A stretch of DNA of 64,000 nucleotides, from contig CALAJN010000004.1 in NCBI GenBank assembly GCA_937922675.1, positions 310,001 through 374,000 on the forward strand, written 5' to 3'. The notes under the pieces were generated by a model that searched no databases, was not told where the DNA came from, and saw only the letters and a program-made list of their open reading frames with translations. A program made the position numbers and the translations under genes. The DNA is from an uncultured Granulosicoccaceae bacterium. Its GTDB lineage: Bacteria; Pseudomonadota; Gammaproteobacteria; Granulosicoccales; Granulosicoccaceae. Positions 1 through 64,000 of this stretch are shown in pieces (the stretch's first letter is position 1; the number at the start of each line of letters is the position of its first letter).

Positions 1-1376
1 TCAGCGTGGGTGAGGCCGAAGTGCTGATTGATGCACTGATCGAGGCGCTTGCAGCGTCTCTGCCTGAGACCCGTCACGTGATGAATCTCTGCACCGAGCG
101 GCATCACTTTCTGCTCGGTTTTGCCGCCATCATCGCCGCCGGCAAGATCAATTTGCTGCCGCCCAACCGTCAACCGGATACCCTGGCTGAACTCGCTGAA
201 CGTTACGGCGATGTCGGGCTGGTCCACGATGGGGATGACAGTGGGGTATCTGTCGATGCGCAGGCCTTGGATATCCGCAGTATTTTCGGAACAGATATGG
301 GGGCTAGCGTGCGTGCGCGAGTGGACGCTAACCCTGCTACCGACTGGCGACCCAGTGCCGATCGTGAAGCTGTTGCCGCTATTTCCTTCACGTCCGGATC
401 AACCGGAATGCCGCGCGCCAATAACAAGACCTGGGGCATGCTGTGTGATGGCGCGGACATCAATGCGGTAGCGATGTTCGAGGGTGCATCACCGGGTATG
501 TCCGTACTGGCAACCGTGCCGCCTCAGCACATGTACGGCCTTGAACTCAGCATCATGTTGCCGATGCGCATGGACCTGTGTATTCACGTTGGGCAGCCAC
601 TCTTCCCTGCTGATGTCGTTGCAGGCCTCAAGGCGATGAGCCATCCGCGTACTCTGGTCACAACGCCGGCACACTTGCGCAGTCTGATTGCAGACGACGA
701 CCCTTTGCCGTCGGTTGAGCGAGTGTTCAGTGCAACTGCGCCTCTGGATGAGAGCCTCGCTGTTCGTACAGAGCAAAGGTTTGGTGGTGAACTCATCGAG
801 ATATACGGGTGTAGTGAGGTCGGCTCCATCGCCTGCAGAAGAAGTGCTCGGGAGACAAGCTGGCAGGTGTTTGATGGCTTGCAACTGGTCGAGGCTACGG
901 CGATCGATGGCAGCTCAGGCGACTATCGGATCGCAGCTCAGCATCTGCCGGAGATCGCCGAACTGCAAGACCGGCTCGAGTTGACCGCTCCCAACCGCTT
1001 TCGGCTGCTCGGACGTCGCGAGGATCTGTTGAACATTGCGGGTAAGCGGGGCTCACTGGTGCAGGTCAACCGTCGCCTGCTGGCCATTGAAGGCGTTGTC
1101 GATGGCGTCGCTTTTCAACCCGGAGATGGCCGACTGGCCGCCTTTGTGGTCGCCCCGACGTTGCAGCGAAGCGATGTAATAAGCGCATTGCGCCAGTCTC
1201 TCGATCCTGTTTTTCTGCCGCGTCCGCTGGTGTTTGTCGAGCGTCTGCCGCGTCAGGCATCGAGCAAACTGCGCAAGCGTGACCTGCTCGCCTTGCTCGA
1301 CGTCCACCAAGCGGGCCAGGAAGGTCTGGAAGATCAGGAGGCCTTGCGCAGCGGGCTGGCTGGCAACTCATCATAA
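1..1376 (+). CDS. AMP-dependent acyl/aryl-CoA (or ACP) ligase, 5' end cut off
   Basis: ANL-superfamily adenylate-forming enzyme that would activate an acyl or aryl starter for polyene assembly. Visible: the P-loop-like FTSGSTG motif followed by a lysine, the YGCSEVG adenine-binding motif, and GRREDLLNIAGKRG near the hinge to the C-terminal domain. The frame is open to base 1. Family members usually carry about 30 more N-terminal residues, so the GTG at base 6 is probably internal and the true start lies outside the window. Its 3' end overlaps the convergent flavoprotein gene by 43 bp. Neighbouring ketosynthases, ketoreductase, phosphopantetheinyl transferase and COG4648 protein point to an aryl-polyene/xanthomonadin cluster, where such ligases are standard. 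The substrate is inferred only. Confidence 0.85.
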   Translation, partial: SVGEAEVLIDALIEALAASLPETRHVMNLCTERHHFLLGFAAIIAAGKINLLPPNRQPDTLAELAERYGDVGLVHDGDDSGVSVDAQALDIRSIFGTDMGASVRARVDANPATDWRPSADREAVAAISFTSGSTGMPRANNKTWGMLCDGADINAVAMFEGASPGMSVLATVPPQHMYGLELSIMLPMRMDLCIHVGQPLFPADVVAGLKAMSHPRTLVTTPAHLRSLIADDDPLPSVERVFSATAPLDESLAVRTEQRFGGELIEIYGCSEVGSIACRRSARETSWQVFDGLQLVEATAIDGSSGDYRIAAQHLPEIAELQDRLELTAPNRFRLLGRREDLLNIAGKRGSLVQVNRRLLAIEGVVDGVAFQPGDGRLAAFVVAPTLQRSDVISALRQSLDPVFLPRPLVFVERLPRQASSKLRKRDLLALLDVHQAGQEGLEDQEALRSGLAGNSS

Positions 1377-2926
1377 AGCCAGCCGGGTGGATCCTCGTGA
1401 TCACGTGCCTCGTCAAATTCTGACAAGAGCGCGCTACCGATCCGGTCAAGCTCTGCAAGCGATGAAGCAAAGGTACTACTCAAGGGGCCTGTTGCCGGTC
1501 CGGACAAGCGACCGTTGAGTTCACGCATCATGGGCATGGCGCCGTGGTCGGCAAAACGTCCCGAAGGCGTCACCACAGCCTGACGTTCAGCGGCGACTCG
1601 AAAGGCGGCTTGCACCTCTCGGTGTCGCGCTCTGGCTTGCGCCAGTGAAGCAGAGTGTTCGGCCAACAAGTGTGTATCCGTCAAGGCTTCATTGGTGTGC
1701 AGAAAGCCGAGCACACACCAGTAGTAGGCGTAGTCCCAGACCGTCTTCAGCGTCATCAGGCGGAAGTTTCCAAAGCCCGCGTACTGATTGCGGTAAAGCT
1801 CGAGCGTGCTGGCATGAATAGCCGCCAACCCGTGTTCGTGAGCGCGGCGCCGCGCGCGGGTATCCTCGCCCGACACGTCACGTTTGATCAGGTCGGTAAT
1901 GAAGGTATTGCCATAGGCAATGAAGTCCAGTCCCGGTGAGTAAAACGGGTCGACAAATTGCCCCGCCTCTCCAGTCAGGAACCAATCTCCCTTGTCACGC
2001 CGCCCGGAGAACACGCGATCACTTGAGTAGGCGTAACGATGAAAGCGGTGAAAGTCCATGGCCTGATCACCCACCGCCGCACGACACTGCGGTTGATGAC
2101 GCTCAAGCCACTGCAAGGCCCGCTCATGCGTGTGCAGGGTGCTTATCGGATGACGTTTGGCATCAGCGACGATGCCAACGCTGGTGGCGCCTGATGCAAG
2201 CGGGATAAGCCATACCCAATAGCCCTGCCCCATCAGATGGTTTGTACTCAGCCAGCGCTTGCGGCCCGGAACTCGGGCGTGCCAATCGTCGTTGCTGCTC
2301 CAGTCGTCGATGCGCACAGACTTGTCGACCCTGAACCAGGCAGCGTTGCCCACATGCTCGCTTTTGGCATCAAGCCCCAGGCGTTTGCGCAACAGCCCGC
2401 GTCGCCCACTCGCGTCCACGATACGACGGCTGCTGAACTGCGCCTTGCCTGTTGTGCCGCGATACCTGATCAAAGCATTGCCACGGGTATCGAAATCGAT
2501 GTCGGACACGCTCGCACCGCTGATGATGCGCACGCCGTCCATGAGCGCGCAGGCGTGCAGATGGTTCTCAAGTCGGCCTCGATCCATCTGCCACGCAGAC
2601 ACCGGCAAGGATCGGCTTGCTCCGAGCTCATCTGCTTGATCGATCGACTGGCCATCGCCAAAGAAACACCTCAAGCCGAATTTCTTCAGGTGCGCCTCAT
2701 CAAGATGCTCGCGCAAGCCGAGTGTGCGGGCGAGATAATCGGCGCCGATCTCCACGGACGATTCGCCGACCTTGAACGCCGCTTCTGGTACCGGATGCGT
2801 GCCGGCATCAATAACGGCAATGGACAGCTCCGGCAGACTCCGGCGCAGTTGGCGCGCCAGCGCAAGCCCCGCCAGACCGCCGCCGAGGATAGCGACATCG
2901 GCAGAATTGTGTTGATCAACGATCAT
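1334..2926 (-). CDS. FAD-dependent oxidoreductase, flavin halogenase-like
   Basis: A 530-residue flavoprotein. Near the N-terminus is the Rossmann motif GGGLAGLALA. A KVGES segment follows at about residue 52, a DASGRRG motif comes later, then GYWVWLIP, which resembles the WxWxIP signature of FADH2-dependent halogenases, and a GEAGQFVDPFYSPG FAD-binding segment. Members of this broad family occur in aryl-polyene and dialkylresorcinol clusters and are often called tryptophan halogenase-like. Whether this one halogenates or oxidises the polyene head group cannot be read from sequence. It is the third gene of a minus-strand operon, 21 bp after the chain-length-factor gene. The ATG gives a complete N-terminal nucleotide-binding fold. 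Confidence 0.85.
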   Translation of the reverse strand: MIVDQHNSADVAILGGGLAGLALARQLRRSLPELSIAVIDAGTHPVPEAAFKVGESSVEIGADYLARTLGLREHLDEAHLKKFGLRCFFGDGQSIDQADELGASRSLPVSAWQMDRGRLENHLHACALMDGVRIISGASVSDIDFDTRGNALIRYRGTTGKAQFSSRRIVDASGRRGLLRKRLGLDAKSEHVGNAAWFRVDKSVRIDDWSSNDDWHARVPGRKRWLSTNHLMGQGYWVWLIPLASGATSVGIVADAKRHPISTLHTHERALQWLERHQPQCRAAVGDQAMDFHRFHRYAYSSDRVFSGRRDKGDWFLTGEAGQFVDPFYSPGLDFIAYGNTFITDLIKRDVSGEDTRARRRAHEHGLAAIHASTLELYRNQYAGFGNFRLMTLKTVWDYAYYWCVLGFLHTNEALTDTHLLAEHSASLAQARARHREVQAAFRVAAERQAVVTPSGRFADHGAMPMMRELNGRLSGPATGPLSSTFASSLAELDRIGSALLSEFDEARDHEDPPGWLYDELPASPLRKAS

Positions 2927-2947
2927 CGGTTCAGTGCATCAAGGGGA

Positions 2948-3736
2948 TCAATGGATCGTGCTCAACCGGGCAACCAGTTGTGATTCAGTGCCGAGTTGGA
3001 AGGTACCTGACCACGGCGTTGCCTCTGCCACGGCCTTGATCAATGGCCACAATTCAGCGGTTGCCTGAGCCGGATCGAACGACGACGGTGCGCTGGCCGG
3101 AGTGCCATCCTTGCTCTTCGGGCGCGCCTCCAGCTCGCAGGAGAGCAGCGGCGCGACATCTTGCGTGGATTCAGGCGTGGATTCGATGACCAGCGCAAGC
3201 GCTGCGGTTGTGCCGGCCCCGTGTATGTCTGCCAGGGCTCCCGGAACCGCCACATCGGTGACCACCAACAGGGTCGGAGCCAGATCACTGGTGACCATGA
3301 CCATCGATTCAAACAGCGCCATGCCCGCAGTGTGCTCAAAGGCTGCGACAAAGGTGTTGGGTGAGGTGTTTTTGCAGGCGATTGACCAGCACCCGGCGGC
3401 GGCGTTGTGCACGCTGTTGTGAAAACGTGTCGGAGACAGGAGTTTGTCGCTGCCCGCCAGGGTGCGGCACATGTAATCGGTGATGTCGGAGTCACCGAGT
3501 GCTGATGCAAACACGGATCGGATGCCGGCCGGATCCTGACCGGCCGCGGCGCAAGCCTGGCTTGCGGCCTCCACCCCAAGTCGACTGGCTGCAGGGCTTC
3601 GTCTGAGCTCTCGGGGCGGGATCGCGGACGGACGCGGTATGGCGACCTGGTCACCCGCTTCCTGCGGGCGGGCCATTTCGGTAAGGCAACTCACCCCTGC
3701 AGCCCAGGCGCCTGCCCCGGTAATGGCTACACGCAT
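2948..3736 (-). CDS. Ketosynthase-like chain-length factor (inactive KS partner)
   Basis: A 262-residue protein covering little more than the N-terminal half of a beta-ketoacyl synthase fold (MRVAITGAGAW start; HNSVHNAAAGCWSIACK region). No TACSS nucleophile motif and no paired active-site histidines are visible. This fits the chain-length-factor partner known from aryl-polyene systems, which forms a heterodimer with the active ketosynthase. The start chosen is the ATG overlapping the upstream ketosynthase stop as TGATG, which implies translational coupling and equimolar synthesis. The open frame continues upstream inside the ketosynthase gene but that part is a shadow. Confidence 0.8.
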   Translation of the reverse strand: MRVAITGAGAWAAGVSCLTEMARPQEAGDQVAIPRPSAIPPRELRRSPAASRLGVEAASQACAAAGQDPAGIRSVFASALGDSDITDYMCRTLAGSDKLLSPTRFHNSVHNAAAGCWSIACKNTSPNTFVAAFEHTAGMALFESMVMVTSDLAPTLLVVTDVAVPGALADIHGAGTTAALALVIESTPESTQDVAPLLSCELEARPKSKDGTPASAPSSFDPAQATAELWPLIKAVAEATPWSGTFQLGTESQLVARLSTIH

Positions 3737-4950
3737 CAGCCTTTCCTCCCGAAGACCAAAGAGCAGTTGTTGCCACCAAAACCGAGCGAGTTGCACATCA
3801 CGTGATCGCTTTGCGTCGTTGTTGATCCTTGCTGCACGGGATAGACAAGATCGGGATCAGGGTTCTGAAGATTCAAGGTGCCAGGTACATGCCCTGTTGC
3901 CAACACATCAAGCGCTGTCACCGCTCCGATGATGCCAGCGGCACCCAGTGTGTGGCCGGTCCACGCCTTTGTCGATGATGCCGGAACGGGGGAAGTGAAT
4001 ACGTCGGCAAGCGCCCGTGCCTCGGTGACATCGTTTGCAGGGGTGGCAGTGCCGTGCAGGTTGACGTAGCCGATATCGACAGGCAACAGGCCGGCGGTGT
4101 CGAGTGCTCGTTGCATGGCATCGCGGGCACCGCGACCCTCTGGATGAGGCTGCGCCATGTGCCAGGCGTCAGAGGTTTCGCCGCTGCCTGCCAGTTGATA
4201 CTCGTAACCCTCGCTTGCTTCGGGAAGCAACAAGGCAAAGCCTGCCGCTTCGCCAATATTGATGCCGTCGCGTTCAGTGTCAAAAGGCCTGCACTGTCGC
4301 GTGGAAACGAGTTCCAGTGAGGCGAAGCCGTGCAGGATACTCAAGCACAACGAATCCACACCGCCGACCACCACAGCATCTACAACGCCAGCGTCAAGCC
4401 AACGCGCCGCAGCCCCGAATACCTTGCCACTCGATGAGCATGCGGTACTGATGGTCATGGTCGGGCCGCCAAGGCCGAGCCTCCGGGCGACAAAGTGGCC
4501 TACGCTGTGCGGATTGTGCACCTGGGGTTGTTGAAAGATCGGTGCGACCTTGCCGTCTTCCAGGCTGGCGTAGGCGGACTCGGTGCGACCGATCGATGCG
4601 GTGCTGGTGCCGAGGATCACACCGATTCGGTGGGTTCCAAACTGCTCGCGAACGGCAATGACCGCGTCATCAAAGCCATCCAGTCCGAGGGCCAGATCGG
4701 CGAGTCGGTTGTTGCGGCTGTCCAGTGAAGCGAAAGGCTCGGCCAGCCTGTGTGAGTCAGCGTCCTCGACACGGCCGATCCAGGTGTCGAGTTGCGAGTC
4801 CGGATAATCATTTTGGCGCAACCCGCTGCACCCGTTTTGCAAGGCCTCGTGCAACTGAGCTCGGCCAGAACCGCAGGCACTGGCCTGTGTCCAGGCGGCA
4901 ACCGACGCGCGATGCGCGCGGTGGGTGGCGGTGGTCGAGCGATTTTGCAT
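3736..4950 (-). CDS. Beta-ketoacyl-ACP synthase, active aryl-polyene-type KS
   Basis: A 404-residue condensing enzyme elongating an ACP-bound chain. The full Cys-His-His triad is visible: Cys171 in STACSSSG, His299 in NLHGTATPAND and His333 in KAWTGHTLGAAG, with the conserved lysine just before the last. The ending SLGFGGNN is typical of FabF-type enzymes. The start is placed at ATG 4950, but GTG codons at 4965 and 4980 are in frame inside a tandem 15-bp repeat and would add residues of a VNxVN repeat. The gene leads an operon with the chain-length factor and the flavoprotein and is divergent from the ketoreductase. The frame is open to 5205, but that part overlaps fabG and its divergent promoter. 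Confidence 0.88.
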   Translation of the reverse strand: MQNRSTTATHRAHRASVAAWTQASACGSGRAQLHEALQNGCSGLRQNDYPDSQLDTWIGRVEDADSHRLAEPFASLDSRNNRLADLALGLDGFDDAVIAVREQFGTHRIGVILGTSTASIGRTESAYASLEDGKVAPIFQQPQVHNPHSVGHFVARRLGLGGPTMTISTACSSSGKVFGAAARWLDAGVVDAVVVGGVDSLCLSILHGFASLELVSTRQCRPFDTERDGINIGEAAGFALLLPEASEGYEYQLAGSGETSDAWHMAQPHPEGRGARDAMQRALDTAGLLPVDIGYVNLHGTATPANDVTEARALADVFTSPVPASSTKAWTGHTLGAAGIIGAVTALDVLATGHVPGTLNLQNPDPDLVYPVQQGSTTTQSDHVMCNSLGFGGNNCSLVFGRKG

Positions 4951-4980
4951 ATTTACCCGGTTCACATTTACCCAGTTCAC
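4951..4980. repeat. Tandem 15-bp repeat at the ketosynthase start
   Basis: Two adjoining copies, ATTTACCCGGTTCAC and ATTTACCCAGTTCAC, differ at one base and abut the KS start codon. Read on the minus strand each copy begins with GTG in frame with the gene and encodes VNWVN then VNRVN. They may be a leader-region operator, alternative starts, or a recent slippage duplication. Confidence 0.9.
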
Positions 4981-5042
4981 AAGAAGTGCCGTAAAGCGCG
5001 CTAAGCTTTGCGTAGCCTTGTACGTAAGTAGTGGGCTGAGTG

Positions 5043-5123
5043 ATGTCCTGCAACCCGCGCGGGCAATCCAGCAGCGCCATGAGCAAGCCCGTTGACCCGC
5101 CCCTCGTTGACCCTCCCCTATGA
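5043..5123 (+). CDS. Possible 26-codon leader ORF coupled to the ketoreductase
   Basis: A short frame from ATG 5043 (alternative ATG 5079) ends in VDPPLVDPPL and a TGA that overlaps the next gene's ATG as ATGA. No strong ribosome-binding site is visible before either start. The ketoreductase itself also lacks one, so arrival of ribosomes from this frame would be one way to start it. It could equally be a chance frame. Confidence 0.3.
   Translation: MSCNPRGQSSSAMSKPVDPPLVDPPL
5091..5120. repeat. Tandem 15-bp repeat at the ketoreductase start
   Basis: Two adjoining copies, GTTGACCCGCCCCTC and GTTGACCCTCCCCTA, match at 13 of 15 positions. The second ends on the A of the ketoreductase ATG. It mirrors the 15-bp repeat at the divergent ketosynthase start, though the units have different sequence. 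Confidence 0.85.
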
Positions 5124-5890
5124 GTGTACCTACGCGCGAACCTCGCCAGAGCGCCGCGAGCAGTGAACAGCGTCGCGTTCTGGTAACAGGTTCCAGCCGT
5201 GGCATAGGTCGCGCAATCGCGCTGGACCTGGCCGCCCACGGTTTCGCCGTTACCGTGCACTACCGATCCGGGCGTGATGCCGCAGACGCGGTGGTCGCTG
5301 ACATTGAAGCCGCCGGCGGGACAGCGCATGCCATTGCGTTTGATGTGGCTGATCGTGAGGCTGCGCGAGAGGCTCTGGAGGCAGAGCTCGCGCAGTATGG
5401 CGCGCCGTGGGGTGTTGTGTGCAACGCAGGCATCACCGCCGATGGCATCTTTCCCATGCTCTCCGGGTCGGACTGGGACAGCGTCATCGACACCAATCTT
5501 GGCGGCTTCTACAACGTCGTCCATCCGTTGGTCATGCCACTGATCAAGACCCGGCGGCCCGGCAGGATTGTCACCCTCGCCTCGGTGTCAGGCCTGATCG
5601 GCAACCGCGGCCAGGTAAACTACAGCGCGGCCAAGGCCGGCATCATCGGCGCCAGCAAGGCCCTGGCGACTGAGCTCGCATCGCGCTCCATCACCGTGAA
5701 CTGCGTGGCACCGGGTCTGATCGACACCGACATGACCGCCGAACTGCCACAGGAGGCCATGCTTGCGGCCATCCCTGCCGGTCGCATTGGCCGCCCTGAG
5801 GAGGTCGCCGCAGTGGTCCGTTTTCTGATGTCCGAGGAGTCGAGTTACGTGACCCGACAAGTGATCGCCGTCAACGGCGGGCTTTGTTGA
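5120..5890 (+). CDS. 3-ketoacyl-ACP reductase (FabG-type SDR)
   Basis: A 256-residue classical short-chain dehydrogenase/reductase that would reduce the 3-keto group of the growing ACP-bound polyene with NADPH. Visible: TGSSRGIG cofactor motif near residue 24, CNAGIT, the catalytic serine in LASVSG, and YSAAKAG with Tyr and Lys, then PGLIDTDM. The C-terminal segment is typical of FabG. It opens the plus-strand half of the polyene cluster, divergent from the ketosynthase operon. The ATG has no clear ribosome-binding site and overlaps the stop of a possible leader ORF. Cluster context favours a pathway-specific ketoreductase over the housekeeping FabG. Confidence 0.88.
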   Translation: MSVPTREPRQSAASSEQRRVLVTGSSRGIGRAIALDLAAHGFAVTVHYRSGRDAADAVVADIEAAGGTAHAIAFDVADREAAREALEAELAQYGAPWGVVCNAGITADGIFPMLSGSDWDSVIDTNLGGFYNVVHPLVMPLIKTRRPGRIVTLASVSGLIGNRGQVNYSAAKAGIIGASKALATELASRSITVNCVAPGLIDTDMTAELPQEAMLAAIPAGRIGRPEEVAAVVRFLMSEESSYVTRQVIAVNGGLC

Positions 5891-5936
5891 GTCACTCTTT
5901 GGCCGTATCGCCTGAGCGGCGCCACTAGCTGAGCGC

Positions 5937-6695
5937 ATGAGCCCGCACCCCCTGACTGACGCCCTGCAGCTATTGCCACTTGAGGCGAGCACAGGGGTTG
6001 ATGTGTGGCAACTGGAGCTTGCTCACCTGCACGAGCTGGACGATACCGTCAACGCGCAGTTGAGCGCGGATGAGCGGTTGCGTGTCAAGCGCTTTGCCAA
6101 CCCGGCGCAAGCCCGACTCTGGGCTGCGATTCGCGCCTGTTTGCGGCTGCTTCTGGCCAGATGCAAGGGCTGCACCACGCAGGAGGTCGAGTTTTCATTG
6201 GGCAAACACGGTAAACCCGCCAGCCAGGGCGTCTCTTTCAATGTCTCGCACAGTGGCTCGGTCGGTCTGATAGCGCTGTCCGCCGAGCAGCCGGTGCAGG
6301 TCGGCGTTGATATCGAAACGGTATCGCTGCACCGAGATGTAATGGAGCTTGCAGCGCTGGTATGTACTGCCGACGAACAGGCCGCGTTGTCAAAGCTCAG
6401 CGATCACGAATTGCCACTGGCCTTCGCCCGCATGTGGTCGCGCAAGGAAGCCTGGCTCAAGGCCCATGGGGTCGGACTTGGCTTTGGTGCATCGCGCGTC
6501 AATGTTGGCTTTGAGATGCCGACGCGCGTTGTCGAGGTGGACGGCGTGCCAGACACCGCCACACTGATTGACTTGCCACTGACGGCGCAGGCACAAACGC
6601 GAGCGCGAACCCGCGCACCGGAAGGTGGGTCATCCGTTGATGCGTACGTCGGCAGCTTGTGCATCTTGCAGCCAACTTCGCCAGACGTCGGCTGA
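5937..6695 (+). CDS. 4'-phosphopantetheinyl transferase, Sfp/Gsp type
   Basis: Transfers the phosphopantetheine arm of CoA onto acyl carrier proteins, here probably the pathway ACPs that lie outside the window. The 252-residue protein carries FNVSHSG, then GVDIE with the metal-binding Asp and Glu, then WSRKEAWLK with the catalytic Glu and Lys, in the order and spacing of Sfp-type enzymes. It sits 46 bp after the ketoreductase and overlaps the following membrane-protein ATG as TGATG. The last roughly 50 residues are variable and hold no motif I recognise. Confidence 0.9.
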   Translation: MSPHPLTDALQLLPLEASTGVDVWQLELAHLHELDDTVNAQLSADERLRVKRFANPAQARLWAAIRACLRLLLARCKGCTTQEVEFSLGKHGKPASQGVSFNVSHSGSVGLIALSAEQPVQVGVDIETVSLHRDVMELAALVCTADEQAALSKLSDHELPLAFARMWSRKEAWLKAHGVGLGFGASRVNVGFEMPTRVVEVDGVPDTATLIDLPLTAQAQTRARTRAPEGGSSVDAYVGSLCILQPTSPDVG

Positions 6696-7282
6696 TGAGT
6701 AATCTTATCCTTGGTTTATCGGCAGCCTTGTATCCGCTAGCCGTCTATCTGGGCGCCGATCACTTCGGTCTCGGCACGCTCGCAGCGTTGCTCGCAGCTG
6801 TTTTGCTGTGCCGATTACTGATGATGCCCACAGGCTTTGCTATCAAGTTGGCGGGCGCCCTGTGTGTTTCAGCGGTCGGGCTGTTGTGGTTCCATCATGG
6901 TGATGATCGATGGTTGATCTTGCATCCGGTATTCATCAACAGCATCTTGATGGTGCTTTTTGGCGGGAGTCTGCTGCATGGCACGCCGATGATCGAACGC
7001 ATAGCACGCTGGCGACACATGCCTGTGGGCGATCACAACCTGAATTACCTGCGTGGCCTGACGCTGCTGTGGGCGCTGTTTTTCGCGCTGTGTGCCGGCA
7101 TATCGCTGTACACGGTGTGGATAGGAGATCGACAGTTGTGGGCGCTGTGGAACGGGCTTTTGGTCTATGTCGCTATGGCAGCGCTCACGCTTGCCGAGCT
7201 CGCCTACCGGCGTCGCTTCAAGCGGCGGTTGTACCGTGAGGGTCGATTGCCGGAGGGGGAGCGAGCATCAATCGGCAAGTGA
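6695..7282 (+). CDS. COG4648 family membrane protein of aryl-polyene clusters
   Basis: A 195-residue integral membrane protein with five or six hydrophobic segments and a basic C-terminus rich in Arg (RRRFKRRLYREGR). Proteins of COG4648 recur in aryl-polyene gene clusters; their biochemical role is unknown to me. The GDHNLNYLRGLTLLWALFF segment resembles that family. The start is the ATG overlapping the phosphopantetheinyl transferase stop, which places the first hydrophobic segment at the N-terminus. It is the last pigment-cluster gene on this side; the next gene begins after a 113-bp gap with its own ribosome-binding site. Confidence 0.75.
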   Translation: MSNLILGLSAALYPLAVYLGADHFGLGTLAALLAAVLLCRLLMMPTGFAIKLAGALCVSAVGLLWFHHGDDRWLILHPVFINSILMVLFGGSLLHGTPMIERIARWRHMPVGDHNLNYLRGLTLLWALFFALCAGISLYTVWIGDRQLWALWNGLLVYVAMAALTLAELAYRRRFKRRLYREGRLPEGERASIGK

Positions 7283-7395
7283 GCCGAGCGGGCAGAAAAT
7301 CAAAAAACCTTTGCCGTCTTGCAATTGTGTCGCATACTGGGACTTGGAATGGGCTTGTCCGGCCCTGTTTTATCCAGCCGAGGAGTTCACCAGTT

Positions 7396-7959
7396 GTGAA
7401 AACGCTTGCAAACCAGAGCAGTGAACGCACGTCGTTGTCCTTGATGCGCTCAGTTTTGTTTGGCGGCTTCATATGCCTGGCTTTGACACTGGTTCTGCCT
7501 CTGCCTCTGTGGGCCGAGGACGCTCTGCCAAGCGCGACAGGGGAAGTACTCCTGGTCGTTGACGGCAATATCTCGCACACCAATGCCGGTGACGAGGCGC
7601 ACTTCGATCTCGCTATGCTTCAAGCGCTGCCACCGGCGGAATTCAGCACGCATACACCGTGGGAAGATGGGCTCAATCACTTCGCAGGCACCCTGTTGTC
7701 AGACGTGCTGGCCGCAGCAGGTGCCTCGTCGAGTGAGTTTTTTGCTACCGCTATCGATGACTATCAGGTCGAGTTTGGTGGGGTGGATCTGGAGCGCTAC
7801 CCTGTTTTATTGGCTTGGGAGCAAAACGGCGAGCTGATCACTCTGCGCAACCTCGGGCCGCTTCGTATCATGTTCCCGTTTGACGACTATCCGGAGCTTG
7901 ATACCAATGCCAATCGGGCGCTGGCGGTGTGGCAACTGATCACGATGTCAGTGCGCTGA
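7396..7959 (+). CDS. Secreted molybdopterin-oxidoreductase-fold protein lacking Cys
   Basis: A 187-residue exported protein. The GTG at 7396 is chosen because AGGAG lies 10 bp upstream and the next residues form a signal peptide (hydrophobic stretch ending PLPLWAEDA). The mature part has the pattern of the sulfite-oxidase-like molybdopterin-binding domain (VDGNISHTN start, TPWEDGLNHFAGTLLSDVLAAAG, DDYQVEF, then PLRIMFPFDDYPEL). I see no cysteine after the signal peptide, so the usual molybdenum ligand is absent. Proteins of this kind often precede histidine kinases; here the kinase starts 36 bp later. I infer a periplasmic ligand-binding or signalling partner rather than an enzyme. Confidence 0.75.
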   Translation: MKTLANQSSERTSLSLMRSVLFGGFICLALTLVLPLPLWAEDALPSATGEVLLVVDGNISHTNAGDEAHFDLAMLQALPPAEFSTHTPWEDGLNHFAGTLLSDVLAAAGASSSEFFATAIDDYQVEFGGVDLERYPVLLAWEQNGELITLRNLGPLRIMFPFDDYPELDTNANRALAVWQLITMSVR

Positions 7960-7995
7960 AACGGCCAGGTTGGTGTCCTCGCAAGTCAGTTCGTA

Positions 7996-9912
7996 ATGAC
8001 TGACCCCAGTAAACCCGCTGGTGTTGGCATCGAGCGTCTGGTCATCTCCGTAGCGGCCACGGCCGCGGTCACCTGCGTTGCCATTCTGGTGGTGCTGATG
8101 ATGCAGACCAACAAGGCACGCCTGCAATTGCAGCAGGACGGTGTAGCGGAGTTCAATTTCGTGCTGCAACTGGAGCACAACCTTGATCTGCTGGCGATGG
8201 CTGCTCTGCAACACGATCTGGCAGAAGTCACGGGTCCCGAACCCTCGTTGACCCGACCCCTTGAACAGGGGGCTGAGCTGATCAAACGCTTTGATATCCT
8301 GTACAGCATCGTGTTGACGGCACGCGGAAGAAGCTGGGCCCAAGGTTTTCTGATCGAGGCCGGTGCGCCGGAATACCTCAAGCGTCTGCGGCAGTTCGTG
8401 GCAGAGTTCGACACGGTAATTCAGCCCGGGCAGCAAGTGAGTAGCGCGCAACTCACTGCGATTTCGGTACGCAGCCAGGCGCTGTCCAATGCGGTCTACG
8501 ACATCGGCATTGCGATGTTTCAGAGCAAGTCTGTGCTGCGCGACGAAATCAGCTCGCGTCTGGACTGGTTGATCAATGCATCATGGTTTTTTGGCGTCAG
8601 TTTTATCCTCGCTATGCTGACCCTCTACTTCCTCCTGGTCCGCGCATCCGGACGAGCGGGCGAGCTGTTTCAACAGTCACGCTCCTCGCAGCGTCAGTTG
8701 AAGACAGCCCTTGAGGAACTGACCACAGGAGATTCGCAACGCAAGGCGCAGAATCGGTTTCTCGCCGCGGCAACGCATGACCTGCGTCAACCTCTTCAGG
8801 CCATGCAGTACTACCTCGCGGCGCTGGAGGCGCACGTGCCAGGCGAGCGTGGCCGGCAGATTCTCGGCAATGCAGGGCGCTCGACCGACGCGGCTCAGAG
8901 CCTGCTCACAGGGTTGTTGGATATATCCAAGCTCGATGCCGGTGTGCTCGAAATCAATCTCGAGGAGGTCGATCTGGACACCCTGTTGACCCGTTTGCAC
9001 CATGATTTTCTCGCAGAGGCTACCGACCGCGGTTTGTTGCTCAAGGTCGAATCACGCGGTTTCTGGGTGCACACCGATCCACAAGCACTCGAGCGGATTC
9101 TGAGAAATCTGATAGGCAACGCGCTGACCTACACCGAGTCAGGCTCGGTGAACTTGTCGGTTCATGAGGATGGCGATGGCACCGTTCTGGTGGCCGTCGA
9201 AGATACCGGCGTCGGCATTCCCGAGCACGAGCAGGAGGCGATATTCAACGAGTATTACCAGATCGGTAGCCCCGAGGATGGCCGTGCAGGTGCTGCAGGC
9301 ATGGGGCTTGGGCTGTCAATCGTGCGCCGACTGACGCGACTGCTCGAGGTGTCGCTGGAGGTCGAGTCGACTGAGGGGGAAGGCACACGATTCACGTTGC
9401 GACTTCCCCGGATAAGCGGCGGCGAGGTCACGCCCCCGGCGGGGCATGTTCAGCGGGCAGCCTCGCAGGACCGGCTCGCCAGACTAGACATAATGATAAT
9501 TGACGATGAGCCCGCAGTGCGCGACGGTGTGTCGGTATTGCTGCAACAGAAAGGCTGTCGCGTCACGGCAGTGAGCAGTGTGGATGAGGCCCGTGAAATT
9601 GTGATCCAGCACGACAGCATCCCTGACCTGCTCTTGGCTGATTACCAGCTTCAGCAGGGTCGGACAGGGCTTGAGGCCATCGAAACTGTGCGCGACGAGA
9701 TCAACGAGGATGTGCCGGCGATCCTGATCACCGGAGATACCTCGCCGGGAGCGCTTGATGCGGCACGAAGCGCAGGCCTTGCCTTGTTGCACAAGCCGGT
9801 TGGCGCCTCTGAGCTATTTGCAGCGATTGACGTCTGTTTGCAGGCTGGAGCCGGCCTGCCCCATGCCGGGATGGTCTCCACGCCTGCGAACGAGGAGCCA
9901 TTGATCAAATGA
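7996..9912 (+). CDS. Hybrid sensor histidine kinase with C-terminal receiver
   Basis: A 638-residue inner-membrane sensor. In order: a transmembrane helix at about residues 14-36, an extracytoplasmic helical domain of about 150 residues, a second membrane helix near 195-215, a HisKA domain with ATHDLRQPLQ (phospho-accepting His near 260), an HATPase domain with NLIGNALTYTESG, DTGVGIP and GMGLGLSIVRRL, and a receiver with IIDDEP and LLADYQL (phospho-accepting Asp near 548). It forms an operon with the secreted partner before it, and its stop overlaps the regulator start as ATGA. The receiver probably works in a phosphorelay or as a brake. The signal is unknown. Confidence 0.93.
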   Translation: MTDPSKPAGVGIERLVISVAATAAVTCVAILVVLMMQTNKARLQLQQDGVAEFNFVLQLEHNLDLLAMAALQHDLAEVTGPEPSLTRPLEQGAELIKRFDILYSIVLTARGRSWAQGFLIEAGAPEYLKRLRQFVAEFDTVIQPGQQVSSAQLTAISVRSQALSNAVYDIGIAMFQSKSVLRDEISSRLDWLINASWFFGVSFILAMLTLYFLLVRASGRAGELFQQSRSSQRQLKTALEELTTGDSQRKAQNRFLAAATHDLRQPLQAMQYYLAALEAHVPGERGRQILGNAGRSTDAAQSLLTGLLDISKLDAGVLEINLEEVDLDTLLTRLHHDFLAEATDRGLLLKVESRGFWVHTDPQALERILRNLIGNALTYTESGSVNLSVHEDGDGTVLVAVEDTGVGIPEHEQEAIFNEYYQIGSPEDGRAGAAGMGLGLSIVRRLTRLLEVSLEVESTEGEGTRFTLRLPRISGGEVTPPAGHVQRAASQDRLARLDIMIIDDEPAVRDGVSVLLQQKGCRVTAVSSVDEAREIVIQHDSIPDLLLADYQLQQGRTGLEAIETVRDEINEDVPAILITGDTSPGALDAARSAGLALLHKPVGASELFAAIDVCLQAGAGLPHAGMVSTPANEEPLIK

Positions 9913-10577
9913 AAGTCATTCTCGTTGAAGATCACAGGTTGGTCGCCGATGCCTTCACCGCCATGCTGCGTGAGGTCGACAACTCAATCACGATCACGGC
10001 CTGTTACTCCACGCAACATGCGCTGACCGCCTTTGATTCCGGCGAGCGGTTCAATCTGGTGTTGACCGACCTGCTCATGCCCGGGATCGATGGCATTGGC
10101 CTGTTGACCGGCTTGCGCAACCGGAACATTGATGTGCCTGTGGTCATCATCAGTGGATCAGCAGAGGAGCGCTATGTTCGAGCAGCCGCGGAACAAGGGG
10201 CTGCCGGTTTCATCCCCAAGACGCTTCCAGGCGCTGAAATGATCAACGGCATACGTCAAGTCCTCGCTGGTCATCGCTTTTTCCCTGAAAACTATCTCAA
10301 CCTGCCGACACCCGTGCGTGATGCCGGTACCGGACTGGATGCCTTGTCATCGCAGCCGGGAGAAAAGCAGCTCCAGGTGCTGCAGCTGATGGCTGACGGT
10401 CACTCCAACAAGCAGATCTCCCAGATCGTCGGGATCAAGGAGGCAACGGTGAAATATCACACCTCACAGCTGTTCAAGTTGTTTGGCGTGAAGAACCGCA
10501 CCTCCTGTGTACGCGAGGCGCAAGAGCGCGGCTTGATTCGTCGCTTTGAACAACCCTCGGGCTTGTCACCGACGTAG
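9909..10577 (+). CDS. LuxR/NarL-family response regulator
   Basis: A 222-residue two-component regulator. The N-terminal receiver has the acidic pair in LVEDH and the phospho-acceptor Asp54 in VLTDLLMPG; the conserved Thr/Ser is in ISGSAEE and the Lys in IPKTLPG. The C-terminal LuxR helix-turn-helix reads LMADGHSNKQISQIVGIKEA followed by the recognition helix in TVKYHTSQLFKLFGV. Translation is coupled to the kinase by a 4-bp overlap, so it is the cognate output. No obvious target gene is adjacent; the genes before this unit belong to the pigment cluster, which is a possible but untested target. Confidence 0.93.
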   Translation: MKVILVEDHRLVADAFTAMLREVDNSITITACYSTQHALTAFDSGERFNLVLTDLLMPGIDGIGLLTGLRNRNIDVPVVIISGSAEERYVRAAAEQGAAGFIPKTLPGAEMINGIRQVLAGHRFFPENYLNLPTPVRDAGTGLDALSSQPGEKQLQVLQLMADGHSNKQISQIVGIKEATVKYHTSQLFKLFGVKNRTSCVREAQERGLIRRFEQPSGLSPT

Positions 10578-10598
10578 GATGCTCCTTGTGGTGCGGCG

Positions 10599-11162
10599 CT
10601 ACCCGCGTGCCGCCTGCGCAGGCTGGGATGCGATTACATTGGCAAGCCAGCGATAAGGCAGCAAGGCCAGTAGCACCATCGCAAGCTTCACGGCAAGGTC
10701 TCCAACCGCCCATTGAGCCCAGGGTAGTCCGGTGCCGACAAAGGCTATCGAGAAGAACAGAAAGGTATCGACCAACGAGCCCAATGTTGATGAAACCCCC
10801 GGCGCGATCCACCACGCTCGTTCGCGCAGTTTCGAGAACACACCGATATCCAGACTCTGTGCCACCAGAAAGGCCGTCCCCGACGCGATGGCGATGCGCG
10901 CGTCACCACCGATCAGGGTCAGCACAACGCCCAATGCAAAACCAACAAGGACAACTTGCAATGCGGCCTTGGCCCCGGCCCGTCTGTTGACCAGATCGGT
11001 TACCAGAAACGCGAACGGGTAGGTAAACGCGGCCCAGGTCAGCCAGTCGTTGATCGGGTAGAAGACCAGACGATTGGAGACATAGACGATAACGGCCATG
11101 GCCAGTGCGCCGAGGGCTATTGCGCGCACATCGTTGGACCGTGTGGAGAGTTGTGTAGACAT
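10599..11162 (-). CDS. VUT-family (YhhQ-like) queuosine-precursor transporter
   Basis: A 187-residue membrane protein with about six hydrophobic segments. Family features: YPINDWLTWAAFTYPFAFLVTDLVNRR near the start, SLDIGVFSKLRE in the middle and GSLVDTFLFFSIAF later. Characterised members (YhhQ) import queuosine precursors; that role is inferred here, and members of the wider VUT family were once considered vitamin transporters. The start is set at ATG 11162 because the upstream frame is not membrane-like. It is the last gene of the minus-strand run and ends 21 bp from the convergent response regulator. No queuosine biosynthesis gene is nearby. Confidence 0.8.
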   Translation of the reverse strand: MSTQLSTRSNDVRAIALGALAMAVIVYVSNRLVFYPINDWLTWAAFTYPFAFLVTDLVNRRAGAKAALQVVLVGFALGVVLTLIGGDARIAIASGTAFLVAQSLDIGVFSKLRERAWWIAPGVSSTLGSLVDTFLFFSIAFVGTGLPWAQWAVGDLAVKLAMVLLALLPYRWLANVIASQPAQAARG

Positions 11163-11229
11163 CGGGCTGTTAGTGAGCGGCTGTTCGGCGCGCAGTGTAC
11201 TGCACCGCTGGCAAGCCGGGTGCGTGTTG

Positions 11230-11925
11230 TCACAGCAGAAATTCAGCGATGCGCACCATCGCTTGATGCCTGTCAGGTTCACGGCACAAGGCAATTCGGT
11301 CGAACGTTGGCGACTCAGTTGTTGGCGACTCGGGCACAAGGGCCTTGTAATGTTGGGCCAATGCACTCGCCCACGCTGCGTCGCGGCGTTCTGCTGTGCA
11401 ATCTCCCAGTGTCAGATGAAAACGGAAGGTGTCGAGTACCCACGGATATCCATAGGTCGCGAGCAGGCTTTGCTCACGGCTGTTGAGCTGCTCAGGCTTG
11501 CGACGCGCTATGGCCTCTGCATTGAGCGGTGCCCGCCAGGGCTCGAGATCAATGACGCAACGTGCCGCTAGCGCATTGACGGCTTGTTCAACCGCAGGGC
11601 AGGTCTTTTCACTGTGCTGCAAGGAGATCGTGCTGCGTTCCGTTGCGACCATCAGCGGACCAAGAGGGGCTGCAGTGAGGTCACTGGCGAGTTGCTCGAC
11701 CGCCGTTACCAGGCCGGACTCCGTGGATCCGCTCGCAAGTTCAAACGGTGCTTTCAGAGTGGCATGGAAACCGTAACGTGCGACACGCCGTGTGCGTTCG
11801 GCGCGATCGTCTATTGGTAAGGTGTCTGACTCGGGGGTCCCGTCTGGCCATCGGCCAAACAAGCGCGCGCCAAAAAGTCCCAGTGGCGAGTCGTCAGCCG
11901 GTACGTAGTAAATCGCGTATCGCAT
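11230..11925 (-). CDS. DUF1045 / 2H-phosphoesterase-like protein
   Basis: A 231-residue protein with the two histidine motifs of the 2H phosphoesterase superfamily, FHATLK near residue 55 and FHLTLG near 170. The N-terminal MRYAIYYVPADDSPL is typical of DUF1045. The family is best known from C-P lyase (phosphonate) operons, but no phn gene is present here; this copy lies between ilvE and the VUT transporter. The ATG at 11925 is preferred over a TTG four codons upstream because it matches family N-termini, though neither has a well-spaced ribosome-binding site. Cyclic-phosphate or 2'-5' phosphodiester chemistry is possible but unproven. Confidence 0.8.
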   Translation of the reverse strand: MRYAIYYVPADDSPLGLFGARLFGRWPDGTPESDTLPIDDRAERTRRVARYGFHATLKAPFELASGSTESGLVTAVEQLASDLTAAPLGPLMVATERSTISLQHSEKTCPAVEQAVNALAARCVIDLEPWRAPLNAEAIARRKPEQLNSREQSLLATYGYPWVLDTFRFHLTLGDCTAERRDAAWASALAQHYKALVPESPTTESPTFDRIALCREPDRHQAMVRIAEFLL

Positions 11926-11949
11926 TGCTCCGGTCAACCTGCGATCAGC

Positions 11950-12948
11950 TCACACCAGACGAGTGATCCAGCCATGAGTATCAGGCGCACTACCCCACTG
12001 AATGGCGTTCAGGCGATCACGCAGCCCACGCAGGATCGGGCCGGCCCTGCCCTCGCCGACCGGATGATCGCGCCCGCCGTGTATCAGCGTACCGACCGCC
12101 GCAAGCACCGCAGCTGTGCCTGTCAAACCGGCTTCAGCTCCCGGTCTTGCCGCACGTTCCAACAGTTCAGCGACTGGCAGCTCGCGCTCCACCACAGTCA
12201 ACCCGTCCTCACGCGCAAGCTCGAGCAAGGAATCTCGTGTGACGCCATGCAGAAACGACTCATCGAGTGGTTTGGTGATCAGCTCGCCTCCCTCGACCAG
12301 TATGAAATTGGCAGCGCCGGTTTCCTGCGCAAAGCCACCGGGGCAGAACAGCACTTGATCAGCCTGGTGTTCAGCCTGTGCACGCATGATGTGCTTCAGA
12401 GCGCTGGCGTAGTTGCCACCGCCCTTGACCATTCCGTGGTCAGCGCCGCAGCGCACACCTTCGGTATCAAGCAGCACCCGCAATGACGCCTCGCCGCCGG
12501 CAAAGTAATCGCCGACCGGTGACAGCAATACATAGAGCAAGGAAGTCGCGCTCGGCGCTGCCGCCTTGCCTATGGCCGCTTCGGTTCCGATGTGTGTTGG
12601 GCGGATGTACATCGAGGCGGGTGCGTCGGGGACCTCAGCCGCAAAGCGTTTTACGATGTCCTCGATCATGCCAAGTGTGGCTCCCTGGTCGATCATCGGC
12701 AGGCAGAGCAAGTCACTACTCTGGGCAAATCGTGCGATGTTGCGTTCGGCTCTGAACAAGGCGACGGCTCCGTCCTGCTGCTTGAACGCCTTCAAGCCCT
12801 CGAAGCAGCTGCTGGCATAGTGCAGAACATGTGCCCCCGGATGCATTGTCAGCGCATCACTCGGCACATATTCGGGTTCGGACCAAACGCCGTCATACCG
12901 AGCAAGTACCATCTCCGGCATAAAAACCGTGCCGAAATCACCGGCCAT
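11950..12948 (-). CDS. ilvE: Branched-chain amino acid aminotransferase
   Basis: A 332-residue fold-type IV PLP enzyme that transfers the amino group between glutamate and the keto acids of Leu, Ile and Val. The PLP lysine is Lys175 in GMVKGGGNYA; HYASSCFEGLKAF and YIRPTHIG are conserved substrate and phosphate-binding segments, and ETGAANFILV contains the glutamate that contacts the pyridine nitrogen. A GGGGG ribosome-binding stretch lies 9 bp before the ATG. D-amino acid transaminases and 4-amino-4-deoxychorismate lyases share the fold, but the length and motifs favour IlvE. It lies on the minus strand after dgkA with a 98-bp gap. Confidence 0.9.
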   Translation of the reverse strand: MAGDFGTVFMPEMVLARYDGVWSEPEYVPSDALTMHPGAHVLHYASSCFEGLKAFKQQDGAVALFRAERNIARFAQSSDLLCLPMIDQGATLGMIEDIVKRFAAEVPDAPASMYIRPTHIGTEAAIGKAAAPSATSLLYVLLSPVGDYFAGGEASLRVLLDTEGVRCGADHGMVKGGGNYASALKHIMRAQAEHQADQVLFCPGGFAQETGAANFILVEGGELITKPLDESFLHGVTRDSLLELAREDGLTVVERELPVAELLERAARPGAEAGLTGTAAVLAAVGTLIHGGRDHPVGEGRAGPILRGLRDRLNAIQWGSAPDTHGWITRLV

Positions 12949-13046
12949 TGACTGTATCCCCCTGAAAGTTGCAACGACTATAACAGCGCCCCAGGCTACA
13001 TCGATACCACGCCGGCGCCATGTGGCCTCCGATCAGGAAAATCGAC

Positions 13047-13436
13047 TCACACGTGCCTGATCAGAACGATCTCCACCCAGACATAGACGGTCAACAGCAG
13101 CGATGTCAGCACGGCAGCTGATCCCAGGTCCTTGGCCCTGCCAGCGAGCTCATTGAACTCGGTGCCAACCCGGTCAACCACCGCTTCGATCGCACTGTTC
13201 AACAGCTCCACAATCAGCACCAGACAGACGCAGGCAATGAGCATCACACGCTCCAGCGTCTGAAGATCCAGAAACACCGCAAGCGGTATCAGTACCAGCG
13301 CTATCAGAAGCTCCTGACGAAAGGCGGCCTCATGGGCAAAGGCGGCGCGAAAACCTTTCAGCGAATAGCCGCCTGCCTTGATGATGCGCTTCCAGCCGCT
13401 GCTCTTGTGCATGCCATGCACTGTCTTCACTCGCAT
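13047..13436 (-). CDS. dgkA: Diacylglycerol kinase
   Basis: Small integral inner-membrane kinase that phosphorylates diacylglycerol to phosphatidic acid, recycling the lipid by-product of periplasmic glucan and lipid A modification. The sequence aligns closely with E. coli DgkA: RIIKAGGYSLKGFRAAFAHE at the N-terminus, EAAFRQE, then VELLNSAIEAVVDRVG with the catalytic Glu and the metal/nucleotide site, and GRAKDLGSAAV. Three transmembrane helices are evident. The start is uncertain: ATG 13436 has GAGG 3 bp upstream (129 residues), whereas ATG 13412 gives 121 residues, closer to the family length. It follows kynU by about 20 bp. Confidence 0.95.
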   Translation of the reverse strand: MRVKTVHGMHKSSGWKRIIKAGGYSLKGFRAAFAHEAAFRQELLIALVLIPLAVFLDLQTLERVMLIACVCLVLIVELLNSAIEAVVDRVGTEFNELAGRAKDLGSAAVLTSLLLTVYVWVEIVLIRHV

Positions 13437-13455
13437 TGTCCTCGTACGTGAGAAA

Positions 13456-14676
13456 TCAGGTAACCGCTTGTCGCTGATGATACGCAGGACGATCCCAGAG
13501 CTTGTTGTCCAGCACGGCGACCAGCGCATCAACACACGTATCGATATCGCCTTGTCGAACATACAAAGGGGCTATGCCAAAGCGCAGCAGATTCGGTGCA
13601 CGCACATCACCGATCACCTGAAACTCGGTGATCAGCGCTTGCATGACGGGGTAGGCCATATCGCAAGCGAACGACACGTGAGATCCGCGTGATGCAGCAT
13701 CTCGAGGGCTGACCAGAGTGAGCGCCGGGCAGCGCCGGGTGACGCCTTCTATCAGTCGGCTCGACAGCGCTTGCGATTGTGTTTGCAGCTCCGCCAGCGA
13801 CACTTCGTCAAACACATCCAGTGCCGCATCGAGGGCGCGCATCGCAAGCACCGGTGGCGTGCCGATTCTAAAGCTTGCAACCCCTCTGGCACTGCGGTAG
13901 CCAGACTCGAAGGCGAAAGGTGCTGCATGCCCAAGCCACCCCGCGATGATCGGCGCTACAGACGACAGATCAACGTGAGTGCCAGCACTGACAAAGGCTG
14001 GAGCTCCTGGCCCGCCATTCAGATATTTGTAGGTGCAGCCAACGGCAAAATCGACCTCGAATGCTTCGAGAAATACAGGAAAGGCACCGGCAGAATGCGC
14101 AAGATCCCAGACAACGCGCACACCGGCCGAGTGTGCGGACGCTGTCAGCGTCTGCATGTCGTGTCGACGCGCTGTGCAGTAATCGACCTCGGTCAGCATC
14201 AGTACAGCGATGGAGTCATCGAGCGCATCGGTTACCTCTTGCGGTTCAACGACCAGCAATTCGTAGTCGCTACCCAGGGTCGCAAGCAGACTCCGGGCAA
14301 TGTAGAGATCGCTCGGGAAGTTGCCGCTGTCGGTCAGAACGCGACGCCGCTCCGGGTGTTCGCGCCGTTGCAACGCCAGAGCCGCAGCCAGCGCCTGATA
14401 CAGACGCACAGACAAGGTGTCGCCAACGGTCACGCGACCATCGGCTGCGCCGACAAGTGATGCGATGCGGTCGCCCACACGTTCAGGCTCCGACATCCAG
14501 CCGTGCTGATTCCAACCGCCAATCAATGATTCGGCCCATTCATCGACACGCGCGTTGACCTGCGCCGCGATTGAGATCAGCGGCGGCCCCAGCGAATTAC
14601 CGTCAAGGTAGACAGTATTCGCCGGGAGCCTGAAGCGGTGACGCTGATCAGACACCACTCGGGCCTCGTCTTGCAC
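13456..14676 (-). CDS. kynU: Kynureninase
   Basis: A 406-residue PLP enzyme cleaving kynurenine to anthranilate and alanine in tryptophan catabolism. The PLP lysine is Lys217 in CTYKYLNGGPGAPAF; YLDGNSLG, DSGNFPSDLY and WDLAHSAGAFP are family landmarks. It starts at a GTG, 15 bp after the pntB stop, so it is probably read with pntAB. Tryptophan dioxygenase is not in the window; a kynurenine-formamidase-like hydrolase lies far away at 54.1 kb. Anthranilate could feed catabolism or quinolone-type metabolites, but nothing here shows which. Confidence 0.93.
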   Translation of the reverse strand: MQDEARVVSDQRHRFRLPANTVYLDGNSLGPPLISIAAQVNARVDEWAESLIGGWNQHGWMSEPERVGDRIASLVGAADGRVTVGDTLSVRLYQALAAALALQRREHPERRRVLTDSGNFPSDLYIARSLLATLGSDYELLVVEPQEVTDALDDSIAVLMLTEVDYCTARRHDMQTLTASAHSAGVRVVWDLAHSAGAFPVFLEAFEVDFAVGCTYKYLNGGPGAPAFVSAGTHVDLSSVAPIIAGWLGHAAPFAFESGYRSARGVASFRIGTPPVLAMRALDAALDVFDEVSLAELQTQSQALSSRLIEGVTRRCPALTLVSPRDAASRGSHVSFACDMAYPVMQALITEFQVIGDVRAPNLLRFGIAPLYVRQGDIDTCVDALVAVLDNKLWDRPAYHQRQAVT

Positions 14677-14691
14677 TCGGTTGAACTGCCC

Positions 14692-16149
14692 TTACAGGGC
14701 TTGCAATACCGCCTGTACGCTGTCCTTGGCATCCCCGAAGAGCATGCGCGTGTTCTCACGGATAAACAGTGGATTGTCGACGCCGGCATAGCCTGTTGCC
14801 ATGCTGCGCTTGGACACGATGACCGTTTTGGCATTCCAGACTTCGAGCACGGGCATGCCGGCAATCGGTGAGTCCGGGTTTTCCATCGCTGACGGATTCA
14901 CAATGTCGTTTGCACCGATGACGATGACGACATCGGTATCGCCTAGCTCTTCATTGATCTCATCCATCTCGAGTACCAGGTCATAGGGCACATTTGCCTC
15001 TGCCAGCAACACGTTCATGTGTCCGGGCATACGACCGGCAACGGGGTGGATGGCAAACCGGATGTTCTTGCCGTCAGCCTTGAGCTTTTGTACCAACTCG
15101 GAGACCGGATGCTGTGCGTGAGCGACCGCCATGCCGTAACCCGGTACGATGACCACAGAGTCTGCATCGCGGCAGAGCTCTGCGACATCATCGGCAGAAA
15201 TCGGTACCGCCTCGCCCTGCGGCTCATCGCTATCGTCTGCAGCACCGGCGGAGCTCGGAGCAGCATCCCCCCAGCCGCCCATGATGACCGACAGAAACTT
15301 GCGGTTCATGGCGCGACACATGATGTAGGACAGGATGGCACCGGAGGAGCCCACCAGAGCGCCCACCACGATCAGCAGATCGTTTGACAACATGAAGCCT
15401 GTGGCCGCTGCTGCCCAACCTGAATAACTGTTGAGCATGGAGATGACCACCGGCATGTCGGCTCCGCCAATGGCCATAACCATGTGCACACCGAAGGCAA
15501 AGGCCAGCAAGGTCATCACCACCAACAGGAATGTGCCGAGTCCCTTGCCGGTATCACCTGCGGCATACGCCGCTTGTTGTGCCGCGATTTCACCGTCGGG
15601 AGCGGCACCGATGAACAAGAACAGCATGATCAGACAACCGACGCCGATACCGACATTGAGCAGGTGTCGATTGGGCAGAATCAGTGGCTTGCTGCCGAGC
15701 TTGCCGGACAGCTTGCCGAAGGCGACTACCGAGCCTGTAAACGTGAGCGCACCGATCAGGATGCCCAGATAAATCTCGACATCGTGGATGGTGCGCTCGG
15801 TGCCAAGGTATACCGTGTCCGGATCGAGGTAGCTGGCAAAGCCGACAAGCACCGCCGCCAGACCTACAAAACTGTGCAGAATCGCGACAAGCTCTGGCAT
15901 CTGCGTCATCTCGACACGCTTGGCGAATACCGCACCGATGGCTCCACCAATCCCCATCATCACCAACAGGATGCCGTAGCTGGTGACGCCCGGGCCAAGG
16001 ACGGTGGCGACGATGGCGAGCGCCATGCCGGATATGCCGAAGACGTTGCCACGCCGCGCTGTCTCCTGTTTGCTCAAGCCAGCCAGGCTCAGGATGAACA
16101 GGATTGCTGCCGCGATATAGGCCGCGGTGACCATGCCTGAATTCATCAT
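14692..16149 (-). CDS. pntB: NAD(P) transhydrogenase subunit beta
   Basis: Beta subunit of the proton-translocating transhydrogenase, which uses the proton gradient to move hydride from NADH to NADP+. The N-terminal two thirds is a bundle of about eight or nine membrane helices; the C-terminal domain III binds NADP(H), with the motif [13 protein letters not shown], then [18 protein letters not shown] and the final [16 protein letters not shown]. The 485-residue length is close to the E. coli protein. The start is the ATG overlapping the pntA stop, with a second ATG immediately after. The frame upstream of this start lies inside pntA and is a shadow. Confidence 0.95.
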
Positions 16150-17687
16150 CGTCGAAACATCTTGAGCATGCGTTGCGTGACCATGAATCCACCCACGATA
16201 TTGATACTGGCGATCAGTGTGGCAATCGCTGCCAGAAACACCACAAAGCCCGAGGAGGCGGAGATCTGTAGCAGCGCGCCTACCACAATGATGCCGCTGA
16301 TCGCGTTGGTGACACTCATCAAGGGCGTATGCAGAGCCGGTGTGACGGCCCAGACCACCTGATAACCGACAAAACACGCAAGCGCAAAGACTGTGAAATG
16401 ACTCATGAAGTCAGGTGGGGCGACGCTGCCGATCGCAAGCAAGGCGATGCCACACACAATCATCGCCACCCAGGGGTTGGAAGGCCTGGCCTCTTCAGCA
16501 GCTTTGGCAAGGTCCGGCATCACCGGTGCTGCTGCGGGTTTGGCAGGCGCTGCCGACAAGCGCGGAGGTGGCGGTGGCCAGGTGATCTCGCCCTCCTTGA
16601 TCACGGTAGCGCCGCGGATGACTTCGTCCTCCATGTTCACATTGACCACGCCATCCTTTTCTGGGGTGAGGTCCGTCAACAGGTGACGCAGATTGGTGCC
16701 ATACAGTTGGCTTGATTGTGCAGCCATGCGGCTCGGCAAATCGGTGTAGCCAATGATCTTGACGCCGGAGTGCTCGACAACCTCGTTGGCGCGCGTCAGC
16801 TTGCAGTTGCCGCCCTGCTCGGCAGCGAGATCGACTATCACGCTGCCTGGCTTCATGGATTCAACCATGTCGGTAGTCCAGAGCTCCGGTGCCGGCCGTC
16901 CGGGAATCAGCGCGGTGGTGATCACGATATCCACCTCCTTGGCCTGCTCTCTGAAGAGCGCCATCTCGGCGGCTATGAACTCATCGCTCATGGTCTTGGC
17001 GTAGCCGCCCTCGCCCGCCCCATCGGCATCATCGAATTCCAGCATCAGAAATTCACCGCCCATGCTGGATACCTGCTCGGCCACCTCCGGGCGTGTATCA
17101 AAAGCTCTCACGATCGCACCCATGCCACGCGCAGCGCCAATCGCTGCAAGTCCAGCCACACCGGCGCCGATGACAAGCACCTTGGCAGGCGGCACCTTGC
17201 CGGCAGCGGTAACCTGCCCTGTGAAGAATCGACCGAACTGGTTGGCCGCCTCCACCACCGCTCGATAACCGCCGATATTGGCCATTGATGACAGCGCGTC
17301 GAGCTTCTGTGCGCGCGAGATACGCGGTACGGAATCCATCGCAATAGCCGTGACACCGCGCTCGGCAAGGCTGCTCATCAGGCCCTCATTCTGACCGGGC
17401 CAGATGAAGGAGACCAGTATCTGGCCGGAGCGCAGCTGCGCAACTTCACTGTCCGAAGGCGCTCGCACCTTCATGATCATGTCGGCCCGCTCGTAGACCG
17501 CCCTGGCATCGCTCGCAACCTCTACCTCCGCCTCGCGGTAGGCCTCATCACTGATGTCTGACGCCTGCCCGGCGCCCGACTCGACAAGCAGGGTATGGCC
17601 GAGTGAGCGGATACGGCCCGCTGTCTCCGGAGTCAACGCGACCCGGTTTTCTCCCGGATGCGTCTCTGATGGAACACCAATGATCAA
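16146..17687 (-). CDS. pntA: NAD(P) transhydrogenase subunit alpha
   Basis: Alpha subunit of the proton-translocating transhydrogenase; binds NAD(H) in the soluble domain I and carries C-terminal membrane helices. Visible: [17 protein letters not shown] at the start, the NAD fold motif [20 protein letters not shown] near residue 172, RPAPELWT, and four hydrophobic segments at the C-terminus after a Pro-rich linker. At 513 residues it is the single-chain form seen in E. coli, not the split form. It starts at TTG, supported by GAGGAA about 9 bp upstream. The 327 bp before it is shared with the divergent squalene synthase-like gene and holds a 9-bp direct repeat. Confidence 0.95.
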
Positions 17688-18014
17688 TTCGCTGGTTCCT
17701 CTTTTGTCAGATAGGTATGCCCCGACCGCAATTCAGGACCGCACCACAGGACCTCAAGCAAAAACAGGGACGGTCGATGGAAGGCTTGTAACAAAACAAT
17801 ACTACATGGGGCCGCGATACATGGGGTTCTGACCGCCGGCTCGCTATCATCGAGGCACGCGCTGCCGGATGCGCCGCGTTGCTGCTTTGGCCTGCGGGCA
17901 TCCTGTGCAGATCGGCTCGCCCGTTGAGCCCACCCCAGGGGTCAGCCTGCCGTACAATCAGCGGGCCCGCCATGTATTGCATGCCCGCACCGCGAAGATC
18001 AGGACACAAGGCCC
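17688..18014. promoter_or_regulatory. Divergent intergenic region pntA / squalene synthase
   Basis: The 327 bp between two divergent genes must hold both promoters. No convincing -35/-10 pair could be fixed by eye. The most AT-rich stretch is around 17,786-17,806, next to a direct repeat of TACATGGGG. No credible gene is present; the small open frames inside have no family features. Confidence 0.5.
17803..17826. repeat. Direct repeat TACATGGGG with 15-bp period
   Basis: TACATGGGG occurs at 17803-17811 and again at 17818-17826, separated by CCGCGA. It lies about 115-140 bp upstream of the pntA start and next to an AT-rich stretch. The one-and-a-half-turn spacing could suit a tandem operator, but no known regulator site is recognised. 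Confidence 0.8.
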
Positions 18015-19157
18015 ATGAGCGCCGCGATAGACACTCCGTACATGGCCGAATCGGCTGCGCGCAAGCCCCTGACAGAGGCAGCACGTCGGCTACAACATGA
18101 GCTGCTTGACCAGGTCTCGCGTACGTTTGCATTGACCATCCCCTGCTTGCCTGCTGATTTGGCCGATGTCGTCGGCAACGCGTACCTCTTGTGTCGCATT
18201 GTGGATACGATCGAAGACGAGCTCGACACTGACAATGCGGCCCGAGACCTGTTGTACGCGCGCTTCAGGCAGTGTTTGAGTATCGAGTCTCTGGACGATG
18301 ACCAGTCGGCTGCTGACTTTGCTCGGAGTCTTGCCGCCCTGCTGCCGCAGAGCGCCCCTGCGGGCGAGCAATTTCTGGTCGAGCGGGTTCCCGACGTCCT
18401 GGATATCACCGCGAGTTTTACGCAGCAGGAGCAAGCCATACTGCGCAGGTGCGTTGCCGTCATGACGCAAGGCATGCGTGAATTTCAGGTTCTCGGCTCC
18501 AACGGCCAGGGGCTTGAGAGCTTCGCTACACTCGACCGATACTGCTATCACGTGGCAGGCTGCGTTGGCGAGCTCCTCACCGAGCTGTTCTGTTTGCACG
18601 ATCCGGGCATTGCCTCCCGCCGTGACCAACTCATGCCGCTGTCGCGAGCGTTTGGCAGCGGTTTGCAAGTCACCAACATCCTCAAGGACATGTGGGTCGA
18701 TCATGAAAGGGGTGTGTGCTGGTTGCCCCTGGAGGCGTTTACGGCGGCGACAGCAACAGCCAGTGCCCGGACAGATTTGAGCAACACACCCGCAAGCCTG
18801 CCCGAACTCATGCAGCGGGCGATTGATGGCGACCCGGAAGCGGTGCACTTGATCGATCAGGGAACCGGCAGACTGGTTGCTCGCTGTCGTGCTGATCTTG
18901 ACCAGGCGATGCGCTACGTGCGCACGATTCCGCGTACGCATCGCGGTCTGCGGGTCTTTTGTCTTTGGTCAATCGGGCTGTCAGTGCTGACCTTGCGCAA
19001 AATTCGCCGTCTCAGCGTCAGCCAGCGTCTGGGTGGCACCAAGGTGTCGCGCAACAGCGTCAGGTTGACCTTGCTGTTCAGTGGTGCCAGTGCCGGACTC
19101 GCACCGGTGATGCAGGCCTTCTATTCGATTGCCTGTTTCGGTTTGCCACGCAGGTGA
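18015..19157 (+). CDS. Squalene/phytoene synthase family protein, squalene synthase-like
   Basis: A 380-residue all-alpha prenyl-condensing enzyme. Both aspartate-rich motifs are visible: DTIEDELD near residue 70, which resembles the eukaryotic squalene synthase form, and NILKDMWVDHERG near 225; the SRTFALTI segment before the first motif is also typical. Length and motif style favour condensation of two farnesyl diphosphates to squalene or presqualene rather than phytoene formation. C-terminal hydrophobic stretches could anchor it to the membrane. No hopanoid, carotenoid or cyclase gene is adjacent, so the downstream pathway is unknown. ATG 18015 is the first start in frame. Confidence 0.82.
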   Translation: MSAAIDTPYMAESAARKPLTEAARRLQHELLDQVSRTFALTIPCLPADLADVVGNAYLLCRIVDTIEDELDTDNAARDLLYARFRQCLSIESLDDDQSAADFARSLAALLPQSAPAGEQFLVERVPDVLDITASFTQQEQAILRRCVAVMTQGMREFQVLGSNGQGLESFATLDRYCYHVAGCVGELLTELFCLHDPGIASRRDQLMPLSRAFGSGLQVTNILKDMWVDHERGVCWLPLEAFTAATATASARTDLSNTPASLPELMQRAIDGDPEAVHLIDQGTGRLVARCRADLDQAMRYVRTIPRTHRGLRVFCLWSIGLSVLTLRKIRRLSVSQRLGGTKVSRNSVRLTLLFSGASAGLAPVMQAFYSIACFGLPRR

Positions 19158-19282
19158 GCCGTCCACCCGTTTTTGCTGGATCCCCAGACCTGAAACCGCG
19201 AACTTAAAAGTGCGGACGGCTTGAGTCTGCTGGCTTGTGCCGCGTATCATGAAGACCCCTCTTTGCGCACATGGAGTTCTCG

Positions 19283-19930
19283 ATGATCTGGATTGCCACT
19301 CTCTGTCTTCTGGCTGTGGTCGCTTGGCTCGTACTCAATGGCCTGAATGAGCGCAATTGGGTTGAGGATCACAGCCATGATGAAACGGTCAGCGCTGATC
19401 CCGGCCTTTTCCCTGACATGTCAAAGGTGTCCAGGCGCTTGAGCGATGTCAAGCAACAACTGTCGCTGGAGCAAGATGACACCAAACTCGCGCAAGCGGT
19501 TGCCAAGGTCCAGGCGAGCACCGGTCGCGTCGGTGAGCGACTGGGTTCTGTCGCTCGCGCTGCCAAGGTCGACGACTCCGAGGCCGTGCGTTATGCGGGG
19601 CCAACCGGTGCAGACCTGATCGGTGCTGCTGCTGCCAAGGTGGGTGTAGACACCGACGGGCTCGGGCAACGCGTCAAGGATAAGGCCAAGAGCACTCTGG
19701 AGGCGCAACAAGGCCCCGACGGCATGCTCTCCAAGGTTGCCGACAAGGTGTCTGACAAGGTCTCGGTCGGTATGGAGCGGCTCAACCGATCGGTCAATCG
19801 CGGTGACAGCAAAGAGTCTTTGGCCCGTGATGCTCGCGAAAACAACGATGAACTACTGGATCAGGTATCTGACAAGGTGGACCGCGCAGTCAGCGATATC
19901 GACGAGAAAACCGGCGCTCTGAAGGCCTGA
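19283..19930 (+). CDS. Membrane-anchored helical protein of unknown function
   Basis: A 215-residue protein with one N-terminal hydrophobic helix (MIWIATLCLLAVVAWLVLNG) followed by a highly charged, Ala/Asp/Lys-rich, probably helical region. Several VxDKVSDKV-like stretches near the middle and end (KVADKVSDKVSVG, DQVSDKVDRAVSD) give a loose repeat. The second ATG is chosen as start because GGAG lies 6 bp upstream; the first ATG, four codons earlier, itself overlaps that site. I do not recognise the family. The layout suggests an inner-membrane-anchored periplasmic rod. It stands alone between the squalene synthase-like gene and the convergent dgcA. Confidence 0.7.
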   Translation: MIWIATLCLLAVVAWLVLNGLNERNWVEDHSHDETVSADPGLFPDMSKVSRRLSDVKQQLSLEQDDTKLAQAVAKVQASTGRVGERLGSVARAAKVDDSEAVRYAGPTGADLIGAAAAKVGVDTDGLGQRVKDKAKSTLEAQQGPDGMLSKVADKVSDKVSVGMERLNRSVNRGDSKESLARDARENNDELLDQVSDKVDRAVSDIDEKTGALKA

Positions 19931-19959
19931 GCCTGCCGCGCACAGGCAATCTCACCTGG

Positions 19960-20943
19960 TCATCCCCAGAGAGCAGGCTCGGCCGGAAAGACTTCGCTGC
20001 CGCGGTATTGCAAGGCTGGAGTTCTGTCCTCAGCGAGCAACAGAGGCCCGTCAAGATCGACCACACTGGCGGCCTGTGCAACGAGGATGGCGGGAGCCAT
20101 GGACAGTGAGGTTGCCAACATGCAGCCCACCATCACGTCAAGGCCGCACTCCTGTGCGGCGGCGGCGAGTGCGAGTGCTTCTGTCAATCCGCCGGTCTTG
20201 TCCAACTTGATATTGATCATGTCGTAGCAACCGACGAGTTGCTCAAGTGACGCACGATCATGGCAGGATTCATCGGCGCACACGGGTAGCGGGCGTTCGA
20301 TCCCGGCGAGTTCCCGGTCATCATCGGCGGGCAGTGGTTGCTCAACCAGGGCCACATCAAGCTCAAGCAGATGAGGCACCAGGCGTTGATAGTCAGCCAC
20401 GCTCCAGCCCTCGTTGGCGTCGACGATCAGGCGGCTATCAGGGGCACCGCGCCGAACCGCAGCCAGGCGTTCAAGATCGCCGTCGCCACCGAGCTTGATT
20501 TTCAACAGCGGCCTGTGTGCGGCTTTCCGCGCGCTGAGCTCCATCTGATGCGGCTCAGCCAGCGACAAGGTGTACGCGGTGTGCAAGGCGTGTGGTTCAG
20601 CGAGCCCTGCCAAAGCCCATACAGGAGACCCCGATCGTTTTGCTTGCAGGTCCCATAAGGCACAATCAAGCGCATTGCGCGCAGCGCCTGGCGGCATTGC
20701 GCTCTGGAGCTCCTCCCGGGTCATACCATCGCCAAGCCGTTGTGCCATGGATTCAATCTCGTGTTGCACACCGTCGAGTGATTCACCATAGCGAGCGTAG
20801 GGCAGACACTCACCCCGTCCGGTGTGACCATCGAGGCTCAGAGTCACCGACACGACGTCCGCATGCGTGCGCGAGCCGCGCGATATGGTGAAAACACCAT
20901 CAAGCGCAAAGCGATCCTGGGTAACGCTCAGCCGCATTGACAT
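19960..20943 (-). CDS. dgcA: N-acetyl-D-glutamate racemase / dipeptide epimerase family
   Basis: Enolase-superfamily enzyme of the muconate-lactonising subgroup, 327 residues. The two catalytic lysines are in LLKIKLGG and NIKLDKTGG; the metal ligands are in VDANEGW, VEQPLP and CADES. Such proteins are often annotated L-Ala-D/L-Glu epimerase, but the gene directly follows a DUF1611 gene. That pair matches the DgcN-DgcA route, in which D-glutamate is N-acetylated and then racemised to N-acetyl-L-glutamate. ATG 20943 is taken as start, 5 bp after the dgcN stop; a TTG at 20952 overlapping that stop is an alternative. Muropeptide epimerase remains possible. Confidence 0.82.
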   Translation of the reverse strand: MSMRLSVTQDRFALDGVFTISRGSRTHADVVSVTLSLDGHTGRGECLPYARYGESLDGVQHEIESMAQRLGDGMTREELQSAMPPGAARNALDCALWDLQAKRSGSPVWALAGLAEPHALHTAYTLSLAEPHQMELSARKAAHRPLLKIKLGGDGDLERLAAVRRGAPDSRLIVDANEGWSVADYQRLVPHLLELDVALVEQPLPADDDRELAGIERPLPVCADESCHDRASLEQLVGCYDMINIKLDKTGGLTEALALAAAAQECGLDVMVGCMLATSLSMAPAILVAQAASVVDLDGPLLLAEDRTPALQYRGSEVFPAEPALWG

Positions 20944-20948
20944 GGACG

Positions 20949-21971
20949 TCAAGCGATCTCGCTTGCCAGCGTTTGCAAGGCCTCGGCAAGTCGATCAGCT
21001 CCGTCACGAAAGGGATCCACGGTCGGTAGGCCGAGTTCGGCCTCGGTGCGCTCACAGAGGGTCTTTGCAGCCTCTGCATCGAGTGCCTTGGTGTTGATGG
21101 CAACGCCAACCGCTTGTGCTCTTGGGTTGACCACGCGGGCCATGTCAACCGCTGTGTCACGCAGGCGACTCAAGCTGGGCAGGCTGTAATTGGGCAAACC
21201 GCGCATGTGTGTGCGCGTAGGCTCATGGCATAGCACCAGCGCATCAGGCGCACCGCCGTGAATCAAGGCCAATGTCACGCCAGAATATGAGGCATGAAAA
21301 AGACTACCCTGTCCCTCGATGAGATCCCAGTGATCATCTGTACTTGCAGGAGGGGTGAGGTGCTCGATGGACCCTGCCATGAAGTCAGCAACAACGGCAT
21401 CAAGCGGTACTCCTTCACCGGTGATCAGAATGCCTGTCTGACCGGTGGCACGAAAACTGGCTGACAGGCCACGTGCTCGCATGGCGCGCTCTATTGCAAG
21501 TGTGGTGTACATCTTGCCCACCGAGCAGTCCGTGCCGACGGTCAAGCATCGCAGGCCACGGCGAGCAACGCCATCGGCAATCGGATACTCCTCGGTCGGG
21601 ATACGTACGTCGGTCAGCTGTCGGCCCTTGGCTTGCGCCAAGGCGACCAGCGACTCGTCATCACTCAACAACTCGTGCAGCCCGGAGGCGATATCGAGTC
21701 CTTTTTCAAGCGCTTCAACAAACACCTGCTTCCATGAAGCGTTGATCACCCCACCCCGATTTGCAGCACCGACCACCAGGGTGCGCGCCCCGGCCGCAAT
21801 CGCTGAGTCAATGTCCAGGTCCCGGAGCCCGACGTCAGCCTGGCAACCGGGCATACGGTACTGACCAACACAGAGCTCCGGGCGCCAATCACGGATGCCT
21901 TGCGCCACCTTGGCAGACAAGGCGTCAGGTACGTCGCCGAGAAATAATAGATACGGGGTGGCAAGCGACAT
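20949..21971 (-). CDS. dgcN: DUF1611 protein, D-glutamate N-acetyltransferase DgcN-like
   Basis: A 340-residue protein with a P-loop-type nucleotide motif, GTDCSVGKMYTT, near residue 145. An N-terminal Rossmann-like domain contains GAANRGGVIN, and EGQGSLFHASYSG, HEPTRTHMRG and VAINTKALD are conserved DUF1611 landmarks. DUF1611 members paired with an enolase-superfamily racemase have been assigned as DgcN of D-glutamate catabolism, found largely in marine proteobacteria and haloarchaea. That pairing is exactly what is seen here. No dedicated regulator or transporter is adjacent; the preceding same-strand gene encodes a cytochrome and ends 68 bp upstream. Confidence 0.82.
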   Translation of the reverse strand: MSLATPYLLFLGDVPDALSAKVAQGIRDWRPELCVGQYRMPGCQADVGLRDLDIDSAIAAGARTLVVGAANRGGVINASWKQVFVEALEKGLDIASGLHELLSDDESLVALAQAKGRQLTDVRIPTEEYPIADGVARRGLRCLTVGTDCSVGKMYTTLAIERAMRARGLSASFRATGQTGILITGEGVPLDAVVADFMAGSIEHLTPPASTDDHWDLIEGQGSLFHASYSGVTLALIHGGAPDALVLCHEPTRTHMRGLPNYSLPSLSRLRDTAVDMARVVNPRAQAVGVAINTKALDAEAAKTLCERTEAELGLPTVDPFRDGADRLAEALQTLASEIA

Positions 21972-22039
21972 CGGCAGATATCCAGCAAAGAAAGAAGACT
22001 GGGCAGATTGTAACGACGTGCGGATGCAGTGGGGTGATC

Positions 22040-23485
22040 TCAGAGGGTTTTCAGGTACTCGACTACGGCGGCGCGCTCAGCCTCACTCAAAGCGTCGCCA
22101 AAGCGATGGCCAGAATTACTGTGCCCATGCCTGTTTGTGTTGTAGATCCGTTTTAGCTCGTTTGAATCAAGCGACTCGGTCTGCTCAAGCGTCACAGGCT
22201 TGTACCGCCAGCCAAGGCGCTCGGTGTCATAGTCAGCGCGATCGTTTCCGTCGCTGGCCAGCGACATCCAGATCTCGGGTCTTGTCGAGCTGTCCAACAC
22301 GTGTGCAATCGTGGGCACAGAGCCGTTGTGCAGGTATGGCCCGGTTGCCCAAATGCCGTCGAGGGGTGGTGCCACATAGCCGCTCCCCGGTAGTACTTGC
22401 GTGTTCTTGCCGTAATACGAGCGCCTGAACCACTCCACCCACGGGCCGCCCGTGTCTCGCGCCTGTTCCATCAAGGCAGGATCGGAGCCCAGCACCTCGA
22501 TGTCGACCAGAAGATTCGGATACTCACTCGTCTCTCCGTAGCGTCCATGACAGGCGCTGCAGGTCTGTTCAAATATCGTCTGGCCTTTTTCAGCCAAGCC
22601 TGTGTCAATGGAAAACGGCCATATCGGCGGCTCCAGACTGGTTATATAGGCTCTGATGTCCGGTGCATATTCATCGATGGCTTGCAGTTCATCGAGCTCA
22701 TCAATGCACATCATGGATGCCGCCATCATGTATCGCGCATGATCACCTCGTCCCTCACCCAGATTGAACATGGCGTGTTTTTTTTTCATACGCCACCACG
22801 GAGGCACGCTCACAGGTGGAGGTTGCTGTGTGGGTAGCGGAAGCAACGGCGTATCGGACCATGCATGAGTGTCCGGGTCGCGATAGGCCATCAAGGCGAA
22901 AGTCAGATTGTTTGCTGGATTGCTGCCGATTGTTGGCATCTGGACATGCGGGCTGATAGCGGCAATGCGATCAGCGTATCGCTCCCAGGCTGCTGCCTCG
23001 GCCATATCACTTATGGCAAGTCCGGCACGTTCGACGGCGGTGGACGGATTACCTGTGAAATCAGCAAATTCATTGCCGAGGCCGATGACAACCTCGCCAA
23101 ACAAGGTGGCCCCGTGGCAGCTGAGACAGTTGTTCACGACCAGATCCACCCCGTCATCATCGGTTACAGCGTTCAGGAAGTACGGCAGATTCTCACTTGC
23201 CTCGTTACGCCCTGAAAGTGTGGCTATCGGTGTGGATCCTTGCAGTTGACGCCACGCGCTGGCAGGCAAACCACACCCGACATAATTCTCTGTCAGCAAG
23301 GCCTCTCTACCACGTGCGGCATCACCCTCACGCTGTGGCGAGGCTGGAATCGGACCTGCCGCTTGCAAGGTCAGTGCGCGTGGCAGTGGTGGGTCGCTGG
23401 ATTCGCTGGTGCAGGCGCCGACCGCGAGTATCAGCACTAGCAGGCCTGCATGGCGCAAGGGGCGTGACTGTCGATCCGTGTTCAT
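22040..23485 (-). CDS. Di-heme c-type cytochrome lipoprotein (peroxidase/RoxA-like)
   Basis: A 481-residue exported lipoprotein (lipobox LAVGAC, Cys25) with two heme-attachment motifs, CLSCH (Cys120-His124) and CSACH (Cys309-His313). Between them lie VPPWWRMKKKHAMF and GRGDHARYMMAAS; after the second come YVAPPLDGIWATGPYLHNGSVPT and a short final helix. These are hallmarks of the large family of di-heme cytochrome c peroxidase/RoxA-like proteins. The GPYLHNGS segment commonly marks the active-site side. The substrate is unknown; peroxide reduction or an oxygenase reaction are both possible. Its ATG overlaps the stop of the AttH-like gene as ATGA, so the two are translationally coupled. Confidence 0.87.
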   Translation of the reverse strand: MNTDRQSRPLRHAGLLVLILAVGACTSESSDPPLPRALTLQAAGPIPASPQREGDAARGREALLTENYVGCGLPASAWRQLQGSTPIATLSGRNEASENLPYFLNAVTDDDGVDLVVNNCLSCHGATLFGEVVIGLGNEFADFTGNPSTAVERAGLAISDMAEAAAWERYADRIAAISPHVQMPTIGSNPANNLTFALMAYRDPDTHAWSDTPLLPLPTQQPPPVSVPPWWRMKKKHAMFNLGEGRGDHARYMMAASMMCIDELDELQAIDEYAPDIRAYITSLEPPIWPFSIDTGLAEKGQTIFEQTCSACHGRYGETSEYPNLLVDIEVLGSDPALMEQARDTGGPWVEWFRRSYYGKNTQVLPGSGYVAPPLDGIWATGPYLHNGSVPTIAHVLDSSTRPEIWMSLASDGNDRADYDTERLGWRYKPVTLEQTESLDSNELKRIYNTNRHGHSNSGHRFGDALSEAERAAVVEYLKTL

Positions 23486-24744
23486 CGCTTGTTGCTCTCC
23501 AAATCGATGTATCCACCTCCGCGATGAGTGCCGCTTGCCAATACGAGACGGCGCAGGCGCCCGTCGAGATCGCCGGATACATCGCCTGTGGCCTCGTCAC
23601 GTGTACTGACCGTGGCATCGACCTTGGCATCGACGTTGACAAGGGGGCGCACAGCGACGTCCAGATGCAGATCCGGAATCGTCAGCTGCGACGTGCAGGT
23701 AGCAGCGGTATCACACGAGCCAGTAGTGCTCCACGACACATCATTGAATTCAATGGCCTCGAGTGATGCTGTGACAACAGCTGCGCCCTGCCCGCTACGA
23801 CGGCGAGTCTTGATGACATCGACGGTGCCGATACCCCGCAAGGTCAACACCATGCTGTCGAGCACGACTGCTGATGTGCTCGAATCGATACGACCCCAAC
23901 TATGCCGCATCCAGGCCACACCACTGACGGGGATGGGGGCGTTGTCCTCGTAGCGCTCGCCGCTAACAAGCAAGGGTGCTGTGCGGGTGATCACCGATGT
24001 CTCGGTGAGAAAATCCTCAGGGCAGGCGTGCGTGTTCATTGTGACGTGGGCATGCGGCGAGACATTCAAGGTCCACGATCCGGCACAAACAGACACAGTC
24101 GAGGTACTGATCTCTCTCAGCGATGGCACGGCGGTGGAGAATGTGGCCCTCTGCCCCAGTACATGGGCGCTCAAGGGGAGCGTGAAGTCGTTTTGAAACG
24201 TCCTGGCAAGCCCTGCAGCCTCACGTTCGGTGTTCTGCCAGAGGCTCGACCGTCCAACGTCGCGACTCCAACGTCCAGCGGCTTGCATGACTGAATCAAA
24301 CATCCAGTTGCTCGCAGGTTCCGAAGCACTGGCGGGGTGATGACTGGACTCACCCGCCAGGGCAATTCGGGTAAACCGTTGTTGCAGAGCGTGGACCGCA
24401 TCACCGTCAGTATCAGCGAGCAGGACAAACCACTCGCGTGATTCGAGCGGCGCCTGCGGATGCTCTGCAAGATCTGCGGGCCATGACGGACGCTCAGGTG
24501 TCCAGTGCTCGGCATCGGCAAGGAGCGCCACGGCGTTTTCTGTCAACGCAACCGGCGTCCGGGGCACGTCCGGATCTGTCTGCTCGGACGGTACACAGGC
24601 CCCGAGCGCGAGCAGGCTCAGCCCGTAGATGATGTGCAGACCGGCACCGGTGTCCGGGACAGGTACACCGCCCACGCCGGCCAAGCGCTTCAGAAGGTGC
24701 CGAGTCCCGTTGCTTCCATCAATCGGTATTGTGTCGTCAGCCAC
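23482..24744 (-). CDS. AttH/CrtC-like lipocalin-fold lipoprotein
   Basis: A 420-residue protein. About residue 50 a hydrophobic stretch ends in LLALGAC, a plausible lipobox. Later segments match the AttH/CrtC lipocalin pattern: SREWFVLLADTDGDA, NWMFDSVMQAAGRW, and above all PVSGVAWMRHSWGRID, which corresponds to the VxGxAWMDHEW signature. CrtC members hydrate carotenoids; AttH members sit with ABC transporters of lipophilic compounds, and neither context is present here. Start uncertain: GTG 24744 overlaps the phospholipase gene by 55 bp and leaves a long region before the signal peptide. TTG 24684 or GTG 24675 would shorten it. It is coupled to the cytochrome gene by a 4-bp overlap. Confidence 0.7.
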   Translation of the reverse strand: MADDTIPIDGSNGTRHLLKRLAGVGGVPVPDTGAGLHIIYGLSLLALGACVPSEQTDPDVPRTPVALTENAVALLADAEHWTPERPSWPADLAEHPQAPLESREWFVLLADTDGDAVHALQQRFTRIALAGESSHHPASASEPASNWMFDSVMQAAGRWSRDVGRSSLWQNTEREAAGLARTFQNDFTLPLSAHVLGQRATFSTAVPSLREISTSTVSVCAGSWTLNVSPHAHVTMNTHACPEDFLTETSVITRTAPLLVSGERYEDNAPIPVSGVAWMRHSWGRIDSSTSAVVLDSMVLTLRGIGTVDVIKTRRRSGQGAAVVTASLEAIEFNDVSWSTTGSCDTAATCTSQLTIPDLHLDVAVRPLVNVDAKVDATVSTRDEATGDVSGDLDGRLRRLVLASGTHRGGGYIDLESNKR

Positions 24745-26192
24745 AGACTCTCATTCGCGTGATCTGCATACGGTAATGAATACGTGCGGCCGGGCTCATT
24801 ACGCCAGTGACGTTCAAAGCGGGACAGCATCTGTTGCAGACCGGGATCGCTCCGGTCCGTACGCAGTACCAGATTGCTCTCCAGGTTGTAGTCGGCGAGG
24901 TTGCGCCGGGTAAAGTTACCAGACCCGCTGAGCACCACATGACGATCCGCTATGCGCGCATGAAACCATTTGACGTGGCATTGCTCCCCGGCAGTTGCGC
25001 ACCAACGTACCGTGACGCCTGCCTTTGTCAACTCGTGCGCGACTGGAACATTGGGGACGCCGTTTTTGGCGCGTCCGAAGGCATTGCTGTTGACATCCAA
25101 CAGCACTCGTACGGCAACATCTCGTTGCGCCGCCGCGACCAGCGCATTGATGATCTTGCGCTCCGCGAGGTAGAACATCTCAAGATCCACAGCGTCAGGG
25201 GCTTGTGCTGCATCCAATGCCTCCAGAACCACGTCCCGTATGGCGGATTCGTTGACCAGTGACACCGATGTCTCGGAAGGCTCTGTCAAGGTCTTCTCCG
25301 GCGCATCGATCATGTCGGCGATGATTCGCTGTGCCGCAGGTTGCGCAGACACCCCCGGCACCAACAGCTCGGCGCGCAACAGATCCTGCACCACGGGGCC
25401 GCCCACACGCCAGGCCATGTTGCGATGAGCGCTGCTGCCATCGTGTGGGTTTGCGGACATAACCATGGCGAGCAACTGACCGCTCGCCGGATCATCGAAT
25501 ACAGCGAGCTTGCGGTGATTGGCCTTGAAGTTCAGCAGTGCCAACCAGCTGCGCACGGATACCCGGCCGGCTTTCATGGGGTTGGGCACCGTGTCCAGAT
25601 TCGCCTCATTGCCAAAGGGCCTTATCAACCATCGCCACACACTGGACCACAGTGGATTGCTGTCCTGTAGCGGTAACAGGTCAGTAGTGACCACCTCGAC
25701 ACCGGCGGATCGCAACCTTTGCAGTTGTGGTGAGCTCAGGCCGCCGTAGAGTGTGTTGATTGGGTCAGTGGTCAATACTATTCGTGGCGCAGGTGTGCGC
25801 TCGGTGGCGTTGATCAGTTTCTGGGTCAGTTCTGCGGAAAGCGCCCGCGTAGTCTCGGCGACCGGCCCCTGCCAGTCATTGAAGAGAAAAAAATCGAGGT
25901 AGACGAATTGCTGCGCCTGATCAATCGCGGCAAACAGGGTGTCGAATATGGATTGCTCGAGCTGCCTTTCGCCTGCCGCGTCCAGCCAGCTATCGTCGGT
26001 CAGAACCGAGAAATCGCTTGCCTCGCGGGGTGATCCTGCTATACCCACCGCAGCAGGCGGTGGGCTGATCGCTGTGACCGCCAGTGTAGAACCCAACCAG
26101 ACGATCACGGTCACAGCAGTAACGCGCATCAAGCGAGTGGTAATCGAAGGTCGCTCACGTTTTTCAGTTCTCGATTTCTTGAGCTGCTTCAT
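24690..26192 (-). CDS. Phospholipase D-like protein with one altered HKD motif
   Basis: A 500-residue protein with an N-terminal membrane or signal segment (VTVIVWLGSTLAVTAI) and two PLD-type halves. The first catalytic motif is intact, NHRKLAVFDD, about residue 226. The second reads HVKWFHAR, with His and Lys present but Arg where Asp is usual, followed by the conserved SGSGNFTRRN. YLDFFLFND near the N-terminus resembles the cardiolipin synthase family. The location is probably periplasmic or membrane-anchored; phosphatidyl transfer or phosphodiester cleavage is inferred only. It begins the three-gene overlapping cluster with the AttH-like and cytochrome genes. ATG 26192 is preferred to TTG 26204; neither has a strong ribosome-binding site. 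Confidence 0.82.
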   Translation of the reverse strand: MKQLKKSRTEKRERPSITTRLMRVTAVTVIVWLGSTLAVTAISPPPAAVGIAGSPREASDFSVLTDDSWLDAAGERQLEQSIFDTLFAAIDQAQQFVYLDFFLFNDWQGPVAETTRALSAELTQKLINATERTPAPRIVLTTDPINTLYGGLSSPQLQRLRSAGVEVVTTDLLPLQDSNPLWSSVWRWLIRPFGNEANLDTVPNPMKAGRVSVRSWLALLNFKANHRKLAVFDDPASGQLLAMVMSANPHDGSSAHRNMAWRVGGPVVQDLLRAELLVPGVSAQPAAQRIIADMIDAPEKTLTEPSETSVSLVNESAIRDVVLEALDAAQAPDAVDLEMFYLAERKIINALVAAAQRDVAVRVLLDVNSNAFGRAKNGVPNVPVAHELTKAGVTVRWCATAGEQCHVKWFHARIADRHVVLSGSGNFTRRNLADYNLESNLVLRTDRSDPGLQQMLSRFERHWRNEPGRTYSLPYADHANESLWLTTQYRLMEATGLGTF

Positions 26193-26404
26193 GGTTCGAC
26201 TCAATATCCAGATAGTGTGCGCATGTTGCCTCGGGATCTTGTGACACCGTCACGAAGTTGGCAGTGCCGATTGATAGAATTGCCGTGATAAGGGCCGGGA
26301 CACCAATTCTCCCGGGTGCAGAGCTCAACAGCATGTATAGACTCTCGGGGTGAGGTTGTGCTGTACCGCTCGATGATTCCCGCAACGGGACAGGACAGTC
26401 AGCG
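26193..26404. promoter_or_regulatory. Divergent region before the exopolysaccharide operon
   Basis: This 212 bp separates the divergent phospholipase-like gene and the tyrosine-kinase gene and should hold both promoters. It contains the short inverted repeat GTGAC-ACC-GTCAC at 26241-26253, which looks like half of a CRP-type site but has one spacer base too few. AGGAC lies about 10 bp before the kinase ATG as a possible ribosome-binding site. Confidence 0.45.
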
Positions 26405-28681
26405 ATGAAGACATTTCCAGACAGCTATGCCGCAGCGCCGGCTTACGGTGGCGCGCAGATGCAAGGCTATGCCACCGTCCCGGCCACCAGTGACGCCAAG
26501 GCGTATCTGAAACTGCTGCTTTCGCACAAGCTCGGTCTGTTGTTGGCGACCCTGCTCGGTATTGGGCTCGCATGGCTGTACCTGATCAGCACCGAGCCTG
26601 TTTACGAGACTTCGGCGTTGGTCGAGGTCGTTGAACGCGGCAATATCTATGACGAGGACGGAAGCGCCGCCACCGACTGGAATGCGCCAACCATCAATGA
26701 AGAGGCTAACCGCCTGCGCTCGCGTCGTGTCTTGCAGCCGGTTGTCGATAACTATGACCTGCGCACGGTTTCCGAGGCGCGTCGTATTCCGGTTCTCAGC
26801 GATCTTGCGGCCAGAATCCCGGCTCTTGGCGACAGCCTTGCAGGATTTGAGGCAGCGAGCGCCTATGCCTGGCAGGACACCACGCTAGACGTTGCAGAGC
26901 TGAGCGTACCGCGCAGAATGGAAGACAGGCCCCTCACTCTGACGGCTCTCGAAGGCGAGCAGTACAGCCTGTCCTACGACGACCGTCTTCTGGTTGAGAG
27001 CGCCAGCGTGGGTCAGCGCATGCAGATCGAAATCGGCAACGGCGACGCGATATCCATCACTGTAGCGTCCTTGTCAGCCCGGCCAGGCGTTGAATTCGAC
27101 GTCGTTCGTCAGTCTCTTGAAGTGACCATCAATGGCTTGCGCAATCAGCTCTCTACCGAGACCAGTGACAGCAAGTCCCGCATGATTACCGTCAAGCTTG
27201 CGGGCAGTGACCCGCAACGCATTGCAGAGCTTACCAATGCGATTGTCACCGAATACCAGGCGGTGCGTCTGGGTTCGGAAAACCTTGCAACGCGCACAGA
27301 ACTGGAACTCTACGAGGTGGATCTACCGCGCGTCGAGCAAGAGCTGCGCGACGCTGAACTGGCCTTGTCGCAGTTCCGTCGCAACAGCCAGAGCTATGAC
27401 GAGGATGAGCAGACTCGCGCCAAGATCCGTCAGCTCGACAAGTTGGAGACTCAGCTGATCGATCTTCAGATCGAGCGTGACGAACTCAAGGGGCGCTATA
27501 CCGATGTACACCCGAGTTTGCGCAAGCATGACAAGGAAATTGCCGTGGTCCAGAGCGCCATCAACAAGATCGCCGGCACTATCAGCTCGCGTCCTGATAC
27601 CCAACGCGAGCTGTCGGTACTCGAGCAGGAAGTCGCGACCAAACTGTCACTGTTCACAGAAATGAGCGAGAGCCTGCAGCGCCTGCGCGTTGCGCAGGCC
27701 GGTAACGTGGGCAGTGTCGACATTTATGATCCGGCGCTTGCGCCACGCAAGCCTGTTTCCCCCAATGCCGCTCTGGCGCTCGTTGGCGCGGTGCTGAGTA
27801 CCCTGTTCCTGTATTTGTTGTGGTTGACACTCCGATCTGCGCTGACCACCAAAATCACTGATCAGGAGTCGCTCGAGCGCGCTTCAGGTTTGCCTGTCTA
27901 CATGAACATCCCGAAGAGTGCTGCGCAGAAGCGCATCGCCAACGGGCCTGCGGTTGTTGACCCGCGGCGTCTGCTGCCAGGCAGCAGTTCTCCGGAGGAT
28001 GTGGCACGCAGTCGCGTTCTGGCGATCGCCAAACCTGATGATTACTCGGTTGAGAATCTGCGCGGCCTGCGCTCCATGCTCGAGGACGTCATGGCCGGTG
28101 CTGACAACAATGTACTGATGGTCACCAGTCCTTTACCGAGCATGGGCAAATCCTTTGTCAGCTTGAACCTGGCTGTGCTGCTCGCCCAGGCTGGCCGACG
28201 CGTGCTGTTGATCGATGCTGACTATCAGCGTGGTCAACTTCACAAATCCATGGGCCTGCCTGTCGGTCCCGGGCTGCCAGAAGTGGTCAGAGGCAAATCA
28301 GAGCTTCGCGAGACGGTACGCGCCACCTCTGTTCAGAATCTGTTCTGTATACCGCGTGGGTTCACAGGGGATGCCGGTGTTGGCATGGAGATGCCCAGTG
28401 ACAAAGAATTTGCTGCCTTCATGCAGGTGGTCGCACCGCGTTTTGATATCGCCATTATCGATACACCGCCTGTGCTCAGTGTGGCAACGGCTGCCTCCCT
28501 TGGACGTCATGCCGGTTCGACGATCATGGTCGTCAAGGAAGGCGAGGTCAAAGAGCCGCAGCTGAACGAGTCCATCAAGCGTTTGATGTTCTCCGGGGTG
28601 CGAGTGAGCGGTTGCATTCTCAATGGCTCGTCCACACCGACACCCAAGCACTACGCGTACTACCGCGAGCAGCTCGATTGA
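26405..28681 (+). CDS. Polysaccharide co-polymerase / tyrosine autokinase (Wzc-like)
   Basis: A 758-residue inner-membrane protein controlling exopolysaccharide chain length and export. N-terminal Wzz domain flanked by two transmembrane helices (near residues 41-61 and 455-478) with a long coiled-coil periplasmic part between. The C-terminal BY-kinase has Walker A SPLPSMGKSF near 576, Walker A' LLIDADYQRG near 602 and Walker B IAIIDTPPV near 681. It ends in a tyrosine cluster, YAYY, for autophosphorylation. It is the first gene of the exopolysaccharide operon. No Wzb-type phosphatase and no Wza exporter is present, although both usually accompany Wzc. ATG 26405 follows a modest AGGA site. Confidence 0.93.
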   Translation: MKTFPDSYAAAPAYGGAQMQGYATVPATSDAKAYLKLLLSHKLGLLLATLLGIGLAWLYLISTEPVYETSALVEVVERGNIYDEDGSAATDWNAPTINEEANRLRSRRVLQPVVDNYDLRTVSEARRIPVLSDLAARIPALGDSLAGFEAASAYAWQDTTLDVAELSVPRRMEDRPLTLTALEGEQYSLSYDDRLLVESASVGQRMQIEIGNGDAISITVASLSARPGVEFDVVRQSLEVTINGLRNQLSTETSDSKSRMITVKLAGSDPQRIAELTNAIVTEYQAVRLGSENLATRTELELYEVDLPRVEQELRDAELALSQFRRNSQSYDEDEQTRAKIRQLDKLETQLIDLQIERDELKGRYTDVHPSLRKHDKEIAVVQSAINKIAGTISSRPDTQRELSVLEQEVATKLSLFTEMSESLQRLRVAQAGNVGSVDIYDPALAPRKPVSPNAALALVGAVLSTLFLYLLWLTLRSALTTKITDQESLERASGLPVYMNIPKSAAQKRIANGPAVVDPRRLLPGSSSPEDVARSRVLAIAKPDDYSVENLRGLRSMLEDVMAGADNNVLMVTSPLPSMGKSFVSLNLAVLLAQAGRRVLLIDADYQRGQLHKSMGLPVGPGLPEVVRGKSELRETVRATSVQNLFCIPRGFTGDAGVGMEMPSDKEFAAFMQVVAPRFDIAIIDTPPVLSVATAASLGRHAGSTIMVVKEGEVKEPQLNESIKRLMFSGVRVSGCILNGSSTPTPKHYAYYREQLD

Positions 28682-28940
28682 CAACCGGGCCAGACGGCAC
28701 AAAAGACAGGTGTTGATCATAGAATTGTTTGCTGATCTACCCGTCGACGCCGTACATCAGTCGCACCGCCACAGCTGGCTGGCTAAAAGTGTGGTGTGTG
28801 CCAATTACCGGCGATTCAAAGGTGTAATTCTGTAAACCACGGCTAGAATTGCCACATGGGAACGGTCTTTATCTGCCGGGATGGTTAGTATGGCGGCCTA
28901 TTGACGCTTCCTAACCATTTTGTCAGGAGACAATCCCTCG
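28682..28940. other. Intergenic gap before the sugar transferase
   Basis: This 259 bp is more AT-rich than its surroundings and holds no gene I can support. A second promoter for the rest of the exopolysaccharide operon could lie here. The 10-mer TAGAATTGCC is shared with the region before the kinase gene, but no matching -35 element is seen at either place. Confidence 0.4.
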
Positions 28941-29693
28941 GTGTCCCAAACTAAGCTCACTAATAATAAAAATCTGGGCAAGGACATTGTCGTCGGCATT
29001 CCAAGCGCTAACGCGCCGAGTGTCAACGATGAGCAGCTCAGCTCCACGGCTCCCTGGCCGTCGCTCGTCAATCGTGACACGCGTGTTCTCGAGCCGCTGT
29101 CCGGTCTTGGCGCGATGCTCAAGCGCCTCGAGGACTTCGTGCTCGGTTCACTTGCGCTCATCCTCGTTTTTCCCATACTGATCATCATTGCGGTTGTGAT
29201 CAAGTTGGACAGCACCGGCCCCGCGCTCTTCTGTCAGGCACGTAGTGGTCGTAACCGCAACGTCATCAAGGTCTACAAGTTCCGAACCATGTATCAGAGC
29301 GGCGGAAGCGAGTTTCGGCAGGCGAGTCGCAACGACCCTCGCGTCACCCGTGTCGGCGCGTTCTTGCGACGCACCAGCCTCGACGAACTACCGCAGTTGA
29401 TCAACGTGATTCAGGGCTCCATGTCTCTGGTGGGACCACGCCCGCACCCGCTCAAGCTCGACGAGGACTTCAAGTACGTCATACCGGCGTTGAACACCCG
29501 ATACTGCGTCAAGCCAGGCATCACCGGTTGGGCCCAGATCAACGGCTTTCGGGGTGAAACGCGCAAGGTAGGCGATATGATCGGGCGTATCGAGCACGAC
29601 AGGCACTACATCTACAACTGGAGCCTGTTGCTTGACCTGAAGATTCTGGTCATGACGGTGCTCAAAGGCTGGACTCACAAGAACGCGTTCTGA
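28941..29693 (+). CDS. Initiating sugar-1-phosphate transferase (bacterial sugar transferase)
   Basis: A 250-residue polyprenyl-phosphate hexose-1-phosphate transferase that loads the first sugar on undecaprenyl phosphate for exopolysaccharide repeat synthesis. One N-terminal membrane segment (LGSLALILVFPILIIIAVVI) precedes the catalytic core: FCQARSGRN, VYKFRTMY, RRTSLDELPQLINV with the Asp-Glu pair, GSMSLVGPRPHP, and KPGITGWAQINGFRGET. It is a short form without the extra N-terminal helices of WcaJ. The GTG at 28941 is chosen because AGGAGA lies 10 bp before it; a TTG seven codons upstream overlaps that site. The specific sugar (often glucose or galactose) is not determined. Confidence 0.92.
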   Translation: MSQTKLTNNKNLGKDIVVGIPSANAPSVNDEQLSSTAPWPSLVNRDTRVLEPLSGLGAMLKRLEDFVLGSLALILVFPILIIIAVVIKLDSTGPALFCQARSGRNRNVIKVYKFRTMYQSGGSEFRQASRNDPRVTRVGAFLRRTSLDELPQLINVIQGSMSLVGPRPHPLKLDEDFKYVIPALNTRYCVKPGITGWAQINGFRGETRKVGDMIGRIEHDRHYIYNWSLLLDLKILVMTVLKGWTHKNAF

Positions 29694-29716
29694 AAGAGCC
29701 TGTACCCGAGCGGTGT

Positions 29717-29753
29717 CTTGATGGGGCGTCCCTTACCGGGCGTCCCGATCAAG
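29717..29753 (+). terminator. Possible hairpin after the sugar transferase gene
   Basis: CTTGAT at 29717-29722 pairs with ATCAAG at 29748-29753, with further G/C pairing inside the loop (GGGG against CCC, and an inner CCC/GGG). No T-run follows, so it is at best a weak or attenuating terminator within the operon. Confidence 0.35.
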
Positions 29754-29759
29754 TGATTT

Positions 29760-29784
29760 GATAACGCGTTATTCGATAACGCGT
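29760..29784. repeat. Direct repeat GATAACGCGT with embedded palindrome
   Basis: GATAACGCGT occurs at 29760-29769 and 29775-29784, a 15-bp period. ATAACGCGTTAT at 29761-29772 is a perfect 12-bp palindrome. It lies in the 291-bp gap before the WecG/TagA-type gene, which holds no supportable gene, and could be an operator. Confidence 0.75.
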
Positions 29785-29984
29785 ACCGGGTCTTGCTGAA
29801 TACGAGCAACAGGTCCAGATCCCCGACAACAAACTTGTCACCATTGCGTCTCCACTACGGGTGGCGTACTTGCGCGCCACTGCATAGACTTTAGGGATCG
29901 GCGTAACTCGCGGCAACGTCCATTGACGATGTCGCAAGTTTCAGTACTCCCGCGGTCGATGACAAACCCTGGCAGGCGCACACC

Positions 29985-30782
29985 TTGAAACAGATTGACT
30001 CCCACCAGTTGGCCGCACGGCATCTCTGCGGCTTCACGGTGCATCCGGGTTCGATTGAGGATTACGTGGAGCTTGCACGCTCAACGGTTGCGCAACGTGC
30101 TTCATGCACAGTGCTCTATCACAACCTCCATTCGCTGTATTGCTGGTTTCGTTCCGAGACCTTGCGGCGCCACTACGCTGGTGCAACTGTACTGGTTGAT
30201 GGCATGCCCGTCATTGGATTGCTCCGTGCGGGCGGCGCTGAGGTCGGCAGAGAGCATCGTGTGACGTATGTTGATCTGATCATGCCCTTGCTCACCATGG
30301 CTCGAGACAATGGCTTCAAGGTCTACCATGTAGGTCAATCAGCTGCTGTACAGCAGCAGGCGCTCGAGGCGGTGCGCGAAGCGGTCCCGGGGATCGAGAT
30401 CAGGGGCCATGACGGCTACTTCGATCAGTCAGAAGGCTCGACAGAGAGCGAGGCGGTGATAAACGACATGAACGAGTTCAAGGCTGAACTTGTCTTGGTC
30501 GGTTTCGGCACACCGCGTCAGGAGGCCTGGTTGCACGCTTATCGAGAGCGAATCGATGCGCCGGCCGTCTACGCTTGCGGTGCGTGTATGGAATATGTCG
30601 CGGGCGAGGTCGCCACCCCACCTCGATGGATGGGCCGCTTGGGCCTTGAGTGGAGCTTCAGGCTGTTCGAGAATCCGCGACGCTTTGCGTTTCGATATGC
30701 GATCGAGCCTGTGTTGCTGGCAGGCTATCTGGCGCGTGGCTGGTTCAGTTCAAAACGTTCACCCGCTGTCATCGACTCGTGA
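29985..30782 (+). CDS. WecG/TagA/CpsF-family glycosyltransferase (GT26)
   Basis: A 265-residue transferase of the family that adds N-acetylmannosamine or similar sugars to a polyprenyl-linked acceptor. Family landmarks: VLYHNLHSLYCW region, VLVDGMPVIGLLRAGG with the conserved Asp, RVTYVDLIMPLL, YHVGQSAAV, IRGHDGYF, and VLVGFGTPRQEAWL. The only reasonable start in frame is TTG 29985; an ATG at 29959 is out of frame. It sits within the exopolysaccharide operon and probably adds the second sugar of the repeat unit. The GTG at 30779 that could start the next gene overlaps its stop. Confidence 0.9.
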   Translation: MKQIDSHQLAARHLCGFTVHPGSIEDYVELARSTVAQRASCTVLYHNLHSLYCWFRSETLRRHYAGATVLVDGMPVIGLLRAGGAEVGREHRVTYVDLIMPLLTMARDNGFKVYHVGQSAAVQQQALEAVREAVPGIEIRGHDGYFDQSEGSTESEAVINDMNEFKAELVLVGFGTPRQEAWLHAYRERIDAPAVYACGACMEYVAGEVATPPRWMGRLGLEWSFRLFENPRRFAFRYAIEPVLLAGYLARGWFSSKRSPAVIDS

Positions 30783-30793
30783 TCACCGGTCTC

Positions 30794-32191
30794 ATGAGCT
30801 CTAGCAGTACAGGCAAGGAGCAGTCAGGCAGGGAAGCGTCTCCTGCAGAGGTTGCCCGTATGGGCCCGGTGCCGCGTGCGCTACGCTTTATCCAATCACG
30901 TTACTTGTGGTCGGTCGGTGCACAAGGGCTGGTCAGTGCGTTTCACTTCGCGCTCAATCTGTGGTTGGTGCGCATGGTCTCGCGCGAGGATTTTGGCATC
31001 TATGCGTTTGCCTTTGTGCTCGCACTGTTTGCCTCGGCCATCAACAATGCCTTGATTGCTACCCCCTTGACTGTGTGGACGCCGGTGATCAAGAACTCGC
31101 AGGAACGGCGCAAGAGTGAGAGCATGTTCAGCACACTCAATACGCTATTGTTCTTGGTCCTGAGCGCGCTGGGTTGCGTCTATGCGTTTGCCACCAGCAC
31201 CGCTGGGGAGGCACGAACAACACTTCTCGGTGTAACCGTCTTTGTAGCGATTTATGCTGCCCGCCAATACAGTCGCACGACCGGGTACGCGCGTATGCGT
31301 CCACTGGTGCCTGCCGCTGGTGATACGTGCTACGTGATCATGGGCACCGTTCTGGTCGCGTCGATGTACTGGATGGGAGGGATGCCACCGATCGGTCTTG
31401 TTCTTGTTGCCCTGGCGATAGCGAATGCCTCGGCCATGCTTGTCGAGAGCCTGTGTCTCAACGGACGGCTGCAATGGCCAGCCGGCCTGTCAGGGTGGAG
31501 CTCGATTGGCAACTATCGCAGCCTGTGGAAGGAGACGCGCTGGGCGCTGATCGGGTCAATGACGACATTGTTTCTTGCACAGGCGCACAGTCTGGTTGTG
31601 ACCTGGAAAGTCGGACCCGAGGCCTTCGCGCCACTTGCTGCAGGCTTTGTATTGTTCGGGCCTGTGCGTATAGCGCTCATTACCTGGCAGAACATGGTCA
31701 AGCCTGAACTGGCCGTGGCACTGTCCGAGGGTCGTGCGCGTTCGGTCACTGCTCAGCTCAAGCGCACCACTGCGACAACAGCGCTGGCAGTGGTGGCGCT
31801 CGGCGTACTCTTGTACCTCGGATGGGATCACATCCATAGCTTTCTATACGCAAATCGCTATGCGGATGCACCGATGGGTTTGATCGTCTGCTTGTGGGCC
31901 CTTACCACCTTCTTTGCCGCCTCGTACAATGCGCCAAGCGCCGCGTTGCAAGCACTCAAGGACTTCCGATTGCTGGCCATGGCGAGCATTTACGGCGCTT
32001 TGCTCAGTGCCACACTGGTCGTCGTCTTGCTGTGGCAATTGGGTGCTGTGTATACCTTGCTGGGTGTGCTGGCGGCCGAGATCTTCATGGCGGTTTGGCT
32101 GATGCGTCAATTGGGTATCCGGATGGCGCAACGCCGACTGCTTGATACGTCGGCCGAGCCTGCGACAGATGCCGGCGGAGCGCGTGCATGA
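30794..32191 (+). CDS. Polysaccharide flippase (Wzx-like, MOP superfamily)
   Basis: A 465-residue multispanning membrane protein with about 12 hydrophobic helices, expected to move the lipid-linked repeat unit across the inner membrane. Family features are weak at motif level, as usual for Wzx: an N-terminal FALNLWLVRMVSREDFGIYAFAF segment, which matches the common RxLxxxxFGxYA pattern, and two helix bundles. ATG 30794 is preferred; GTG 30779 is an alternative and the long upstream frame overlaps the previous gene. Its stop overlaps the next ATG as ATGA, coupling it to the first GT2 gene. Identity rests on topology and operon context. Confidence 0.82.
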   Translation: MSSSSTGKEQSGREASPAEVARMGPVPRALRFIQSRYLWSVGAQGLVSAFHFALNLWLVRMVSREDFGIYAFAFVLALFASAINNALIATPLTVWTPVIKNSQERRKSESMFSTLNTLLFLVLSALGCVYAFATSTAGEARTTLLGVTVFVAIYAARQYSRTTGYARMRPLVPAAGDTCYVIMGTVLVASMYWMGGMPPIGLVLVALAIANASAMLVESLCLNGRLQWPAGLSGWSSIGNYRSLWKETRWALIGSMTTLFLAQAHSLVVTWKVGPEAFAPLAAGFVLFGPVRIALITWQNMVKPELAVALSEGRARSVTAQLKRTTATTALAVVALGVLLYLGWDHIHSFLYANRYADAPMGLIVCLWALTTFFAASYNAPSAALQALKDFRLLAMASIYGALLSATLVVVLLWQLGAVYTLLGVLAAEIFMAVWLMRQLGIRMAQRRLLDTSAEPATDAGGARA

Positions 32192-33141
32192 AGATCGTGA
32201 TTGCCATTTGCACCTACAAAAGGCCCGACAGTCTCAAGCGTCTGCTGCTATCGCTGGCTGAATTAACGCCACCGGAGGCCGGTACACCGACGTCCACGGC
32301 ACCGCTGAGATGGCCTGAGGATATCGATGTTGTTGTTGTTGACAACGACACTCAAGGCGCCGGTGCCTCCATGGCACAGGTAGTTGCGCAGGATTACCCC
32401 TTTGCGGTGCACACCGACATTGCCAGCACGCCGGGGCTGTCTGCAGCGCGCAATCATGCGGTTGTGCTCGCGTTGCGGCAAGCACCGGATCTGATTGCCT
32501 TTCTGGACGACGATGAGTGGCCCGATCCGCAATGGCTGTCTGAGCTGGTCCGCGTTCAACAGGAGGTCAACGCGGATGCTGTTGGCGGGCCAACACGTTC
32601 GGTCTTTCCGCCCGAGGCGACCGCCGAGCAACGCGCTAATCTGTACTACGGTGCTGACCTTGGCTTGGCTGATGGCAGCGCCTGCCAGTTGGAGGCAGGT
32701 GGTAATTTCTTGATGCGTGCGCAGACCTTGAAGTCGCTCGGTGCAACACCGTTTGATCCTGCCTTTGCGCAATCAGGTGGGGAAGATCTTGCGTTTTTCA
32801 CGTTGCTGGCTCGTCGCGGTGCGCGTATGCACTGGGCGGCTCAAGCGGTTGTCAACGAACATGTTCCAGCTGATCGACTTGCCCCCGGCTGGATGCGTCA
32901 ACGTGTCATCAATATTGCCAACTCTCGTGTGCGGGTCATGCAGGGCATGGACAGCGGGTGGCGCGCGGGCATCGTGCGAGTGGGCAAGACCGTGGCTCTC
33001 GGGCTGGTTGCATCAGGTTTATCCCTTGTCGGCATTGCTCATCGTTCAACAGCTGAGCAGGCGCGTCTGCTGCGCTGGAAATTCTTGGGCAAGCTCACAG
33101 CGCATGTCGGTAAACAGACGATCCGTCAGGAAGTTTATTGA
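32188..33141 (+). CDS. Family 2 glycosyltransferase
   Basis: A 317-residue GT-A fold transferase. The N-terminal IAICTYKRPDSLKRLL is the nucleotide-binding entry; VVVVDNDTQG and the metal-binding AFLDDDEWPDPQWL (DxD) follow; GGEDLAFF near residue 200 holds the probable catalytic-base Glu-Asp. The C-terminal helices may associate with the membrane. It overlaps the flippase gene by 4 bp and is followed within a few bases by a second GT2 gene, so both probably build the same repeat unit. The sugar donor is not identifiable. Confidence 0.9.
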   Translation: MKIVIAICTYKRPDSLKRLLLSLAELTPPEAGTPTSTAPLRWPEDIDVVVVDNDTQGAGASMAQVVAQDYPFAVHTDIASTPGLSAARNHAVVLALRQAPDLIAFLDDDEWPDPQWLSELVRVQQEVNADAVGGPTRSVFPPEATAEQRANLYYGADLGLADGSACQLEAGGNFLMRAQTLKSLGATPFDPAFAQSGGEDLAFFTLLARRGARMHWAAQAVVNEHVPADRLAPGWMRQRVINIANSRVRVMQGMDSGWRAGIVRVGKTVALGLVASGLSLVGIAHRSTAEQARLLRWKFLGKLTAHVGKQTIRQEVY

Positions 33142-33142
33142 C

Positions 33143-34099
33143 ATGAGCACGACCGGCAATCATCCACGCTTCTCGATCATCGTACCTACCTACAATCGGG
33201 CGGCGAGCATTCAAGCCACGCTCGACAGCTGTTTTGCACAAACCTGTACAGACTTCGAGCTTATCGTGGTCGATGACGGCTCAACCGATGACACCCTCGA
33301 CGCCCTGGCAGCGATTGAGGATCCGCGACTTGTAGTACTGCCACAAGAAAACGCTGGCCCTGCCGCTGCGCGCAATCACGGAATGCGCACGGCACGCGGT
33401 GACTACATCGCGTTTCTGGACTCCGATGACATTTGGTACCCACACTTTCTCGCCTCGGCACAAGCACAACTTGCAGCCGAGCCTGATCTGTTTCTCTACG
33501 GAAAAATTGTGGTGGATCGCGGTGTGGGGCGCTACTGGATAAAACCTGACCGGCCAATGGCTGAGCGCGAGTCTATCTACGACTTTCTGTACGTGCACGG
33601 AGGTTTCATTCAGACCAGTACCATGGTCATGCCGCGACGCCTGGCAACATCTGTGAGTTGGGATGAATCGGTAACCTTTGGTGACAATGATCAGTTCGCT
33701 ATTGATTGCTGGCGTACCGGTATCAGCTTTCGTATGTTGCCAGGACCACTTGTGCTGTACGCCGATGTCGTCAGTCCCGATGCCCTGTCGCAACTGCCGA
33801 TTCACGATGGTGAATCGCCGAAGTACACCAATTTTTTTCGCTGGATGGAATCTCAGCGTCCGCACATGAGTGAACTTGCCTGGCTGGGTTTTGGTGCGCG
33901 CTTCTTGAGTGTTGGTACCGCACGCCGACAACCCCTGCGGAGTCTTGCGAGTCTGTGGGCGGCCTGGCGGGCCGGTGCCATCGGTGCTGGCGGTGTCGCG
34001 CGTCAGATGATTCAGAACTACATGCCGAGAACCTACCGCCGACTGACAGACCACTATGTACGCGTGCGTGGTCTGCCACTTGATGTTGTCGAGCCTTGA
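33143..34099 (+). CDS. Family 2 glycosyltransferase
   Basis: A 318-residue GT-A fold transferase, distinct from the one before it. Visible: FSIIVPTYNRAASIQATLDS at the N-terminus, ELIVVDDGSTDDT, AGPAAARNHGMRTARG and the DxD-containing AFLDSDDIWYP; FGDNDQF near residue 180 is the likely catalytic segment. ATG 33143 is chosen because AGGAAG precedes it by about 9 bp; the longer open frame lies inside the previous gene. It ends one base before the polymerase gene's possible GTG start. Donor and linkage are unknown. Confidence 0.9.
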   Translation: MSTTGNHPRFSIIVPTYNRAASIQATLDSCFAQTCTDFELIVVDDGSTDDTLDALAAIEDPRLVVLPQENAGPAAARNHGMRTARGDYIAFLDSDDIWYPHFLASAQAQLAAEPDLFLYGKIVVDRGVGRYWIKPDRPMAERESIYDFLYVHGGFIQTSTMVMPRRLATSVSWDESVTFGDNDQFAIDCWRTGISFRMLPGPLVLYADVVSPDALSQLPIHDGESPKYTNFFRWMESQRPHMSELAWLGFGARFLSVGTARRQPLRSLASLWAAWRAGAIGAGGVARQMIQNYMPRTYRRLTDHYVRVRGLPLDVVEP

Positions 34100-34102
34100 G
34101 TG

Positions 34103-35626
34103 ATGGGCGCGGTCAACCACGCAGTACGACGCTTGCCGGTGGCCGCTGACCCCGCTCGTCTGACGTGGCTGCCGGTTTTGCTACTGGTCCTCAGTGTTGT
34201 GCAAGGCACCAGTGTCACCTTGACGATGGCGGTCAGAGTTGCCCAGAGTGGTTCTGCCGCAGCACTGGTCACGGTACTCTGGCTGGTGTGCTACGGCATT
34301 GCTGCGTTTTTGTTGTTTTCCCGTCATGGCATTGAATGGCTAGCGTGGCTTTTTCGCTTTCGTCTGCCGCTGTTGCTTCTGTTGGCAGGAGCTGCGGCGT
34401 CTGCCGCCTGGTCTTTGGCCCCGAGCTTGACCATCGAACGCTCAATCCATCTCGCCGGTAGCACGCTGATCGCGATCGCTCTCGGTTTTTCACTGCCCGT
34501 CAGCCGAATCATGAAGGTGTGCGCGCCTATCTTCGGAGTGCTGATGCTGGCCAACGTGGCAGCGGTATTCCTGCTCCCCTCGCTGGGTATCGAGGACTAC
34601 GAAGGTCAGGCCGTCTGGCGTGGCGTCATGGCATCCAAGAATACCCTTGGGTTCTGGGCGAGCGTAGCCTGTCTGCTGTTTGCTACCTGCCTGCTCGAAG
34701 AGCGACGGCCACTGCCGTGTTTGTTGTTGGTGGGTGCTATCGGGCTTGCTTTGGTGAACCTTGTCTACAGCGCTTCAGCGACCTCGGTACTTGCTCTGGG
34801 CATCGGGGCCATGGCCATGTTGTACGTGCACATAACCAGATCATTATCGCTGGGCTTTCTTGCGGCTGGCCTGCTGGGTGTACTCATTCTTGCATTGTCC
34901 GGTGTGTTGTTTCAATTCATCAATACCGCCGAGCTTGTCGGTCGATCCGGTGATTTGACAGGGCGTGGCGAGCTGTGGGCACAGGTCTGGCACCTGGTGA
35001 CCGAGCGTCCCTTGCAGGGCTACGGGTATGGGACTATCTGGTATCCGACTGTTGAAAGCTTATGGATTCAACGCACTCTGCTTGACTTGTCATGGACCAG
35101 TCACCACGCGCACAATGGCTTGCTACAGCTTGCCTCGGAGTTGGGTTTGCCCTTGACCATACTCGCTGTCATCTATGCCTTGATGCAGCTGATCGAAGTG
35201 GTCTATTTTCACCCGCTCGGGCGTCCGGCAGCCCCCTTGTTTGTACTCGGTTTCTGTGTCGCGCTGCTCGTGAGCAATTACTCCGAGGCGCGTCTGATGG
35301 TCAATCGCGAACTTTACTGGGTATTTTTTGTGGCGCTACCGCTCAGTCTCATGCGACACATGCCAACCGTGTCCCCAATTCCCTCGCAAGCCAATGTGCA
35401 TCGTCGTTTGAGCCCGGCCGCGCGCGCTGATTTGCTGCGGCGACGTCACGGCGTTGTTAGCCGAGCCGCTATAAAGCGGCGCTTGCTGCCACGATACTCG
35501 CGGTCCGAGACGCTTTTGCCGTCGCCTGGTGTTGACCCTGAACGCCCAAGGCTCATCAAACGCGAGCCTGGTTGCAAAAAACCTTCAAAATCTCTCAGCT
35601 CAGATAAATTTTCAGCGCCACAATGA
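34103..35626 (+). CDS. O-antigen ligase / exopolysaccharide polymerase (Wzy-like)
   Basis: A 507-residue integral membrane protein with about 10-12 helices and one large periplasmic loop. The loop carries the Wzy_C pattern, TGRGELWAQVWHLVTERPLQG followed by SHHAHNGLLQLASELGLP, which contains the conserved Arg and His residues of ligases and polymerases. The C-terminal 90 residues are basic and cytoplasmic (AARADLLRRRHG). In this operon the likely job is polymerising the flipped repeat units. ATG 34103 follows directly after an in-frame GTG at 34100. Its stop overlaps the galE start as ATGA. Confidence 0.87.
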   Translation: MGAVNHAVRRLPVAADPARLTWLPVLLLVLSVVQGTSVTLTMAVRVAQSGSAAALVTVLWLVCYGIAAFLLFSRHGIEWLAWLFRFRLPLLLLLAGAAASAAWSLAPSLTIERSIHLAGSTLIAIALGFSLPVSRIMKVCAPIFGVLMLANVAAVFLLPSLGIEDYEGQAVWRGVMASKNTLGFWASVACLLFATCLLEERRPLPCLLLVGAIGLALVNLVYSASATSVLALGIGAMAMLYVHITRSLSLGFLAAGLLGVLILALSGVLFQFINTAELVGRSGDLTGRGELWAQVWHLVTERPLQGYGYGTIWYPTVESLWIQRTLLDLSWTSHHAHNGLLQLASELGLPLTILAVIYALMQLIEVVYFHPLGRPAAPLFVLGFCVALLVSNYSEARLMVNRELYWVFFVALPLSLMRHMPTVSPIPSQANVHRRLSPAARADLLRRRHGVVSRAAIKRRLLPRYSRSETLLPSPGVDPERPRLIKREPGCKKPSKSLSSDKFSAPQ

Positions 35627-36663
35627 CACGACATTTTCTTGTAACCGGCGGTGCTGGTTTTATTGGCTCGCACATGGTCAGACAACTGGTGCGCGCTGGC
35701 CATCAGGTAAGCGTGCTCGACAATCTTGAGCGTGGTAACAGAGATGCCGTGTCAATGGCCTCTGCCGGCGGCCCGGGGTCGTCAACTCTGCACGTGGGTG
35801 ACCTGCACGATCGCGTCGTGCTCGACAAGGTGTTTTCGCAACACATTGATGCCGTCATTCACTTTGCGGCCCTCGCCTACGTGGGTGAGTCAGTCAACAA
35901 CCCAACAAAGTACTACCGCAACAACGTGATGGGTACCTTGTCACTGCTTGAAGCCATGGTCGATCACAAGGTGTCGCGCATGGTCTTCAGCTCAACCTGT
36001 GCTACCTACGGTGAGCCCGAGACCTTGCCCATAACCGAGGATACACCTCAGCATCCAATCAACGCCTATGGCCAGTCCAAGTTGATGGTTGAGAAGATAC
36101 TTGCCGATATGGCTTCGCCACATGCTTTTGACAGCATTGCCCTGCGTTACTTCAACGCCGCCGGATGTACGCCGGACGGCAGTCTCGGTGAGCGCCATGA
36201 GCCAGAGACTCACCTGCTACCACTGATCCTCTTTGAGGCGCTTCGCGTCAAGGCCGGTGGCAACCCTGACAACACGTCGCTGTGCGTTTTCGGCGATGAT
36301 TTTGCAACCCGTGATGGTACTTGTGTGCGTGACTACGTGCATGTTGATGATCTGTGCAGCGCGCACGTGTGTGCACTGGATCATCTGTTTGAGAACCCGG
36401 GGTTGGGTGCGCGTCGCTACAACCTCGGTACCAATCGCGGTGACACGGTGCTCGAGGTCATTGACGCCTGTCGCAAGGTCACCGGGGTGGATATTCGCTA
36501 CCGAACTGATCCAAGACGAGCAGGCGATCCGCCAGAGCTTGTGGCGGATGCCTCTCTTGCCATGCGCGAGCTCGGCTGGACACCGGCCTGGCCGAACGTG
36601 ATCGACAGCATCGAGCACGCATGGGCCTGGTTTCAAGCCAACCCACCCTCTACGACTCCCTGA
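35623..36663 (+). CDS. galE: UDP-glucose 4-epimerase
   Basis: A 346-residue extended SDR that interconverts UDP-glucose and UDP-galactose, supplying UDP-galactose to the polysaccharide. Visible: VTGGAGFIGSHMVRQL NAD motif at the N-terminus, HFAALAYVGESV, SSTCATYGEP with the catalytic Ser/Thr, YGQSK with Tyr and Lys, and LRYFNAAGC. Length is near the family norm. It overlaps the polymerase stop by 4 bp and its own stop overlaps the GH16 start as TGATG, so it is firmly inside the operon. UDP-GlcNAc or other epimerase specificity cannot be ruled out. Confidence 0.93.
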   Translation: MTRHFLVTGGAGFIGSHMVRQLVRAGHQVSVLDNLERGNRDAVSMASAGGPGSSTLHVGDLHDRVVLDKVFSQHIDAVIHFAALAYVGESVNNPTKYYRNNVMGTLSLLEAMVDHKVSRMVFSSTCATYGEPETLPITEDTPQHPINAYGQSKLMVEKILADMASPHAFDSIALRYFNAAGCTPDGSLGERHEPETHLLPLILFEALRVKAGGNPDNTSLCVFGDDFATRDGTCVRDYVHVDDLCSAHVCALDHLFENPGLGARRYNLGTNRGDTVLEVIDACRKVTGVDIRYRTDPRRAGDPPELVADASLAMRELGWTPAWPNVIDSIEHAWAWFQANPPSTTP

Positions 36664-37523
36664 TGAAAAACGCTCTGCTAGCCGCAACCGCCATGGCCAG
36701 TGCCTGCTGGGCCGTCACAGCCTCAGCTGAACGTGATCCGCGTGCGCCTCTGGAGGATGCCTGTTGGCAGCAGAGTTTCGTGGAGAACTTCGACACACTG
36801 GATCTGATCTCGCCTGACAATCCCGACGGTCAATGGAAGCCGGCCTACATCTGGGGTGCGGATATCATTATCAATCAGGAGTTGCAGTACTACGTGGACC
36901 CTGCTCGCGTGGGCGGTGAGTACTCGCCGTTCAGCATCAGTGAGGGTGTCTTGAGTATTGAGGCCAAACCGACACCGCCGGCCCTGCGTGACGCTGTGGC
37001 GGGACAAGCCTATGTCTCCGGCGTACTGACAACCGAGGACGGCTTTTCTCAGCAGTACGGGCGCTTTGAGGCGATCCTCAAGCCCCCTGCTGGTCAAGGG
37101 CTCTGGTCTGCCTTCTGGTTGCTACCGAGTTTCGAGCAGTGGCCGCAAGGGGTTGCCGTGCTCCCCGAAATTGATGTCATGGAGCACATAGGGCACACCC
37201 CCAACACCGTGCACACCACGCTGCACACCAACCAGAACGGTCCGCTTGAATCCTTCCCCTATGATCACACCGTGCGCGAGGACTTGACACGCGACTTTCA
37301 TCGCTACAGCGTTGTATGGACGCCTGAGGCTGTGCATTGGTATCTGGATCGTAGCCACCTGGTGTCGCACCCCACCCCCAGAGACTTCACTCGCCCCGTC
37401 CATTTTCTGCTGAATCTTGCGGTTGGCGGCACCTGGCCGGGCGCACCGGATGCAACGACAGACTTTCCGGCTCGTTTTCAGATTGACCAGGTCACCGCCT
37501 GGACGCCGCGCCCCTCCTGCTGA
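36663..37523 (+). CDS. Secreted family 16 glycoside hydrolase
   Basis: A 286-residue exported enzyme with a signal peptide ending near VTASA-ERD. The catalytic GH16 signature is complete: PEIDVMEHIG with Glu169 as nucleophile, Asp171 and Glu174 as acid/base. LWSAFWLLP before it and HRYSVVWTPEAVHWYLD after it are typical of the fold. GH16 members cut beta-1,3/1,4-glucans, galactans and related chains. Being the last gene of the operon, it is probably a dedicated exopolysaccharide-processing lyase-like hydrolase that trims or releases the polymer. It is translationally coupled to galE. Specificity is unknown. Confidence 0.92.
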   Translation: MKNALLAATAMASACWAVTASAERDPRAPLEDACWQQSFVENFDTLDLISPDNPDGQWKPAYIWGADIIINQELQYYVDPARVGGEYSPFSISEGVLSIEAKPTPPALRDAVAGQAYVSGVLTTEDGFSQQYGRFEAILKPPAGQGLWSAFWLLPSFEQWPQGVAVLPEIDVMEHIGHTPNTVHTTLHTNQNGPLESFPYDHTVREDLTRDFHRYSVVWTPEAVHWYLDRSHLVSHPTPRDFTRPVHFLLNLAVGGTWPGAPDATTDFPARFQIDQVTAWTPRPSC

Positions 37524-37585
37524 GTCTTTGGGAAAGGGGTGAGTGAGTGAGAGTGTGCTCGGCCCTCTACTTACTTGAGTTGCCA

Positions 37586-37609
37586 GCGTCGCTACTGGGC
37601 GTCGCTACT
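37586..37609. repeat. Tandem 13-bp-period repeat GCGTCGCTACT
   Basis: GCGTCGCTACT occurs at 37586-37596 and 37599-37609. The stop codon of the LtaS-like membrane gene lies within one copy. Because the period is 13, the duplication changes frame and sets the present stop; without it another stop follows four codons further on. Confidence 0.85.
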
Positions 37610-38344
37610 CACGTCGTCCGTGGTCATCAGCTGCGCCGTCACACCTTCACCCACGGTGGATAGCAGCTTGAAGCCGCTGTTCATTGTCAGCTCGTTAACG
37701 ATCTGGTTGCTGGACACGTCGAGGTCACCCGTCGAGAGAGGGTTCTTGCCGATGATCGGGCCTGACCAGAAGGCAAACACACAAGCGGCTCCACCGAGCA
37801 CCATCAGTAACACGCCACTCCCCTTGCTGACAGGGAAGCGCAGCAGGCGGTTGGTCTCAAGCCGTTGCCAGAAGGCGACAATCACAAGCAGGCACAGCAG
37901 GCCACCGAGCACTGCCGGGATCGGGTACTCCTTTGGCAAGGCGAGCATCGTCTCAAGCGATGCGGGCACGCTGCCCCACTCGGCAATACCTGGGCGTATT
38001 CCGGCGGTGTCCATGAAATATGGCGTCACGAACTCAACGAGCAACACGAACAGCATCGCCAGGATCAGCCAGACAACAGTCAGCGCACGTGCCAGACCGT
38101 GTGTCAGTGTGAACATCGACAATCCCGTGAAGATGACCATGGGCACAAACAGCAGTGCACCGAGCAGGGCGAGATCAAAGCGCAAGCCGTTGACAAACAC
38201 ACTGATCAAGGCGCCTGATTCAGCGACGGCAGAAAAATTCCACAGCGCGTAGATAGCGCGCAACATGGTCAGCAAAAAGAGGACCGTGAACGCGAAGAGC
38301 GCGTAGCGTTGCAGCAGGTGCGTCGATGGCAGTGTTGAGCTCAT
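37592..38344 (-). CDS. LtaS-like membrane domain without its sulfatase domain
   Basis: A 250-residue integral membrane protein with about five helices. The N-terminal segment, including GLRFDLALLGALLFVP, resembles the membrane domain of lipoteichoic-acid-synthase-like (sulfatase family) proteins of Gram-negatives. The NQIVNELTMNSGFKLL near the end resembles the linker that leads into their periplasmic phosphoglycerol transferase domain. The sequence stops there, at a small tandem duplication, and the convergent GH16 gene occupies the space where a catalytic domain would be. It may be a truncated remnant or a stand-alone membrane protein. It lies 27 bp after glgX on the same strand. Confidence 0.65.
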   Translation of the reverse strand: MSSTLPSTHLLQRYALFAFTVLFLLTMLRAIYALWNFSAVAESGALISVFVNGLRFDLALLGALLFVPMVIFTGLSMFTLTHGLARALTVVWLILAMLFVLLVEFVTPYFMDTAGIRPGIAEWGSVPASLETMLALPKEYPIPAVLGGLLCLLVIVAFWQRLETNRLLRFPVSKGSGVLLMVLGGAACVFAFWSGPIIGKNPLSTGDLDVSSNQIVNELTMNSGFKLLSTVGEGVTAQLMTTDDVSSDAQ

Positions 38345-38371
38345 CCCAGAATCCCTGAATCCCTAAAGCCC

Positions 38372-40515
<2,144 letters not shown>

Positions 40516-40516
<1 letters not shown>

Positions 40517-43119
40517 CAAACCGCTTTGCGTGTCTGGGTTGCTTGCCCGAGAACCAATGGCTCCAGTCGCCAGATGTCGCGGTTGTAGTCGTGCATCGTG
40601 CGGTCCGTGGAGAAGCGTCCGCTGAAGGCGGTGTTGAGGATACTCATGCGCGTCCAATTGTCCTGGTCTTTCCAGGCGGTATTGACCTGCGCCTGAGCGT
40701 CAAGGTAGGCAGGCAGATCGGCAATCGTCATCCAAGGATCAGATTCAGAGCGAATCGCAGCGATAGCCTCGCGCACCGCTGTCACGCCGTCCGGATCATC
40801 GACAGGATCAAACACTCCTGAATCAAAGGCCTCCAGCACGCGAGCCACGCGCTGGTCGGATGCGATGATCGTTGCAGGATCATAGTGGGCACGCAGGGAT
40901 TCAACGCCGGCAACATCCAGACCGAAGCGGAAGAAATTATCCGCACCTACGGCTTCGAGTATTTCCACATTGGCGCCATCCAGTGTGCCAATGGTCACCG
41001 CACCGTTCATCATGAACTTCATGTTGCCGGTCCCGGAGGCTTCCTTTCCAGCAGTGGAGATCTGTTCGGAGAGATCGGTGCCTGGGCAGATGATCTCCAT
41101 GGCCGACACGTTGTAGTCGGGAAGAAAGACAAATTTCAGGGTGTCAGCGGTTGCTGCATCAGCGTTGACCACATCGGCCACAGCGTTGGCGAGGCGGATG
41201 ATGGCCTTGGCCATTCGGTAGCCCGGTGCAGCCTTGCCAGCGATGATGACGCAACGTGGCACCGCGGGAGTCGCCGAGGCCGCATGCAGTTGCCCCCCGC
41301 CCTGCTCCAGCCAACTGTGAACAACATGCAGAATACAAAGCAATTGCCGCTTGTACTCATGTATGCGCTTGACCTGTACGTCCATGAGCATGTCGGCGCT
41401 TGTTTGTACACCGGTACGATCAAGTACAAATTGCGCAAGTTCCTGTCGATTGACGCGGCGAACTTCCTGCCAGCGTGCGCGAAACGCAGCATCGTCGGCA
41501 CGTGGCGCGAGGTGCTCAAGCTTTGCCATGTCCTGTACCCAGTCTGCACCGACGGTCTCATCTACAAGAGCGGCAAGCGTCGGGTTGCAGTGCGCCAGCC
41601 AACGTCGTTGTGTCACGCCGTTGGTCTTGTTGTTGAAGCGCTCGGGCCAGAGCTCGGCAAAATCGCGAAAGAGCCCGGTACGCAAAAGCTCCGAGTGCAA
41701 TGCGGCCACCCCGTTGATCGAGTAGCTACCGACAATCGCAAGGTGCGCCATCCGCAACATGGGCTCATGGCTGTCGTCGACGATCGACATCGCGCGTCGA
41801 CGCTGCTCATCGCCGGGCCAGCGCGCATCCACCTCGGCCAGAAATCGTCGATTGATTTCGTGGCAGATCTCTATCGGACGTGGCAACAGTCGCTCGATCA
41901 TCTCCAGAGGCCATCTCTCAAGGGCCTCGGGTAGCAGTGTGTGATTGGTATACGCCATGGTGCGGCGCGTGATGGCCCAGGCCGCATCCCACTCCAGGGT
42001 GTGCTCATCCATCAGCAGCCGCATCAATTCTGCGACGGCCAGACTCGGGTGAGTGTCGTTGAGCTGAAAACAATGTGCGTCAGCGAAACCGGTCAGATCA
42101 GCGTTGGCTGCCAACCAGCTCGCCAAGGCATCTTGCAGGCTCGCAGACACCAGGAAGTATTGCTGGCGCAGTCTCAGAATCTTGCCGTTTTCGCTCGCAT
42201 CGTTTGGATAGAGCACCATCGTGATGTTCTCGGCAACGGTTTTTGCTGCCACCGCTTCGGCGTAGCCACCGGCGTTGAACTGCCCGAGATCGAAGGATTG
42301 CACAGCATGGGCTGACCAGAGCCGCAGTGTGTTGACTACCCCGTTGTTGGTGCCGGGAATCGGGACATCGCATGGCACTGCCTCGACATCCTCGGTACCC
42401 ACCCAGCGCCGGTGCTCGCGGCCATCGCCATTCGAGTCCTCGTCAAGCACTTCAATATGTCCGCCGAACTTTACCGTGCGACTCAACTCGGGGCGTTCCA
42501 CCTCCCAGGGGTGTCCATGGGCGAGCCAATCATCCGGGCGCTCTATCTGATGCCCCTTGTCCATGCTCTGGCGAAACATCCCGTAGCGGTAGCGCAATCC
42601 GTAGCCCGTCACAGGCAAGGCAAGTGCTGCACAGCTATCGAGAAAACAGGCCGCCAATCGTCCCAGCCCGCCATTGCCCAGACCGGCATCGGGCTCCAGC
42701 TCCTCGATGTCGGCAAGGTTCAGACCGAGTGTGTCGAGTGCTTGTTGCACTGCATCGTGCAACCCCAGGTTGAGCAAGGCATTGCCGAGTGCCCTGCCCA
42801 TCAGAAATTCCAGTGAGAGATAACAGGTGCGGCGTGTTGTTCCGTTGACGGTCGCTTGCCGCGTCCTTCGCCAATCGTCCATCAATCGCTCTCGCACCGC
42901 AAGAGCGACTGCGGTGTACAGGGCCTCGGCATCGGCTACCGCAAGATCCCGCCCCAGCGTGCCCGAGAAATGCGCCACGATTGAGGTGGCAAAGGCGTCT
43001 GCGCTGCGTTGAGCCGTGATTGTAGCGGTGTACCAATCATCGGTACCGTTTGCAAACAACGAGGCGGCCGGCACGGGCGACGCTAGGCTCGCGTCGTTAC
43101 TTTCAGTAGCTGAATTCAT
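40516..43119 (-). CDS. glgP: Glycogen phosphorylase
   Basis: An 867-residue GT35 enzyme releasing glucose-1-phosphate from glycogen chain ends. The PLP lysine is in ASGTGNMKFMMNG; ELEPDAGLGNGGLGRLAACFLDS near residue 110, DTHPSLAVAELMR and the VQVKRIHEYKRQLL segment are conserved. Length is somewhat greater than the roughly 815 residues of E. coli GlgP because of an N-terminal extension of variable sequence. ATG 43119 is chosen; the upstream frame to 43266 runs into the divergent promoter region and shows no conserved sequence. No clear ribosome-binding site precedes it. Confidence 0.95.
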
Positions 43120-43274
43120 CAAAAGGTTATAGCTGACGGCGCGCTGACGCGACGTGCGAGTAACGAGACAGAAGTGGATCAAAGCAAGCTCCACGCCACA
43201 TACCGCCAAATTTCGGCTATGCGTCGCGGTGTTATCTAGGTAGGCTACTCCCACCACATTTGACAAAAATTCGC
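43120..43274. promoter_or_regulatory. Divergent promoter region glgP / glgC
   Basis: This 155 bp separates glycogen breakdown (glgP-glgX) from glycogen synthesis (glgC-glgA-glgB) and must carry both promoters. I cannot assign specific elements; a TTGACA at 43260 lies too close to the glgC start to be its -35 box. Confidence 0.5.
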
Positions 43275-44549
43275 ATGAGCCGTGACGATCCGAGAAGAAT
43301 CGAGCGACTGACCAAGGAGACGCTCGCCCTGATACTCGCAGGTGGCCAAGGCAGCCGCCTGCACGACCTGACCATCTGGCGCGCCAAACCCGCCGTGCCT
43401 TTTGGTGGCAAGTTTCGCATCATCGACTTTGCGCTATCCAACTGCATCAATTCGAACATTCGCCGCATCGGTGTGGCAACACAGTACAAATCACATTCAC
43501 TGGTGCGTCATCTGGTGCGCGGCTGGGGGGGCTTCAAGGCCGAGTTCAACGAGTTTGTTGAAGTGCTGCCTGCCTCCATGCGCATGGACGACAACAGCTG
43601 GTACAAGGGTACAGCGGATGCGGTGTACCAGAACCTTGACATCATTCGTACGCATAAACCGGAGTTTGTCCTCATCCTCGGTGGCGATCACATCTACAAG
43701 ATGGACTACGGCCCATTGATCGCGCAGCACGATATGACCGGCGCGGCCGTCACCGTCTGCTGCATCGAATGTGATGCCGCCGAGGCTGCCGGGGCTTTCG
43801 GTGTATTGAAGATCGACGAGAAAGGCAAGGTCCTGGAGTTTCAGGAAAAGCCTGCTGTCCCTGCCGAGATTCCGGGAAAGCCTGGCCGTGTGCTTGCCTC
43901 AATGGGCAATTACGTTTTCAACCGTGAAACACTGTTCACTGAGCTCATCATCGATGCTGACGATAAATCGAGCGAGCACGACTTTGGCAAGAACATTCTG
44001 CCGAGAATGGTGGCTGAGCAGGAGGTGTATGCGTTTCGCCTCGGTGATGATCAACCTTCCGGACACGCCTACTGGCGTGATGTCGGCACGGTCGATGCGT
44101 ATTGGGGGGCCAACATGGAGCTGGTGGATTTCACACCGGAGCTCGATCTCTGGGACAGGACCTGGCCCATCTACACACACCAGATGCAATTGGCCTCTGC
44201 CAAGTTCGTACACGATGAAGACGGCCGTCGCGGGATGGCACTGAACTGCCTGATCTCCGGCGGTTGTATTGTGTCGGGCGCAGAAGTCAGCCAGTCATTG
44301 CTGTTCTCCAACGTGCACGTACGCTCCTATTCCGAGATCTTCAAGTCAGTGCTGCTTCCCAACGTCAAGGTCGGTAGAAACGTGAAGATTCGCAAGGCGA
44401 TCATCGACAGCGGCACCATTGTCGAGGACGGCACGGAGATCGGCATCAATCCAAAGGATGACAAGGCACGCGGCTTTCACGTGTCGCCCGGTGGTATCAC
44501 TCTGGTTACCCCCAATCACTTCCAGCAGAAGATTCATCGCGTGCGCTGA
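43275..44549 (+). CDS. glgC: Glucose-1-phosphate adenylyltransferase
   Basis: A 424-residue ADP-glucose pyrophosphorylase catalysing the first committed, allosterically controlled step of glycogen synthesis. It aligns along its length with E. coli GlgC: LALILAGGQGSRLHDLT, RAKPAVPFGGKFRIIDFALS, WYKGTADAV, ILGGDHIYKMDY, VLEFQEKP, ASMGNYVF and YWRDVGT, then the left-handed beta-helix C-terminal domain. ATG 43275 is preferred; a TTG at 43260 would add five residues. Its stop overlaps the glgA start as TGATG. It opens the synthesis operon. Confidence 0.96.
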   Translation: MSRDDPRRIERLTKETLALILAGGQGSRLHDLTIWRAKPAVPFGGKFRIIDFALSNCINSNIRRIGVATQYKSHSLVRHLVRGWGGFKAEFNEFVEVLPASMRMDDNSWYKGTADAVYQNLDIIRTHKPEFVLILGGDHIYKMDYGPLIAQHDMTGAAVTVCCIECDAAEAAGAFGVLKIDEKGKVLEFQEKPAVPAEIPGKPGRVLASMGNYVFNRETLFTELIIDADDKSSEHDFGKNILPRMVAEQEVYAFRLGDDQPSGHAYWRDVGTVDAYWGANMELVDFTPELDLWDRTWPIYTHQMQLASAKFVHDEDGRRGMALNCLISGGCIVSGAEVSQSLLFSNVHVRSYSEIFKSVLLPNVKVGRNVKIRKAIIDSGTIVEDGTEIGINPKDDKARGFHVSPGGITLVTPNHFQQKIHRVR

Positions 44550-46186
44550 TGTTGGTTGAAGAAGGCGGCCAAGGTCGCAACGCTCTGGAAGTCCTCTTCG
44601 TAGCGGCTGAAAATGATGCTCTGCCGAGCGCCAAAGTGGGCGGCATAGGTGATGTCATACGGGACCTGCCGCCCGCCATGGCACGAACCGGAGCCGTGGT
44701 CACTGTGGTTCTGCCGAGCTACGGGTTTCTGCAGAATCTTGCGAGCGCGGTGCACGTAGCCACGGTGTCGGTGCGCTTCAGGCAGTCTCGCCAGCCCGTC
44801 GAGATCCTGGATCTTCCGGGTACCTATGGTTCAGATGCTGTTCGCATGCGTGTGCTGCACAGCCCGGATTTTGCTCCCTGTGGCGAGCGACGAGTGTACT
44901 GTGATGATCCTGACGATTCACCCTTTGCCACCGATGCCAGCAAGTACGCGCTGTTTGGTGCCGCGGTGCTTGAGGCGGCGCTTGCAGGCCATCTGGGCGG
45001 TGCAGAACTGCTGCACCTGCACGACTGGCATGCCTCTTTTGTAGCGGTTCTTGCACAACTCGATCCTGCCTTCAGCGCTCTGGCCTCGCGGCGCCGGGTC
45101 TTCAGTATTCATAATCTGGCGCTGCAAGGGGTGCGACCCTTTGCAGACCACCCTTCATCCTTGTCGGCCTGGTACCCGTGGCTTGAGTACACCCCCCAGG
45201 CCCTGGCGGACCCGCGCTGGACTGACTGCATCAACCCGATGGCGGCCGGCATCAGGCTTTGCGATGCTGTGCATACCGTGTCACCGACCTATGCCTGTGA
45301 AGTGGTGCAAGCCAATCAGCCCGAGCGCGGCTTTCACGGCGGCGAAGGTCTGGAACAGGATCTGCGGCAGAAGGCTGCGGATGGTCGATTGCTTGGCATA
45401 CTCAACGGTATCGACTATCCGAGCAGCCCGCTCGCGACCGCCGAGCCTGTTTCCACGCTCAGCTCGGACGTTGTCTGGAATGAGTGGATGTTGGCGGTAG
45501 CACGAGCGCTCGAGAGCAGTATCAGCATCGACACTCATGTGCGCTCTGTTGATTGGTTGGCCCATCAGCGTGCACTCGACTGGAGCCGCTGCGCTCGTCC
45601 GGCGCATGTATTGACCAGTGTCGGCAGGCTGGTCAATCAGAAGGCTGCAATACTGGCGGCCGAGCTCGACGATGGCAAATCGGTTCTCGAGCATCTGTTG
45701 GCGCGTTTTGCAGACGATATCGCGCTGGTGTTCATCGGCACCGGCGACACCACCCTGGAGCGCCTGTGCCGAGGTCTTGCAGGGCGTTATGCAAACTTTC
45801 TGTTTATCAATCGCTACAACGCTCAACTGGCAGACACCGCCTATGAATCGGGCGATCTGTTCCTGATGCCGAGTTCCTTCGAGCCCTGTGGTATCAGTCA
45901 GATGATGGCAATGCAACATGGGCAGCCTTGTCTTGTGCATGCGGTGGGTGGACTGGTGGACACGGTCGTCGATGGTGTTGATGGGTTTCATTTCAAGGGA
46001 GACTCACTCGTTGCTCAAGGCATGGCACTTCTGGAACGTCTGGACGAGGTTCTGATACAACGCAGCTCTGACCCCGCTGCCTGGCGAGTGCTGTGCGAGA
46101 GTGCCGCCGCACGTCGATTTGATTGGGACTCCGCGGCAATCCGCTACCGGCGCGAGCTCTACACACTGAACAGGGAGAATTCGTGA
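44549..46186 (+). CDS. glgA: Glycogen synthase (ADP-glucose type)
   Basis: A 545-residue GT5 glucosyltransferase extending alpha-1,4-glucan from ADP-glucose. The N-terminal [13 protein letters not shown] is the ADP-glucose-binding KxGG motif; [10 protein letters not shown] and SIHNLALQG follow; the C-terminal half has [26 protein letters not shown] with the catalytic Glu, and [11 protein letters not shown]. It is longer than E. coli GlgA (477 residues), mainly in the middle. It is coupled to glgC before it by TGATG and overlaps the glgB GTG start at its 3' end. Confidence 0.93.
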
Positions 46187-48408
46187 ACGCCAAAGCTCAA
46201 GCCAAGGGTCGATCAAGCGCCCAGCACTTACTGGACCCGGCGCTGTGCGATGACATCGGTGCGGGCCGCTGCAACCAGCCGTTCTCGGTTCTCGGTCAAC
46301 ATGCTGACGAGCCGGCAGGCGCAAGCATTGTGCGCACGTTTCAACCTCAAGCGCGTGCAGTCACCATCATCACCGAAGACCATCGCGAGGTGGCCATGGA
46401 GCGCGTGGGTGACAAGGGCGTCTTTGCCGCCCGCTGTGAACCTGCAGCAGGACGTTATCGCCTCAAGCTGGACTGGCATGATCCCAACCGAGCGAGCAGC
46501 GAGTGTGTTGATCCCTACTCTCTCTCAAGTCCGGTCGGTGAGCTTGATCGACACTTGTTCAACGAGGGCACGCATCAAGATCTTTACAAGCTGCTTGGCT
46601 CGCGGCCACTGACACACGATGGTGTGCGCGGCACAAGCTTTGCGGTCTGGGCGCCTAATGCTCGGCGCGTCAGTGTGGTGGGTCCGTTCAACAACTGGGA
46701 CGGGCGCTGTCACGTCATGCGCTCACATCCGGGTAGCGGCATCTGGGATCTGTTCCTGCCAGATGTTGACAACGGCGGGTTGTACAAATACGAGATTGTC
46801 GGGCCTGAGGGCAATGTACTGCCGCTGAAAAACGATCCCTTTGCGCACTATTTCGAACAAGCGCCTGGCAATGCCTCGATCGTGTTCCAAAGCCGCTTTG
46901 AATGGCAGGATCAGGACTGGATGCGTGACTCCCGCACCGGCGACCCGCGTAACAAGCCGATCTCCATTTACGAAGTACATCCGGGCTCCTGGCGACGCAA
47001 GGACGGCACGCAGGTCCTGTCCTGGATTGAGCTCGCCGACCAGCTCCTGCCCTACTCGCTCGACAACGGATTCACCCATATCGAGCTGATGCCGGTCACC
47101 GAACATCCGTTTGATGGTTCGTGGGGCTATCAGCCCGTTGGTCTGTTTGCGCCCACATCCCGCTTTGGCAGCCCGGATGACTTTCGCCACTTCGTTGATC
47201 GCTGCCACCGAGCCGGTATCGGGGTGATCATCGACTGGGTGCCCGCGCACTTCCCGACCGACGATCATGGCCTTGGTCAGTTTGATGGCACGCATCTGTA
47301 CGAGCACGCTGATCCACGCCAGGGTTTTCATCAAGACTGGAATACGCTGATCTTCAACTACGGTCGGCGCGAGGTGGTCAACTACCTGCTCTCCAACGCC
47401 GTGTACTGGATTCGTGAGTTTCATCTGGATGGCCTGCGAGTGGATGCGGTGGCCTCGATGCTCTACCTCGACTACTCACGTGAGGAAGGGCAATGGATAC
47501 CCAACCATGAGGGTGGGCGCGAGAACCTTGAGGCCATGGCATTTCTCAAGCGCATGAACGAACTGGTGCATGCCGAGGGCGGGCTCACCTTCGCCGAGGA
47601 ATCAACATCCTTTCCCAAGGTCAGCAGACCAACCTATGACGGGGGGCTCGGCTTTACCTTCAAATGGAACATGGGCTGGATGCATGACACGCTCGAGTAC
47701 ATGCAGAAGGACCCGGCCTTCAGGCGTTATCACCACGACAGTCTGACCTTTGGTCTGCTGTACGCCTTCACCGAGAATTTTGTGCTGCCACTGAGCCATG
47801 ATGAAGTCGTACATGGCAAGGGCTCGATGATCCAGAAGATGCCGGGCGATGACTGGCAGAAGTTTGCCAATCTGCGCGCGCTCTACGGAATGATGTGGAC
47901 CTACCCAGGCAAGAAGCTCAATTTCATGGGCAGCGAGTTTGCTCAATGGCAAGAGTGGCAGCATGATCAGTCGCTGGATTGGCACCTGCTCGACCATGCG
48001 CCCCACCAGGGCATGCTGACGCTGGTAAAGGAGCTCAATGCGCTCTACACGTCTCGCGATTCACTGCATCGTTACGATTGCGATGGGCGCGGCTTCGAGT
48101 GGATCGATTGCACCGATGCAGACCAGAGCGTCATTGCCTGGTATCGACGAGCCGATGATGCACCTCCAACAATCACGGTAATGAACCTGACACCGGTCAT
48201 TCGCAACGACTATCGGCTCGGGGTGGATCACGCCGGCGGGTATCGTGAATTACTCAACACCGATGACACGCGGTTCGGAGGGAGTGGTCAACAAAATGAC
48301 GATCGCAGGCTGCAGGCTCAAGAGATTGCAGCGCATGGCCGCGCCGCATCGCTGTCGTTGATGTTGCCTCCACTGTGCGCATTGGTCATTGCACCTGCAT
48401 TGGATTGA
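46183..48408 (+). CDS. glgB: 1,4-alpha-glucan branching enzyme
   Basis: A 741-residue GH13 enzyme that cuts alpha-1,4 chains and rejoins them as alpha-1,6 branches. In order: an N-terminal GlgB-specific domain, CBM48 ([25 protein letters not shown]), then the barrel with [19 protein letters not shown] (nucleophile Asp), FAEEST (acid/base Glu) and [10 protein letters not shown] (Asp). The start is GTG 46183: GGGAG lies about 6 bp before it and it overlaps the glgA stop as GTGA. The C-terminus ends in a beta domain of normal length. It completes glgCAB. Confidence 0.95.
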
Positions 48409-48473
48409 GCTTGCGCTCCACCGGGGCTGCGCCTGCGATACACTTCCTGTGTTAACGGTTGCGTGTAACCCCA

Positions 48474-50141
48474 ATGAAGACTCTTCTCGTCCTGTTATTG
48501 CTTGCCACTGGCATCGGTGCGGCCTACTGGAAAACGCAAAGGCCCGACGACGGGATTGACGACTTGCGAGCCGATGCCCTTGCAGCGGTTGATCGCCTGA
48601 AGACAGGGTTTGAGGCGGTGCGCGATGGCGGGGCTCCTGCCATACAGTCAAGCGACGCCGCCATCCAGCCAGAGGCGCTGGCCGCTGGCCAGTCCGGAAT
48701 ATCGGCCATCGAACAAGACCTGGGTTCAACGCGCGATGAGCTGGGTCAACGCATTGATGCACTCGAAAGCCAGATGGCCCAGAACAATGCCGAGGGAGTG
48801 GACACCGATGCAAGCGCTCGCCTGGTTGCCAGTGTGTCCGATGAGCTAAGCGCACGTATCGAACAGGTCGAGCTGCAGCTGAGCAGCACCGACGCCATGC
48901 TTGCAGATCTCAATCCGTCAACGGCCGAAGTCGATGATGCCCTGCAACGGCTGACGGCACTGGAAGGCAGTACCGAGCTACTCGGGCGACGAATCGAGGA
49001 AAGCGATGTCAGCAGCCGCCTCGACGGGCTTGAGCAGCGACTGGAGAGCATGTCAACGGCAATAGATGCGCTGAACACCCGCACCTCTGCTACGAGCGAC
49101 TCCAACGCAGAAAACTACGCCACCCTGACTGATCGCCTGACCACCGTCGATGCACGTATCGGTACGTTGGCGGCCGGAGGCGCTGCCTCGGCTGACGGCA
49201 GCCAGACGACACTTCCAGGACTTGATGCCGCCACAGACCAACGGGTCGCAGCGCTTGAAAGCAAGCTGCAGGGCGTGAGTGCCAGTGCCTTGCGTCTGGA
49301 TGCGCTGAGCAACCGCTTTGAGCGTGTTGAGGAGCGCCTGGACGAGGCGAGTTCTGCTGATGATGCCTTGAGAGCCGCGATCACCGACGTGGAGTCAAGT
49401 GTGGGTGAGCTTTCCACCAGCACCGATGCCTTGTCCATAGACAGCGTGCAACAGGAGATTCGTGCACAGCTGGCAAGCCTTGACGCTGAGGTGGATACCG
49501 AAGGAGCCGCTGATGTGACCGAGCTGACCGATTCTCTGGAGACCACACGTGAGCGCATAGAGGCGTTGGAGACACGAGTGCAAGATCTGCCCGCATCGTC
49601 CAGTGCGGCAGGTAACGCGCAGCAGACACAAAGCGCTCTGGAGGCGCAGATTGCCGCTTTGCAGCGACGCCTTGAAAACCTGCCGAGCGGTGGCACCGAC
49701 CCGGCGCTGGTCGATTCACTGACCGAGGTGCGCGAGCAGGTCAACGAGTTGAGCACCCAGGATTTCGTGACCCAGGAGGAGCTGCGTGCTCAGGTCGAAG
49801 GCCGTAACGTCGAATACAAGATCTACTTTGACAAGAACAGCACACAGATCACCAACGAGGCAGCCCAGGTGCTCGACTCGTTCATTGCACAGGAAACCAA
49901 TCGCACCACGGGCGTGTCGATCTTCGGCTTTACCGATCGTGCAGGTCCTGCAAACTACAACCAGCAGCTGGCTCAACGCCGCGCCACCGCGGTCAGGTCC
50001 TACCTCATCCAGAACGGCTTTGACTTCACCAAGATCGGCAATGTTGCAGGCCTTGGCGAGGATGCCGCCGCTGCCCTGCTCGAGGATGAGCAAGAGGATG
50101 CACAGCAACGCGTTGTGGTGCTCTTTGCGGCCCAGCTGTAG
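48474..50141 (+). CDS. Coiled-coil protein with C-terminal OmpA domain
   Basis: A 555-residue envelope protein. An N-terminal hydrophobic segment (MKTLLVLLLLATGIGAAYW) acts as signal peptide or anchor. About 400 residues of acidic, Ala/Leu/Ser/Thr-rich heptad sequence follow, with recurring LxxRLxxxE-type stretches predicting a long coiled coil. The last 110 residues form an OmpA-like peptidoglycan-binding domain (VEYKIYFDKNSTQITNEAAQ, GFTDRAGPANYNQQLAQRRA). The layout would span the periplasm and clamp the cell wall. The second ATG is used, which puts the hydrophobic segment first. It stands alone after glgB; pncA starts 3 bp later. No family name is recognised. Confidence 0.85.
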   Translation: MKTLLVLLLLATGIGAAYWKTQRPDDGIDDLRADALAAVDRLKTGFEAVRDGGAPAIQSSDAAIQPEALAAGQSGISAIEQDLGSTRDELGQRIDALESQMAQNNAEGVDTDASARLVASVSDELSARIEQVELQLSSTDAMLADLNPSTAEVDDALQRLTALEGSTELLGRRIEESDVSSRLDGLEQRLESMSTAIDALNTRTSATSDSNAENYATLTDRLTTVDARIGTLAAGGAASADGSQTTLPGLDAATDQRVAALESKLQGVSASALRLDALSNRFERVEERLDEASSADDALRAAITDVESSVGELSTSTDALSIDSVQQEIRAQLASLDAEVDTEGAADVTELTDSLETTRERIEALETRVQDLPASSSAAGNAQQTQSALEAQIAALQRRLENLPSGGTDPALVDSLTEVREQVNELSTQDFVTQEELRAQVEGRNVEYKIYFDKNSTQITNEAAQVLDSFIAQETNRTTGVSIFGFTDRAGPANYNQQLAQRRATAVRSYLIQNGFDFTKIGNVAGLGEDAAAALLEDEQEDAQQRVVVLFAAQL

Positions 50142-50144
50142 TCA

Positions 50145-50762
50145 ATGACAGGCTTCACCGTCTCGTCAGGCGATGCCCTGCTGGTCATCGATGTACAGAA
50201 TGATTTTTGCCGGTCGGGTGCGCTTGAAGTGCCTGATGGCGATGCGGTTGTCGCTCCTGTCAACGAGTTGATGCGTCAGTTTCCCGTGGTGGTGTTGACG
50301 CAGGACTGGCACCCTGCAGCCCACACCTCATTTGCCAGCCAGCACACCGAAGCGGGACCCTTCGACACCATCAACATGCCCTATGGCGAGCAGACCTTAT
50401 GGCCGGATCACTGCATTCAGGGCACCCACGGGAGTCGGTTTCATCCTGACCTGGCTTCGGATCACGCCCATCTGATTGTCCGCAAGGGGTTTCGTGCCGA
50501 GGTGGATTCGTATTCGGCCTTTGTCGAGAACGACAAGGTGACCAGCACCGGTCTTGATCACTGGCTGCGCGGTCTCGGCGTCAAGCGTGTGGTGTGTTGT
50601 GGCCTGGCGCTGGACTTTTGCGTGCGTTTTTCAGCAGAGGACGCCAGGAGTCATGGCTTTGATACGGTCGTGTTGGAACACGCTTGTCGAGGCATTGATA
50701 TGCAAGGCTCGGTGGCGGCCGCGCGTGACTCGATGCTCAGCGCCGGTATTACGCTGAGCTAG
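50145..50762 (+). CDS. pncA: Nicotinamidase
   Basis: A 205-residue isochorismatase-fold amidase converting nicotinamide to nicotinate for NAD salvage. The catalytic triad is visible as Asp16 in VIDVQNDF, Lys114 in VRKGF and Cys159 in LALDFCV; metal ligands Asp54, His56 and His60 lie in TQDWHPAAH, and the cis-peptide region is in CCGLALD. Length matches bacterial PncA. It starts 3 bp after the OmpA-domain gene and its 3' end overlaps the convergent cyclase gene by 4 bp. Confidence 0.95.
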   Translation: MTGFTVSSGDALLVIDVQNDFCRSGALEVPDGDAVVAPVNELMRQFPVVVLTQDWHPAAHTSFASQHTEAGPFDTINMPYGEQTLWPDHCIQGTHGSRFHPDLASDHAHLIVRKGFRAEVDSYSAFVENDKVTSTGLDHWLRGLGVKRVVCCGLALDFCVRFSAEDARSHGFDTVVLEHACRGIDMQGSVAAARDSMLSAGITLS

Positions 50763-51757
50763 CGCACCGATCGCCCGCCGGTGGCCTTCCTGGGCTCGGA
50801 CGTGCTGGCCTGGTCAGCCCCGCCCGATGCGCCCGATGTGGATGCGCTCTGACGGCTTACACGAAAGGCTACCTGTACCGCATTCGGGGTGCCGGGCAAC
50901 GAACCAAGACCAAGTTGGCCATGACCGTCCAGCACCACGCTGTTGCGCCGTATGAGTACCGGTTGCACCTGAGGCCTGCATAACCAGGTGCCATTGGTGC
51001 TGGTATCGGTCAGCAGGCACTGCCCATGACTGAATTCGATCACCGCATGGCGCCGACTTGCCTCATCGCATCCTATCGGCACATCGCAGTCGGTCGAGCG
51101 GCCGAGTATCAATGGCGGTTGGCTGGCGTTCAGGTGGTAGTGGTGTTGCCCGATATACAGCTCAACGGCCAGATCGGGTGCAGGCGACACAGCTGCGGTT
51201 CGCGAGTCGACGGCTATGGCTGTTTGTGGTCCGTCTTCAGGCATCCAGTCAATACGCCAAACCTCAACCGGCTCACGTGAGCCTTTCAGGACAATACGAT
51301 CAAGGTATGAGGCATGGCCGCGCGCTTCGTCAGACATCCGAGCGACACAGTCGGCGGTGGCAGTGATTTCATCAATACGTGCGAACGACGCAATGCGTGC
51401 GGCAAGATTGACAGCGTGGCCGTAAACATCACCACCATCCGGGATCACGCGACCCACATGAAAGCCGACACGCACAGACAGCTGTCGCGAGAGATGCCCC
51501 AATTGCATGTCGCAGGCTGCGGCAAATGCGTGGTCTGCCTGCTCAAAACTCGCCAGAGCCGCATCACCGACCGTGCGCAGCAGCGTACCGCTGTTGGATT
51601 CTATGCATGTGCGCATCAGCGCCAGGCTTTCGGCCACCAGACGGTGCGCCTCGACGTCGCCCGCTTGTTCGTACAAGGCTGTGCTGCCGCCGATATCGGC
51701 GAACAGGATCACCAGTTCACGTACAGCGGCTGTCATTGCTCGATGAGTGCCACGCAT
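50759..51757 (-). CDS. Class III nucleotidyl cyclase fused to an FHA domain
   Basis: A 332-residue cytosolic protein. The N-terminal class III cyclase domain (to about residue 175) has the metal-binding aspartates in FADIGGSTAL and VGDAAL, and the Asp and transition-state Asn/Arg in GDVYGHAVNLAARI. The usual substrate-selecting Lys before VGD is Arg here (LLRTVGD). After a linker, an FHA domain follows (LILGRSTDCDVPIG, SRRHAVIEF, DTSTNGTWL), which binds phosphothreonine. It may make cAMP under control of Ser/Thr phosphorylation, but no Ser/Thr kinase is nearby. ATG 51757 is used; ATG 51736 is an alternative. It is convergent with pncA. Confidence 0.87.
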   Translation of the reverse strand: MRGTHRAMTAAVRELVILFADIGGSTALYEQAGDVEAHRLVAESLALMRTCIESNSGTLLRTVGDAALASFEQADHAFAAACDMQLGHLSRQLSVRVGFHVGRVIPDGGDVYGHAVNLAARIASFARIDEITATADCVARMSDEARGHASYLDRIVLKGSREPVEVWRIDWMPEDGPQTAIAVDSRTAAVSPAPDLAVELYIGQHHYHLNASQPPLILGRSTDCDVPIGCDEASRRHAVIEFSHGQCLLTDTSTNGTWLCRPQVQPVLIRRNSVVLDGHGQLGLGSLPGTPNAVQVAFRVSRQSASTSGASGGADQASTSEPRKATGGRSVR

Positions 51758-51866
51758 GACATGGTCAATTGACCACGTTTCATTCTAACCCGAGCGCCGC
51801 GCCGACCGCTTCACATGGCTTGCCTGTTATTCTGGATCGCCTACCAGACTCAGGTTCTCCCAGCCC

Positions 51867-52736
51867 ATGCCGCGATTGAAGGCCGTCGACTATCGATCTG
51901 CCGATGCCGAGGTGCAATTCGTGGCATCGCTCCGGGAAACCGGATTTGGCGTGCTGAGCAACCATCCCCTGGATGAGCAACGTGTCAGTTCCATCTACAA
52001 CCGTTGGCGGGCCTTTTTCAACACCCCGGCCAAGGAAGACTACCTCTTCAACCCGGCCCGGTTTGACGGGTTTTTCCCCAGCCGTGAGGCTGAGATCGCC
52101 AAGGGACGCGCCACGCGCGACCTCAAGGAGTATTTCCACTATTACCCCTGGGGGCGCTGCCCGGAGGAGCTTCGAGCCGAGATCGATGTGTACTACACCT
52201 CGACGGTGGCCTTCGCCTCTGAGCTGTTGACATGGGTTGAGCGCCAGACGCCCGACGATGTGTCTGCCAACTTCCGTGAGCCCTTGTCCGGGATGATTTC
52301 GGGCAGTGAACAATCGCTGCTGCGGGTGCTGCACTACCCCCCGATCGAGGGCCCGGTAGAGTCTGGCGCTGTGCGCGCCGCCGCGCACGAAGACATCAAT
52401 CTGCTCACGATACTACCGGCCTCCAATGAGCCGGGTCTACAGGCAAAAACACGCGAGGGAGAGTGGATCGATGTGCCCTGCGACTTCGGCAACCTGATTG
52501 TAAACGTGGGTGACATGTTGCAAGAAGCCTCTGGCGGTTGGTATCCGTCCACCACACACCGTGTCGTCAACCCTGACGAGCTTGACAGTGACAGGGCGAC
52601 TGCGGCGGTCGGGCGTATCAGCCTGCCCTTGTTCCTGCACCCCCGTTCTGATGTCGTATTGTCCGATCGCTATACCGCAGGCAGCTATCTCGGTGAGCGC
52701 CTGCGCGAACTGCGCAGCGCCGAAACCTCAACCTGA
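51867..52736 (+). CDS. 2-oxoglutarate/Fe(II)-dependent oxygenase (isopenicillin N synthase-like)
   Basis: A 289-residue double-stranded beta-helix oxygenase. The facial triad is His174 and Asp176 in AAHEDINLLT plus His231 in PSTTHRVVNP; Arg250 with Ser252 in GRISLPLF binds the 2-oxoglutarate carboxylate. The N-terminal ETGFGVLSNHPL matches the DIOX_N domain. Such enzymes hydroxylate or cyclise small molecules; the substrate is unknown. It precedes an SDR gene by 29 bp on the same strand, so the two may act on one compound. Confidence 0.9.
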   Translation: MPRLKAVDYRSADAEVQFVASLRETGFGVLSNHPLDEQRVSSIYNRWRAFFNTPAKEDYLFNPARFDGFFPSREAEIAKGRATRDLKEYFHYYPWGRCPEELRAEIDVYYTSTVAFASELLTWVERQTPDDVSANFREPLSGMISGSEQSLLRVLHYPPIEGPVESGAVRAAAHEDINLLTILPASNEPGLQAKTREGEWIDVPCDFGNLIVNVGDMLQEASGGWYPSTTHRVVNPDELDSDRATAAVGRISLPLFLHPRSDVVLSDRYTAGSYLGERLRELRSAETST

Positions 52737-52765
52737 TCCAACCCGATTAACCAAGAGAAAACCAC

Positions 52766-53515
52766 ATGACACAGATCGTACTCATCACCGGTGCAGGGTC
52801 AGGCATCGGGCGCGCCTGCGCGCTGAGGCTGGCCGAGGCCGGGTGGACAGTCGCATTGGCAGGACGCACCGCGAGTGCTCTTGAAGCGACCCGGGCGGCG
52901 GCCGGACCAAAGGCAGATCAGCTCATCCCGATGCCGACCGATGTCACCGATCCTGAGCAGGTCGATGCCTTGTACGCGCAAATCCGCGCCGACCTTGGCC
53001 ACCTCGACGTGGTGTTCAACAATGCCGGCACCAACTGCGTGCAGAACACGATTGACAAGATCAGTGTCAGCGATTGGCAGCACGTTATCGATGTGAACCT
53101 GCACGGCGCTTTTTTGATTGCACGAGGGGCTTTTGCCACCCTGCGTGCGCAGGACCCCCAAGGCGGGCGCATCATCAACAACGGCTCCATTTCGGCTCAA
53201 GTGCCGCGCCCCGGTTCAGTGCCTTATACCGTGTCCAAGCACGCGATTACGGGACTGACACGCACGCTCTCGCTTGACGGGCGCGCGTTCAATATTGCTT
53301 GCGGTCAAATTGATATCGGTAACACGGCCTCCGACATGACGGAAAAGATGTCCAAGGGTGTGCCACAGGCTGACGGCAGTACCAAGCCAGAGCCTGTCAT
53401 GGACGTGGCACATGTTGCCGACGCAGTGCTGAACATGGCGAGTCTGCCGTTGAGCGCCAATGTTCAGTTCATGACAATCATGGCGACTGCCATGCCGCTT
53501 GTCGGACGCGGTTGA
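52766..53515 (+). CDS. Short-chain dehydrogenase/reductase
   Basis: A 249-residue classical SDR. Visible: TGAGSGIGRA cofactor motif at residue 8, FNNAGT at 84, the catalytic Ser near 141-143 in NNGSISAQ, and Tyr154/Lys158 in PYTVSKHA. The segment GQIDIGNTASDMTEKM replaces the usual PG loop. The substrate is unknown; pairing with the preceding 2OG-oxygenase suggests oxidation of a hydroxylated product. AAGAG precedes the ATG. A strong hairpin lies just after the stop. Confidence 0.9.
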   Translation: MTQIVLITGAGSGIGRACALRLAEAGWTVALAGRTASALEATRAAAGPKADQLIPMPTDVTDPEQVDALYAQIRADLGHLDVVFNNAGTNCVQNTIDKISVSDWQHVIDVNLHGAFLIARGAFATLRAQDPQGGRIINNGSISAQVPRPGSVPYTVSKHAITGLTRTLSLDGRAFNIACGQIDIGNTASDMTEKMSKGVPQADGSTKPEPVMDVAHVADAVLNMASLPLSANVQFMTIMATAMPLVGRG

Positions 53516-53522
53516 TGCAAGA

Positions 53523-53551
53523 GGCTACTGCGGCGCAGTGCCGCAGTGGCC
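53523..53551. terminator. Strong hairpin between convergent SDR and YidB-like genes
   Basis: GGCTACTGCGGC at 53523-53534 pairs with GCCGCAGTGGCC at 53540-53551 around a 5-base loop: 12 pairs with one T-G wobble. There is no T-run on either side. It probably ends transcription from both directions or stabilises the 3' ends. Confidence 0.65.
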
Positions 53552-53569
53552 CTCCGGACTCAGTGCAGC

Positions 53570-53977
53570 TTACTTGAACAGATTCTTGGCCATATCAGCC
53601 ACGTTGCTGGCCCCGCCAAATTTGTCCATCAGTGAACCTCCGGAGCTTGCCTTGTCCATCAGTGACGGCAGAGCATCCTTGAGCTGATCAGCGGCGGTGC
53701 TGGCATCAACACCCATGCCGGACGCCATTTCCGCGATCTTGTCGGCGCCCAGCGCCGAGGTCAGCTCGTCCGCTGACACGTCAGCATTGGCGCCGTCACC
53801 GAGCCATGACTGTACCTTGTCGCCCAGACCGCCGGCTTGCAGCTTGCCCGCAAGCTCACCCAGGTCAAGCGAGCCTTCGCCCCCGCCTGTGAGCTTGGAG
53901 AGTCCTTCCATCAGGCCGCCACCGCCGCCGCCAAGCTTGTCTGCGAGCAGATCCTTGCCCATCTTTGCAAGATCCAT
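53570..53977 (-). CDS. YidB-like (DUF937) protein
   Basis: A 135-residue soluble, Gly/Leu/Asp-rich protein. The GLGDKVQSWLGDGANADVSADEL segment followed by MGVDASTAADQLKDALPSLMDK matches the YidB/DUF937 pattern of small helical proteins with unknown role. A glycine run (LGGGGGGLMEG) lies near residue 16. No signal peptide is seen. It is monocistronic and convergent with the SDR gene. The function is unknown. Confidence 0.8.
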   Translation of the reverse strand: MDLAKMGKDLLADKLGGGGGGLMEGLSKLTGGGEGSLDLGELAGKLQAGGLGDKVQSWLGDGANADVSADELTSALGADKIAEMASGMGVDASTAADQLKDALPSLMDKASSGGSLMDKFGGASNVADMAKNLFK

Positions 53978-54103
53978 AGTGTCATTCCCCGTAAGTTAGT
54001 CTGTGAAGTTGCCCGGTGGGCCTCAGGTGGACCTCAGGTGTACCGCCTGGCTGGGCCGACTATAGCTCAGAAGTGTTTGGGCCCCGACGTCCCGGAGGAT
54101 GTA

Positions 54104-54994
54104 TTGCACTACAAAACGAACAGCAGCATCGAGTGCACCGGCAGGCACACGCAACACCAGGACAGCGCTGCTGATGCGGATCGCGACTGGGACGACGAGT
54201 ACGCCAACGCTGCGCACATTGCCGATGCCAACCGCTATCTGACCGCCTGGCCTGAGCAGGCCGCTCGGTTTCGCGCCAGCCTTCTCGCCACCGGGCGCTT
54301 GACACAGACCCTCGATTACGGGCCTGCCGAGCGCGAGGTGATGGATCTATTCCACCCTGAGAGAGAACCGCTCGGGGTTGCCGTGATTGTGCATGGTGGT
54401 TACTGGCTGCGCTTTGATGCCGCTACCTTCTCGCACCTCGCGGCAGGCGCTGTGGCACGCGGCTGGCTGGTGGCCATGCCAAGCTATCCGCTGTGCCCCG
54501 ATGTGTCGATAGCGGACATAACCTGCTCCATTTCGCGGGCAGTCGCCGCCGCAGCACGTCAGGCACCCGGTCCCGTTTGCCTCGCGGGGCACTCTGCAGG
54601 TGGCCATCTTGTGACGCGTCAGATGTGTACCGACAGTCCATTGAGTGATGAGCTTATCGCGCGTATCGACCGTGTTTTGTCGATAAGCGGCCTACACGAT
54701 CTGCGCCCCTTGATGCATACCCGCATGAACGAGCAATTGTCTCTCGACATGGCATCAGCCGCAGCACAAAGCCCTGCCCTTCAGGTGCCGCATCACAGCA
54801 CACGTGTAATCGCCTGGGTTGGCAGTGCCGAGCGCCCGGAGTTCATCCGGCAAAACGCGCTGTTGGCACATCACTGGACCAAGCATGGCGCATCAATGAC
54901 AACACACATCGAACCCGACAAACATCACTTTGATGTCATTGATGACCTTCAGGTTGCAGACTCACCGATGATGCAAGCGTGGCTGGGACATTGA
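54104..54994 (+). CDS. Alpha/beta hydrolase, kynurenine formamidase-like
   Basis: A 296-residue alpha/beta hydrolase. HGGYW at residues 97-101 is the oxyanion-hole motif characteristic of eukaryote-type kynurenine formamidases; the nucleophile Ser164 lies in GHSAGGH, and the catalytic His is in DKHHFDVI near the C-terminus, with the acid probably in the WVGSAERPEF region. The TTG at 54104 is chosen because a perfect GGAGG lies 5 bp upstream; the frame is open much further upstream through the YidB-like gene, but that part has no conserved sequence. It may serve with KynU in tryptophan breakdown although the genes are 40 kb apart; other carboxylesterase roles are possible. Confidence 0.78.
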   Translation: MHYKTNSSIECTGRHTQHQDSAADADRDWDDEYANAAHIADANRYLTAWPEQAARFRASLLATGRLTQTLDYGPAEREVMDLFHPEREPLGVAVIVHGGYWLRFDAATFSHLAAGAVARGWLVAMPSYPLCPDVSIADITCSISRAVAAAARQAPGPVCLAGHSAGGHLVTRQMCTDSPLSDELIARIDRVLSISGLHDLRPLMHTRMNEQLSLDMASAAAQSPALQVPHHSTRVIAWVGSAERPEFIRQNALLAHHWTKHGASMTTHIEPDKHHFDVIDDLQVADSPMMQAWLGH

Positions 54995-55070
54995 TCACGG
55001 CAGGCACCAGGGTCAGTCTTGCTTTTAACGATGTAGCACTCATCCTGCGTATGGTCCACCGATCAACGCG

Positions 55071-55703
55071 TCACTGAGGCTCGCGCCACTCATCGATCAC
55101 CGGCTGCAGATATCGTTGCCACGCGGCCAGACTCCTGAGCTCGATTCTTCGGACCAACGCAGGCACCGCGTTCGCGTCAGGCGAGTCGCGTATCCATAGC
55201 TCTACATGTGTCGCACGTACGGGTGCCTCAAACGGCTGGGGCGCGGCCAGTACATGATTGGCGCTTCCCAACAGGCTGACAGGCTCTATCCGGAAATCAA
55301 TCTCACCCGAGTAGATCGCCTCCGGATCCTGCACATCAAAATCCAGCGTCGGTGGTATCTCGATGAAATTGGCACCCATTTGCTCTGTGTACCGCATTTC
55401 ATAGGGGAATCTTGACCTATCGACAAGGACGTTCGGATTTTCAATGGTCTCTCGGCCCTGTGCGGGCGCAAAGTAAAGATACAAGTCAGCCGTCACTGAA
55501 TGCTCAACACCCAGAACAACATAGTCTGCATTCACCGACTGCGGAAACGGTGTAGCAAGAGGCGTCAAGGTAGCGCCAGACAGGTTCATCTCTGAAACCG
55601 CTTCAGGTGGCGGGTCACAATCGTCGCAGTCCAGGTTTATGCAAGCGTTCAGAGATGCGCAGGACACCAGGATGGCAGCAACAGCAGCTCTTCGTATACT
55701 CAT
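55071..55703 (-). CDS. Lipoprotein of unknown function
   Basis: A 210-residue exported protein. The N-terminus MSIRRAAVAAILVSCASLNAC is a lipoprotein signal with Cys21 as the lipidated residue, followed by further cysteines in CINLDCDDCDPPPE. The mature part is rich in beta-type sequence with many Pro and acidic residues and ends in an amphipathic helix (RSLAAWQRYLQPVIDEWREP). No domain is recognised. It lies on the minus strand 90 bp after the BON-domain gene and is convergent with the hydrolase. Confidence 0.75.
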   Translation of the reverse strand: MSIRRAAVAAILVSCASLNACINLDCDDCDPPPEAVSEMNLSGATLTPLATPFPQSVNADYVVLGVEHSVTADLYLYFAPAQGRETIENPNVLVDRSRFPYEMRYTEQMGANFIEIPPTLDFDVQDPEAIYSGEIDFRIEPVSLLGSANHVLAAPQPFEAPVRATHVELWIRDSPDANAVPALVRRIELRSLAAWQRYLQPVIDEWREPQ

Positions 55704-55793
55704 GTAATTCCACTATCCAGTGATCGATTCATGTGAACTCTGTCCACCCAGTGATGGAAGGCGTCGAAAATAGAACCATTCCAGGCTGTAGAC

Positions 55794-56138
55794 CTATCGA
55801 ATTTCCAATAAATTCACCACCGTCAAACCACCAGAATTTTCCTGAGCCACTTGCTTGGCAGTGTCAGATTCAGCTTGTGAGCCAACAAAACCGGTCAGCT
55901 CGATAACATCATCCTTGAGAGATACCTGCACGCTGGCTGCATCCACGCTGGGCTCATCGATCAGCGCAGCTTTGACATTGATTTCCGACAAGGCGTGTTG
56001 TGTATCGACTTGTTCAAGTTCGCGTGTCAGGGCGCCGCATCCTTGGCCTGCCATCGCTGCCAGAAAAAGCATGACTGCACACGCCACGCGTTTCCCGGTC
56101 CGTCGTGGTCTACAGCTACGCAGGTTATTCACGAGCAT
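55794..56138 (-). CDS. BON-domain lipoprotein
   Basis: A 114-residue exported protein: a basic N-terminus, hydrophobic core and lipobox (LAAMAGQGC), then a single BON domain (LSEINVKAALIDEP, VQVSLKDDVIELTGFVGSQAESDTA, then VVNLLEIR). BON domains bind phospholipid or envelope surfaces, as in OsmY-type stress proteins, which usually have two copies. The ATG overlaps the 3' end of the AsmA-family gene by 14 bp, so both are probably co-transcribed. A second ATG at about 56072 would shorten the signal peptide. Confidence 0.85.
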   Translation of the reverse strand: MLVNNLRSCRPRRTGKRVACAVMLFLAAMAGQGCGALTRELEQVDTQHALSEINVKAALIDEPSVDAASVQVSLKDDVIELTGFVGSQAESDTAKQVAQENSGGLTVVNLLEIR

Positions 56139-58092
56139 CGTCCAAAGCGGTAATCATGCCTTCACAGTAAGCGCTGTCGTTACCGGTGCCCGATTCGATA
56201 AACGGGATCAGCGTTGCCGCAGGCGTTGCGATACTTGCGAGGATGGCAGCAGCCGCAGCGCGAGCGTACAGGGTCCGTCCTGGGGTAATTGATGGAGAGC
56301 CCAAGGTGCCTTCGATGTGGGCGGCGGTTTGTGCTGCGAGAATGCTGATGTCTTTAGGGTGGGGTTCAACCACAATGTCCAGTGATTCATCGTTCATATC
56401 AATGGTGCCGTCGGCCAGAATAACAGCATCATCGGTATCCAGCACGAGTGTGGCAATGTCACTGACGCCGTCGTCAGACTGCAGGTCCAGGTAGGCGCAG
56501 TTGATGTCTGTTCGGCTTTGCTCAGGATCAATGAGTACGGTGAGTGATTCCAGAAAATCAACGCCTGCAAGTTCTGCCAGCAGCGAATCAAGTTTGCCTT
56601 GCGTCATCAATAAAAACAGCCCCCCATCCGCACTGGCTGCCATGTCGGCGACGCTCTGCCCTTCAACCCAATACTTCACTCGACCGCCCAACAAACCGAA
56701 GCTGTCATCGTCTATGTCGATCTTGCTGAGAAAAGGTTTGATGTCAACCTTGTCGATACGTATCGTGACTTCGGTCTGAACAGGAGTGGCCGCTGTGTCC
56801 ATTATCAGCGAACCTGTCACTCGACCATCGGCAACATCGATTTGCAAAGGGTCGATGGCGACATCCGTGCCCTCAACTTCGATGCGCGTATCCATGGATT
56901 GCACCGGCCACACAGCAGAGCTGATGGCGTCTGCACGGAAATCAATCGCGCCATTGAAGGCGCTTGCCAGGGTGGCTAGCGCTATGGGGTCTGAGGGCAA
57001 GAGTCTTGCATCGGATGCGTCGTCAATGGCCTCATCATCCTGTTGCCCGCTAGCGGTCTCAGTGGGATCCGGCTCACTCCCGATGAAGCCTGCAAGATCA
57101 TCCAGATCCAGGCGCCTGGATATGACATTGGCAAAGACGTTGATGGGCGTGGTTGTTGGATTCAGTCGAACATCGCCCTGTATATCGCTGTCACCAAAAG
57201 TGCCATCGAATCGTTGCAGCACAATTTCCGGGTTGTCGAAAAGCAAGGTGCCCGACAAGGTAAATTCGGGCACCACAGGCAGTGTCAGCCCGGTGAGCAC
57301 TTCCACATCGCCGAGGCCTTGCGCTGATGTAGAGACAAGCAGCTCAGCACCTTGTATGGAATCAAGGCTTGCGATGTACCCTTCAACGCTTAGCTGACTG
57401 TCGCCGACCTGTGCGTCAATATCCAGTGTCAGTCGCTCATCCTCTGACGCAAGGGCTGAGAGTAGATTGCTGACGATATCGAGATTGGCAGGCAATGCGT
57501 TCACGGTCCCATTGGCGGTCAAGGTGGCAGGTGATGGGTTTGCCGTGGAGCCTGTCGAGTTTATTTGCAGTTGCGCATCAATTGAACGCTGTTCATCGTT
57601 CAGGTTGATTTGCATGTCGTTGATCGCGAGTTTTTCGACCACCGGTAGTACCAGCGTGCTGTTCTCTTCTGTACTCTCAGCCTCACTGACATCGGTTGCA
57701 TCACTGGGTAGCAGATACAACCAGTTACCTTGCCCATTGGCGTCAATGGCTGCGGATACGCTGCCTTCATTGACGGTAAGTTCGTTGATGTAAAGGTTTC
57801 CTGTCAATAGTTCAGTCAGACGAACAGAGCCTGAGAACGAGGTGATTTGCGCCTGAGCGTGATCATCTGGTGATTCGTCATGACTGACCGAAAGCCCTGA
57901 CACGCGCACCGATGGGTTCAAGCCGATGACGTGAAGGTCAACGGCCGCGATCGACACCGATGCATTGGTTCTATCGTTTGCGGCTCTTTGAGCGTGCTTG
58001 GCAACCCATTTGGGCGGCGCGAACTCGACTGCCAGAATGGCTAGCACCAGCAGCGTAACCATTGCCATCAGTGCTCTTCCTAACCACATCAT
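56125..58092 (-). CDS. AsmA-family envelope protein
   Basis: A 655-residue protein with one N-terminal membrane helix (LMAMVTLLVLAILAVEF) and a long periplasmic region made of repeating beta structure. The N-terminal AsmA domain pattern is ISIAAVDLHVIGLNPSVRVSGLSV followed by LYINELTVNEGSVSAAID. A C-terminal part with DINCAYLDLQSDDGV and IDMNDESLDIVVEPHPKD resembles the AsmA C-terminal region. Relatives are thought to move or organise phospholipids between inner and outer membranes. An acidic insert (EPDPTETASGQQDDEAIDDA) lies near the middle. It leads a two-gene unit with the BON lipoprotein. Confidence 0.88.
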   Translation of the reverse strand: MMWLGRALMAMVTLLVLAILAVEFAPPKWVAKHAQRAANDRTNASVSIAAVDLHVIGLNPSVRVSGLSVSHDESPDDHAQAQITSFSGSVRLTELLTGNLYINELTVNEGSVSAAIDANGQGNWLYLLPSDATDVSEAESTEENSTLVLPVVEKLAINDMQINLNDEQRSIDAQLQINSTGSTANPSPATLTANGTVNALPANLDIVSNLLSALASEDERLTLDIDAQVGDSQLSVEGYIASLDSIQGAELLVSTSAQGLGDVEVLTGLTLPVVPEFTLSGTLLFDNPEIVLQRFDGTFGDSDIQGDVRLNPTTTPINVFANVISRRLDLDDLAGFIGSEPDPTETASGQQDDEAIDDASDARLLPSDPIALATLASAFNGAIDFRADAISSAVWPVQSMDTRIEVEGTDVAIDPLQIDVADGRVTGSLIMDTAATPVQTEVTIRIDKVDIKPFLSKIDIDDDSFGLLGGRVKYWVEGQSVADMAASADGGLFLLMTQGKLDSLLAELAGVDFLESLTVLIDPEQSRTDINCAYLDLQSDDGVSDIATLVLDTDDAVILADGTIDMNDESLDIVVEPHPKDISILAAQTAAHIEGTLGSPSITPGRTLYARAAAAAILASIATPAATLIPFIESGTGNDSAYCEGMITALDDARE

Positions 58093-58529
58093 TTTTGCAG
58101 CTCACACTTTCAGGTTGAGGTAATTGCGCACAGCGGTTGCCGATCGTATCGATGCGTCCGTGAACACTATCAGCTAACAGCAGAGGCCCATTGGTTTTGT
58201 ATCGCTTGCCCATAGTAGCTGAACCGGGAATCTCGCCTCGCAGTGATACGGTGGGGAACTGTCTGCTCTAGTGAGTTTTCAAGGACTCTTCTCGATCTTT
58301 AGGGCACATCAACAATGAGCAACAGCTCACCCCGGTCGAGGGCCTCGTGGTACTGCTGCAGATGGCGTTGTTAAAATATGTCAGGCCAGTGTTGCAATGG
58401 ACTTGATGCGAAGACTGGTCAGTAGTTTTTACAACTCGCCAACCCGTTGCGGATGGGTGACTTAACTTTCGCCGTGGAACAAGGACCGCTAGCGTCGGCG
58501 AGATATTCAATGCCACCAGGAGAGACTTC
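58093..58529. other. 437-bp intergenic region with gene remnant
   Basis: The stretch separates the AsmA-family gene from the proline-rich ORF. Its AsmA-proximal half should hold that gene's promoter, which I cannot pinpoint. The distal half contains a decayed DUF1269-like 3' end on the minus strand. Nothing else is supportable. Confidence 0.6.
58268..58372 (-). pseudogene. Remnant of a DUF1269-like gene, 3' end with frameshifts
   Basis: Reading the minus strand and switching frames gives NNAI, then QQYHEALDRGELLLIVDVP, then KDREESLKTH and a stop. Joined, this matches the C-terminal end of DUF1269-family proteins (xPNxxIxxFxxALxxGxxLLxVDVPxxR). Two frame changes are needed: a 2-base surplus after NNAI near 58359, and one surplus C in a CCC run near 58302-58304. 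No matching N-terminal part is seen upstream. The single-base C-run change could be a sequencing error, but the other damage argues for real decay. Confidence 0.6.
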
Positions 58530-58739
58530 ATGCTTCGTGCCCATCACAACCCATCTCCGATTGACCCCGATGATCGCCCCGTAAAGGCGCCGGAGATCGA
58601 GCCGGATCGTCCGATTCCGATTCCACCGGAACCTGTGCCACCACAGCCTGATCGTCCACCAGGGATGCCGCCAGTAACACCCCCTGTACCTACGCCACCT
58701 GCAGTTCCTGGTGTGTCGATACGCCAGGGTGCTCACTGA
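58530..58739 (+). CDS. Small proline-rich protein
   Basis: A 69-residue protein, roughly two fifths proline, with repeated PIPIPPEPVPPQPDRPPG-like PxP stretches and acidic DPDDRP/IEPDRP units. There is no signal peptide or membrane segment. The ATG has AGGAG about 7 bp upstream, which supports translation. No family is recognised; such sequences form extended polyproline helices that bind other proteins or span distances. It is monocistronic and convergent with the HAD-like gene. Confidence 0.55.
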   Translation: MLRAHHNPSPIDPDDRPVKAPEIEPDRPIPIPPEPVPPQPDRPPGMPPVTPPVPTPPAVPGVSIRQGAH

Positions 58740-58805
58740 TTGATGAGAGGCAGCTGCCGGTACCTGAGCATCGTCTGTTTCATCCCGTGAACGGATTGTC
58801 GGCCA

Positions 58806-59588
58806 CTAGGCGATGTCGGCAGTTGAGGACGATGGCGTCCTGGCGCGGGACTGGTTCTCCAGCAAGGTCTGCAAGCCGCCGATGGTGACGCAGCCTGATG
58901 CAAGCACGGGCTCGCCGCTGAACTGCGTGGCCGGCACATCCGGATCACCGAGGTGATCAAAACGTGCCACGGCCCCCTCGAAGGCACCATGGTCGGCAAA
59001 CGTGTTGGGTATGGCGACCACGCTCAGGCCTGCATCGATCGCCGACTGCATGCAGATCTCGGTATCTTCAATCGCGATGACATCTCGCGCCGAGAGCGCT
59101 AACTCGTCTAGTGCGCGATTCCAGGCAGCGGGATGCGGCTTCGGCTGCTCTACCGTGCCGCGGCAGGTCACGATGTCGAAATCCTCGATCTTCAGATCGT
59201 CACCGGCTGCCGCAAGCGTCGCGTTGACGTTGTAGATGTCGGTCGTCGTGACAAAGCCGACAGCGCACGATCGCTCTCGGGCCTCGCGCAAGAGACGCAG
59301 CACCCCGGGTCTCGCCGTCGCCTTGCCTTGCAGCAACGCGTCATCGAACAGCTCAGTCTTGAGTTCGTGCAGCTTTTGCGCCTTCGCGTCATCGATGGCC
59401 TGTCCCAGCTCGCGAGCGTAGTCCACGATCCGCCGCTTGCCGCCGGGAACACGCAACATCAGCCGGTACTCCTCTGGCGTCCAGTGCCAATCGAGACCTG
59501 TCATTCTGAACGCTGCATTGAATGCGTCCAACTGCAGCTGGGAGCTCTCCACAAGCGTACCGATGGATCCGAACAATAGTGCCTTCAT
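58806..59588 (-). CDS. HAD-superfamily protein with degenerate motif I
   Basis: A 260-residue protein with the fold pattern of CbbY/phosphoglycolate phosphatase-like HAD hydrolases: cap-domain helices after TLVES, motif II Thr in FVTTTD, motif III Lys in EQPKPHPAAW, motif IV in IEDTEICMQSAIDAG. Motif I, normally DxDGT, reads FGSIGT: the nucleophile Asp7 is Gly and the acid/base Asp9 is Ile. Phosphatase chemistry by the standard mechanism is therefore not expected. The clean frame and preserved other motifs argue for a working protein with another role, such as binding. Its start overlaps the stop of the small upstream gene as ATGA. Confidence 0.82.
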   Translation of the reverse strand: MKALLFGSIGTLVESSQLQLDAFNAAFRMTGLDWHWTPEEYRLMLRVPGGKRRIVDYARELGQAIDDAKAQKLHELKTELFDDALLQGKATARPGVLRLLREARERSCAVGFVTTTDIYNVNATLAAAGDDLKIEDFDIVTCRGTVEQPKPHPAAWNRALDELALSARDVIAIEDTEICMQSAIDAGLSVVAIPNTFADHGAFEGAVARFDHLGDPDVPATQFSGEPVLASGCVTIGGLQTLLENQSRARTPSSSTADIA

Positions 59589-59815
59589 GAGCGGTCGCCC
59601 CTCGGGTTGCGGGCGTTGGGCAAATCGGCCGGGTCGTCGACAACCGGACTGTCCACCGCCTCATGGTAGTCGTCATTCGGGTATCCGCTTTGTGATGGCT
59701 TGGGTTGCGGATAAGTCGGTTGCTCAGCTTCTTGATCTGTATTTCGATCGGATCGACTGCTGGACTGACTATCGCCGTCTGTGCGGCGCTCACGTTCTGC
59801 CTTGTTTTGGTTCAT
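59585..59815 (-). CDS. Small hydrophilic protein of unknown function
   Basis: A 76-residue, highly charged and probably disordered protein (MNQNKAERERRTDGD start; Gln, Ser, Pro, Asp-rich; ends in NARNPRGDRS). No domain, signal or membrane segment. The start at ATG 59815 is chosen over an upstream start 16 codons earlier because it removes an unlikely N-terminus; no good ribosome-binding site is seen for either. Its 4-bp overlap with the degenerate HAD gene suggests co-translation and a shared job. Confidence 0.5.
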   Translation of the reverse strand: MNQNKAERERRTDGDSQSSSRSDRNTDQEAEQPTYPQPKPSQSGYPNDDYHEAVDSPVVDDPADLPNARNPRGDRS

Positions 59816-60058
59816 ATCAACCGAGTGTGACGTTTTGGGTGAGGGTACGAATCGGGCCATCACTAGTGCGTTCGGCTGTGCAATTTACCGGCGACCATCA
59901 CAAAATTACAAGCCTCGTCAACGCCGACACTTCAAAGTACCGTTGCGCCGGAGCACTGCAGTTGTATTGAAAGAACCCTTCGGTAAATGTTGCGTGGCCA
60001 GAACTTTGAATTTAAAGTAGCGTAACAATACCGACTCCCTGCAATCAAGGTAACGCAT

Positions 60059-60241
60059 ATGGACATCTCTATTGGTAGCGGCGTTCTCGGCGTATTGCAT
60101 CTGGCGCTTGCCATCTACGCAATACTCAAAATCGTGGGTAGTGGCGCCAGCACGCTTGCCAAGGTCGTCTGGATTCTGCTGGTGTTGCTTCTGCCCATCA
60201 TCGGCCTGATTGCCTGGTTTCTGATCGGGCCCAAGAGTTGA
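60059..60241 (+). CDS. PLDc_N-domain small membrane protein
   Basis: A 60-residue protein with two transmembrane helices: an N-terminal GVLGVLHLALAIYAILKIVG and a C-terminal KVVWILLVLLLPIIGLIAWFLIGPK. This is the phospholipase D-nuclease N-terminal (PLDc_N) pattern, which often occurs as a stand-alone small membrane protein. An AAGG site lies about 8 bp before the ATG. It is followed by csbD, another small stress-type gene; a 6-bp inverted repeat (CCGGAT/ATCCGG, 60260-60282) separates them. The function is unknown. Confidence 0.85.
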   Translation: MDISIGSGVLGVLHLALAIYAILKIVGSGASTLAKVVWILLVLLLPIIGLIAWFLIGPKS

Positions 60242-60371
60242 TGCGCGCTCGGGGTCATGCCGGATTCCAACAAGACATCCGGACTACCCGCGGGCCGCAT
60301 CTGTCGAAGGCGTCGAATCTGTCAAGAACGCACTGATCGTCAATAACGACGTACAACCGAGGATACAAATC

Positions 60372-60578
60372 ATGAACTGGGATCAGATCGAAGGCAATTG
60401 GAAGCAGATGGCTGGCCGCGTCAAGGAGCGCTGGGGTGAGCTGACCGATGACGAACTCGACAAGATTGCGGGCAACCGGGATCAGCTCGAGGGCAAGATC
60501 CAGGAGAAGTACGGCAAGACCAAGGAAGAAGCGCGCGAAGAAGTGAACAAGATGCTCTCCGAGGCAACAGACGCGTAG
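60372..60578 (+). CDS. CsbD-family stress protein
   Basis: A 68-residue, charged, helical protein. The opening MNWDQIEGNWKQMAGRVKERWGELTDDEL is the CsbD family signature, followed by IAGNRDQLEGKIQEKYGKTKEEA. Family members are induced by general stress in many bacteria; the molecular role is not known. AGGAT lies about 8 bp before the ATG. A clear rho-independent terminator follows the stop. Confidence 0.93.
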   Translation: MNWDQIEGNWKQMAGRVKERWGELTDDELDKIAGNRDQLEGKIQEKYGKTKEEAREEVNKMLSEATDA

Positions 60579-60597
60579 CACGGCTCGTGACCTGCAG

Positions 60598-60643
60598 CCG
60601 GGGGACTGGAAAATCGGTACGACCATCCCGACCCCCGGTTTTT
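60598..60643 (+). terminator. Rho-independent terminator after csbD
   Basis: CCGGGGG at 60598-60604 pairs with CCCCCGG at 60632-60638, followed at once by TTTTT (60639-60643). The 27-base loop can pair further internally (GGT/ACC). Confidence 0.8.
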
Positions 60644-60714
60644 CGATCAGCGTATGCGTTGATCATTGAGCGCTGGCCAATGCGCTCACCTGGAATGCCC
60701 TGGCACGCAATATC

Positions 60715-62073
60715 ATGCACGACAACAGCAGTACAAAATCCCTCGAGGATTTCATGTCCTTTGTGCAACGGCGCAGCGCAGGGCAGGAGGAATTTCATCA
60801 GGCAGTCAGCGAGGTTGCCAGTGATGTCCTTCCATGGATCCGCAACAAGAGTGAATACCGTGATGCACGGGTGCTCGAACGCCTGACCGAGCCCGATCGG
60901 TCTCTCTCCTTTCGCGTTTGCTGGTACGACGACAACGGAGAATTGCACCTCAACCGTGGCTACCGCGTCCAGTTGACCAATGCCATCGGTCCCTACAAGG
61001 GCGGTCTGCGGTTCCACCCGTCGGTCAACGAGTCGGTGCTCAAGTTTCTCGCCTTCGAACAGACGTTCAAGAACGCGCTCACGGGTCTGCCGCTCGGCGC
61101 GGCCAAGGGCGGCTCGGACTTTGATCCCAAGGGCCGGTCGGATGCGGAAATCATGCGCTTCTGCCAATCGTTCATGTCGGAGCTGTACCGACATATCGGT
61201 CCGGACACCGATATTCCGGCGGGCGATATCGGGGTTGGCGCTCGTGAGATCGGCTATCTGTACGGTCAGTACAAGCGGATACGAAACGAATGCGTTGGCG
61301 TACTGACCGGCAAAGGCCTTGAGTATGGGGGCAGCGCCTTGCGTTCGGAAGCCACAGGCTACGGCGTGGTGCACTTCACGCAATGCCTGTTGAAGCAGCA
61401 CGATCTTGCACTGGAAGGGCTGAGCGTGGCCATCTCCGGCTCAGGCAACGTGGCGTTGCACGCCGCCGAAAAAGCCATCGAGATGGGCGCCAAGGTAATC
61501 ACCCTCTCCGACTCCGGCGGCACCATCGTGGACCGCCAGGGTCTGGATACAGAGAAACTCGCCTGGGTAACTGCACTGAAGACCGAGAGACGCGGGCGCA
61601 TCAGCGAGTACGTCGACGAATTCGACGGTGAATACCACGAAGGCAAGACGCCCTGGCAGGTGAACTGCGATATCGCCATGCCGTGCGCCACGCAAAACGA
61701 GATAGACAACGACGATGCACGACAACTGATCAAGGGTGGTTGTCGCGTCGTGTCGGAGGGGTCCAACATGCCGACCCGCAATGACGCCATTCACCGTTTC
61801 ATCGAAGCAGGTGTGCTATTTGCGCCGGCCAAGGCCGCCAATGCCGGAGGGGTCGCCATGTCGGGCCTGGAGATGAGCCAGAATGCACAAAAGCGCTCCT
61901 GGTCCGATGATGAGCTTGCGCGGTGCCTCGAATCGATCATGCACGAGATTCATGATCGCTGTGTCGAGTACGCGCCCCGGACCGAAAACGGTTTGATCAA
62001 CTATCGCTACGGCGCAAACATCGCAGGGTTCAGGAAAGTGGCCGACGCCATGCTGTCGTTTGGCGTCTGCTGA
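60715..62073 (+). CDS. gdhA: NADP-type glutamate dehydrogenase
   Basis: A 452-residue enzyme interconverting 2-oxoglutarate plus ammonium and glutamate. Visible: GPYKGGLRFHPSVN, LPLGAAKGGSDFDPKG with the catalytic Lys, the PAGDIGVGAREIGYL segment, the Rossmann motif SGSGNVALHAAEKA in domain II, and EGSNMPT. The approximately 450-residue length is that of the biosynthetic hexameric form; NADP rather than NAD use is inferred from length and overall similarity. The ATG at 60715 gives the expected N-terminus. It is read alone after the csbD terminator. Confidence 0.95.
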   Translation: MHDNSSTKSLEDFMSFVQRRSAGQEEFHQAVSEVASDVLPWIRNKSEYRDARVLERLTEPDRSLSFRVCWYDDNGELHLNRGYRVQLTNAIGPYKGGLRFHPSVNESVLKFLAFEQTFKNALTGLPLGAAKGGSDFDPKGRSDAEIMRFCQSFMSELYRHIGPDTDIPAGDIGVGAREIGYLYGQYKRIRNECVGVLTGKGLEYGGSALRSEATGYGVVHFTQCLLKQHDLALEGLSVAISGSGNVALHAAEKAIEMGAKVITLSDSGGTIVDRQGLDTEKLAWVTALKTERRGRISEYVDEFDGEYHEGKTPWQVNCDIAMPCATQNEIDNDDARQLIKGGCRVVSEGSNMPTRNDAIHRFIEAGVLFAPAKAANAGGVAMSGLEMSQNAQKRSWSDDELARCLESIMHEIHDRCVEYAPRTENGLINYRYGANIAGFRKVADAMLSFGVC

Positions 62074-62210
62074 GCGAAGCCGTACGTTCACAGGTATCGG
62101 CAATCTCTGGCCTACCCACCCTGTAGCCAAGGTCAATTGTGCAAGCTCTGCGCGTGCATGCAATCCATCTCGGATGATAGGGTCGCGCCTTACACGGAGA
62201 CAATGAGACC

Positions 62211-63674
62211 ATGACACTGCAGCTTTCACGTCAGTCCCTTCTGCGCCCGGAGATCTACATCGACGGCATCTGGTGTGGTGCGGACGATGGCGGCACCCGT
62301 AGCGTCAACAACCCGGCCACCGGGGACACGCTTGCCGAAGTTCCCGATGCCGGGACAGACGAAACCCGCAGAGCTATCGAAGCGGCTGACAAGGCGTTGA
62401 GTGCCTGGCGCTCACAGAGTGCACAGCAGCGCGCCGCCATACTGCGTCGCTGGCATGACCTGATGCTCGAACACAAGGAAGATCTTGCGCGCCTGATGAC
62501 CGCCGAACAAGGCAAGCCTGTGCAGGAATCACGCGGCGAGATTGCCTACGGTGCGAGTTACTTCGAGTGGTTTGCCGAAGAAGCCAAGCGGGTGTATGGC
62601 GATGTCATCCCGCCGCCTGACGGCTCCAAGCGCATCGTCACCATTCGCCAGCCGGTCGGCGTTGTCGCGTGCATTACACCCTGGAATTTTCCCAACGCGA
62701 TGCTGGCCCGAAAGATCGCACCTGCCCTCGCCGTCGGCTGTACGGTCGTGTGCAAACCGGCCAATGCAACACCACTCTCCGCGATGGCCATGATCGTCCT
62801 CGCCGAAGAGGCAGGCGTGCCACCGGGCGTCGTCAATATCGTGACCGGCAAGACCAGTGACATCGGTGCGGAGATGACCTCAAACCCGCTGGTGCGAAAA
62901 CTGACCTTCACAGGCTCCACACCGGTGGGCAAGCAGCTCATGGCCGAATGCAGCGAGACGGTCAAGCGTACGTCGATGGAGCTGGGCGGCAACGCACCGT
63001 TTATTGTTTTCGATGATGCCGACATCGATGCGGCAATCGATGGCGCCATGGTGTGCAAGTTCCGCAACGCGGGGCAAACCTGCGTGTGCGCCAACCGTAT
63101 ACTCGTACAAGACGGCATCTACGACACCTTCGCTGCGCGGCTGACCGAACGAACCGAGGCCCTGAAACTCGGCGATGGCCTCGACGAGGACACCGACGTT
63201 GGCCCGTTGATCACAACCTCGGCCGCAGAGGACGTGGTCGAGTTCATCGAGCAGGCCGTGTCTTCCGGGGCAACCATCAGGACCGGTGGCAAGCAGAGCG
63301 ACAAGGGTGAACGCTTCGTGCAGCCGACAGTCCTTGTTGATGTCAACGATCAGATGCGTGTTTTCCGTGAGGAGATCTTCGGACCGGTGGCTCCACTGTT
63401 CCGGTTCTCGACCGAAGAGGAGGCCATACGCATGGCCAATGACACCGAATTCGGCCTTGCCTGTTATTTTTACTCACGCGATATCGGCCGCGTCTGGCGT
63501 GTGTCAGAAGCACTCGAGTACGGCATTGTCGGGATCAACGAAGGCATCATCAGCAACGCAGCCGCGCCCTTTGGGGGAGTCAAGGAGTCCGGCCAGGGTC
63601 GCGAAGGTTCACGCTACGGTCTCGATGACTACACCGAGATCAAGTACTTGTGCATGGGCGGTATCGACGCGTGA
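62211..63674 (+). CDS. gabD: Succinate-semialdehyde dehydrogenase
   Basis: A 487-residue aldehyde dehydrogenase oxidising succinate semialdehyde to succinate. Catalytic Cys in NAGQTCVCANR and Glu in MELGGNAPFIVFDDAD; cofactor segments TPWNFPNAMLARKIAPALA and FTGSTPVGKQLM; C-terminal EEIFGPVAP and PFGGVKESGQGREGSRYGLDDY typical of GabD. GGAG lies about 11 bp before the ATG. A GABA aminotransferase is not in the window; the gene follows gdhA, so a link to glutamate/GABA turnover is plausible. Glutarate-semialdehyde activity is possible. Confidence 0.93.
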   Translation: MTLQLSRQSLLRPEIYIDGIWCGADDGGTRSVNNPATGDTLAEVPDAGTDETRRAIEAADKALSAWRSQSAQQRAAILRRWHDLMLEHKEDLARLMTAEQGKPVQESRGEIAYGASYFEWFAEEAKRVYGDVIPPPDGSKRIVTIRQPVGVVACITPWNFPNAMLARKIAPALAVGCTVVCKPANATPLSAMAMIVLAEEAGVPPGVVNIVTGKTSDIGAEMTSNPLVRKLTFTGSTPVGKQLMAECSETVKRTSMELGGNAPFIVFDDADIDAAIDGAMVCKFRNAGQTCVCANRILVQDGIYDTFAARLTERTEALKLGDGLDEDTDVGPLITTSAAEDVVEFIEQAVSSGATIRTGGKQSDKGERFVQPTVLVDVNDQMRVFREEIFGPVAPLFRFSTEEEAIRMANDTEFGLACYFYSRDIGRVWRVSEALEYGIVGINEGIISNAAAPFGGVKESGQGREGSRYGLDDYTEIKYLCMGGIDA

Positions 63675-63711
63675 GATACTGATCGCCACGCAACAAGAGA
63701 CTCGAGAGATC

Positions 63712-64000
63712 ATGCCCAACGGCAGTTGCCTCTGCGGTGCAGTGCAGTTTTCGGTTGATGATGGTGGCAGCAACATGACGCACTGCCATTGCTCCATGTG
63801 CCGACGGCTTCACGGCGCCTTGTTCGCGACGTTCTACCATGCAAGCGGCATGAGCTACACCCAGGGCGAGGAGGCCATCGAGCACTACGAATCCTCACCT
63901 GGGTTTCCACGCTCCTTCTGCAAGCACTGCGGCTCTCCCCTGCCGGACCAGGTGACCGAAGGCGACAGCGTGTACATACCCGCTGGCCTGATGGACGATG
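63712..64000 (+). CDS. GFA/CENP-V family zinc protein, cut by window edge
   Basis: The first 96 codons of a gene running off the window. The translated sequence has the GFA zinc pattern: GSCLCGAVQF at the N-terminus, HCHCSMCRRLHGALFATF, then SFCKHCGSPLP. The family includes glutathione-dependent formaldehyde-activating enzyme homologues; most members have unknown substrates. ATG 63712 begins 37 bp after gabD, so the two may be co-transcribed. The C-terminus is not seen. Confidence 0.85.
   Translation, partial: MPNGSCLCGAVQFSVDDGGSNMTHCHCSMCRRLHGALFATFYHASGMSYTQGEEAIEHYESSPGFPRSFCKHCGSPLPDQVTEGDSVYIPAGLMDD

Follow-up and report, generated by a model that had tools for sequence, protein, structure and literature searches.

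RoxA-clade diheme enzymes are known from few cases, namely rubber cleavage and oleate oxygenation, and the way in which they gain access to insoluble substrates is, to our knowledge, an open question. Polyisoprene oxygenation by RoxA (PMC6311187) and oleate oxygenation by PA2077 (PMC4496055) are described as known activities of this superfamily. The FadCcp enzymes, Pseudomonas aeruginosa 10S-DOX/7,10-diol synthase (PA2077/PA2078), are given as RoxA-related diheme enzymes on unsaturated fatty acids (PMC4496055) and as periplasmic (PMC5155153). The second family concerned is that of the AttH lipocalins (cf. NE1406, PDB 2ICH; PF07143 and PF17186), the canonical members of which have a MacB/FtsX ABC transporter as partner; an ATPase and a permease were present in all three canonical AttH loci inspected.

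Layout of the locus

The window, i.e., the whole stretch of 64,000 nucleotides from an uncultured Granulosicoccaceae bacterium that was analyzed here, carries three minus-strand ORFs encoding a PLD-like protein, a lipocalin, and a diheme cytochrome (Table 1). Unlike PA2077/PA2078, which is a tandem of two cytochromes, a lipocalin and a cytochrome stand together here, and the partner of the lipocalin is a diheme cytochrome instead of an ABC transporter; no FtsX/MacB-type ABC transporter adjoining the lipocalin was found in the window or in the genus neighbourhoods. In the literature listings searched, we found no account of a RoxA-like cytochrome whose gene is paired with one for AttH or another lipocalin. 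A preliminary description of this locus had listed three ordered ORFs with overlapping ends (55 bp, then ATGA) and two lipoboxes, all of which were borne out by direct reading (LGAC in the middle gene and VGAC in the cytochrome). As a lipobox or a hydrophobic N-terminus is conserved in both partners across the sequences compared, the lipocalin and the cytochrome are both predicted to be exported and membrane-tethered. The start of the lipocalin gene is uncertain because much of the sequence ahead of its lipobox overlaps the PLD coding sequence, and position 24744 is the first possible start. Neighbours of the lipocalin in the window and the genus were genes for Wzc, PLD, cytochrome, DUF1611, and epimerase. 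A link to the squalene-synthase-like gene at 18015-19157 was rejected: among the loci compared, this gene was kept nearby only in the sister genome G003.

Table 1. Genes and motifs of the locus, with positions in the window; lipoprotein assignments are predicted.
Feature	Position	Strand	Remark
AttH/CrtC-family lipocalin lipoprotein	23482..24744	(-)	first gene of conserved pair; GTG start
RoxA-clade diheme c-type cytochrome lipoprotein	22040..23485	(-)	second gene of conserved pair; 481 residues
PLD-like protein, N-terminal hydrophobic segment	24690..26192 (ATG) or 24690-26204 (TTG)	(-)	overlapping neighbour, outside conserved unit
ATGA overlap, lipocalin stop / cytochrome start	23482..23485	(-)	read directly from sequence
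55-bp overlap, PLD-like gene / first possible lipocalin start	24690..24744	(-)	read directly from sequence
Lipobox Cys50 of lipocalin (LGAC)	24595..24597	(-)	invariant, 20/20 genus rows aligned
Lipobox Cys25 of cytochrome (VGAC)	23411..23413	(-)	invariant, 21/21 genus rows aligned
N-terminal heme motif C120-LSC-H124 (CLSCH)	23114..23128	(-)	aligned with RoxA H195
C-terminal heme motif C309-SAC-H313 (CSACH)	22547..22561	(-)	aligned with RoxA H394
MauG-type motif PYLHNGSVP of cytochrome	22313..22339	(-)	common to RoxA; motif named in PMC6311187
His460 of cytochrome	22106..22108	(-)	RoxA H641 counterpart by alignment (second axial ligand, C-terminal heme)

Conservation of the pair and its PLD-like neighbour

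Among 27 genomes of the genus, the lipocalin and the cytochrome were both present in 22 and both missing in five, and a single partner was found in none. We then compared contigs of named genomes, the loci of which were found by a scan with the cytochrome alignment (a scan of the named genomes with the window lipocalin alone gave no matches). The lipocalin gene was directly upstream of the cytochrome gene in 22/22 Pseudomonadota loci as against 0/58 of the others, 51 of these 58 having at least 1300 bp upstream. The Pseudomonadota carriers belong to Granulosicoccaceae, Chromatiaceae, Methylococcaceae, Rhodobacteraceae, and others, and include the named strains Thiocapsa marina, Ruegeria marina, and Methylolobus aquaticus. 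The trees of the two partners agree over 33 pairs (Mantel r 0.88, 0/2000 shuffles as high), with L141 and L146, which are cut by contig ends, left out and seven named Granulosicoccaceae loci represented by genus rows. The cytochrome of G063, in the Pseudomonadota clade, had no adjoining lipocalin in the 970 bp available, and a pair-type homologue was present on another contig. Judged from these comparisons, what is conserved is a module of two genes, an AttH-type lipocalin followed by a RoxA-type diheme cytochrome.

In Bacteroidota and Myxococcota, the related cytochromes are without a lipocalin, which is indicative that the enzyme can act without one. A comparison of neighbours found no common third partner in the loci outside Pseudomonadota, and the Bacteroidota cytochromes lie beside genes such as those for GMP synthase, DNA ligase, and Lhr-type helicase. 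The strict adjacency, order, and tree agreement of the pair, together with the conserved tethers on both partners, are what one would expect of a lipocalin that has no lipid ligand and serves solely to assemble or anchor the cytochrome; nevertheless, this is very unlikely, given that all 58 related cytochromes outside Pseudomonadota do without such a neighbour and that the fold of the family is, according to PMC2954199, that of proteins binding small hydrophobic molecules.

The PLD-like gene behaves differently from the pair. Its label is upheld by a PLDc_2 match at 1e-21, and its score against the ClsB model (38 bits) is below the cut-off of 281. The HxK is invariant in both motifs in the genus alignment (19 of 21 PLD rows; G001 and G014 left out) and the Asp of HxK(x)4D is conserved in neither; the two HxK motifs are shared with ClsB and other PLDc_2 phospholipase-D-like proteins, whereas the second motif lacks the usual Asp. 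The PLD-like gene accompanies the pair in 16 of the 27 genus genomes, the pair occurs without it in six, and it occurs without the pair in five; decayed PLD fragments adjoin the pair in four of the six PLD-less loci. In the loci searched, no PLD-profile match was found beside the pair outside Granulosicoccaceae, and the PLD-like gene turned up in no other genus. By this distribution, the PLD-like gene neighbours the pair in this genus but varies independently of it and is outside the conserved unit, and the trio as one conserved unit was rejected. The preliminary description had taken all three genes together, with oxidative processing or transport of a lipid or isoprenoid in view. The overlapping same-strand genes and an order kept in much of the genus speak for one phospholipid-processing system of the three; however, the PLD-like gene drops out of the wider neighbourhood and its remnants lie beside kept pairs, so that this reading is largely refuted and has hardly any probability left.

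Family, fold, and heme site of the two partners

The window lipocalin alone matched no Pfam or NCBIfam profile, and the AttH/CrtC label was therefore unreachable by profiles from this protein alone. Within the genus, Lipocalin_9 matched 11 and CrtC 10 of the 20 aligned members (E up to 1), with best E-values of 3e-8 and 8e-10, respectively; two further lipocalins, a broken one in G020 (L036) and one in G001 split across contigs, were left out of this alignment. All four lipocalin partners tested from other families exceeded both gathering cut-offs (PF07143 and PF17186). The lipocalin profile matches the AttH structure 2ICH at 5e-6, and the AlphaFold model of the window protein (mean pLDDT 75.5) has the two-domain AttH fold with 2ich_A as its top Foldseek match (7.7e-15). 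On the family profiles of its relatives and the predicted fold, the middle gene is an AttH/CrtC-family lipocalin, and the label first given to it holds at the family level. It shares the two-lipocalin-domain fold and the Pfam families of canonical AttH; yet, in a tree of 15 canonical AttH rows with 11 of the 20 genus lipocalins, 12 of the 13 from outside the genus, and L248, a fully supported branch splits the pair-type proteins, all on one side, from the canonical rows. They carry H-x-W-G where canonical AttH has R-E-W (D-R-E-W), the His being kept in 82% of the 11 genus proteins and in 92% of the 12 from outside.

This motif raises the question of catalysis by the lipocalin itself, as a hydratase, lyase, or cyclase (cf. 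CrtC, kievitone hydratase, 25-phosphosteroid lyase, and Fsa2) that would form a short pathway with the cytochrome, preceding or following it. Other Foldseek neighbours of the predicted model include kievitone hydratase, 25-phosphosteroid lyase, CghA, and Fsa2, and the carotenoid 1,2-hydratase CrtC, of the same Pfam family, needs a His-x-Trp pair (key residues His239, Trp241, Tyr266, and Asp268 in Rubrivivax numbering, according to PMC4717167). However, the correspondence with the CrtC residues is tentative; the His is replaced by R, Q, or N in some genus lipocalins; and the genus proteins are only 17-33% identical to the window lipocalin, evolving much faster than the partner cytochrome and unusually fast for a catalyst. 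The pair occurs in genomes without a detected phytoene desaturase, which sets it apart from CrtC. We consider an enzymatic lipocalin quite unlikely.

The RoxA-like label of the cytochrome was confirmed by a Pfam RoxA-like_Cyt-c match (7e-23), two CxxCH motifs, and a Foldseek match of its model to RoxA (4b2n, 4e-18). The heme-ligand positions H124, H313, and H460 and the MauG-type motif are conserved in the alignment of 21 genus rows (G001 left out) and shared with RoxA. The cytochrome thus has its superfamily, fold, two CxxCH hemes, His ligand positions, and PYxHNGSVP motif in common with RoxA, RoxB, and RoxC (PDB 4B2N; NF050033, NF050034, and NF051462), but these are of about 650-820 residues against its 481, and it differs in being a predicted lipoprotein, paired with a lipocalin, in a separate clade, and without an equivalent of Phe317. 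There is no Phe in residues 241-262, and the Phe317 position of the rubber oxygenases falls on Ala256 or Met254 by gap placement, in a region where the alignment is unsure (Phe stands at other nearby positions in L150 and L138, and at the ungapped place in the Planctomycetota row L209) and the model is poor (residues 242-254 below pLDDT 50). RoxB-like and RoxC rows also lack Phe at the aligned place. Without Phe317, the O2 chemistry of the window cytochrome may differ from that of the rubber oxygenases. The inter-heme Trp302 position is Asn here and varies. The cytochrome scored 119-160 bits against the NCBIfam rubber-oxygenase equivalog models, below their cut-offs of 900-1000. In a tree with eight of the 21 genus cytochromes, its clade branches away from RoxB/RoxC as well as from the tandem RoxA-like enzymes; the latter are taken as likely kin of PA2077/PA2078, which themselves are not among the sequences of this tree.

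The missing Phe317, which helps to hold O2 in RoxA (PMC6311187), would also suit a peroxidase instead of an oxygenase, the pair then detoxifying lipid hydroperoxides that the lipocalin extracts as oxidised membrane lipids for reduction. PMC4496055 places bacterial diheme cytochrome c peroxidases and MauG among the relatives of the superfamily, and has PA2078 acting on fatty-acid hydroperoxides. Nevertheless, the cytochrome is below the cut-off of the general diheme cytochrome c peroxidase model NF040606 (119 of 150 bits) and branches nearer RoxB/C than the general diheme peroxidase group. A photosynthetic reaction centre in 9/22 pair genomes against 0/5 pairless ones is a weak hint at photo-oxidative stress, and with only five pairless genomes the difference falls short of significance (chance about 0.11, estimated by hand). 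On the whole, the peroxidase appears rather unlikely. A link to phototrophy as such was rejected: the reaction-centre genes, in 9/27 genomes, all occur with the pair but are absent from 13/22 pair genomes.

A putative envelope module for lipid oxidation

The likeliest reading, which we hold to be plausible but short of probable, is that the two proteins act as one membrane-tethered unit at the envelope, the diheme enzyme oxidising a hydrophobic molecule, putatively a lipid, that the lipocalin brings to it or takes away. The lipocalin would take the molecule from the membrane and hand it to the enzyme, or clear the product; at the N-terminal heme (His124 side), O2 or peroxide would be activated and a C=C bond of that molecule oxidised, and the bis-His C-terminal heme (His313/His460) would supply or store electrons. 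Ligand carriage by the lipocalin is not guaranteed, since NE1406 (2ICH) is described as having no large cavity (PMC2954199). Of the envelope lipid-oxidation unit first proposed, the widely conserved pair of lipocalin and RoxA-like cytochrome stands as a fair reading and the membership of the PLD-like protein does not.

Fatty-acyl lipids seem a likelier substrate than carotenoids or squalene, and are our preferred candidate, because the pair is kept in strains in which carotenoid or squalene genes went undetected. Of the 22 pair genomes, 14 had no match to phytoene desaturase above the cut-off and six had no squalene/phytoene synthase match at all; in incomplete genomes, missing genes do not prove the pathway absent. 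A carotenoid or squalene as an obligatory home-made substrate is weakened by these genomes.

Conceivably, and with greater reserve, the pair could be a periplasmic system for lipid oxygenation that has so far gone undescribed in Proteobacteria; an AttH lipocalin would have swapped its ABC transporter for a RoxA-clade enzyme and become a dedicated substrate-presenting or product-removing subunit, yielding oxylipin-like or cleaved lipids at the envelope. A strictly linked lipocalin would be a natural delivery subunit for a RoxA-clade enzyme, and the pair is a testable two-protein system in Thiocapsa marina, Ruegeria marina, and Methylolobus aquaticus. For the AttH family, the function of which is poorly known, the pair suggests that ABC transporters are not the sole kind of partner.

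A conserved lipocalin–cytochrome pair and its PLD-like neighbour

From our comparison of 27 genomes of the genus, the conserved unit at this locus is a pair of genes encoding a lipocalin and a diheme cytochrome. The genus belongs to the gammaproteobacteria and is probably Granulosicoccus or a close relative, since loci of its members were recovered again in named Granulosicoccaceae records. The order of the three overlapping minus-strand genes in the window was confirmed as PLD-like, lipocalin, and cytochrome; the first matches Pfam PLDc_2, the last matches Pfam RoxA-like_Cyt-c, and the middle protein gives no match in Pfam and NCBIfam searches with its own sequence. The cytochrome is present in 22 of the 27 genomes, and in each of these 22 the lipocalin search also gave a strong match, at E 3e-53 or lower. 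G005, G014, G017, G022, and G023 have neither the cytochrome nor a strong lipocalin match, and three of these five carry only weak lipocalin matches elsewhere (E 1e-5 to 7e-4). The PLD-like gene is alone in a DUF1611-Wzc interval of ~2 kb in G005, G017, and G023, an interval that is 4.3-5.2 kb elsewhere, and the gap in G022 is filled by unrelated genes.

The preliminary description counted the PLD-like gene as one part of a trio suggested to process or transport a lipid or isoprenoid, a view which the comparison does not sustain, as this gene behaves independently of the pair. It is found in 21 of the 27 genomes (16 with the pair and 5 without), and six genomes have the pair without it. Short PLD fragments lie between lipocalin and Wzc in four of these six (G013, G026, G020, and G011), beside pairs that are kept, and the PLD-like gene has thus decayed there with the pair remaining. 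A PLD-profile search of the loci outside Granulosicoccaceae gave no match; its matches in named loci, six full-length and one 153-residue fragment, are all from Granulosicoccaceae records. The lipocalin frame of G020 is broken in that assembly and also split in the named contig L133, and its cytochrome is open.

In nearly all genomes of the genus the locus is bordered by the divergent Wzc-like and glycosyltransferase genes, a stable setting within which the pair has been either retained or lost. After the cytochrome, in an order kept in most of the genus, come genes for DUF1611 and for an epimerase of the mandelate-racemase type, putatively the DgcN/DgcA D-glutamate pathway. The squalene/phytoene-synthase-like gene is below all NCBIfam cut-offs and, among the loci compared, occurs nearby only here and in the sister genome G003.

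Coordinates of the lipocalin–cytochrome pair, its neighbours, and related loci
Feature	Sequence	Coordinates	Strand
Squalene/phytoene-synthase-like gene	window	18015-19157	
DUF1611 protein and epimerase	window	19960-21971	
RoxA-clade diheme cytochrome	window	22040-23485	-
AttH/CrtC-family lipocalin	window	23482-24744	-
PLD-like gene	window	24690-26192	-
Wzc-like and glycosyltransferase genes	window	26405-30782	
G020 lipocalin	L036	8164-9375	
G063 pair-type cytochrome locus	L125	970-4887	
Tandem RoxA-like cytochrome locus	L099	971-13960	
Tandem RoxA-like cytochrome locus	L127	1211-9007	

Family and features of the two partners

The middle gene encodes a lipocalin of the AttH/CrtC family, as had been proposed, and this identity is upheld by profile matches of its genus homologues, PDB profile search, Foldseek, and partners from outside the genus. 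Although only 17-33% identical to the window protein, the genus lipocalins match Lipocalin_9 in 11 of 20 cases (best 3e-8) and CrtC in 10 of 20 (best 8e-10), and both Pfam cut-offs were passed by all four partners tested from other families. The lipocalin profile found AttH 2ICH in the PDB (5e-6), which is also the top Foldseek match (8e-15) of the AlphaFold model (mean pLDDT 75.5), followed by kievitone hydratase, 25-phosphosteroid lyase, CghA, and Fsa2. That the lipocalin is itself catalytic we consider unlikely.

Proteins of PF07143 are present in 40 of 185 class genomes. Canonical AttH differs in its neighbourhood: in all three canonical loci inspected, AttH directly follows genes for an ABC ATPase and for a MacB/FtsX permease. 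NE1406 is likewise linked to an ABC transporter, according to PMC2954199. Pair-type lipocalins are split from 15 canonical AttH by a fully supported branch of an unrooted tree, and mostly carry H-x-W-G where canonical AttH has R-E-W. The genus lipocalins all share Cys220 and Cys241, two residues that are not invariant in the outside partners or in canonical AttH, and this pattern suggests a putative genus-specific disulfide.

The window cytochrome belongs to the RoxA clade, as a compact representative, and the genus cytochromes are 50-63% identical to it. RoxA 4B2N was found by the cytochrome profile (2e-34) and also by the structural model (mean pLDDT 78.9; 4e-18). The cytochrome retains the two heme motifs and the MauG-type PYLHNGSVP motif, as well as His460 at the place of RoxA H641. 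Reduction of lipid hydroperoxides, as an alternative role of the pair, we consider less likely than oxidation of a lipid. RoxA requires Phe317 (PMC6311187); no equivalent was found in the window cytochrome, which is devoid of Phe in residues 241-262 and has Ala256 (ungapped alignment) or Met253 or Met254 (gapped alignments) at that place. Since Phe occurs at neighbouring positions in some relatives and is missing from that column in the RoxB-like and RoxC rows, the alignment here is uncertain; model confidence is also low in this region. RoxA Trp302 is replaced by Asn, at a position variable among relatives. In a tree of 93 rows (quick method), the cytochrome clade branches apart from three others: RoxB/RoxC, the tandem RoxA-like cytochromes, and the general diheme peroxidases. 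RoxB/RoxC are represented there by three rows with NCBIfam names, two RoxC above the cut-off and one RoxB at 877 of 900 bits.

The pair beyond the genus and its membrane attachment

Named genomes were scanned with the cytochrome alignment, and the best 80 of 573 confirmed relatives were kept as loci. Among these best 80 of 573, every one of the 22 Pseudomonadota loci has a lipocalin gene immediately upstream of the cytochrome and in the same orientation (L141 and L146 being cut by contig ends). These 22 come from Granulosicoccaceae (7), Chromatiaceae (Thiocapsa, Halochromatium, Thiorhodococcus), Methylococcaceae, wide-sense Rhodobacteraceae (Ruegeria, Paracoccus, Rhabdonatronobacter), and unplaced gammaproteobacteria. 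None of the other 58 loci of the best 80 has an upstream lipocalin (51 have at least 1300 bp upstream); they belong to Bacteroidota, Myxococcota, Verrucomicrobiota, Lentisphaerota, Planctomycetota, and unplaced lineages. The lipocalin tree and the cytochrome tree, built from the same 33 pairs, are congruent (Mantel r 0.88; none of 2000 shuffles reached this value).

A pair-type cytochrome of the class-mate G063 has no lipocalin within 970 bp before the gene and is followed by a glycerophosphodiester phosphodiesterase (GDPD) gene with a 4-bp overlap, an FAD oxidoreductase, and PgpA; another contig of G063 encodes the AttH lipocalin with the top pair-profile score among extra AttH proteins (269 bits; others ≤265). 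In two distant genomes (L099 and L127), an animal-haem-peroxidase protein (~1000 residues) is encoded close to tandem RoxA-like cytochromes. One of these loci also has a cytochrome P450, and the other a GMC oxidoreductase and a flavin oxidoreductase; they may represent a bacterial oxylipin cluster.

The lipobox Cys is invariant in the genus alignments of both proteins; a regular expression applied to 20 sequences of each recognised the motif in 16 lipocalins and 17 cytochromes. In 13 outside pairs, no lipocalin has a recognised lipobox and all 13 have a strongly hydrophobic N-terminus; 8 of the 13 cytochromes have a recognised lipobox and the remaining ones a hydrophobic N-terminus. Membrane attachment of both partners therefore seems to be conserved, and the means of attachment is not. 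An assembly role for the lipocalin is quite improbable.

Substrate and mode of action

Both families are already known, and no paper on their pairing was found among the open-licence PubMed Central papers listed. Of the 22 pair genomes, 14 lack a phytoene-desaturase match above the cut-off, 13 lack a photosynthetic reaction centre, and 6, of which two are 97-99% complete, lack any match to squalene/phytoene synthase. An endogenous carotenoid or squalene is therefore an unlikely candidate for the general substrate. Every such cell contains fatty-acyl lipids. Considering this and the activity of a related enzyme on oleate, described in PMC4496055, we infer that a fatty-acyl lipid may be the substrate. 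The most likely reading, which we favour tentatively over its main rivals (hydroperoxide reduction, a catalytic lipocalin, and an assembly role), is that the lipocalin would present or remove a lipid that the cytochrome oxidises.
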